Assembly (NCBI GenBank): GCA_903926075.1
Contig: CAIYHQ010000115.1
Span: 1-36,821 of the forward strand
Length of the DNA: 36,821 nucleotides
From: an uncultured Methanomicrobiales archaeon
GTDB taxonomy: Archaea; Halobacteriota; Methanomicrobia; Methanomicrobiales; Methanospirillaceae
Direction of reading: 5' to 3'
Shown: piece after piece, positions 1-36,821 of the stretch
Numbering within the stretch: the first letter of the stretch is position 1
Layout of the letters: every line of letters begins with the position of its first letter
The notes under the pieces: generated by a model
What the model saw: the letters and a program-made list of their open reading frames with translations, nothing else
Databases searched by the model: none
Told to the model about the DNA's origin: nothing
Made by a program: the position numbers and the translations under genes

Positions 1-389
1 GAGAACAATTCTCGGGTTAGTTTATTTGACAGGGTCTTGCCCTAAAATTTAAACAACCTCTTCTGCCTATAATATATTACAACAAATAACTAATGTTTTT
101 CATCAGTTAGGCCTGTGTCATCGACTCATCATGGTTTATTTCAATAATTGATTGGAGAAATGTGTTTATTAGTATTACGTATTAAAAAAATGGGTGCATG
201 TGTTGTAAAACCGATTAATATTGAGAGTTAACCTTAATAACAATTAAGTATCCAAGTGATATGTCCTATTAATTATAATTTCGAATAGAAGACTAAATCG
301 AAGATGAATAAAGAAATTACTACCGGTAAGTAATTCCAACGAAAAAGAATTAGCAGTATTTCTTTTTCCATCAAAGAGGAGAAAAAAAT
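1..389. other. AT-rich upstream region, no gene seen
   Basis: No convincing coding frame or RNA gene was found. The right end carries a good ribosome binding site (AAAGAGGAGA, about 374-383) for the following ATPase. The left end starts with a short perfect inverted repeat, GAGAA-caa-TTCTC (1-13), of unknown meaning. Confidence 0.5.
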
Positions 390-3134
390 ATGTCTGAACC
401 ATTACCTAAACCACATAATGAAGGAGAATTCAAACCGGCCTCGTACACATTAAGCAAGGAAGATATCGCAAAAAATTTTGCAGTTTCTTTTGAAACCGGT
501 CTAAGCTCAGAGGAATCCCTAGCCCGAATCAAGAGTTATGGCATGAATGTTCTGGAGGAGGAGAAAGAAAAATCCGCTGTTATTCGTTTCCTGGAACAAT
601 ACAAATCATATATGCAAATTGTTTTAATTATAGCCGCTATTGTGAGCCTTTTTATCGCTGAGTATACGACATTTATCCTTCTCATATTATTGACAATATT
701 TATCGCGTTGCTTGGCTTTTTCCAGGAAGCAAAAGCGGCCGCAAGTGTAGCCGCACTCAACAAGATGATGAAGATTGTCGCGAAAGTCAGGCGAGACGGA
801 GAAGTAATCCAGGTCGAAGCTGACAAGATTGTACCTGGCGATATCGTTATAGTTGATGCAGGAGATCGTGTCCCTGCCGATGGGAGGGTAATTCTTGCTG
901 CAAATCTCCAGATTGAAGAATCTGCCCTTACCGGAGAGAGCACTGCAGTTGAAAAGAACAGTGATGTTATTACAAAAAAGGACCTCCCCCTTGGAGACCG
1001 GGTAAACATGGCTTTCATGAACACCAATGTTACAAGGGGCCATGGCGAGATCCTTGTCACAAATACAGGCATGAGTTCAGAAGTGGGTCATATCGCAACA
1101 ATGCTAAAGGAACAAAAGGCTGAAAAGACTCCATTAACCCTGCAGATAGACCGAGTAACCCTTTTTATCATAGGGATGGCATTACTCGCTTTTATCAGTA
1201 TTGTCGCTATCGGCCTATCTCACGGAGAATCATTCTCAGCTCTTTTTAATATCGGTATATCACTCGCAATTGGTTCTATTCCTGATGCCCTGCCCGCTGT
1301 AGTCATCACGATTCTCTCCATAGGGACAGTAGCAATGGCAAGTAAAAATGCCATCATCAAGAGCCTGCCAGCTGTCGAGACTCTAGGTTCAACCTCGGCA
1401 ATCAATTCAGATAAGACAGGGACTCTCACCATGAACCAGATGACGGTAAGGGTTATTTCAACAATGCAGCACAGGTATATTGTTTCGGGTGAAGGTTACA
1501 GCTTTGAGGGTAAAATACAGAGAACCCAGGGCTCCCCAGGAGAAAATCTTGATCATCTTCTGTTTCCGTGTGCCCTTTGTATTGACACTGATATTAAGGA
1601 CGGACAGGTGATAGGTGACCCGACTGAAGGTGCCCTTTATGCCCTTGCTGAAAAGGGGGGTGTGAATGTCAGGGAGTTTCGAAAAAATAATCCCAGGATT
1701 GCAAGCATCCCTTTTGATTCAGAGTATAAATTCATGGCAACTTTCCATGAAATGAAAGATAAAACTGGAAAATCTGTTATCCGGGCTTATATCAAAGGTG
1801 CTCCGGATATGATCCTTTCACGCTCCAGTTACGGCATGATGCCTGATGGAACATTCCAGGAGCTTAATGCAGATAACAGGACAAAAATACTCGCGGAAAA
1901 CGAGAGAATAGCAAGTGAGGGGTTAAGAGTACTCGCATTTGCACAGGCGGAATATGACCCGGCAGCATTCAAACCTGACGCCGACCTTATGCCCCTGATG
2001 CAGGACCTTGTTCTGACAGCTTTCGTGGGTGAAGTGGACCCCCCTCGGGCCGAAGCTAAAGATGCAATTGCAAAGGCTAAAAATGCAGGGATACGTGTCA
2101 GGATGATCACAGGTGATCATGCGGTGACAGCTTCAGCCATCGGTCGTGAACTAGGTATCGAGGGTCGTGCAATCACGGGTGCGGAATTTGCAGCAATGAG
2201 CGATGATGTAGCGGCAGAACAGATCGATGATATCGGAGTAATTGCAAGGGTCGCCCCCGAGCATAAAGTCAAACTTGTGAAGATCCTCAAAAAGAAAGGG
2301 AATATCGTTGCAATGACAGGAGATGGTGTGAACGATGCCCCAGCACTGAAAGCAGCAGACATCGGCATTGCCATGGGTGTTACAGGAACTGACGTTGCAA
2401 AGGGAGCTGCAAAGATGATCCTTACAGATGATAACTTTGCAACAATAGTGATTGCTATTGAAGAAGGGAGGAAAGTTTATGATAATCTGCAGAAGTTCCT
2501 TCGAATCCAGATAGCGAACCTGTTCATGTTTATCCTTGCATTCCTAGGGTCTTCATTATTTGCTATAGCCGGAACTGCCCTGTTTTATCCGGGACAGGTA
2601 CTCTGGATCCACATGCTTATCGTTGCACCGATTGGAGGTTCGCTCGGGCTTGACATTGCATCCCCTGGAATAATGTCGAGAAAACCCAGGAAATTTGATG
2701 AATCAATTATTTCAAAAAAAACATATGTCAGGTTATTTATTGCAGGGGCTATAATGGCCACATTTTCACTCATAGTTTATCAGATTGGACAGATCTCGTA
2801 CGGTTCTTCACAAATCGGTCAGACCATGGCACTTGTATCACTATCCCTGATGAACGTTTTCCTTGCTCTTAACCTTCGTTTCCCTTACGATACAGCATTC
2901 CAGAAATCGACATTTTCAAATACCAGGCTCTTGTACTCATATATCTGGGTAGTATTTGGTACGGTCCTTATAACTGAAACCCGCCTGTTCCAGGGTATTT
3001 TCGATACAGTCTCGTTGACAGGTTACCAATGGTTGATATGTTTAATTCCTGGAGTTGCTCTTCTTGTCATTGGAGAAATCTTCAAGGCATTACTAAGGTA
3101 TAAGGCCATGAGGAGACCTGTTATTTCCGGATGA
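390..3134 (+). CDS. P-type cation-transporting ATPase, P2-like, with atypical ion-binding site
   Basis: An integral membrane ATP-driven cation pump of 914 residues, the usual length for P2-type ATPases. Visible landmarks are the N-terminal cation-ATPase domain, the actuator motif TGES (about residue 181), the phosphorylation motif DKTGT (Asp about 341), the hinge GDGVND (about 644) and a C-terminal group of membrane helices. The M4 segment reads IPDALPAV where Ca2+ pumps have IPEGLPAV. In M5 and M6 the positions that carry Glu, Asn and Asp ligands in SERCA appear as Met, His and Val. The core chemistry therefore looks intact, but the transported ion cannot be assumed to be Ca2+. The start is supported by a GAGGAGA ribosome site 6-7 bases upstream. 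The gene stands alone, followed by an oligo-T run. Confidence 0.93.
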   Translation: MSEPLPKPHNEGEFKPASYTLSKEDIAKNFAVSFETGLSSEESLARIKSYGMNVLEEEKEKSAVIRFLEQYKSYMQIVLIIAAIVSLFIAEYTTFILLILLTIFIALLGFFQEAKAAASVAALNKMMKIVAKVRRDGEVIQVEADKIVPGDIVIVDAGDRVPADGRVILAANLQIEESALTGESTAVEKNSDVITKKDLPLGDRVNMAFMNTNVTRGHGEILVTNTGMSSEVGHIATMLKEQKAEKTPLTLQIDRVTLFIIGMALLAFISIVAIGLSHGESFSALFNIGISLAIGSIPDALPAVVITILSIGTVAMASKNAIIKSLPAVETLGSTSAINSDKTGTLTMNQMTVRVISTMQHRYIVSGEGYSFEGKIQRTQGSPGENLDHLLFPCALCIDTDIKDGQVIGDPTEGALYALAEKGGVNVREFRKNNPRIASIPFDSEYKFMATFHEMKDKTGKSVIRAYIKGAPDMILSRSSYGMMPDGTFQELNADNRTKILAENERIASEGLRVLAFAQAEYDPAAFKPDADLMPLMQDLVLTAFVGEVDPPRAEAKDAIAKAKNAGIRVRMITGDHAVTASAIGRELGIEGRAITGAEFAAMSDDVAAEQIDDIGVIARVAPEHKVKLVKILKKKGNIVAMTGDGVNDAPALKAADIGIAMGVTGTDVAKGAAKMILTDDNFATIVIAIEEGRKVYDNLQKFLRIQIANLFMFILAFLGSSLFAIAGTALFYPGQVLWIHMLIVAPIGGSLGLDIASPGIMSRKPRKFDESIISKKTYVRLFIAGAIMATFSLIVYQIGQISYGSSQIGQTMALVSLSLMNVFLALNLRFPYDTAFQKSTFSNTRLLYSYIWVVFGTVLITETRLFQGIFDTVSLTGYQWLICLIPGVALLVIGEIFKALLRYKAMRRPVISG

Positions 3135-3147
3135 AAATGATTATTTC

Positions 3148-3155
3148 TTTTTTTT
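3148..3155 (+). terminator. Oligo-T terminator after the ATPase gene
   Basis: A run of eight T begins 13 bases after the ATPase stop codon. Archaeal RNA polymerase terminates at such T tracts without needing a hairpin. Confidence 0.5.
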
Positions 3156-3233
3156 AGAGAATGAAATGACCCCTTCTTTTGACAGATACTTGAGTAATAC
3201 TATTTTTTATACTAATAGCTGCCAATCGAATAT

Positions 3234-4091
3234 ATGAGACTGTTTTTCTTTACAGGAATTATCTGCCTCGTTTTTATATTGGCAATAACCAGTTCGGCAA
3301 TACAAACTGATTCAAAAACGCTAATCAATTCATCTTTAAAAATTGTGAGCACGAACAATACAGTTGTCCCCCAAACCGGAGGTGCAACACAGCTTCTCAT
3401 GAAAAACATATGGAACCTTAAATCAGTCATGAAAAACGGGAAAACCAAGAATCCAGTTTTAGGTACAACTATAAACGCTGTTTTTTTAAAGGACGGAAAT
3501 CTTAATGGAAATGCCGGTTGTAACAATTATATTGGAACATATAAAATCACTGGCAACAAAATTACAATAGGTCAGGTCGGTTCTACGTTGATGTTTTGCT
3601 CTGAACCAAAAGGAGTCATGGAACAGGAAACACTGTATACAAGTATGCTCACGAAGGTTTCAACGTTTTCAGTCACAGAATCGAGCCTTTCACTCGCCGA
3701 TAGCACCGGAAAAAATAAACTAAACTTTGAGAAATATACCCCACCTACTCTATCCGGTTCATGGGTACTTGATTCAATTGGTGCGAATAATACGGTAAGT
3801 TCAGTCATTAAAGGATCAAATATAACTGCGTTATTTTCATCTGATGGCAATTTGACCGGATCAGCTGGCTGCAACCACTATAATGCCAATTTCCAGACGA
3901 AAGACGATAATCTCACGATATCACCCGTCATATCGACCCGGATGTACTGTTCAGAACCAAAGGGAGTCATGGAACAAGAAACAACATACCTAAGTAATCT
4001 GGAGAAAGTTAAAAGATATACAATTGCGAAAAATACGTTGGAACTCATGAATAAAGATGGAAAGGCACTGCTGTTTTATCTCCCTCCATAA
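3234..4091 (+). CDS. Secreted protein with two META (DUF306/HslJ-like) domains
   Basis: The protein has 285 residues with an N-terminal hydrophobic signal sequence (about residues 1-22). Two homologous META domains follow, at about residues 60-165 and 175-283. Each carries the hallmark pattern of Gly-Asn-rich strand, AGCN and CSEPKGVMEQE, so the domains clearly arose by internal duplication. META/HslJ domains are found in secreted or envelope proteins linked in bacteria to stress and novobiocin resistance; no enzymatic activity is established. A TATA-like TTTTTATAC lies about 26 bases before the ATG, which suggests a leaderless transcript. No operon partner is evident. Confidence 0.85.
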   Translation: MRLFFFTGIICLVFILAITSSAIQTDSKTLINSSLKIVSTNNTVVPQTGGATQLLMKNIWNLKSVMKNGKTKNPVLGTTINAVFLKDGNLNGNAGCNNYIGTYKITGNKITIGQVGSTLMFCSEPKGVMEQETLYTSMLTKVSTFSVTESSLSLADSTGKNKLNFEKYTPPTLSGSWVLDSIGANNTVSSVIKGSNITALFSSDGNLTGSAGCNHYNANFQTKDDNLTISPVISTRMYCSEPKGVMEQETTYLSNLEKVKRYTIAKNTLELMNKDGKALLFYLPP

Positions 4092-4094
4092 AAC

Positions 4095-4101
4095 TTTTTT
4101 T
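4095..4101 (+). terminator. Oligo-T terminator after the META gene
   Basis: A run of seven T lies immediately after the stop codon of the META-domain gene. Confidence 0.4.
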
Positions 4102-4190
4102 ACTATTCCCTAATGATTGCAGATTTTTTAGAATACTAAGGAAAAATCTCCATGCAAATACTCTAAATATGTTTTGTACATATTATATTC

Positions 4191-5738
4191 ATGAAAGGTC
4201 CTGACCCTGGAAAATGGGGTGTTCTTGGAGTAGTCTGCATTGCTGTATTCATTATGGTAATTGACACAACCATCATGAATGTCTCGATAACTGCTCTTGT
4301 AAAAGATCTGAACACGGATGTTGCTTCAGTCCAGTTAGCTATAACCGTATATGCCCTTGTCATGGCTTCACTAATGCTATTAGGAAGCAAATTGCAGGAT
4401 ATTATCGGCCTTAAAAAGGTTTTTATAATAGGTACCATCATTTATGGAATTGGGACATTTATTGCTTCAATCAGCCAGAACATCTTCACTCTTACTCTAG
4501 GGTGGTCAGTACTCGAAGGAATAGCAGCTGCACTCATGCTGCCTGCGACCGCTTCTTTCCTTTTATCCAATTATAATGGAAAAGAGAGGGCATTTGCATT
4601 TGGCATCTGGGGTGGAATAGCGGCAGCGGCAATGGCATTCGGCCCTATTGTAGGGGGATTTCTTACAACGTTTTACAGCTGGAGATGGGCTTTCCGTCTC
4701 GAACTTCTGCTCGTTATTACAATCCTCATTTTCTCATACATTCTCATTGAGAGAAAACCCAGATTGTCCTGGAGAGATCTTGATATCATAGGATTCATAC
4801 TCTCAGGTTCAGGACTTACACTGGTCGTTATTGGAATTCTATCCAGCAGGAATCCACAGCTGTGGATGTTTATTCCGTTTGTAATTGGAGCAGGCCTTGT
4901 CATCCTTCTAGCGTTTTTATTCTGGGAACACAGGAGGACAAAAAAAGGCAAGGAAGCTCTCACAGATATCACTATCCTGAAAAACAGGGTTTTTGACCTG
5001 GGTAATGTCATCAGTACAGTTCAATCACTGGTCTTTGCAGGATTCATCTTTGTCATTCCAGTTTACCTCCAGTCAGTCATTAAAATTGATGCATTCTCAA
5101 CTGGTATTCTTCTTCTTCCAATGTCTATTGCAGTTTTTATAGTGTCTGTATTCGGAGCAAAGGCAGCGTCATACATTTCAGCAAGGAGTATCATGCTCAG
5201 TGGGTCGCTTGTTGCAATGGCAGGGGGTTTTATCCTCCGAGACCTTTTTACACCGACAACAATTCCCACAGACCTCATACCAGGAATGATCGTTTTTGGG
5301 ATTGGAATGGGGCTTATTCTCTCCCAGGTTAACAATCTCACGTTATCCTCTGTCGCACCGGAAAAGCAGAGTGATGCTTCCGGTGTTCTTAATGCTACAA
5401 AGCAACTAGGAACGTCTTTGGGAACGGCTATAATAGGAGTTGTCCTACTTGTCGGAATTTTTAATGGTCTAGTCATGGGTACTACGAATGCAGGCATTTC
5501 TTCTGCTACAGAACAGGACAAAATAGTAACTGATCTTATGAACTGGATGGAAAAGATGAAAACAACGGAAATTCAGGATATACCTGCAGCTGATCAGGCA
5601 AGTGCAGAAATTCTTGTGAATTCTGCAGTTAAAAACGCTATGAAGAGTGCTTTTGATGTAATTATCATAATTCTTGCAATGACAACGATTGTTACTCTCT
5701 TTCTTCCCAGGAAAATAAAGACAAAGCCTTTAACATAA
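4191..5738 (+). CDS. MFS drug/metabolite exporter, DHA2 (EmrB/QacA) type
   Basis: A 515-residue membrane protein with about 14 hydrophobic segments, the length and layout of the DHA2 family of proton-driven exporters. TM1 carries the family motif with an acidic residue (VIDTTIMNVSITAL). The loop after TM2 resembles MFS motif A (GSKLQDIIGLKKVFIIG). A PxxGGFLTTFYSWRWAF stretch matches the TM5-TM6 signature. The substrate cannot be told from sequence. A TATA-like CTCTAAATAT lies about 25 bases before the ATG and there is no ribosome site, so the mRNA is probably leaderless. Confidence 0.92.
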   Translation: MKGPDPGKWGVLGVVCIAVFIMVIDTTIMNVSITALVKDLNTDVASVQLAITVYALVMASLMLLGSKLQDIIGLKKVFIIGTIIYGIGTFIASISQNIFTLTLGWSVLEGIAAALMLPATASFLLSNYNGKERAFAFGIWGGIAAAAMAFGPIVGGFLTTFYSWRWAFRLELLLVITILIFSYILIERKPRLSWRDLDIIGFILSGSGLTLVVIGILSSRNPQLWMFIPFVIGAGLVILLAFLFWEHRRTKKGKEALTDITILKNRVFDLGNVISTVQSLVFAGFIFVIPVYLQSVIKIDAFSTGILLLPMSIAVFIVSVFGAKAASYISARSIMLSGSLVAMAGGFILRDLFTPTTIPTDLIPGMIVFGIGMGLILSQVNNLTLSSVAPEKQSDASGVLNATKQLGTSLGTAIIGVVLLVGIFNGLVMGTTNAGISSATEQDKIVTDLMNWMEKMKTTEIQDIPAADQASAEILVNSAVKNAMKSAFDVIIIILAMTTIVTLFLPRKIKTKPLT

Positions 5739-6286
5739 ATTTCATTAACTTGACAGGAATTTTTAAAAAAAGTTAAATTTTTTTGCTTAAATAATGTGGT
5801 GAAATATTCAGGGAATACAAGAAAAAGGGAATAGAGATCAATAAGCTATTAAAAGCCTTCATCAGTATCCTGCGAGGAGCGTTCATGCTGATGAAATGAG
5901 TATTATTTCAACAGGGATAATAGAGCCATTTCGTTGAATATGGCCAGTTTTAAATAAAGATTGCCCTTTCTTTAGTAATTCGGCGTTAATATCAACAATA
6001 GGTATGCTATTGTGAGGTGTGGCAAAAAATTGCCCAAAATTGGATAATTTTCATCAGATCCAGTGCAAAAGAGACAGAATATGCAGTTATTATCTCATAA
6101 TTATCAGTTTCCTTCCGATAATGCAAAGAAATTTAATCAAAGTGTAATTATAAATTAACAATTTCCATGCTTATTATATTTTAATAGAGAATTTAATTTA
6201 ATTGAGATATACAATCACATGGAAACTTACATTTTCATCTATTTATTTAACAATAATTGTCATATATAAGGTGTATTTTCTGGTGT
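5739..6286. other. Intergenic region without a recognisable gene
   Basis: A T7 tract at 5778-5784 probably terminates the MFS transcript. Around 6261-6270 a CATATATAAG element is a likely TATA box for the truncated surface-protein remnant that follows. Nothing else could be recognised. Confidence 0.5.
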
Positions 6287-6883
6287 ATGTTTAAGTATAA
6301 TTTTCTTAGTCAGAAACGTAAAAAAGGAATAGTATTTTATCTTTATTTTCTAATCATCTTTTTTAGACTCAGGTATTTAATTCCTGATACGAGGCCAATT
6401 CGTCCTTATAACAGTAAATCGTCAGGTTCGTATGATAGTGGGTTAGCTGAGGGATCTTCGAACACTCTCCCCTATTCCAGCAAATTAACTTCAGCTGGTG
6501 TTCCAGGTTCCGCCCAACCTGGTCAGTCGATATAAATATATTTTACATACCTGAACGAGGGGGAATTCGGATGGAGTGCCTATGATAAAGTCGGGCTATT
6601 GATGCAGTTAAAGGACGCCAACGGAAATGTAGTAGAGACAATCACAATTCCAATTCCTGAAGGCGTTACAATTGAACCGGGCCAATCTTACACGTTTACA
6701 GGAGATATTCCAAAGCCATCTACACCTGGGACATACACCCTGACTGCAAAATTTTTAACTAGTCAGGAAATATCGGAAAAACTTTTGTTCCTTTTTAACT
6801 TTTTTTATCTTATTAAAACTTACTTTCAAAAAGTAAAATCGGAAATATTAAAAACAACTTTACAAATTTTATTAGTACTATGA
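6287..6883 (+). pseudogene. Truncated paralogue of the downstream surface protein
   Basis: The reading frame starts with a signal-sequence-like stretch (ATG 6287, hydrophobic residues around 6325-6365). It then goes directly into a copy of the C-terminal domain of the neighbouring beta-helix surface protein, with near-identical stretches such as FGWSAYDKVGLL and KDANGNVVETITIP. The central beta-helix is absent. A TAA at 6533-6535 interrupts the copy in frame, at a position that is CAG in the intact gene. The copy then jumps at about 6748 to sequence matching the last bases and 3' flank of the intact gene (AAATTTTTAACTAGTC), so about 190 bp has been deleted. The last ~100 bp is unrelated AT-rich readthrough. 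Confidence 0.8.
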
Positions 6884-6903
6884 GTATCTTTAATAAAAAA
6901 ATA

Positions 6904-6914
6904 TTTTTTTTTTT
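6904..6914 (+). repeat. T11 homopolymer in the signal-peptide region
   Basis: Eleven consecutive T lie between ATG 6880 and the open frame that starts at GTG 6918. With twelve T the ATG frame would run uninterrupted into the surface protein and give a typical signal peptide. Confidence 0.75.
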
Positions 6915-6917
6915 ATT

Positions 6918-9272
6918 GTGATTTGTTTCTCATATTTTTATATTACTGCAGTTTCGGCAAAAGATGGAATGAATATAACTGCGGCAACCACTACGATCAC
7001 TATTACAACGCCCCCTACATTAGAAGTTACGCCGATTGAAACGTTTTCATTATCTTCTCCAACAGGTGCATCCCCTACAATAACTGAGAATAATCCAACT
7101 GAAACTATAACCGATACATCGACCATAGAGTTAACCCCGACTGATGAAATAACTCCAATTCAAACTGTAACAGATGTACCGACTCAAACTGTATCAGGTA
7201 CATCAAATGATACGCCATCCGGTTTTCAGATGAGTATGGAATCAGAACCACTATCAGGGTATTCGATTAATAAGATACAAAATTTCCAGGATAATAATAC
7301 AAATACAATTGAAGATACAGGAATCACCAATATCACGGATGACTGGTTCAATATAAATCCGGACAGGATACTTACATCTGGCATTTATAATCTCCTTGTT
7401 GACAATTTTACTCTATCTGAAAATGGATTTAACATAATGGGAAATGGAATAAATATAAGCGGCAGTTTAAATCAACTTACAGATGTCACGACTGATTATA
7501 ATCAATACGGTTCTGGGATTTATTCTTCAGGAGATACAAATTCATTTTCAAATATAAACAGTAGTCATAATTACATGTATGGTATTAAATCCGAAGATAA
7601 TAGCACCACATTTTCTTCCATTAATAGTAATAATAACCGTGGAAGAGGGATTTTATCGTTTGGTAACATTACGACCTTCTCTTCTATGAATAGTGGTTAT
7701 AATGGAGGTAATGGAACTGAAATCTATGGGAGCTCGAATATCCTTTCTAATGTTTCGAGTTACTATAATGAGGGTAGTGGAATATTTTTGGGTAATGATT
7801 CTAAATCTAATTATAAAACTGAAAATAATATTTTATTAAATGTTACTGGTAACGGTAACCAGTGGAGTGGAATAAGAATTGATGGCAGTGATAATCAATT
7901 TTCAAATTTGACTGATAACAATAACAATATCGGAATTTGGTTAAATTCTGGAATTAACAATACTTTCAACCGTGTTACAACTAATTACAACAGATTTGAG
8001 GGTGTTCTATTAGACGATTCAGGCAACAGATTCTTTAGTATTACAAGTAACAATAATGGAGTTAATGGAGTGAATATAAGCGGTAATTTAAATCAACTTA
8101 CAGATGTTGCAAGTAATAATAATACAGAGTATGGAATTTATTCCCTTGCAAGTTATAGTAGGTTATCGAACGTTACCAGTGGCAATAATCGAGGACTCGC
8201 TGGAATTTTTTCAAATGGTACGAGCAACACTTTTTCTTATATAAACAGTAGTAATAACTGGTTTGGAATTAATTCGGAAGGAGGTAATAATACTTTTTCT
8301 TCCATTAACAGTAGTTATAATATCTTTAATGGAACTGAAATAAATGGTAATTCGAATATAATTTCAGACAATGACATTCAGAATAATGGACAACATGGCC
8401 TCGTTGTACACTTACAATCAAATAATAACAAAATATCACATAACATATTTAAGAATAATCGAAATAATCCATCCGATAATGTAAATGTGAGTGATTCAGA
8501 TACAAATATCTGGAACGATACTACCGGGGGTAATTACTATGGATACAACGGACAAGGATTTTCTGAAATATGCAATAATACCGATAATAATGAAATCTGC
8601 GATGAACCCTTTACAGTAAACGCTAACAATATAGACTACAAACCATTAACGACTCAAAATATTACTCCAACACCCACGACTACAGCAACCGTAAATACAT
8701 CTGTTCCTATTAATCCATATTACAACCATCAATCGTCAGGTTCGTATGAAAGCGGGTCATCTGATGAATCTCATAACACTCAACCCTACTCAGGTATATT
8801 AACATCATCAGAAGTTCCTGGTTATGCACAACCTGGACAGTCAACTCAGATATCATTTACATATCAGAACAAGAGTGAATTTGGATGGAGTGCATATGAT
8901 AAGGTCGGGTTGTTAGTACATTTAAAGGATGCCAACGGAAATGTTGTTGAGACTATCACAATTCCAGTCCCGGAAGGCGTTACAATTGAGCCCGGCCAGT
9001 CTTACACATTTACAAAGGACATTCCAATACCATCGACACCAGGGACATACATCTTAACTGCAACATTGGAACATATGGGTGGAAATACTCCGCTTACTTT
9101 CGGGCAGCAATTCCAGCAGACTATCAATGTTGAAACTGGAGGAAAAACTATGAACTCTTTCCACAAACCTACCATGATCTCGACACTGATTAGATTAACC
9201 CCTACCCCTGTTTCCCTGTATTACCCAACACAATACCCAAGGGTGACACCTTATATGAAAATTTTTAACTAG
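6918..9272 (+). CDS. Secreted Asn/Ser/Thr-rich beta-helix surface protein
   Basis: 784 residues as called from GTG 6918. The better N terminus is ATG 6880, which reads MSIFNKK plus a hydrophobic run but is one base out of frame in the T11 tract. Layout: signal remnant (about 1-15), Thr/Pro-rich linker (20-105), then many short degenerate repeats of the NosD/pectate-lyase right-handed beta-helix kind (about 140-540, recurring 'xxNxFSxINSSxN' and 'YNGxGIxxxG'). After a Thr-Pro linker (about 580-600) comes a C-terminal Ig-like domain (about 625-740) that is also present in the pseudogene upstream, then a short basic tail. This is typical of methanogen cell-surface or adhesin-like proteins. No catalytic residues are recognisable. 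The frameshift may be genuine phase variation or a sequencing error. Confidence 0.8.
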   Translation: MICFSYFYITAVSAKDGMNITAATTTITITTPPTLEVTPIETFSLSSPTGASPTITENNPTETITDTSTIELTPTDEITPIQTVTDVPTQTVSGTSNDTPSGFQMSMESEPLSGYSINKIQNFQDNNTNTIEDTGITNITDDWFNINPDRILTSGIYNLLVDNFTLSENGFNIMGNGINISGSLNQLTDVTTDYNQYGSGIYSSGDTNSFSNINSSHNYMYGIKSEDNSTTFSSINSNNNRGRGILSFGNITTFSSMNSGYNGGNGTEIYGSSNILSNVSSYYNEGSGIFLGNDSKSNYKTENNILLNVTGNGNQWSGIRIDGSDNQFSNLTDNNNNIGIWLNSGINNTFNRVTTNYNRFEGVLLDDSGNRFFSITSNNNGVNGVNISGNLNQLTDVASNNNTEYGIYSLASYSRLSNVTSGNNRGLAGIFSNGTSNTFSYINSSNNWFGINSEGGNNTFSSINSSYNIFNGTEINGNSNIISDNDIQNNGQHGLVVHLQSNNNKISHNIFKNNRNNPSDNVNVSDSDTNIWNDTTGGNYYGYNGQGFSEICNNTDNNEICDEPFTVNANNIDYKPLTTQNITPTPTTTATVNTSVPINPYYNHQSSGSYESGSSDESHNTQPYSGILTSSEVPGYAQPGQSTQISFTYQNKSEFGWSAYDKVGLLVHLKDANGNVVETITIPVPEGVTIEPGQSYTFTKDIPIPSTPGTYILTATLEHMGGNTPLTFGQQFQQTINVETGGKTMNSFHKPTMISTLIRLTPTPVSLYYPTQYPRVTPYMKIFN

Positions 9273-9361
9273 TCTGATAATATTGATAAATAATTCATTC
9301 AATAGGACTGATAGTGTACAGAATCCAAAAAACAAATGAAGGAGTAAGAAAATAATTGAAA

Positions 9362-9904
9362 TTATTTTTTTGCCCAAAGATAAAAAGATATAGCTGCTAT
9401 CATTATTCCAACAGAAACTCCTATTTCAATGAAACTTGTATTTGGACTCAGGTTCAGGGCTGTACCGAGGAATACAACTGAAATAGCTATAACAGTAAGC
9501 CCAAGGAGTTTCTCCTTTAGGTCGTCAAGATTTTTTATTTGAGACCATCCCGGTAGTGGCGCTTTTGCTATGAATAATTCATACAACCCAAGAGAAATCA
9601 GGTAAAAAACAGTTCCTACCAGGAAAATATCGACAATCTGAATGGCAGTCTCCATGTAATTCTTGGCACTAGCTATCTCAAGGTTGAATCCAATGATTGA
9701 ACGATATAATTCGGCGAGGGTTATTAAAAATCCATATATAAAAAGGACTGCTGAAATTATCATGGTCCCAATTACTGCAAGAGTAAAAAGCCATTTACTG
9801 GATGTCGCCATTGACTGAATTAATTTATGAATATTTTCTCTTCCAGGGAAATTTTTGGAAGATTCCCCCTTACTACCAGGAATAGTCTCTTTACCAGAAT
9901 CCAT
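9362..9904 (-). CDS. UPF0114 (YqhA-like) membrane protein
   Basis: 180 residues with a polar N terminus and four hydrophobic segments (about 35-60, 80-105, 130-150, 155-175). The stretch NLDDLKEKLLGLTVIAISVVFL between segments 2 and 3 matches the conserved core of the YqhA/UPF0114 family, whose function is unknown. It is transcribed opposite to its neighbours, toward the surface-protein gene, and appears monocistronic. Confidence 0.75.
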   Translation of the reverse strand: MDSGKETIPGSKGESSKNFPGRENIHKLIQSMATSSKWLFTLAVIGTMIISAVLFIYGFLITLAELYRSIIGFNLEIASAKNYMETAIQIVDIFLVGTVFYLISLGLYELFIAKAPLPGWSQIKNLDDLKEKLLGLTVIAISVVFLGTALNLSPNTSFIEIGVSVGIMIAAISFYLWAKK

Positions 9905-10042
9905 TTCTCTCTAATATTAATAATTCTCATATAATATTTATCCATTGCGATGAACGGTTTATCGGAACATATCTGAAGAATTAAAAATTTAGGTTATCCT
10001 TCAGTCAGAGGATTCATTACGAGTACCGGATATATTATCAGT

Positions 10043-12799
10043 ATGCATGGTCCGGAGGGAGTTAGACTTGAAGAGAATTGGAAAGGAGAGAAAGACTGGC
10101 TTTTATGGGGCCCATATCTCTCAGAACGCCAATGGGGAACGGTTAGGGAAGATTATAGCGAGGATGGTGATGCCTGGCATTATTTTACTCACGATCATGC
10201 GAGGTCCCGTGCATATCGTTGGGGTGAAGATGGAATTGCGGGTATTTCTGATAATAAACAGATCCTCTGTTTTGCTCCCACTTTCTGGAACGGGTTTGAT
10301 CCAATACTCAAAGAGCGGTTATTCGGGCTTGACAACTCGGAAGGGAATCATGGAGAGGATGTAAAAGAATACTACTATTACCTTGACAATACACCAACCC
10401 ACTCATACATGAAATATCTGTATAAATATCCATCTTTTGCATATCCATATAACGACCTTGTTCAGACAAATAAAAATAGGTCGAGAAGAGAACCTGAATA
10501 CGAACTTATAGATACAGGAATTTTTAATGATAACCGGTATTTTGATATTTTTATCGAATACGCAAAAATCACACCAAAGAAAATTTTGATAAAGATTACA
10601 GCCTGCAACCGTGGGTCAGAAGATTCAACCCTCCACTTTATTCCAACACTCTGGTTTCGAAACACCTGGTCATTGAGCAAGGAGGCCACAAAGCCTGAGA
10701 TTAAAAGAGGTAAGAATAAAGACGGGACCGTTTCGGTTATCACTGTACATCCCGAAACCGGGTGTTATCAACTGACTTCAGAAGGGGACCCGAAAATTTT
10801 GTTTACAGAAAATGAAACAAACAACTCCCGGATTTTTGGGACACAAAATAATTATGCACATGTAAAAGATGCATTTCATGAGTTTATTATCGGAAAAAAG
10901 GAAGATTCGATAAACCCTGAAAATACCGGAACTAAAGCAGGGTTCTGGTACTCATTGACCATTCCAGCCAACGGAGAAAAGACAATCCGGCTCTGTCTTG
11001 AACAAATATCTGACGATTCTGGTGAAAAACAAATCAATTCCGGTAATATGTTTAATTTATTTGATTCAGCCATGTCACGGCTTGCATCTGAAGCGGATAA
11101 TTTTTACAAAGGAATAACGCCACCATCCCTTAACGATGATCAAAAGCAAATTATAAGGCAGGCCTTATCGGGAATGCTCTGGAATAAACAGTATTATTTC
11201 TTTGACCTTGATCTCTGGCTCAGTGAACATGGGAATAATCATTTATTCCAGGAGAAATTCAAAGGAATCAGGAATAAAAACTGGTACCACATGTTAAATG
11301 ATGATATTATCTCAATGCCTGATAAATGGGAATATCCCTGGTTTGCTGCATGGGACCTAGCTTTTCATACACTCGCACTGAAGTTGGTAGACCCGGTATT
11401 CGCAAGTGAGCAATTGAAATTAATGCTTCGTGAGGTCTATCTTCATCCTTCCGGTCAGATACCTGCGTATGAATGGAATTTTAGCGATGTAAACCCACCT
11501 GTTCATGCCTATGCCGCTCTCACTATAAATAATACAATCAATCTTTTCTCAGAAGACGATAATAACGAATTTTTAAAAGAAATTTTCAATAAACTTCTTC
11601 TCAACTTTACATGGTGGGTGAACCGGAAAGACCCTGACGGAAGAAACATCTATGAAGGTGGGTTCCTTGGTCTTGATAATATTGGTGTTTTTGACAGGTC
11701 AGCACCACTTCCCACCGGCGGATTTCTTGAGCAGGCAGACGGGACCGCATGGATGGCTTTTTTCTGCCAGAATATGCTTGAAATATCCCTTATCCTTGCT
11801 GAGAAAGATCCTGTTTACGAGAATATGGCTGTAAAATTTTTTGAACACTTCATGTGGATTGCTGCCTCAATGGACAAAATAGGCGAGCAAATGGATGAAT
11901 TATGGGATGAAGAGGATGGATTTTATTATGATGTCCTAAACTTTCCGGATGGACAGGCATCAAGAATAAAAGTAAATTCTTTAGTCGGCCTTCTCCCACT
12001 TTGTTCAACGACAATTCTTGAAAAGTCTACAGTTGAAAAATTTCCGGAAGGAATTAACCGGATAATAAAATTTCTAAAGAAACATCCTGAACTTGAATCT
12101 ACAATTGCACCGCCTGACAAACCCGGGGTAGAGGGCCGGTTTATACTTTCAGTTCTGAGTGAAGGGAAATTGCGAAGGATACTTGCGAGAATGCTTGATG
12201 AAAAGAAATTTCTCAGTCCATATGGAATTCGTTCATTATCACGCTCACATCTTGACAATCCTTTTATTTTTAACTGGGCTGGGAATGAGTATAAAGTTGC
12301 TTATGAGCCTGGAGAATCTGAAAGCGGCCTTTTCGGAGGAAATTCAAACTGGAGGGGTCCAATATGGTTCCCAATAAACATTCTTATCATCCGGGCCCTG
12401 TTTCAGAGTTACCTATACTACGGCAATGAGTTTCAAGTAGAATGCCCGACCGGGTCCGGTATCATAAAAAACCTGTTTGAAATAGCTGAAGAGTTATCAT
12501 CCCGACTCATCTCGATATTCACATGCAATGCCGAAGGGAAAAGACCTGTCTTCGGGACCTCTGATAAATTTCAGTCTGATGATCATTGGAAAGATTATCT
12601 GCTATTCTATGAGTATTTTCACGGAGAGTCAGGAGCTGGACTGGGTGCATCTCATCAGACTGGCTGGACAGGAATGGTTGCGTATATAATACAACTATTC
12701 GGACACCTTGATTCCCAGGAATATCTGAAATATGGCAATATTCCGGCGATCAGGAATTTTTTCAAGGACCAGCAACCTCAATCACCTGAAAAAAAATGA
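10043..12799 (+). CDS. GH63-like glucosidase (MGH1-type glycoside hydrolase)
   Basis: 918 residues with no signal peptide, so probably cytoplasmic. The N-terminal block (WLLWGPYLSERQWGTVREDY, then AWHYFTHDHARSRAYRWGEDG) is characteristic of bacterial and archaeal GH63-related glucosidases. The C-terminal (alpha/alpha)6 domain shows WEYPWFAAWDLAFH, where the Asp is the likely general acid. It also shows NSNWRGPIWFPIN and GESGAGLGASHQTGWTG, the usual active-site segments. The likely role is hydrolysis of an alpha-glucosidic or related link in a compatible solute or storage sugar. The exact substrate cannot be assigned. It lies next to a convergent membrane-protein gene with no visible pathway partner. 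Confidence 0.85.
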   Translation: MHGPEGVRLEENWKGEKDWLLWGPYLSERQWGTVREDYSEDGDAWHYFTHDHARSRAYRWGEDGIAGISDNKQILCFAPTFWNGFDPILKERLFGLDNSEGNHGEDVKEYYYYLDNTPTHSYMKYLYKYPSFAYPYNDLVQTNKNRSRREPEYELIDTGIFNDNRYFDIFIEYAKITPKKILIKITACNRGSEDSTLHFIPTLWFRNTWSLSKEATKPEIKRGKNKDGTVSVITVHPETGCYQLTSEGDPKILFTENETNNSRIFGTQNNYAHVKDAFHEFIIGKKEDSINPENTGTKAGFWYSLTIPANGEKTIRLCLEQISDDSGEKQINSGNMFNLFDSAMSRLASEADNFYKGITPPSLNDDQKQIIRQALSGMLWNKQYYFFDLDLWLSEHGNNHLFQEKFKGIRNKNWYHMLNDDIISMPDKWEYPWFAAWDLAFHTLALKLVDPVFASEQLKLMLREVYLHPSGQIPAYEWNFSDVNPPVHAYAALTINNTINLFSEDDNNEFLKEIFNKLLLNFTWWVNRKDPDGRNIYEGGFLGLDNIGVFDRSAPLPTGGFLEQADGTAWMAFFCQNMLEISLILAEKDPVYENMAVKFFEHFMWIAASMDKIGEQMDELWDEEDGFYYDVLNFPDGQASRIKVNSLVGLLPLCSTTILEKSTVEKFPEGINRIIKFLKKHPELESTIAPPDKPGVEGRFILSVLSEGKLRRILARMLDEKKFLSPYGIRSLSRSHLDNPFIFNWAGNEYKVAYEPGESESGLFGGNSNWRGPIWFPINILIIRALFQSYLYYGNEFQVECPTGSGIIKNLFEIAEELSSRLISIFTCNAEGKRPVFGTSDKFQSDDHWKDYLLFYEYFHGESGAGLGASHQTGWTGMVAYIIQLFGHLDSQEYLKYGNIPAIRNFFKDQQPQSPEKK

Positions 12800-12812
12800 T
12801 ATGACCGGATAG

Positions 12813-13946
12813 TCAGTCTTTGGAAAAAATTTCCTCTAACTGACTCAGATTTTCCAGATTGAAGAGACCTGGTAAATTAATACCGATTGAATATGTCGGA
12901 AAGAGCTTAAACATCTGTCTTCGATTAATAGCATAAAGCTCTGTCTCCCTGAGGGTTTTCATCACATCATTCAACAGTTTCTCCCCTTGTTTCGATGTTT
13001 TCTTTGTAATTTCCTCAGAAGTATCGATAATATCCGGTCTGATTATATCTTTCGCATTATCCAATTTTAGAAGAAGATCATCACACATATCTCGGGCAAT
13101 CTTCAAACTTAGTACATTTTGAAGAAATTGCACGATGATTATCTGACTTACAAGGACAAGAGGAACCATTATATTTGTCCTGACTGTTAAAAATTCATTA
13201 ACATTGATAAATTTGGCTAGTGTAAATCCTGGGAGGAGAATTGCTATGATAAGTAAAATTACAACAATTGTCCCTACAGCAAGAAAGATTGCACCGATGA
13301 TACCAAGCAATATTATTCCCTTTCTTCTTTCTTTACTCTGTTTCATGACATATTTAGTGAAGTGTAACAGATGCGCTCTGAAGAAGAACATTTCAAGATA
13401 AAACAGGACAATCCCCAGACACTGAACAACAATTATACTATAGGTATCAGGAGGTAGAACACCTAAATAACCGAGGATAAGTGAATAAGTCATAGAAAGG
13501 AGGTAAATAAAGAGCATTCCAATTGTCAGTGGAAGAAGGCTCAGGATAAAAAACCGCATGAATAATCTAAAGCCTACCCTCTTATTTTTGAAAATGTGTA
13601 TCTCTTTAGCCCACTTCATGACAGATTTCTTCTTTTCAGTAACTTTAGGTTTATTACGCATTTGGAGGACATATCGGAAAGGAAACAAGAATAATGGAAG
13701 CAGTGGGTAAAAAATATAAAAGTAAAGGCTTGCTGATATCCAGATAGCCATGTATCCTATTGCCTGATTTGAAAGCCCCCAGATATTAAATACAACCGCA
13801 ATAATTAAAACAATTATCGAACCCAGACTTAACTTTTCATTCAATATGGTTGTTTTTATCTTTGAAAGTCGTTCAATCTCTTTGTTTATCTTTTCAAAAA
13901 GTAAGTCCGAAGAGGGAATTTCTGAAAAATCACCATTTTCATTCAA
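12813..13946 (-). CDS. Unrecognised multi-pass membrane protein
   Basis: I do not recognise a family. The 377-residue product has a polar, charged N terminus (about 1-40) and about seven hydrophobic segments between residues 45 and 290. A roughly 80-residue polar C-terminal region ends with LFNLENLSQLEEIFSKD. The first pair of segments is followed by a basic loop (residues about 100-120), suggesting an even number of crossings before the tail. The stop is 13 bp from the convergent glucosidase stop. The upstream 190 bp is a divergent promoter region shared with the HdeD-family gene. Confidence 0.7.
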   Translation of the reverse strand: MNENGDFSEIPSSDLLFEKINKEIERLSKIKTTILNEKLSLGSIIVLIIAVVFNIWGLSNQAIGYMAIWISASLYFYIFYPLLPLFLFPFRYVLQMRNKPKVTEKKKSVMKWAKEIHIFKNKRVGFRLFMRFFILSLLPLTIGMLFIYLLSMTYSLILGYLGVLPPDTYSIIVVQCLGIVLFYLEMFFFRAHLLHFTKYVMKQSKERRKGIILLGIIGAIFLAVGTIVVILLIIAILLPGFTLAKFINVNEFLTVRTNIMVPLVLVSQIIIVQFLQNVLSLKIARDMCDDLLLKLDNAKDIIRPDIIDTSEEITKKTSKQGEKLLNDVMKTLRETELYAINRRQMFKLFPTYSIGINLPGLFNLENLSQLEEIFSKD

Positions 13947-14139
13947 TGATCATTCACCTTCATGTTCTGATATTAAAGACTCAGTGATATAAATATACTT
14001 ACCTCTGGCCCTGATATGGAAAATTATTTTATAAATCCATTAACACTATACAAATTGGATTAGTTTTCTATTAGAATATATCAAGAAAAAGATCAGAAAA
14101 TTTCAAATAATGTATTTAAGATAATATAAGATTGATTAT

Positions 14140-14697
14140 ATGAGCAAAGAAGTTTCTGCAAATTCACAGATTGCTGCTGCAGTTGGCAGCATGCCATGGT
14201 GGCTCGTCCTTATCTGGGGAATATTAGCTGTAATTATTGGGTTGTGTCTTATTGCAACTCCATTTACGACAATGTTTTATATTATCCTCTTTATGGGGGC
14301 ATACTGGTTTGTTGGAGGTATATTTACCCTTATAAGCCTTTTTGGTAACTGCGAAAATAAGGGATGGAAGATCTTTCTTGGGATTATCAGCATCATTGGA
14401 GGAATTGTAATAATGACCTATCCATTATACAGTTCACTCATTATCATTACAATGGTTGTCATCTTTGCAGGAATTTGGGGGCTTATTATTGGAGGAACCA
14501 AGATTTATGAAGCCGTTAAATTTAAAGATGCGGGAGCTCTAGCCCTTGGTGTCCTGAGTATTATTTTTGGTCTGATACTACTTGCCTCACCATATACAGC
14601 TGCATATGTTCTGCCTATAGTAGGCGGAATTTTTGCACTGATTATAGGAATAGCGGCAGTCTTTTTATCTTTCCAGTTCAAAAAAGCACAGGCATAG
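14140..14697 (+). CDS. HdeD family (DUF308) membrane protein
   Basis: 185 residues, with about six hydrophobic segments arranged as three repeated hairpins (for example LVLIWGILAVIIGLCLIATPF, then GIISIIGGIVIMTYPLYSS, then GVLSIIFGLILLASPYTAA). This internal threefold repeat, with small residues and a Pro at each turn, is diagnostic of the DUF308/HdeD family. HdeD is linked to acid resistance in enterobacteria; the role in methanogens is unknown. A TATA-like TGTATTTAAG lies about 28 bases before the ATG, suggesting a leaderless mRNA. Confidence 0.85.
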   Translation: MSKEVSANSQIAAAVGSMPWWLVLIWGILAVIIGLCLIATPFTTMFYIILFMGAYWFVGGIFTLISLFGNCENKGWKIFLGIISIIGGIVIMTYPLYSSLIIITMVVIFAGIWGLIIGGTKIYEAVKFKDAGALALGVLSIIFGLILLASPYTAAYVLPIVGGIFALIIGIAAVFLSFQFKKAQA

Positions 14698-14738
14698 ATT
14701 TTCCCTTGAATAAAGTTAAAAACTAAAAAAAAATATTC

Positions 14739-14745
14739 TTTTTTT
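14739..14745. terminator. Convergent A/T-tract terminator
   Basis: Between two convergent genes, a run of A (14725-14733) is followed by T7 (14739-14745). It can act as an oligo-T terminator for the HdeD gene on the plus strand, and the A run gives a T9 for the minus-strand gene. Confidence 0.45.
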
Positions 14746-15079
14746 AAATTTTTCCTTCAAGTGCTACAACCTTCTCAATTGCAGGGATTTCCGGGTCATA
14801 ACTGTCAAAAAGGACTGAAACATATTTCTTTGAAATTTCGTGGTGTTCCTTGCCATAAAGCACATAGACTTTTCTATCATCAAGAAGCCCTTTAATTGTA
14901 AACCTGCCCGGTTTTTCAAACGTATAAAATGGAGGTTCCAGGTTTTTAATTAATGAGACATTCCCAAAATTTCTGAAATAATCTAGGATATTCATCGTAA
15001 CCGGCCCTTCAAGGAGGTATTCGGTCTTTATCGTACCATTTTTACATTGTTTTGACATCTTCGTTTTTAATATCTGCAT
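14744..15079 (-). CDS. Small conserved-looking hypothetical protein
   Basis: 111 residues from the ATG at 15079 (MQILKTKMSKQCKNG). A longer frame to 15121 exists but would overlap more of the upstream gene. I recognise no family and see no membrane segment. There is a single Cys near the N terminus and a mixed alpha/beta pattern (for example GRFTIKGLLDDRKVYVLYG). The start overlaps the end of the cysteine desulfurase remnant by 13 bp, so the two were translationally coupled. That suggests a sulfur-related job, but this is inference from context only. Confidence 0.55.
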   Translation of the reverse strand: MQILKTKMSKQCKNGTIKTEYLLEGPVTMNILDYFRNFGNVSLIKNLEPPFYTFEKPGRFTIKGLLDDRKVYVLYGKEHHEISKKYVSVLFDSYDPEIPAIEKVVALEGKI

Positions 15080-15932
15080 GATCGTGCAACCTCTGCTAAA
15101 GAACTGGCTACATATTGACATTCGTCTTCTGTATTAAGATAGGAAAGTGAAATCCTGACACAGCCATCTTCACTGTTCATCCGTTCATGTATAAGTGGTG
15201 CACAGAGTAGACCTGTCCTTGTAATTATCCCGTACTTCTTCCGAAGAATTAGACCGAGGGAATCATTGTCAAGATTATCAATATTAAAGGAAATAACAGG
15301 TAGACCTGGGTTTTTATTATACAATGAAACATTGCTTTCTTCTCTTAAAACATCAAGAATAATATTTGTCTTTTCTGCAAGTGACGAAATTACATTCGAT
15401 AACCCGACTGAATTAAGATAACGGATTCCGGCATGGAGTGAGACAATTCCAGGGTAGTTATGTGTCCCGGCTTCAAATCTTTCCGGAGTTTCATCCGGCT
15501 GATAAAGGTTTTCGGAATCACTGCCGGTCCCACCCTGTCTTACAGGAGCTATTCTTTCAGGACTGGTGCAATAGAAAGTGAGATCTTTCCCCTCTTTTCA
15601 AGTGTTTTTAATGGCCTTAAAACAGAGTTGTGTTCAAGTTCTGTTGTAATTACGTGAAATTTTCCGGTTGAATTTTCTACGAATCCGTGAATTAAGGCGT
15701 TTAAGGAGTCGGTAGCATTTGCAGTAAATATAACATTATCGGTTTGAGAAAATCCAAAGAAACGAGAGATCAAAACCCGTGTCTCAAACAGGTAATCAGT
15801 CTCTTCATCAATGGTACCCCGTCCATAATCATAAAACGGTTTTTCAAGAGAACCCCATACCGCTTCCAGTACCTCGGGTGGTTTTGGAAATGTTGTTGAC
15901 GCATTGTTCATGTAAATAGTTCTTTCAGACAT
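15067..15932 (-). pseudogene. Cysteine desulfurase (class V aminotransferase) with internal deletion
   Basis: The first part (ATG 15932 to about 15549) reads IYMNNASTTFPKPPEV... TANATDSLNALIHGF... TTELEHNSVLRPL, the N-terminal third of the SufS/Csd-like cysteine desulfurases that feed sulfur from cysteine. After LSIAPVLKE it stops. A second frame resumes at once with IAPVRQGGTGSDSENLYQP and continues through RFEAGTHNYPGI to the normal C terminus (stop at 15067). About 100 residues are missing between, including the Asp that contacts PLP and the catalytic Lys (usually in a GHK motif). The encoded 'IAPV' occurs on both sides of the junction, as if the deletion happened between short repeats. 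The remnant lies downstream of a winged-helix gene and cannot be an active enzyme. Confidence 0.85.
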
Positions 15933-16031
15933 CAATACCTGCCTTTTTTAATAATCTAAGTAAATTATACATATCTAAAAATTAGAAAGGGATTTCACCT
16001 GCCTACAGAAACTCTCACAATCTGAAGTTTC

Positions 16032-16301
16032 TTAGGTAATCCCTGCTCGTTTTACACTGTAGATAATCTGCCTCGCATCTTTAAATGAAAAACGTTCAAT
16101 CAGAAGTCCTTCTTCCCTTAACCTCGAGATTGCATAACGAGTGGTTCTCGGAGGTAGCAATGTTGCATTGATAATCTCTTTTTGCGTGAGGTCATGTCCT
16201 GTTGAAAGAACCTTCCATACAAGTTTTGAAGATGGGGGTAGGCGGCCTAATTTGTCTGTTCCTTGTTCAATTCCGGATTTTCCGGAGACAAAAATAATCA
16301 C
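16032..16301 (-). CDS. Small winged-helix (MarR-like) DNA-binding protein
   Basis: 89 residues starting at a GTG. The core is a helix-turn-helix with a wing: SSKLVWKVLSTGHDLTQKEIINATLLPPRTTRYAISRLREEGLLIER, which is the pattern of MarR/TrmB-like winged helices. No ligand-binding domain follows. It is divergent from cysK. One palindrome copy (16352-16365) lies in front of its own start and another in front of cysK, so it is a candidate local regulator that may bind these sites. The cysteine desulfurase remnant lies 99 bp downstream in the same direction. Confidence 0.75.
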   Translation of the reverse strand: MIIFVSGKSGIEQGTDKLGRLPPSSKLVWKVLSTGHDLTQKEIINATLLPPRTTRYAISRLREEGLLIERFSFKDARQIIYSVKRAGIT

Positions 16302-16351
16302 TCATAGTTCAATGACCATAATTTTGTTGAACTTGTAAATATTTAATAATA

Positions 16352-16365
16352 TTCACAATTGTGAT
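16352..16365. promoter_or_regulatory. Palindromic operator, copy 1 (one mismatch)
   Basis: TTCACAATTGTGAT, 51 bp before the winged-helix gene (minus strand). It lies exactly 84 bp from the second copy in front of cysK, or eight helical turns at 10.5 bp per turn. Confidence 0.75.
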
Positions 16366-16408
16366 TTTTTTTACTTTGGTGATTTACTGCTCTTTGCTTC
16401 AATGCGAA

Positions 16409-16420
16409 TTTATATAAATA
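16409..16420 (+). promoter_or_regulatory. cysK: TATA box of cysK
   Basis: TTTATATAAATA is an excellent archaeal TATA element. The expected transcription start about 25 bp downstream falls in the palindrome at 16436-16449. Confidence 0.7.
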
Positions 16421-16435
16421 ACGACTGGAAAATAA

Positions 16436-16449
16436 TTCACAATTGTGAA
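16436..16449. promoter_or_regulatory. Palindromic operator, copy 2 (exact)
   Basis: TTCACAATTGTGAA between the cysK TATA box and the ATG at 16459, covering the expected transcription start. This position fits a repressor site. Confidence 0.85.
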
Positions 16450-16458
16450 CTAGATAGC

Positions 16459-17394
16459 ATGGCAAAAATATACTCTTCAATTATTGAAACAATTGGAAAT
16501 ACACCTCTTGTAAGACTAAACAGGCTTACACAGGGGATTGGGGCAACCGTTGTAGTGAAACTTGAATCAGCTAATCCACTTTCAAGCGTAAAAGATCGGA
16601 TTGGTCTAGCTATGATTGAAGCAGCCGAAAGGTCCGGGAGGGTTAATGAAAAAACCATTTTTATTGAACCAACTAGTGGGAATACCGGAATTGCTCTTGC
16701 TTTTGTCTGTGCTGCAAAAGGATACCGCCTGAAACTTGTCATGCCTGAATCATTCAGTCTCGAACGAAGAAGAGTACTGAGAGCTCTTGGAGCAGAGCTT
16801 ATTCTCTCACCTGCTGCTGAAGGAATACCAGGAGCTATAAAAATTGCAGAAGAACTCGCGTCAACCCAGTCTGATCATATAATTCTTCAACAGTTCAAGA
16901 ATCAGGCAAACCCGGATATACACAGGAGAACTACTGCCCTTGAAATATGGAATGATACCGATGGAAAAGTTGACATCTTTGTTGCCGGAGTAGGTACCGG
17001 TGGAACAATCACTGGCGTTTCAGCCGTTATAAAACAGAAAAAACCTGAATTTAAAGCAATTGCAGTAGAGGCAGCAGCTTCACCCGTCCTCTCTGGAGGA
17101 AAGATGGGTCCCCATAAAATACAGGGAATTAGTGCTGGTTTTGTACCAGAAGTGCTAAAACTTGACTATGTTGACGAAATATTTCAGGTTTCAAATGACG
17201 ATGCAATTGGGACTGCAAGAAAACTAGCAATAGAAGAGGGTTTGTTCTGTGGAATTTCTTCCGGTGCGGCTGCATTTGCTGCATTGGAGATAGCAAAAAG
17301 ACCTGACAATAGAGGAAAGCTCATTGTCTGTCTTCTTCCTGACACAGGAGAACGATATCTAAGCACTGAACTGTTCGAGATAAAGGAGGTATAA
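16459..17394 (+). CDS. cysK: Cysteine synthase (O-acetylserine sulfhydrylase)
   Basis: The enzyme makes cysteine from O-acetylserine and sulfide with PLP. The 311-residue product has the usual length and start ([23 protein letters not shown]). The PLP lysine is in [11 protein letters not shown]. The substrate loop is TSGNTGIAL, the phosphate-binding Gly-rich loop is [10 protein letters not shown], and CGISSGAA follows near the C terminus. An upstream ATG (16402) would overlap the TATA box and the operator, so 16459 is the start. cysE follows after 2 bp. A bacterial-type cysK/cysE pair is known in several methanogens, probably by transfer. Here it coexists with the tRNA-dependent cysteine route encoded further right. 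Confidence 0.96.
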
Positions 17395-17396
17395 AA

Positions 17397-18173
17397 ATGA
17401 CATCTATCAGGGAGGACATCGAGACGGTATTTCGTAAAGACCCTGCAGCACGGAGTATAATCGAAGTAATTACGTGTTATCCCGGCCTTCATGCAGTCTG
17501 GTTGCATTGGATTGCTCACTTGTTTTGGAACCATGACATGAAGTTCGTAGCAAGGGCCATTTCCCATATAAATCGATTTTTAACAGGAATTGAGATACAT
17601 CCAGGAGCAAAAATAGGGAAGCGTCTATTTATTGATCATGGTATGGGCGTCCTTATTGGAGAAACTGCTGAAATCGGGAACGATGTACTTATCTATAAGG
17701 GGGTAACGCTTGGCGGAACCAGTCTTGAAAAAAGAAAGAGGCATCCTACTATTGGCGATGATGTCATAATAGGAACCGGGGCCACAATTCTTGGACCGGT
17801 TATAATAGGGAAAGGTGCGAAAATAGGTGCAGGTTCTGTTGTTGTTCACCCGGTCCCCGAAGGAGCCACGATTATTGGTGTTCCAGGTCGTATTGCAGAT
17901 TATGAGCCAACAGGCGGCCTACAGACTCCTGAACGTGACAATCTTCCTGACCCGGTCCAGAAAATAATAACCAGTTTGCTTGTACGACAGAATGAACTTG
18001 AGGAAAGAATCCAATTAATGGAGAAAATGTTAAATGAAAATTCTTCACACGACATAGAGAAAGGTATTGATAAGACAGAGGGAATTAGTCGTATCCTATC
18101 AAATCCGTGTTCAGAAGATGAATATTCTGATATAATTAACCTGGAAAATGAAGTCATTTGTGAATTAACATAG
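17397..18173 (+). CDS. cysE: Serine O-acetyltransferase
   Basis: The enzyme transfers acetyl from acetyl-CoA to serine, supplying O-acetylserine to CysK. The 258-residue product has the helical N-terminal domain, then the left-handed beta-helix of hexapeptide repeats (about residues 62-165). The signature [18 protein letters not shown] carries the catalytic His. [22 protein letters not shown] and the closing GVPGRI are also present. A C-terminal extension of about 80 residues (coiled-coil-like [15 protein letters not shown], then acidic) makes it longer than usual EpsC-type enzymes. A strong ribosome site (AAAGGAGGT, 17382-17390) overlaps the end of cysK, so the two form an operon under the palindromic operators. 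Confidence 0.95.
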
Positions 18174-18182
18174 TTTTTTTTT
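18174..18182. terminator. Oligo-T terminator after cysE
   Basis: T9 directly after the cysE stop, at the end of the cysK-cysE operon and at the junction with the convergent DUF1894 gene. Confidence 0.55.
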
Positions 18183-18474
18183 AACGACCCTTTTTTGTAT
18201 TAAGTTTAAGTGACCTTAGACGTTTGGCTTCTTCTGCATCCTCAACTTTGAGGAGGAAGGTACCATAACATGGTTTTGTAAATGGAAAGACGATAAAATC
18301 ATGATCCATCCCGATTGCAATCGGCGGGATACCAATTATATGTTTCTCAAACAACCTGAAACCAGGGTCTACATAGTAAATTTCTGTAAAACCGGCTTCA
18401 ACATATTCACGGGATTCCTTAAAACTTGATCCCTGGAGAATTACCTCTTTATCCAGGTCTTCCACACATGTCAT
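18181..18474 (-). CDS. DUF1894 family protein
   Basis: 97 residues matching the small methanogen family DUF1894. Characteristic stretches are SFKESREYVEAGFTEIYYVDPGFRLFEKHIIGIPPIAIG and FPFTKPCYGTFLLKVED, with one conserved Cys in KPCYG. The function is not known. The start overlaps the stop of the upstream DUF1890 gene by 4 bp, so the pair is translationally coupled. A decayed second copy of the same pair lies at 32.0-32.6 kb. Both pairs have the palindromic operator in front, which ties them to sulfur or cysteine control. Confidence 0.85.
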   Translation of the reverse strand: MTCVEDLDKEVILQGSSFKESREYVEAGFTEIYYVDPGFRLFEKHIIGIPPIAIGMDHDFIVFPFTKPCYGTFLLKVEDAEEAKRLRSLKLNTKKGR

Positions 18475-18953
18475 AGAAATACCTCGTCAAGCTTTTTCTT
18501 TAATTCGACAGGATTATGAACTGTTTTTTCAACAACCATTTCACATTGAAAATCAACAAGTTTCTTAAGATCTTCTGCATTCCGGCCAATTATAACGAGT
18601 ATCAACCTTGAGGCATGCAGATATCGGATAGTTGTTGCATAGGTAATTCCGGCATCATTATGGGCAAAGGCAATGGCTGTATCAAAGGAAATTTTCTTTT
18701 CTGCAAGATCACCGATACAATGGTCAAGGTCTATCATCCTACCCATATAATGTCTTTCCGGGTCTGAAACCCTTGCAAGTTTTATTACTGAAGGATTTGC
18801 TGCAACTGTAACTGAATATCCTTTCTTCACAAGAATATACGAAAGGTATAGAGAGATTCCCATCTGAACCGGCACTTCAGGACAGCCAAGAAAGAGAATG
18901 ACTTCATTTTTTTCCTTTTGTTCGTTCATATTATTTCCCGAGTTATTTATCAT
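18471..18953 (-). CDS. DUF1890 family protein (DsrE-like fold likely)
   Basis: 160 residues of the methanogen family DUF1890. Features are an N-terminal strand plus LGCPEVPVQMGISLYLSYILVKKGYSVTVAANPSVIKLARVSDP, a central DLDHCIGDLAEKK, and AFAHNDAGITYATT. The alternating strand and helix pattern, with an early Cys in GCPEVP, recalls DsrE/DsrF-like sulfur-handling proteins, but that link is my inference. The preferred start may be the second Met (18929). The palindrome at 19030-19043 lies between this gene and a divergent regulator. Confidence 0.85.
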   Translation of the reverse strand: MINNSGNNMNEQKEKNEVILFLGCPEVPVQMGISLYLSYILVKKGYSVTVAANPSVIKLARVSDPERHYMGRMIDLDHCIGDLAEKKISFDTAIAFAHNDAGITYATTIRYLHASRLILVIIGRNAEDLKKLVDFQCEMVVEKTVHNPVELKKKLDEVFL

Positions 18954-19029
18954 GTTGTCAGATGCATTGACATTAAAGGTTTCCTATTGAAGTAACAGAT
19001 TTATGAATGCAAATGTACGGATTTGCACG

Positions 19030-19043
19030 TTCACAATTGTGAA
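19030..19043. promoter_or_regulatory. Palindromic operator, copy 3 (exact)
   Basis: TTCACAATTGTGAA in the 122-bp divergent region between the DUF1890 gene and the membrane-anchored regulator. A TATA-like GATTTATGAA lies about 33 bp upstream of its centre in the plus direction, so one site may control both transcripts. Confidence 0.85.
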
Positions 19044-19075
19044 GATTTTTTTACTATTACGATGAATTATTATTC

Positions 19076-19909
19076 ATGTTATGGGAGGCGCTTTCTCTCT
19101 GTGTAATTGCATTTATAGTGATGATTCCGGTTAATAGTGTTATCTCAGGCACAACTAATGCGTCTTCACAATGTACTAATTTACAAAATCCTGTTTTACC
19201 TGTGAAAAATAGTGGATTTCCCTCATCCTGTCATTGCCCGCCAGCCAGCCGAACATCAGGCGAAGGACAATGTTATGGAGGAGGCATATGCCAGGCAGCA
19301 CTTCCGGCTGATGGACGTCTTTTATCGATGATAAGGAGACGTATATCACTCCATGGTTACAGGAGGCTTTACAGTAAAAATCTTCTAAACCATGAAAAAA
19401 GGGAATTAATCTTTAAAGCAATTAAGGGAAATCCAGGGATTTCTACTGACATGCTTATTCAGCTGACGGAAATCAACCCTCACACGCTACGGTATCACAC
19501 AGATCAACTGGTTACAATGAAAATTATCAGGAAAAAAAGAGTAAACGGTACAGACCATTATTTTGCAAGGATTTCAGAAATTTCTGAAGAAGCAATGGTA
19601 CCGCTTGCATATAAAAATCACAATTCAACCGCAAGAACCCTTCAGGTTATCTCTGAAAAACCAGGAATTAACAGAAGTGATCTGGCATCTACCCTAGGAA
19701 TATCAGGCCCTTCAGTTACCCGCCAGCTTAATCAGCTCATTCTAGAGAAATGCGTAAGAGGGAAGAGGGAAGGAAAGTTTATTCGTTATTATATTAGCGA
19801 CCCCCTCCTCCTCTATCATAATAATCCAATCGTAGGCAATAGAGAACAAAGTCGAACATCTACTGAATGTTACAGTACCCGAATTGAGAACGAAGCGGCA
19901 TTAACATAA
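19076..19909 (+). CDS. Membrane-anchored, Cys-rich double winged-helix regulator
   Basis: 277 residues. A hydrophobic segment (about 5-24) can act as a signal anchor. It is followed by a Cys cluster (C33, C52, C54, C66, C72) in a Gly/Ser/Pro-rich linker, then two winged-helix domains. The first is about 107-170 ([28 protein letters not shown]). The second is about 180-250 ([27 protein letters not shown]). Paired ArsR/MarR-like winged helices behind an N-terminal membrane segment occur in Methanomicrobia. A Cys cluster in this position could sense sulfide or redox state or bind a metal; this is inference. It is divergent from the DUF1890 gene over a shared palindrome, and a nadA remnant follows 7 bp downstream. 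Confidence 0.8.
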
Positions 19910-19916
19910 AACGATT

Positions 19917-20402
19917 ATGAAAGACGCAATAATTCTCGCACATAATTATACACGACCTGAAATCCAGGATATGGCGGATTTCGTAGGTGATTCTCTTGAA
20001 CTTGCTAGAAAGATTGGTTCATTTGATGAAGAACTCATAATTTTTGCCGGTGTCGATTTCATGGCTGAGGCTGACGCAATTTTATATCCTGAAAAGAAAA
20101 TTGTGCATCCGGTACCTGCTTCAAGGTGCCCGATGGCAGCTGATATCACAGAAATTGAAGTAAAAAAAAGCTAAGAAACGTTATCCAAAAGCCGCAGTTG
20201 TCTCCTATATCAACACACCTGCATCAGTAAAAGGAGTTTCGGATATAATCTGCACTTCCTCAAATGCAGTTCAAATCGTTGAGAGTCTTAATAATGAGCA
20301 GATTATCTTCACTCCAGACAGAAATCTTGCCGGTTATGTTGCAGCGAGGACCAAAAAAGTAATAATTCCAATACCGGCTATGGGATGTTGCCCGGAATCA
20401 AA
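19917..20402 (+). pseudogene. nadA: Quinolinate synthase (NadA) remnant
   Basis: NadA is a [4Fe-4S] enzyme of NAD synthesis. The remnant starts with [29 protein letters not shown], the canonical N-terminal block, but lacks the usual preceding residues. An A8 run (20162-20169) shifts the frame after ITEIEVKKS. With seven A the protein would continue [19 protein letters not shown]...TSSNAV...FTPDRNLAGYVA. It breaks off at PIPAMGCCP, where the next bases belong to a truncated copy of the tRNA-Cys gene (GCCCGG shared by both). About the C-terminal half of the enzyme, with the remaining cluster cysteines, is missing. It follows the membrane-anchored regulator by 7 bp. Confidence 0.85.
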
Positions 20403-20538
20403 CCGGGATGTAGTTGATCTGCAGTCAACCGCGTAGCCATTCCGCCACACTGGCACAATCAATCACATCTGTGAATTGTCCTATTACATGTTGTTCACTG
20501 TAATAATAGTAAATTGAGGTTCAGGCTGTAATTGCCGG
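20390..20538. repeat. Duplicated tRNA-Cys segment, truncated copy
   Basis: About 149 bp matching 29289-29438. The match covers the tRNA body without its 3' end plus about 84 bp of 5' flank (TGTGAATTGTCCTATTACAT and GTAATTGCCGG conserved), including the tRNA promoter region. It ends sharply at ATTGCCGG on the right. Confidence 0.85.
20391..20454 (-). pseudogene. Truncated tRNA-Cys (GCA) copy
   Basis: Nearly identical to the intact tRNA-Cys at 29282-29353 from the 5' end through the T arm (anticodon loop CTGCAGA). It lacks the 3' acceptor strand, which is replaced by nadA sequence that cannot pair with GCCAGTG. The invariant T-loop C56 is changed to T (TTTGATT in place of TTCGATT). It should not form a functional tRNA. 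Confidence 0.88.
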
Positions 20539-20623
20539 AATATTCGAATCATATTTACAAATTTCAGCTTAGACAGATGTGCCAAAAAACTAATAAATCA
20601 ATACGCTGATTAAATAGTATCAC

Positions 20624-20637
20624 ATCACAATTGTGAA
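20624..20637. promoter_or_regulatory. Palindromic operator, copy 4 (one mismatch)
   Basis: ATCACAATTGTGAA, 17 bp before the ATG of the small membrane protein. A TATA-like CTAATAAATCA lies about 35 bp upstream of its centre. Confidence 0.78.
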
Positions 20638-20653
20638 TTTTTGGAGAAATACA

Positions 20654-21196
20654 ATGGCAATGGAAACGATGATAATGCCGACAATGGCAGAACAAGCTCA
20701 TACAGCAGTTGCAGCGGTTGCACTGCCCTCAATGATGGCTGTTACACACTATATGGGATTGCTGATGGCGAACCAGCCGTGGAATATACTGTTTTTCATG
20801 GCCATCCCTGTAATTCTTGCTGAAGCCCTTACAGCTACGGAATTTTTTGTCGCTTTCAGGCATGATTATACAAGTCCCCTGCGAAGGGTAAATAAGATCA
20901 TTGGAATATCTCTCGGGTTTTACTTTACAATTATTGTAGCATATCTTATAGCTACAGTTGTACCGTCTATCATCTGGCGGGGACCGATTGATGTTATTTC
21001 AGTATTCTTTTACCTAATCGGGTTTATTCCGCTACTTGGTATTGCGCTGCTTGAACTTGGAGTAATTAAAAAGAATGCATCTCCTGATAAGCATATGGTA
21101 TACCATATCGGACTACTTATAACATTTCTTGTATTTGCTCATATTGCAATGATATTTGGTATGTTAAACCCGACGCTCTTTGGGTATATCGGTTAA
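20654..21196 (+). CDS. Small Met/His-containing membrane protein (DUF6803-like)
   Basis: 180 residues from ATG 20654, supported by a GGAG ribosome site at 20643-20646. The TTG at 20633 lies inside the operator and is not a plausible start. There are about five hydrophobic segments. The stretch THYMGLLMANQPWNILFFMAIPVILAEALTATEFF resembles a family I recall as DUF6803, though I cannot confirm this without a search. Met, His and acidic residues lie in or near the membrane segments (TH, E in AEALTATE, HMVYH, AHIAM). The function is unknown. The operator in front places it in the putative sulfur regulon, so a transporter for a sulfur compound or thiol is a reasonable hypothesis. Confidence 0.75.
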   Translation: MAMETMIMPTMAEQAHTAVAAVALPSMMAVTHYMGLLMANQPWNILFFMAIPVILAEALTATEFFVAFRHDYTSPLRRVNKIIGISLGFYFTIIVAYLIATVVPSIIWRGPIDVISVFFYLIGFIPLLGIALLELGVIKKNASPDKHMVYHIGLLITFLVFAHIAMIFGMLNPTLFGYIG

Positions 21197-21507
21197 AGTC
21201 GTGATCTCGTATCAGAACACCAGCGTGGTATTCTTACCCAATCAAATCCCCTTCTTATTTTCATTAATGCAATATTTTTACACATTTCATTTGTTCTTGT
21301 TTTAAATTTTTTATCTGCGCTATTGATAAGTACCAAAACCATTAGAAAGTTTAAGAAAAAAAATCTGGACATTTAGGTTATCAAACAAAACTTTTTCCAG
21401 TCCCTCAACAAATCTAATTAAATACATAAAAACAGTATGCCGAAAAGCAAATCTAATTAAATGGTTAGTTTTTTTTTTCAATAACCGGTTTTCGTGGACT
21501 TTGAGAT
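21197..21507. other. Intergenic region with a direct repeat
   Basis: No gene is seen. It holds a 15-bp direct repeat (21409-21423 and 21448-21462) ahead of the response regulator and a T-rich stretch (21469-21480). Confidence 0.5.
21409..21462. repeat. Two 15-bp direct repeats before the response regulator
   Basis: CAAATCTAATTAAAT occurs at 21409-21423 and 21448-21462, 39 bp apart start to start. The gene begins 46 bp after the second copy. It may be a duplicated promoter or an activator site. Confidence 0.6.
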
Positions 21508-21996
21508 ATGGCTAAAATCCTTTGTGTGGACGATGACATAGCACTCCTTGAGTTACTTGTTGCGATGCTGAAGATGATGGGATTTGAAACCCGTCTCACT
21601 TCTGAAGGGGAAAAATGCATTTCCCTGCTTAAGGACGGAGACTTTCACCCGAATATTATCCTTCTTGATATCATGATGGAGCCCTGGGATGGATGGCAGG
21701 TGTTGCAATGTATCAAGAATGAGCCTAATCTTTGTTCAATTCCCGTTGTGATCCTCACAGGTAAATATCCAACCATGGATGATGTGAATAGATTCAGTTC
21801 TTTAATTGATGGATATCTTATGAAACCATTTGCATTCGAAAGAATTGAACAAGAAATTAAAATGCAACAATTTGCAAACATAATGAAGGACGAGAAGAAC
21901 ATTATGGCGTATAGGCCATTTAATATTAACGTACTACATGAGGAAGAGAAAAGATTTAATTCAATCGTTCTACAATTAAAAGAGTATATTCACTAG
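21508..21996 (+). CDS. CheY-like response regulator
   Basis: 162 residues: one receiver domain (about 1-120) with the acidic pair D8/D9, the phospho-acceptor Asp at about 54 (IILLDIMM), the Thr in VILTGKY and the Lys in LMKPF. A 40-residue tail has no recognised output domain, so it probably acts by protein contacts. It precedes the large PAS kinase by 44 bp in the same direction and is its likely partner. Confidence 0.9.
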   Translation: MAKILCVDDDIALLELLVAMLKMMGFETRLTSEGEKCISLLKDGDFHPNIILLDIMMEPWDGWQVLQCIKNEPNLCSIPVVILTGKYPTMDDVNRFSSLIDGYLMKPFAFERIEQEIKMQQFANIMKDEKNIMAYRPFNINVLHEEEKRFNSIVLQLKEYIH

Positions 21997-22040
21997 TTTA
22001 TGAAAATTCTATATAATTCTGATTAATCGGACGAGGAAAC

Positions 22041-25000
22041 GTGAGTCACAATTCCCTAAATGTTCTGACCCCTGATCTTTTAAAAAATCTATCAGATATT
22101 GAGTACCTGATATTTAATTCCATGTCAGAAATGATAAGTATTTACGACACTGAACTTCGAATACAATGGGCTAATTCTGCAGTATGTAAATCAGTTAATC
22201 TGGATTTAGATAGCATCATAGGGCATTACTACTTTGATATCTGGAAGAAAGGAAAAATCCACCATGGCAATTATTCTTTATTAGAAGTTATTAAAACCGG
22301 AAAACCACAGCATACAAAAATAATTACTGCTCATGGGCAGGTTCTCCAGATCATAGTATATCCGCTTTTCGATGACCTGTCTAAAATAATTGGCCTGTTA
22401 GAGTTCAGGGAAGATATTACTGAAAGAACCAGAGTAGAAGAATTACATGCAAATTACGAGGAAAATCGAATTACTGAAAGCCAACTTATGGAAAGCGAAG
22501 AAAAATTCCGTGACCTTGTTGAATATTCTTTTGAACCAATCATGATTATTAATAAACAAGGGACAATACTATTTGAAAACCACGCTATTGTTAATCTAAT
22601 TGAACTTGAAGAAGATTCCTCCCTTATTGGGAGAAATGTAATCGAATTCATCGCTCTTGAATTTCAGAATGTTTTTATCCGTGATTTTCTTCAGGTTTCA
22701 AAAGAAATCGATGGAGTTGTCTCTGAATACCAGTTTGAGACTGCAAAACGGAATAGAATCTACGTGGAAATCGTTGGAAAATGTATCAACTATGACGGAC
22801 AATCTGCAAAATTAATTTCAATTCATAACATCACAACCCGGATAAAGGATGAAGAGGAACTTCTCAAGCAAAATGAAATGATTAACAGAGCATATCATGA
22901 ATTAACCGAAATCGAAGAAGATATGCGAAATAGTTATAGAGAAATAGTCGTCAAGGGGCAGAAGCTTCGTGAAAGTGAGGAGAGATTCAGAGCAATCTTT
23001 TCAATTGTCCCTGACCCTATCATTCTCACGAGTATTATTGACGGAAAAATTGTTGACTGCAACCCTGCACTAGTTAAACTTTTAAACATACCTTATGAAA
23101 ATATCCTTGGAAAATCAACAATCGATTTCTGTATATGGAATAGTCAGAAAGAAAGAGAAAAATTTCTTGCTGAAATTATGAGAAACGGAGTTTATGATAA
23201 AAGAGAAATACTCTGGCAAAATAATGGTGGAGATTTTTTGAATATCATCTTCTCTTCGGCAATTGTTGAAATAAATCGGGAAAAAGTGATTCTTAGTGTA
23301 GGTTTTGATTATACGAATCTTAAAAAGGCACAAGACTCACTAATGGAATCAGAAGAGATGTTTCGAAACCCGGTTGAAAATTCTCCTGTCGGAATTTTCC
23401 TTTTTCAGGATGGTTTTTTGAAATATAGTAACAAACGTCTGGCTACGATGCTTGGATACTCCAGGGATGATTTATTGAACATTCCGGTTGAAACATTATT
23501 TTCAGCTTCTGATATTCAGCGTATTAGGGATAACCTGGATAAATCAGAGAATAATCAACCTTATGAAGTCAGGATCGAGATGCAGTATGCTAAAGCAGAT
23601 GGATACTCGCTTGAACTTGAGTTATACGCATCCCGTATGCAATTCAGAGGTCATCCTGCATTATATGGGACAATTATTGATATTACTAATAAAAAACTAA
23701 CCGAAAAATTAAGACTTGCAAGTGAGAGTAAGTATCGCCTTATTGCAGAAAATATGAAGGATGTTATCTGGATCCTGGATATAGAAACCTGGTATTTTAA
23801 ATATATAAGTCCATCAATAAAACATCTCCTTGGATATTCAGCAGAAGAGATTGAAGGAAGACCATTTTCTGATCTCCTAAAACCCGATACTTATAATCAT
23901 CTGAAGGAAAAATTTCATATACAACTTGAAAAATTCCTTCTATATCCTTACAAAACAAAATTTTATCTCACCAAACTTGAACAACAGAGTAAAGACGGTT
24001 CCACTGTGCTAACCGAGGTAGTAACAAATTTTTTCCTTAATGAAGAGACACAAAAAGTAGAGCTTCTTGGAGTTAGCAGGGATATTTCTGAAAGAGAGAA
24101 GGATGAAAGAGAAATCGAACAAAAGACTCTTGAACTCTACAGAAAAAACGAAGAACTATATTCAAAGAATGAGGAACTTGCAAAAAATCAGATTGCCTTA
24201 AAATTCAGTGAAGAGTCACTCAAAAAGGCTCAGGCAATCGCTCACCTCGCAGTCTGGGAATGGGATGTTCTTAATAATCAGGTATATGTTTCAGATGAGT
24301 TCAATAAAATATTAGGCCGTAATTCGACAGAATCACCGCCATTTTATTCTTACGTTTTAAATTCAATTGAACCACAGTATCAGGATCAATTCGATAAGGC
24401 AATAAAGTCTCTATTTGAATCTGGAATACCATTCACTCTTGACTTTTGGATGATCCGTGAGGATGATGGCACTAAGCGAGCAATCAGGGGACAGGGTGAA
24501 TATAATTTTGTCAATGAAGAGTCCGAACTTCTCACTATTATTCTTCAGGATATTACAGATCAAAAGAAGATGGAAGATGAGATAAGAGAGGCCGCTTTAG
24601 AGAAAGAGATTCTACTCAGGGAAATTCATCATCGGGTTAAAAACAATATGCAGGTGATATCTTCACTCCTCTCCATGCAATCACGAACAATAAAAGAAAG
24701 TCATATTCAATCCATGTTTAAAGAAACTCAGACACGTGTGAGATCGCTTGCTCTTGTCCATGAATTTCTCTATCAGTCAAATAAGTTGGATAAAATAAAT
24801 TATAATGATTATTTACACAAAATCAGTTCTTACTTGTTAGATTTATACGAAAAGCCACAAGGAGGATTGAATTTAATCATCAATGCCAACAACATAGAAA
24901 TCTCGATAGATAAGGCAGTACCCTGTAGTCTAATAATTACAGAATTAATAACTAATTCTTTAAAATATGCCTTTAAAGATGGAAGAAAAGGAGAAATAAC

Positions 25001-25208
25001 AATTAATTTGTCGCTCGATCCTAACATTCCAGAATATTCATTGGTGTATCGTGATAACGGATTAGGTTTTCCCCCTGACCATAATCTCAAAAAAAGCTCT
25101 GGGTTTGGTTCAACTTTAATCGTCGGGTTGGTTGGACAATTATCCGGAAATATAAAGGTAGAGAGCGAAAACTCAGGTGTATATTATCACATTATCTTTC
25201 CGGCATAA
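22041..25208 (+). CDS. Multi-PAS sensor histidine kinase, HisKA_2 type
   Basis: 1055 residues with no membrane segment, so a soluble sensor. About six PAS-like domains run in tandem (roughly 18-130, 150-275, 310-435, 435-555, 560-690 and 730-855) with coiled-coil linkers (for example around 695-725). A HisKA_2 dimerisation domain follows with the phospho-acceptor His in LLREIHHRVKNNMQVISSLL, then a HATPase domain (ITELITNSLKYAF, YRDNGLGFP). The start is GTG with a GAGG ribosome site; no ATG fits as well. This expanded PAS layout is typical of Methanomicrobia. The ligand is unknown. It converges with a second HisKA_2 kinase over a 23-bp gap. Confidence 0.92.
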   Translation: MSHNSLNVLTPDLLKNLSDIEYLIFNSMSEMISIYDTELRIQWANSAVCKSVNLDLDSIIGHYYFDIWKKGKIHHGNYSLLEVIKTGKPQHTKIITAHGQVLQIIVYPLFDDLSKIIGLLEFREDITERTRVEELHANYEENRITESQLMESEEKFRDLVEYSFEPIMIINKQGTILFENHAIVNLIELEEDSSLIGRNVIEFIALEFQNVFIRDFLQVSKEIDGVVSEYQFETAKRNRIYVEIVGKCINYDGQSAKLISIHNITTRIKDEEELLKQNEMINRAYHELTEIEEDMRNSYREIVVKGQKLRESEERFRAIFSIVPDPIILTSIIDGKIVDCNPALVKLLNIPYENILGKSTIDFCIWNSQKEREKFLAEIMRNGVYDKREILWQNNGGDFLNIIFSSAIVEINREKVILSVGFDYTNLKKAQDSLMESEEMFRNPVENSPVGIFLFQDGFLKYSNKRLATMLGYSRDDLLNIPVETLFSASDIQRIRDNLDKSENNQPYEVRIEMQYAKADGYSLELELYASRMQFRGHPALYGTIIDITNKKLTEKLRLASESKYRLIAENMKDVIWILDIETWYFKYISPSIKHLLGYSAEEIEGRPFSDLLKPDTYNHLKEKFHIQLEKFLLYPYKTKFYLTKLEQQSKDGSTVLTEVVTNFFLNEETQKVELLGVSRDISEREKDEREIEQKTLELYRKNEELYSKNEELAKNQIALKFSEESLKKAQAIAHLAVWEWDVLNNQVYVSDEFNKILGRNSTESPPFYSYVLNSIEPQYQDQFDKAIKSLFESGIPFTLDFWMIREDDGTKRAIRGQGEYNFVNEESELLTIILQDITDQKKMEDEIREAALEKEILLREIHHRVKNNMQVISSLLSMQSRTIKESHIQSMFKETQTRVRSLALVHEFLYQSNKLDKINYNDYLHKISSYLLDLYEKPQGGLNLIINANNIEISIDKAVPCSLIITELITNSLKYAFKDGRKGEITINLSLDPNIPEYSLVYRDNGLGFPPDHNLKKSSGFGSTLIVGLVGQLSGNIKVESENSGVYYHIIFPA

Positions 25209-25231
25209 GAAAATGGGGAACGTAAAAAGAA

Positions 25232-26932
25232 TTAAGGATTTTTTTCCTGGTAAGTAGAGGGAAATGATATTTTAATGGAAAAACCATCTTTACTCTCTAT
25301 CTGAATTGTACCTCCAAGCTGTTTTGTAAGACCAAATATAAGTTGCATACCTATCGAGTTCACTCTTTTCAAATCGAGTCCAACAGGTATTCCGACCCCG
25401 TTATCATGATACATTAATGTATATTCTTTTGTTTCAGGATGAAATCTCATTGATATACAAATTTTTCCTCTCATGTCTCCGGGAAACGCATGTTTTATCG
25501 AATTCGACATAAGTTCCCTTATGATCAAACTGCAGGGAACAGCATCCATCAAGGAGAGCCCGGCAGACATGTCTTTTATATTGATAGAGATCCGACTTTG
25601 TTGAATTGAATAGAGATCAGCCAGAGAAGAATATAATCCTCTTATAAAAGGTCCAGATTCAATAAGCGCCAAATCCTTGAATTGATGTAGATATTCATAA
25701 ACGATGGCGATCGAACGTATCCTGCTCTGACTTTCCATAAGAAGTATTCTGACAGATTCATCCGGGATTGTTCTTATCTGCATTGATATAAGTGAAGAGA
25801 TGATCTGCATATTGTTTTTAACCCGGTGGTGAATCTCATGGAGAAGGATCTCTTTTTCTTTTAGGGAACTAAGGATCTCTTCTTCCATAAGTTTCTGCTC
25901 TGTAATATCAAAACATAAACCAACCACCCGGTCCGCATTGCCCTCTCTGTCAAAATGTGGCTGACCTGATATTCTTAACCAGCGAATAATACCGTCTTTT
26001 CTGAGAATTCTACATTCCATTGCGAATCTTTCTTTATTATCCTGAATTGATTGAAATGCTTTTATTATTTGTGTCTGATCAGATGGAATAATACTATCAA
26101 GTAGGATTGGATACGTCCAATCTGTGAGATTTGATTCATATCCGAATAGCCTGTCGTAGGAGGCTGAGCGAACTATTGTTCCATCTTTAAGATTAAGATC
26201 CCATTCTGCAGCTTCCAGACTCTCAAGTGCAAACCTAAGTCGCATTTCACTCTCTTGAATTACTAATTCAGCTTTTTCCCTTCTTCTTTCTATGAGGATA
26301 ATGCCAATAATTGATGATAATATTGCGAGAGATCCAAGAGAATAAAGGATAATATTTAGTCTGTTCAGTTCTGCAATAATTTTAGAACTGTCCATATCGA
26401 CACCAACAATCCCAACAACTGTGCCGTTTGACCCCCTTATCGGTGCAAAACCAGACATGGTGGTCCCCCATTGATCAGTAGCAAAATCCTGATCAGCAAT
26501 CGGATTCAGAAATCCTCTGATAATTTCCGGTTCGTTCTCTTTGTAGACCTGCTTGACATCATATATATATCCGACATTTGGCGAATTGTTATTGTATCCA
26601 TAATCAGCATCAACAACAAACTCTACATTAGTCCCATTTTTTCTCATCGTATAGACAGAGGAGATACGAGGATCTGATATCTCTGTTCTGTGAAGAAAAT
26701 CTCTGATCTCAAGGAAATAAGAAGTATTCTCGCCACCAGGACGAATTCTATTGAATGAATCAAGTTTTATGTTAGATGCGGTAATGTTTGCATTAGAAAT
26801 AAGTTTATCCTGAATTGATCCTTTTACTGTATTTTCAGTCTCTTTTGAGATAGTATAAACAGAGATTGTGGTGACGATTAAAATAAGAAAAATTAATTGG
26901 ATCATCACAGGGTTTATACGATTCAGGTGCAT
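25232..26932 (-). CDS. Membrane-bound sensor histidine kinase, HisKA_2 type
   Basis: 566 residues. Two hydrophobic segments (about 8-28 and 195-215) flank an extracytoplasmic sensor domain of the dCache/sCache kind (VYTMRKNGTNVEFVVDADYG..., GIVGVDMDSSKI). A PAS domain (about 230-345) follows, then HisKA_2 with the His in LLHEIHHRVKNNMQIISSLIS, and a HATPase (IIRELMSNSIKHAF, YHDNGVGIP). The kinase core closely resembles that of the neighbouring soluble kinase, suggesting common ancestry. It is transcribed after the receiver-PAS gene, 46 bp apart, as a probable operon. Confidence 0.92.
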   Translation of the reverse strand: MHLNRINPVMIQLIFLILIVTTISVYTISKETENTVKGSIQDKLISNANITASNIKLDSFNRIRPGGENTSYFLEIRDFLHRTEISDPRISSVYTMRKNGTNVEFVVDADYGYNNNSPNVGYIYDVKQVYKENEPEIIRGFLNPIADQDFATDQWGTTMSGFAPIRGSNGTVVGIVGVDMDSSKIIAELNRLNIILYSLGSLAILSSIIGIILIERRREKAELVIQESEMRLRFALESLEAAEWDLNLKDGTIVRSASYDRLFGYESNLTDWTYPILLDSIIPSDQTQIIKAFQSIQDNKERFAMECRILRKDGIIRWLRISGQPHFDREGNADRVVGLCFDITEQKLMEEEILSSLKEKEILLHEIHHRVKNNMQIISSLISMQIRTIPDESVRILLMESQSRIRSIAIVYEYLHQFKDLALIESGPFIRGLYSSLADLYSIQQSRISINIKDMSAGLSLMDAVPCSLIIRELMSNSIKHAFPGDMRGKICISMRFHPETKEYTLMYHDNGVGIPVGLDLKRVNSIGMQLIFGLTKQLGGTIQIESKDGFSIKISFPSTYQEKNP

Positions 26933-26978
26933 TTTTTGAATTTACTTCGAATTGTATCTTGATATTTTATACTTCTTT

Positions 26979-27995
26979 TTAAAGGTCTTCGCCATGTCGA
27001 TAATGGCGGAGTAAAAATGATCTTACCTTATTTGATTCTATCCAACCCTGGTCTAGCTTATCAACTAAATCGTCGATAATTTTTACAGCATCACGTATCT
27101 TTTCCGATGATGGCCCTCCATCCATGGCAGCACACATCGCGATCAGAGTGAGAGGATTTCGGATTTGATCATTCAATACCTGGAAACGTTCCATATTTTT
27201 TTCAATCTGAATTATCCCTTCTTTCTCGATTGCTTTCTGAATTCGAATCCAATCGGAAATATCCCTCGCTATCAGGAGTAACTGCTCAGAAGTGGAGAGA
27301 TTATACAAAAGTGGGATTATGGTGACATCAAGCCAGATTTCACGACCATATGAATAAATTCGTATTGTATCACGCCATTTTTCTGATTTATGAATTACAG
27401 ACTGAATATGCGATGTAATCTCATCAAACTCATTGGATGAGAAAATATCGCTAATTTTCTGACCTATAATTTCTTCAGGTTTCTTTTGAATAAGAGAAGA
27501 TCCGGCTTTATTAATATAATCGATAGAGAAATCGAGATTGAATATTGCAACAATGTTATCAGTGGATTCAGCTATTTGTCTATACCTTATCTCGCTTGCT
27601 TTCACCTGACGGTCAATAGTATGCTTATACAAAGCCATTGATATTGTAGTCTTGAGGTTCTTCGCTTCAAACGGTTTAATAATATAACCAAAAGGTTCAC
27701 TTTGAATTGCCTTGGCTATTGTGGCTTCATCAGACTGTCCGGTGAGGAAGATAACAGGAATATCCAGATTTTCTCTGATTATCTCTGCAGCAGCAATTCC
27801 ATTCATCCTGCCTTTGAGATTTATATCCATTAGAATAAGATCCGGAACATGCTCCTCTGCAAGTTTCAGGACTTCTTCCCCGGTATCGGTAGAGGCAGGA
27901 ACAATAAACCCCATCTGTTCCAGATGCCCAATTAAATCTGCGGCAGTAATAAATTCATCCTCGACGACGATGATTTTTTTATTTTCATAATTCAT
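26979..27995 (-). CDS. Receiver-PAS protein with degenerate HisKA-like tail
   Basis: 338 residues. The receiver domain (about 1-125) has E12/D13, phospho-acceptor Asp 57 (LILMDINLKG), Thr in FLTGQ and Lys in IIKPF. A PAS domain (about 130-255) follows, then a helical tail reading RFQVLNDQIRNPLTLIAM. This looks like the HisKA H-box (LSHEIRNPL) with the phospho-acceptor His replaced by Asp, and there is no HATPase domain. It is therefore probably an intermediate relay or scaffold, not a kinase. It is in the same direction as, and 46 bp upstream of, the membrane kinase. Confidence 0.88.
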   Translation of the reverse strand: MNYENKKIIVVEDEFITAADLIGHLEQMGFIVPASTDTGEEVLKLAEEHVPDLILMDINLKGRMNGIAAAEIIRENLDIPVIFLTGQSDEATIAKAIQSEPFGYIIKPFEAKNLKTTISMALYKHTIDRQVKASEIRYRQIAESTDNIVAIFNLDFSIDYINKAGSSLIQKKPEEIIGQKISDIFSSNEFDEITSHIQSVIHKSEKWRDTIRIYSYGREIWLDVTIIPLLYNLSTSEQLLLIARDISDWIRIQKAIEKEGIIQIEKNMERFQVLNDQIRNPLTLIAMCAAMDGGPSSEKIRDAVKIIDDLVDKLDQGWIESNKVRSFLLRHYRHGEDL

Positions 27996-28407
27996 TAATT
28001 GTCCCCATTATAATCTGATTGGAAAATAATTACGGATCGGACACAATTACCAAATTCATAGAGTTTAACTGATTAAGTAGCCAGATAAGGTTAAAGTATA
28101 ATTCCAACTCACTTTAGTTAGTTGTTTCTTATCCAATTCAAGATTCAATACATAGATCTGTATCCCGGTGATCTATAATAAAATGATCCTGTGTTGTGAT
28201 TAATACCAGGTCAAACCAAAAACCAATAAATTAAGGGTTTAACAAGACTGGAATAGCCTGAAAATTATCTGACTTCCAATTTTGCATTGACCACTCCGCA
28301 TCAGATAAATTTACCTGACATTTTTTTTATTGGAGTGAATAGTAAATAAAAGAATCAAGAAAACGAGGATGCACTCGCAATATAGGATATTTCTTAAACC
28401 TCCCTCG
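27996..28407. other. Intergenic region, nothing recognised
   Basis: AT-rich, with no convincing frame and no operator copy. It must contain the promoter of the receiver-PAS gene (minus strand). CCTCC...GGAGG (28399-28415) forms a short hairpin across the end of the acetyltransferase remnant. Confidence 0.45.
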
Positions 28408-28985
28408 TTAGGAGGGAAAATCCACCTTCAAGTCCTGCAAAAAAAAAACGCCACCCATATAAAATTTTTCATAACTGGAAAATCCGGTTATAGAGAAACC
28501 ACACTTTTCAAATGCCTTTTTAGAAGCGGGACCGTTACAATCTGCAACTATCTGTTCAAAACCTCGTTTCCTTGCATGACTAAGGACATGTTGGATCATG
28601 GATTGTGCAATTCCAAGCCCACGGTACTGCCGCCCAACTCCTATCTGAAATACGTGCAGCATTGACCAGGAGATAGTGAAGCAATATTTAAATAAAAATT
28701 TTCCAGTTCGTCAATCATGGCAACTGTCTCGCGGAAATGTGGAAGAAATGCAACCATCGACGGACCTTCCTCCCTTGGGTCCTCAGCCATATCCAGGGTA
28801 AAAATGAACCCAAGAAGGTCCTTTGAACATTCGTCCCTTGAAATAAAGCTAAGACCTTTTCTTGCGAGAGATTTGATATAGAAACTGGCTTGTGAAGAAA
28901 AGACTACCGGATTTGGTGCATGGCGGTGTGTCGTAGGCTCATCGGCGAGAAACACATCCGTATAGAGCTGGGAGCTTCAGGCACA
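28408..28985 (-). pseudogene. GNAT-family N-acetyltransferase, frameshifted
   Basis: One frame (28955 to 28641) gives the N-terminal half (FLADEPTTHRHAPN..., GFIFTLDMAEDPREEGPSMVAFLPHF). The next frame (28662 to 28408) continues with HVFQIGVGRQYRGLGIAQSMI, which holds the acetyl-CoA-binding Q/RxxGxG/A motif, and then ADCNGPASKKAFEKCGF. The shift is in the overlap near 28655-28662. A further shift near 28965 is needed to join LYTDVFLADE to the preceding LTVTDVPEA. Upstream of that, an open frame without a start reaches about 29190 and I cannot assign it. The substrate is unknown. Confidence 0.75.
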
Positions 28986-29281
28986 TCAGTTACTGTTAGC
29001 GGGAAACAGGCCGGGTGAACTGATTGAGAATAGGAAGCAATACTTTCATCTTTATAGATGCCATCATCCGGATATACAATTAATCTTCCTTTGTGAAAAA
29101 TCTGTTCTCTTTCTTCGTATTCAATTGTTTTGGATTGTCCAAAATTGAGATAAGTAAATTTGAACTTATTATTCGCTCTTTATATGCGATTATGTCCAAT
29201 TAATCCAGATTACTTTTTGTAATTTATAATCGAATATTTTAAAGCCCCTTTAATTTATAGAATCAAATTTTTTTTCGTTTA

Positions 29282-29353
29282 AGCCAGCGCCCGGAATCGA
29301 ACCGGGATGTAGTTGATCTGCAGTCAACCGCGTAGCCATTCCGCCACACTGGC
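29282..29353 (-). tRNA. tRNA-Cys (anticodon GCA)
   Basis: 72 nt including the discriminator. The acceptor stem GCCAGTG/CGCTGGC pairs fully (one G-T). The D arm has TGG, the anticodon stem TTGA/TCAA carries loop CTGCAGA with GCA, and the T arm is CCCGGTTCGATTCCGGG. The discriminator is U73, the main identity base for Cys. CCA is not encoded. This is the substrate for SepRS/SepCysS-type or CysRS charging, and it lies in the same island as SepCysS. A truncated duplicate is fused to nadA at 20.4 kb. Confidence 0.95.
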
Positions 29354-29438
29354 ATGAAGACTTCACTCATGTGAATTGTCCTATTACATGTTGATCATTG
29401 GAATAATAGTATATTCAGGTTCAGGCAGTAATTGCCGG
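29289..29438. repeat. Duplicated tRNA-Cys segment, intact copy
   Basis: About 150 bp matching 20390-20538: the tRNA body and its promoter-side flank. The conserved flank probably holds the tRNA promoter. Confidence 0.85.
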
Positions 29439-29525
29439 TTAAAGTAGTGAACTTATATCGGAAAACCGGAAAATTTAGCCTCAATAATTTATCTTATATG
29501 GAAAAGAGGAGGATATAATTTGAGA

Positions 29526-29539
29526 TTCGCAATTGTGAA
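29526..29539. promoter_or_regulatory. Palindromic operator, copy 5 (one mismatch)
   Basis: TTCGCAATTGTGAA, with a TATA-like TTATATG about 35 bp upstream of its centre, the same geometry as the other copies. It overlaps a possible short frame that starts at TTG 29520 after an AGGAGG, so coding coincidence cannot be excluded. Confidence 0.6.
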
Positions 29540-29550
29540 TCTGGAAAGTT

Positions 29551-29907
29551 ATGGTCACAGAGACCAGGACTTTTCATAAAATGGAAACGAAAAAGAAAGT
29601 GAATAAAATGGAACATAGCAGAACAATTGATCATCGAAAATTACAAGTGCATCACCTTGTAAAATTTCTGATCACTCGTTATAGTCCGGAATTAAAGGGA
29701 CTAATCGGGATCGGTACGATGATTGGAACGAATAGTTGGCGACGGCAGATACCGGTCTCATCGGATATCCGGAAAGGAAATATTTCATTGTTTAAGAATA
29801 TTAGCAGAAACAAAGAAAACAAATTGTTCCCCACTGGCCCCGATATGACGCTTTCACCCTGGCTGTATTGTTGTTTACATACCATTCATTCCAATATCTT
29901 TACATAA
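29551..29907 (+). CDS. Doubtful ORF, possibly a gene remnant
   Basis: 118 codons, rich in Lys, Arg and His, with no recognisable family, membrane segment or motif. A strong AGGAGG (29507-29512) lies upstream but fits a different frame that ends after about 19 codons (RFAIVNLESYGHRDQDFS). A frameshift joining that short frame to this one is possible. The operator-like site just upstream is the main reason to keep it. It may not be translated. Confidence 0.25.
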   Translation: MVTETRTFHKMETKKKVNKMEHSRTIDHRKLQVHHLVKFLITRYSPELKGLIGIGTMIGTNSWRRQIPVSSDIRKGNISLFKNISRNKENKLFPTGPDMTLSPWLYCCLHTIHSNIFT

Positions 29908-30114
29908 CAGTTTATCGAATCGGCCATGTTGTTTAGATAATAAAAAAGATCTATAATCTTATTTTTTAGAAAATCAAATTGAATTGCAGATTTTTTTATT
30001 GATTATTGCAGACCTGTAGCTTTTGATGTCAAAATTCGTTTATTAAAACGGGTTATATTTAGTAAGTGGTCTGTTGGAACTATTATCAAAATCAGACCTA
30101 TTCGGAGTAGAAAG

Positions 30115-30426
30115 ATGAAATCAAGAGTTATTATAGTAGGGATCCTCTTCGCACTTCTCTTATGCGGTTTCGCACTTGCAGATTGTGGGAATTCCCAATG
30201 TCAATCAGGGAAAAATTGTCCATCAGATTGTGGAAAGAATCAAATAACAGGGCAAGGATGTGGTTGTGTTTTCGCCAACTCAACTGTCACAACTTCTGTT
30301 AGTTCCGATGCAAGCAATAAACTTTCAACATATGGATGTAATTGTAAAGGAACTGTTTCTACAGGAAAACAGTGTACCTGCGGATCAAAAACGACAACCA
30401 GTACATCCTGTGGCTGCAAGCGTTAA
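30115..30426 (+). CDS. Small secreted CxC-rich protein
   Basis: 103 residues with a clear signal peptide (about 1-22, ending ALA) and a GGAG ribosome site 7 bases before the ATG. The mature part has 12 cysteines, eight of them in four CxC pairs (CGC, CNC, CTC, CGC) spaced by Ser/Thr/Gly-rich linkers. No other domain is seen. The CxC pattern suggests metal binding or disulfide cross-links, as in metallothionein-like or cell-wall Cys-rich proteins. I recognise no named family. It lies within the sulfur island but has no operator copy directly in front. Confidence 0.75.
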   Translation: MKSRVIIVGILFALLLCGFALADCGNSQCQSGKNCPSDCGKNQITGQGCGCVFANSTVTTSVSSDASNKLSTYGCNCKGTVSTGKQCTCGSKTTTSTSCGCKR

Positions 30427-30511
30427 ATTTTTCTCCTTCATTTTTTTAATTTTATTTTCTCCTGAAATCTTTCTTCATTTATTTTTGGGAGGAACTCATT
30501 AGTATTGTATA

Positions 30512-31317
30512 TCAAATGTTCAATAGGACTTCATCCATGCTACCACTCCTGTAACCGGCAAGGTCGAGCGTTATATAGGAGATTCCAACATCTTTAAAAT
30601 GGTGGATTATATCTTCACGGATGGCCAGAATCTTTTCAAAGTCTTCAGGAATGGCCTCTATCCTCGACATCCTTCCGTGCAACCGGACCCTTAATTGTAT
30701 AATCCCATTTTCTGCAAGAAAAGCCTCAGACAATTCAATTATCTGCAGATTGGTAAGGGTAATCTCATCCCAGTAAGGCAATCGTGATGCGAGACATGCT
30801 GCTGATGGTTTCTTCCATACAATAAGTCCGCGTTCTCTTGCAATTTGTCGAATCTCTTCCTTGGTAATTCCTGCCATAATAAAGGGATGAATTATTCCTT
30901 CTTCGGTTGCTGCTATAAGTCTTGTCCGGTGTTCACTCATATCCGAAACATTTATTTCGTCGGCAATGCATTTCAGGCCAAATTTTTCTGCTGTTTGCCT
31001 TAGGTAAATTGCTGATATTTTTTACATATATAACAGCGTTCAGGTGGATTTTTCCGGAGGCCTTCATGTTCCATGTGTGGAACAGTGATGATCTCAAGGT
31101 TTATTCCAAGGTCCAGAGCAGCCTTTTTTGAATCTTTGAAAACAGCCCTTGTAACGAGAGGGCTATCAAGAAAGACCGAATATCTCTTCATTCCGAGCAC
31201 ATCATGAGCGATTACTGCAAGAAGGGTGCTATCTACGCCTCCCGAGTAAGAGACGAGCATCGACCCGCAGTCTCTAATAATCTCGCGTAAAATTTCTTTT
31301 TTATTAATGATTGACAT
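30512..31317 (-). pseudogene. larE: LarE-type ATP-dependent sulfur transferase, frameshifted
   Basis: LarE-like proteins of the PP-loop superfamily adenylate a substrate and insert sulfur. The N-terminal part (start 31317) has the PP-loop SYSGGVDSTLLA and continues to RCYICKK. A six-base T run on the plus strand (31018-31023) then shifts the frame. With one more base the sequence would continue KISAIYLRQTAEKFGLKCIADEINVSDMSEH and join smoothly to the second frame, which carries KPSAACLASRLPYWDEIT. The active-site Cys of LarE is in such an ACLASR motif. Only one base is missing, so this could be a sequencing error. It starts 17 bp after the XRE regulator gene, in a probable operon. Confidence 0.85.
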
Positions 31318-31333
31318 TTTTCACCAAAATTTA

Positions 31334-31654
31334 TTAAAGAGAACTTTTGCATTGGTTCTCATCAGTCTCACGGAGTTGCTGGCAGATTGTACATATCCGT
31401 TTAACTAAATTTACTTGTTTTTTTTCTTTTAAATCCTCTGCAAGTTGTTTGATCAACATTTTAACTTTATTCTCAAATTCAATCCGGTACCCGCGTTTCC
31501 CTGATATGTATTGAGAAACTGCAGACGGTGCTATTTCAAGCATTCGTGCCGCTTCGACTTGTGAAACTCGGCACTTCACAAGCTCAACAGCTATAGCAGC
31601 TCTAATTGCGGGTAATATATCCCATAATACTCTTTCACATGGAGCTTCCACCAT
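31334..31654 (-). CDS. XRE-like helix-turn-helix regulator with C-terminal cysteines
   Basis: 106 residues. The helix-turn-helix is about residues 28-55 (KCRVSQVEAARMLEIAPSAVSQYISGKRG), as in the archaeal family COG2522. The C-terminal part has a CxxC (CTIC, about 87-90) and another Cys at about 101, with two more at 6 and 28. This set could bind an iron-sulfur cluster or sense thiols; that is inference. It leads the operon with larE and has an exact palindrome 45 bp upstream of its start, so autoregulation is plausible. It is a prime candidate for the protein that binds the palindrome. Confidence 0.85.
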   Translation of the reverse strand: MVEAPCERVLWDILPAIRAAIAVELVKCRVSQVEAARMLEIAPSAVSQYISGKRGYRIEFENKVKMLIKQLAEDLKEKKQVNLVKRICTICQQLRETDENQCKSSL

Positions 31655-31698
31655 ATCACAACCGATGTGCTATTGAAATTTTGAAAAATAATGATAGC

Positions 31699-31712
31699 TT
31701 CACAATTGTGAA
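31699..31712. promoter_or_regulatory. Palindromic operator, copy 6 (exact)
   Basis: TTCACAATTGTGAA, 45 bp before the XRE-larE operon (minus strand). An A/T-rich TATTTTTATTTT lies about 22 bp upstream of its centre in that direction. Confidence 0.85.
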
Positions 31713-32001
31713 TATGCTGTGAAAATAAAAATAACCATTGGTAAAACATTACTAATTAATGCACCCCTAACCTGATCCATTTTATGTCAACTGGGCGGGA
31801 ATTTGTAATTCAACCGGTAATTTCTCCACATCGTCATAAGCATTTCTAATCTTTTTTTCCCATTCACGTCTGACAGGATCTGATTTCAGAAATAACTCAG
31901 AATAACGGATCAATCAGACTTGATTGGTCATTTTCGACTCCATAATGGCCTTATTTATATTATCACAAAAAATTTTCGTAAATCACGCTTAGAAAAATTA
32001 T
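31713..32001. other. Intergenic region, nothing recognised
   Basis: No gene or RNA is seen. It holds the promoter of the XRE-larE operon at its left end. Confidence 0.4.
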
Positions 32002-32572
32002 TCATTTCTTTCGGGCTCTTACCCTTTCAATCTCTTCAAGAGATTCAATCTTTAGAAGAAATGTTCCATAACAGGGTTTTGTGAAAGGAAAGATGATTGA
32101 ATCGCCATCAATCCCAATGGCAATAGGGGGGATACTATAATGTATTTTTCAAACATCCTGTAACCTGGCTCAACAAAGTGGACTTCCTTATAATGAGCTT
32201 CTACATATTCTCTGCATTCCTTCCAAAGATTATTACAATGAGCCGCCCACTGATGATGTATGCGGCAGTCGCTGCATAAGAAATTCCTGCATCATTATGA
32301 GCGAAAACAATACAGAGGCCAGGGTTAATTTTTTTCTCAACAAGATCACCGATTGTCCGGTCCAGGTTGAGAACTTTTTTTACATACACGCGATCTGGAT
32401 CTGATACCCTTAATAATTTGATTACTGCCTCGTTTCCTGCTACTGATACATTAAGTCCCTCTTTTGTTAGTTTGTATGCAGTATAAATCCCTATACCCAT
32501 TTGTACAGGTACTTCGAGGCATCCCAGGAGGAGTAATGCTTCATTGATTTGAATGGATTTTTGATCATTCAT
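32002..32572 (-). pseudogene. Fused and frameshifted second DUF1890/DUF1894 pair
   Basis: The first part (32572 to about 32210) is a DUF1890 protein like the one at 18.5-18.9 kb (LGCLEVPVQMGIGIYTAYKL, RVSDPDRVYVKKVLNLD, FAHNDAGISYAAT). At IIFGRNAE it breaks off and the sequence passes directly into DUF1894 (CREYVEAHYKEVHFVEPGYRMFEKYI) in another frame. About 50 residues of DUF1890 and 20 of DUF1894 have been deleted. A further shift near 32140 leads to SIPPIAIGIDGDSIIFPFTKPCYGTFLLK and the natural stop at 32002-32004. The exact palindrome upstream (32691) is preserved. Confidence 0.88.
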
Positions 32573-32690
32573 CTATTCCACCTAAACTCTGGATCTGCTT
32601 TTCTTTGAAATGTTATCTGATTCTTAATATTTGTCTCACAGGAAGGTCAGGTGTCCATATTTAATTGCAATAATCCTGATAACATTGAAC

Positions 32691-32704
32691 TTCACAATTG
32701 TGAA
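32691..32704. promoter_or_regulatory. Palindromic operator, copy 7 (exact)
   Basis: TTCACAATTGTGAA, 118 bp before the decayed DUF1890 gene (minus strand). A TATA-like ATTTTTTATA lies about 38 bp upstream of its centre in that direction. The operator survives although the gene is broken. Confidence 0.82.
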
Positions 32705-32795
32705 CCATACTACTAATATCAGTAAGATTCTATAAAAAATTATGTTAATATGTTATTCTGGTCTACGAAAACATCACCAAGCTATCTTTAAGTTT

Positions 32796-32822
32796 CTCCC
32801 CTATCCTCCGGATATAGGGGGG
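32796..32822. other. GC-rich hairpin in an AT-rich gap
   Basis: CTCCCCTAT and ATAGGGGGG form a 9-bp inverted repeat (one G-T) around a short loop, within the 358-bp gap between the DUF1890 remnant and moeB. It could be a terminator or processing structure for the moeB transcript; nothing else is seen in the gap. Confidence 0.4.
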
Positions 32823-32930
32823 AAAAGTTTTATCTCAATATATTTTGATCCAACAATCTGACGATAATTTGTATATAAAATAATTTTTACACTCATTGTT
32901 GTTCCTCACATACTCTTTACGCAACATCTT

Positions 32931-33677
32931 TCAAACAATTGTGTCAGCATTTGAACAGGCACCGCAATCAGGCCTGCGTTTAACCTGAATCTCATGAAAC
33001 TCCATGTATTCACCATCATAAATGATCATACGGTTAATAAGTGGTTTACCAACTCCAGTCAGAATCTTAATAGCTTCAGTAACCTGCAAAGTCCCAATAA
33101 CGCCTGGAGTAGCACCAAGGACCGGAAAAACTTCGGATGGAGGAGCTTCAGGAACAAGACACTCAAGACACGGTGTTTTTCCAGGTATTATAGTTGTAAT
33201 TCTTCCTTCAAGTCCCCAGACAGACCCATGTATGAATGGAATATTATGTGTTAATGCTGCTTTATTTAGAAGATACCGGGTAGGATAGTTGTCCATCGCA
33301 TCGATGATAATATCTGCCTCTTTTGTAAGAGAAAAAACATTACCCGGGTCAATTTTTAACTGAACCGGAGTGACCTAAATTGTAGGGTTCATAGCAGAAA
33401 GTTTTCCTTTGGCACTTTCTACTTTGTACCTCTCCACATCCTTATCCCAGTGAAGGATCTGACGGTTTAAATTAGAGAGATCATCAACATCCATATCAGC
33501 TATAATTAAGTGGCCGACTCCGGCTACTGCAAGATATGTTGCAATAGGACTCCCTAGTCCCCCGGCACCAGCAATAAATACTGTAGAGTTTTTCAATTTT
33601 TGTTGCCCGGTTTCACCAAATCCTCTGATGAGAATCTGTCGATGGTACCGCTTTCTATCATAATCAGTAAGTATCAT
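32931..33677 (-). pseudogene. MoeB/ThiF/HesA-type E1-like adenylyltransferase with in-frame TAG
   Basis: Such proteins adenylate the C-terminal Gly of ThiS/MoaD-type sulfur carriers, or a Cys-pathway carrier. The 248-codon frame is continuous except for one TAG (33375-33377), where relatives have Glu (NPTI-E-VTP). The N-terminal part has the nucleotide loop GAGGLGSPIATYLA, DMDVDDLSNLNRQ and the preceding Arg/Gln segment. The rest has DAMDNYPTR, two zinc CxxC pairs (CLEC, CGAC) and GATPGVIGTLQVTEAIK. A single G-to-T change would explain the stop. TAG ends several intact genes here, so pyrrolysine readthrough is unlikely. It is divergent from SepCysS, with an operator between. Confidence 0.85.
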
Positions 33678-33779
33678 AATTTGAATATTATATCTTCATA
33701 CGATAAACCTGAATAATTCAGGTATTAAGGCAATATTTGTCAATTTAATTCACCGGAAAATCTAGCCCATTCATGAATC

Positions 33780-33787
33780 TATAAATA
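33780..33787 (+). promoter_or_regulatory. TATA box of the SepCysS operon
   Basis: TATAAATA, about 36 bp upstream of the centre of the palindrome at 33814-33827. The expected start of transcription falls just before or in the palindrome. Confidence 0.55.
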
Positions 33788-33813
33788 ATGTAAGTGACAA
33801 TCTTTAATGAGTG

Positions 33814-33827
33814 TTCACAATTGTGAA
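33814..33827. promoter_or_regulatory. Palindromic operator, copy 8 (exact)
   Basis: TTCACAATTGTGAA in the divergent region between moeB and SepCysS, 83 bp before the preferred SepCysS start. Confidence 0.85.
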
Positions 33828-33909
33828 TATACGCATTCCTCTCATATAAGGATTTATGAGAGAGTAAAATCTTGTATATACCAGCATGTCATTTGGCCGC
33901 GGAGTAACT

Positions 33910-35274
33910 ATGAGTATAAGAGTTCAAAAAACATTTGAAGCGCTCTTCGCACTTGAAGAGATTAGGGGCCTGTTTCGGAGTTCTCTCCCCACAGGTTTCA
34001 ACGCCGGAGATGATGCGGCATTCCATGAGAAGATTACCGAACTTAAGTCAATTATTGCTGATCTTGAAGCCGGAACCGGAACACCAAAAGTAACAAAAAT
34101 TGCCGGTAATATCGATATCAGGACTAGAGAAGAGGAAAGTCTCAATATCCAACCAATCCAGGCAGCTGGCCGTCTTACAACAGAAGCCAGAAAGGCAATC
34201 ATAGCCTATGGTGACGGGTACTCGACCTGTGATGCATGCCGGAAACCATTCCGCCTTGATAAAATTTCAAAGCCCGGAATAGCTGACTTCCATGAAGATC
34301 TCGCAAAATGGCTCAATATGGACTATGCACGTGTTGTACCAGGTGCACGAAGGGGATTCCAGGCAGTGACCTCGACTCTCGTTAAAAAAAATGACCCGGT
34401 TATTGTATCTGCACTTGCTCATTACACAGAGTTTCTCTCTATAGAAAACGCCGGAGGAATTGTAAAAGAAGTCCCGCTTAATGAGAAAAACCTTGTTACT
34501 GCTGAATCTACTGCACAAAAGATTGAGGATGTTAAGGAAGAAACGAAAAAAATGCCAGTCCTTATCATGATCGACCATTTTGACTACCAGTTTGCAAATG
34601 AACACGAGATTGCAGAAATTGGAAAGGTTGCAAAACAATATGACATTCCATTCCTTTACAACGGTGCTTATACAGTTGGTGTTCAGCCGGTCGATGGTAA
34701 AAGGATAGGAGCTGATTTCGTTGTTGGTTCCGGACACAAGAGCATGGCATCTGTTGCTCCATCCGGAGTACTTGCAATGACAGAAGAATGGGCGCCAAAG
34801 GCATTGCGAACAACTGCAATGGTAGGAGATATAACAAAGCGGAAATTCGGTATAAAAGAAGTTGAGATGCTTGGTTGTACTCTGATGGGAGGTACTTTGC
34901 TCTCTATGATGGCATCATTCCCTGCAGTAAAAGAAAGGACAAAACACTGGGATGAGGAAGTAAAAAAATCAAATTTCTTCATAGAAAGGCTTTTAGCGAT
35001 TACTGGGAGCAAGGTGCTCTCTGAGTACCCGAGAAAGCACACACTCACGAAAGTAGATACAACCGGAAGCTTCGACACTGTTGCAAAGACTCACAAACGT
35101 AAAGGCTTCTACTTTAGTGATGAACTCTCAAAAAGCGGTATAGTCGGAGAATTTGCAGGAGCTACACGGACCTGGAAGCTCAATACATTTGGTCTTTCCT
35201 GGGACCAGATAAATTACCTTGCCAATACATTTACAGACATTGCAGAAAAATACGGACTTCCTGTATCGAAATGA
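33910..35274 (+). CDS. pscS: O-phosphoseryl-tRNA(Cys):Cys-tRNA synthase (SepCysS)
   Basis: A PLP enzyme that converts Sep-tRNA(Cys), made by SepRS, to Cys-tRNA(Cys) with a sulfur donor. This is the tRNA-dependent cysteine route of methanogens. The product has 454 residues from ATG 33910, which has GGAG 5 bases upstream; ATG 33886 lacks such a site. The core begins GNIDIRTREEESLNIQPIQAAGRLT with YGDGYSTCDAC, and the PLP Lys is in GSGHKSMA. Family members are about 380-390 residues. The extra N-terminal ~65 (FEALFALEEIRGLFRSSLP) matches what has been described as the SepCysSn/SepCysE-like docking region for SepRS and tRNA. metY follows 13 bp later in an operon. Confidence 0.95.
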   Translation: MSIRVQKTFEALFALEEIRGLFRSSLPTGFNAGDDAAFHEKITELKSIIADLEAGTGTPKVTKIAGNIDIRTREEESLNIQPIQAAGRLTTEARKAIIAYGDGYSTCDACRKPFRLDKISKPGIADFHEDLAKWLNMDYARVVPGARRGFQAVTSTLVKKNDPVIVSALAHYTEFLSIENAGGIVKEVPLNEKNLVTAESTAQKIEDVKEETKKMPVLIMIDHFDYQFANEHEIAEIGKVAKQYDIPFLYNGAYTVGVQPVDGKRIGADFVVGSGHKSMASVAPSGVLAMTEEWAPKALRTTAMVGDITKRKFGIKEVEMLGCTLMGGTLLSMMASFPAVKERTKHWDEEVKKSNFFIERLLAITGSKVLSEYPRKHTLTKVDTTGSFDTVAKTHKRKGFYFSDELSKSGIVGEFAGATRTWKLNTFGLSWDQINYLANTFTDIAEKYGLPVSK

Positions 35275-35287
35275 ATTAGGATAAAAC

Positions 35288-36601
35288 GTGAAAATTATGA
35301 CTGAAAAGACTAAATTTAATCTTGGTACATTGTCCCTTCATGCCGGACAGGAACCTGACCCGACAACTGGTGCAAGGGCAGTCCCTATATACCAGACAAC
35401 ATCGTATGTGTTTAAAAGTGCAGATCATGCCGCAAACCTGTTTGGGTTGCGCGAACTGGGGAATATCTATACCCGCCTCATGAACCCAACGACCGACGTG
35501 TTTGAGAAACGCGTTGCGGCAATTGAACGTGGAACAAGTGCTATTGCCACTGCTTCAGGACAAGCTGCAATAACATATGCACTGTTAAATGTTACGCGTC
35601 CCGGGGACGACATTGTCTCTGCGAATAACCTGTATGGTGGAACTTACGAACTCTTTAACCACACATTTCCCAAACTCGGAAGAAAGGTTATCTTTGTTGA
35701 CTCAACAAAGCCTGAAGAGATAAGAAAAGCGATTACACCAAAGACCCGGGCTGTTTATGCTGAAACTATAGGAAATCCAAAACTGGATGTCCCTGATTTT
35801 GAGGCGATAGGAATGATTGCGCATGAAGCGGGTATCCCGCTTGTTGTTGACAATACAACAGGCGTCGGACTCGTCCGGCCTATTGAATTCGGTGCTGATA
35901 TCGTCGTCCTTTCTGCGACAAAATATATCGGCGGTCATGGTAACTCAATCGGCGGTGTTATAGTAGATTCAGGAAATTTCAAGTGGAATAACGGTAAATT
36001 CCCTGAATTTACAGATGCAGATCCCAGTTACCACGGACTAAAGTACTGGGATACATTTGGAAACTTTGCAAGCTTTGGAAATGTTGCGTTTACATTTAAA
36101 ATTCGTGTCTCACTAATGAGAGACACCGGGGCAGTTTTAAGCCCATTCAATGCCTGGCTTTTCCTCCTCGGTCTTGAGACACTCCACCTCCGTGTTCCCA
36201 GACACTCGGAGAACGCCCTGAAAGTAGCCCTGTTTCTCAAGAACCATCCGAATGTTGCCTGGGTGAACTATACAGGACTTCCGGATCATCCGAGTTACAA
36301 TCTGGCCCAGAAATATCTGTCCGGAGGATATGGTCCGCTTGTAGGGTTTGGAGTTAAAGGAAGCGAAAAAGAGACGAAAAAGTTTATTGACAGCCTTAAC
36401 CTCTTCTCTAACCTCGCAAATATCGGAGACTCCAAGAGCCTCGTTATACATCCCGCTACAACAACACATCAGCAACTCACACCCGAAGAACAGCGAGCAA
36501 CAGGGGTTACACCTGACTTTGTGAGGCTCTCAATAGGCACGGAGGATATTGAGGATATTCTTGGTGACCTTGATCAGGCCCTGAAAGCAGCGGTGCAGTA
36601 A
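35288..36601 (+). CDS. metY: O-acetylhomoserine (or O-acetylserine) sulfhydrylase
   Basis: A PLP enzyme of the Cys/Met metabolism family that joins sulfide to O-acetylhomoserine to give homocysteine, the precursor of methionine. The 437-residue product has the family length. Motifs are [41 protein letters not shown], the PLP Lys in [16 protein letters not shown] and the C-terminal [19 protein letters not shown]. The GTG at 35288 has AGGA 6 bases upstream; the ATG at 35297 would be too far from it. It is 13 bp after SepCysS and so shares its promoter and operator, linking methionine and cysteine sulfur supply. Confidence 0.93.
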
Positions 36602-36620
36602 GTAAAGATTTTATAGTTAT

Positions 36621-36628
36621 TTTTTTTT
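36621..36628 (+). terminator. Oligo-T terminator after metY
   Basis: T8, 19 bp after the metY stop, at the end of the SepCysS-metY operon. Confidence 0.5.
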
Positions 36629-36680
36629 ATCCTCTGCCAGTTTAGAATATATTATATTGGATTATTGCGAAATATATCTT

Positions 36681-36694
36681 TTCACAATTGTGAA
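36681..36694. promoter_or_regulatory. Palindromic operator, copy 9 (exact)
   Basis: TTCACAATTGTGAA at the right edge, with a TATA-like ATTATATT about 36 bp upstream of its centre in the plus direction. The controlled gene probably lies to the right, outside the window. Confidence 0.8.
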
Positions 36695-36821
36695 TTGTTG
36701 TTATTCAATAAATCATTCTCTAACAAATAAGGGAGGTATCTAATATAAACAACTCAAAGATAAGACTGAATCACGTATAGATACATAGAGAAAGTCCTAA
36801 ACAGATTAGTATTACGAAAAA

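Follow-up and report, generated by a model that had tools for sequence, protein, structure and literature searches.

A membrane-anchored tandem winged-helix protein and a shared operator of a candidate sulfur and Fe-S regulon in Methanomicrobiales

The closest described relatives of the protein reported herein, which we call REG, are archaeal tandem-wHTH regulators with N-terminal membrane segments (HTH_HVO_0163_N, PF24266), a group that we take to be the same as COG3398. Like these proteins, REG carries two winged helices at its C terminus and membrane-spanning sequence at its N terminus, and has many paralogues in Methanomicrobiales. It differs from them by its single membrane segment, its Cys-rich stalk, a match to PF24266 that falls below the cut-off, and its membership in a sulfur regulon. 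Metalloregulators of the ArsR/SmtB type (SmtB, CadC, SqrR) superpose on winged helix 2 of REG, which also has a weak match to NF033788. However, REG has two winged helices and a membrane anchor, and its Cys residues lie outside the winged-helix fold. Membrane-bound one-component regulators of the ToxR/CadC type likewise tether a winged helix to the membrane, whereas in REG the order is reversed, with the anchor first and the DNA-binding domains last, and the winged helices are in tandem. The layout of REG is a variant within a known archaeal regulator family.

A second comparison concerns the promoter of REG. In regulons of the IscR/SufR/CymR type, one operator is common to genes for cysteine synthesis, Fe-S assembly and the regulator itself. 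The regulon described below resembles these systems in that a single operator, TTCACAATTGTGAA, is present at genes of the same three kinds, but the operator sequence is different and the small HTH regulator is a different, archaeal one. Our searches of the open-access literature returned no mention of the operator in a sulfur-regulon context, nothing relevant on COG3398, DUF1890 or COG2522, and no described counterpart of an operator and small HTH regulator system, and the regulon behind TTCACAATTGTGAA is apparently undescribed.

Architecture of the REG protein

The window examined is the whole 36,821-nucleotide stretch of a contig from an uncultured Methanomicrobiales archaeon. REG and its parts are as follows.

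19076 to 19909, plus strand: REG, a predicted 277-aa membrane-anchored tandem winged-helix protein (translation, Pfam, AlphaFold, homologues)
19088 to 19144, plus strand: N-terminal hydrophobic anchor, residues 5-23 (hydropathy; model helix 2-15; near-universal among homologues)
19172 to 19291, plus strand: Cys-rich stalk with C33, C52, C54, C66 and C72 (translation; Cys enrichment; predicted disordered)
19373 to 19567, plus strand: winged helix 1, residues 100-164 (AlphaFold pLDDT mostly above 88; weak HTH_HVO_0163_N)
19622 to 19795, plus strand: winged helix 2, residues 183-240 (AlphaFold pLDDT mostly above 88; HTH_24/MarR_2; nearest single-domain folds ArsR/SmtB-type)

A first-pass annotation of the sequence had described an anchor followed by a Cys cluster and two winged helices. 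This layout is real, as the open reading frame, its length and the five Cys residues were all recovered. The anchor has a Kyte-Doolittle score of 2.45 and contains a sixth N-terminal Cys (C9). AlphaFold and Pfam agree on the two winged helices. Residues 185-229 match HTH_24/MarR_2 above the cut-off, PF24266 falls just below its cut-off on residues 107-165 (27.8 vs 31), and NF033788 (ArsR/SmtB) falls far below (32.8 vs 55). The superpositions of winged helix 2 on SmtB, CadC and SqrR give TM-scores of about 0.6-0.7 on the target, and no solved structure matches the whole of REG by sequence. The Cys region is modelled as disordered (pLDDT 35-49), with the stretch from residue 18 to 97 mostly below 50. 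Five Cys residues in the 57-aa stalk are expected with a probability of about 4e-5, given that proteins encoded in the window average 0.65% Cys.

Homologues of REG are present in 81 of the 108 genomes of its family. Nearly all of them have an N-terminal hydrophobic segment, and therefore the anchor is real and a mis-set start, which the first-pass annotation had feared, is ruled out. The exact first residues could still suffer from a frameshift, because several genes of the contig are frameshifted.

The REG promoter and an operator shared with sulfur genes

REG is transcribed divergently from genes for a DUF1890 and a DUF1894 protein over an exact palindrome, as the earlier annotation had reported; the palindrome is 14 bp long and lies 46 nt upstream of the REG ATG.

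19030 to 19043: operator TTCACAATTGTGAA in the REG/DUF1890 divergent promoter (near-identical and in the same place in Methanospirillum genomes)
18471 to 18953, minus strand: DUF1890 protein, divergent neighbour of REG (Pfam PF09001; homologue of MTH0777, PDB 1kjn)
18181 to 18474, minus strand: DUF1894 protein (Pfam PF08979)

The same divergent arrangement is found in three genomes of the Methanospirillum group (G112, G113 and G117), and a further genome (G023) retains REG and the operator with no DUF1890 match. Four genomes of the Methanospirillum group carry the operator at about -46 relative to REG, as TTCACAATTGTGAA or TTCACAATCGTGAA, and two further genomes have GTCACGATTGTGAA at the corresponding place. 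The operator was not found upstream of the REG genes of Methanoregula-type relatives. A second inverted repeat, TGCAAAT-N6-ATTTGCA, occupies 19008-19027; considered as a possible binding site of REG itself, it has just one other exact copy in the genome.

The palindrome is concentrated on this contig. Eight exact copies of TTCACAATTGTGAA are present in the 3.14 Mb genome, six of them on the 36.8-kb contig, and when one mismatch is allowed the window holds nine copies where 0.02 are expected from shuffled sequences. Besides the REG promoter, the copies and associated genes are as follows.

16352 to 16365: operator copy with one mismatch, upstream of cysK
16436 to 16449: operator copy immediately before cysK, whose likely start is 16459
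16459 to 17394, plus strand: cysK, cysteine synthase A, regulon gene (NCBIfam TIGR01139 above cut-off)
17397 to 18173, plus strand: cysE, serine O-acetyltransferase (NCBIfam TIGR01172 above cut-off)
20624 to 20637: operator copy with one mismatch, 16 nt ahead of DUF6803, for which 20654 is the likely start; the arrangement recurs in locus L074
29526 to 29539: operator copy with one mismatch, beyond the second tRNA-Cys gene
31699 to 31712: operator upstream of the gene for a small HTH protein, HTHs
32691 to 32704: operator upstream of a second, truncated DUF1890 gene
33814 to 33827: operator between ThiF and SepCysS-metY
33886 to 35274, plus strand: SepCysS, regulon gene (NCBIfam TIGR02539 above cut-off)
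35288 to 36601, plus strand: metY, O-acetylhomoserine sulfhydrylase (NCBIfam TIGR01326 above cut-off)
36681 to 36694: operator downstream of metY; the next gene is off the contig

Across the whole genome of this organism, operator-associated genes comprise cysK-cysE, REG/DUF1890, DUF6803, HTHs, the second DUF1890, SepCysS-metY with ThiF, LarE, iscS-iscU-metX, a SufS-like desulfurase, DUF169 and an ABC protein. Among the other genera, the genes found repeatedly at such sites are SepCysS-metY, iscS-iscU, sufS, LarE, ThiF, nadA, metX, DUF1890 and HTHs. The form TTCACRATYGTGAA was found in 56 of the 108 family genomes. Of the 135 genomes of the class that are at least 90% complete, 54 contain it, whereas a reversed control gave zero matches in every genome of either set. 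Because the sites precede cysK, SepCysS-metY, iscS-iscU, sufS, LarE, ThiF and nadA, TTCACAATTGTGAA is, as judged from genome comparisons, a shared operator that marks a sulfur, cysteine and Fe-S regulon across the order Methanomicrobiales. That the palindrome in the REG promoter is this shared operator is the most valuable result of the analysis. The connection of REG to sulfur that had been suggested earlier is real, and with an operator in common with sulfur genes it is much stronger than was visible from the sequence of the locus.

Several additional features of these loci were observed. Directly after REG, nadA (19917-20174 to about 20430) has a frameshift close to an A-run, and its terminal part reaches into a tRNA-Cys gene, making it either a pseudogene or an assembly error. 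Two near-identical tRNA-Cys genes (20382-20538 and 29282-29438) lie 8.9 kb apart with about 76 nt of common flank, which suggests that a duplication took place or that the intervening segment was inserted. LarE (30512-31317, minus strand), the second DUF1890 gene (32201-32572, minus strand) and ThiF (32931-33677, minus strand), all of them sulfur genes, are each split or truncated, and an intact LarE is present on contig C70. The open reading frame at 30115-30426 (plus strand) encodes a 103-aa protein, predicted to be exported, that has 14 Cys residues and no homologue in the 107 other family genomes. In another locus (L131, contig C37), two operator-like sites, at 3466 and 3590, precede a gene for an atwA-like ABC protein, behind which lie what seem to be methanogenesis-marker genes, a hint that the activation of methyl-CoM reductase might be linked to sulfur status.

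Candidate binders of the operator

The first-pass annotation proposed that REG itself reads the palindrome at 19030. Under this proposal, REG would repress or activate both DUF1890-DUF1894 and its own gene, and Cys chemistry near the membrane would set its binding. Several genomes, from two genera, have the palindrome at about -46 relative to REG, which is consistent with such a role, as is the presence of the operator in all 11 genomes with a Cys-rich REG (p 6e-4 in a test that ignores shared ancestry). Moreover, the winged helices of REG are MarR-like, a type that commonly binds palindromes. However, the operator is order-wide and is distributed independently of REG: the odds ratio for its co-occurrence with any REG homologue is 1.0, again ignoring shared ancestry, and it is present in genomes that have no REG homologue, such as G062 (99% complete), G087, G098 and G104. 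The Methanoregula-type REG genes without an upstream operator, and the fact that most operator targets are not near REG, argue in the same direction. Co-occurrence thus disfavours REG as the palindrome binder, and we judge this role to be quite improbable.

A different small HTH gene does track the operator.

31334 to 31654, minus strand: HTHs, 106-aa HTH protein, likely operator-binding regulator (operator upstream, co-occurrence)

HTHs has a C-terminal CxxC...C motif and matched no NCBIfam family. The operator lies 42-54 nt upstream of the start of the HTHs match in 23 of the 23 genomes where both are listed. Matches to HTHs (E below 1e-20) accompany the operator in 48 genomes, occur in 16 where the exact operator was not found, and are missing from 8 genomes with the operator and 36 without it (Fisher p 5e-9, a value that ignores shared ancestry). 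HTHs therefore likely binds TTCACAATTGTGAA, and is likely the master regulator of the order-wide sulfur and Fe-S regulon. The identity of the binder is less sure in Methanospirillum, because the HTHs copies there show no more than 53-57% identity and the Methanospirillum HTHs loci that were read lack the operator. REG has the features of a target, namely an operator in its promoter that is conserved in relatives, and is more likely a member of the regulon than the operator binder.

Some SepCysS or sulfur loci carry another small winged-helix gene, of about 66-80 aa, beside the operator (L135 2144-2380, minus strand; L139 3388-3588, plus strand; L074 3404-3604, plus strand). Its product is an alternative candidate operator binder.

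Stalk, membrane topology and gene partner of REG

Three N-terminal layouts occur among REG homologues, with the winged helices common to all. Type a has two membrane segments. Type b has one segment, a Gly/Ser/Pro-rich stalk of 140-460 aa and a short Pro-containing hydrophobic patch. Type c, to which REG belongs, has one segment, a stalk of 60-87 aa enriched either in Cys or in His, Met and Gly, and a basic amphipathic segment. Neither type b nor type c has a convincing second membrane segment; in REG, the apparent insertion energy before HGYRR is 11.7, compared with 0.2-2.9 in two-segment members. The winged-helix motifs, including that of the recognition helix, are conserved across stalk types.

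A Cys-rich stalk is carried by 11 of the 45 proteins on the winged-helix tree, which are REG, seven Methanospirillum proteins, one protein in G003, and second copies in G025 and G033. The character requires four changes on this tree (shuffled mean 9.9) and is therefore labile; one separate clade is well supported (98/93). The Methanospirillum stalks have CC, CxC and C..C elements in common, but not in the same columns. The nearest sequence to REG (L002, 41%) has one stalk Cys and thus no Cys-rich stalk, so that the grouping of REG with Methanospirillum is based on synteny and the operator more than on close sequence similarity. Conservation of the five Cys residues, on which the first-pass annotation had staked its sensing proposal, is therefore absent among the closest sequence relatives, but clustered Cys residues at unfixed positions are retained in the synteny-matched ones. 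Two other readings of the family were rejected. One homologue (L006) might have a lipobox, but by eye this is lost in its close relative (L032). A link to metal export was considered from a P-type ATPase near some Methanospirillum paralogues, but the one that was tested is a general cation ATPase adjoining a REG paralogue without the Cys cluster.

Relatives of the Methanoregula type provide a further clue, as their REG gene adjoins a gene for a small exported protein (SEP). SEP is a predicted exported protein of 100-200 aa that contains Cys, is rich in Gly and Gln, and has no Pfam match; many members carry a C-terminal DGSCGxC. Examples are:

L073, 5408 to 5857, minus strand: SEP
L074, 2539 to 2925, plus strand: SEP
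L085-L092: SEP, upstream of REG
L111-L122: SEP

Next to type c REG genes, SEP is divergent; next to those of type b, the two genes share a strand and SEP is the downstream one. The two genes are adjacent in 28 of the 34 genomes that have SEP. In G025 and G033 both the REG stalk and its partner are Cys-rich (7 and 13 Cys). No SEP homologue was detected by similarity in the genome that holds the window, and thus none beside REG, and the exported 14-Cys protein of the window is unrelated to SEP. The layout of REG had been called one-component; since its relatives are accompanied by a small exported protein, it is perhaps not truly so.

These observations bear on what the stalk might do. It could be a disordered tether in which Cys residues are incidental, with REG sensing something else or only localising DNA at the membrane. 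The variation of stalks joined to unchanged winged helices, in length (about 50-460 aa) and in composition (Cys-rich in some, Gly/Ser/Pro-rich in others), would fit this explanation, together with the unconserved Cys columns and the predicted disorder. We nevertheless consider it unlikely, as evident by Cys enrichment far above chance in separate genomes, the recurrence of a CC...CxC...C pattern in Methanospirillum, and the very Cys-rich exported partner in two genomes. On the explanation that we favour, the stalk most probably takes up a soft metal or undergoes a change in thiol state, which would alter the occupancy of the winged helices at putative local targets.

Topology presents a related difficulty. 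The charge flanking the anchor leans toward N-in/C-out in most REG homologues, and with one segment this orientation would export the winged helices. The N-terminal segment might then be an export signal that places the stalk, and perhaps all of REG, outside the cell, where the winged helices would have a non-transcriptional function. The lack of a second segment in types b and c and the genetic pairing with SEP are compatible with export. On the other hand, DNA-recognition motifs remain conserved, the same domain would come to lie inside the cell in relatives that have two membrane segments, and REG of the window has no positive residue before its anchor, which allows N-out/C-in. We regard export as most improbable, and the conserved recognition-helix motif leads us to infer that the winged helices are cytoplasmic.

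Taken as a whole, the explanation that we favour, and to which we would give an even chance, is that REG is an anchored regulator within the sulfur and Fe-S regulon, that HTHs is the operator binder, and that the Cys-rich stalk participates in sensing. REG would be a transcription regulator tethered to the membrane, from a family that has expanded in Methanomicrobiales, and would consist of an N-terminal membrane helix, a linker that is Cys-rich here and in Methanospirillum, a basic amphipathic segment and two DNA-binding winged helices. Since the promoter that it shares with DUF1890-DUF1894 carries TTCACAATTGTGAA, most likely bound by HTHs, REG would be made when this regulon is on. A broader and more tentative possibility is a two-tier thiol/metal circuit of Methanomicrobiales, wherein HTHs acting at TTCACAATTGTGAA switches on REG, whose Cys-rich stalk would respond, at the membrane, to metal or to the state of thiols, while REG of sister lineages pairs with and controls SEP.

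Methanogens need large amounts of sulfur, cysteine and Fe-S, and to our knowledge their sensing of this supply is poorly known. The pairing of REG relatives with SEP is a conserved gene linkage without a family assignment. A candidate regulon that extends through an order of methanogens is delimited by the operator and comes with a candidate regulator, HTHs, and REG may represent a second candidate sensor inside the sulfur regulon.
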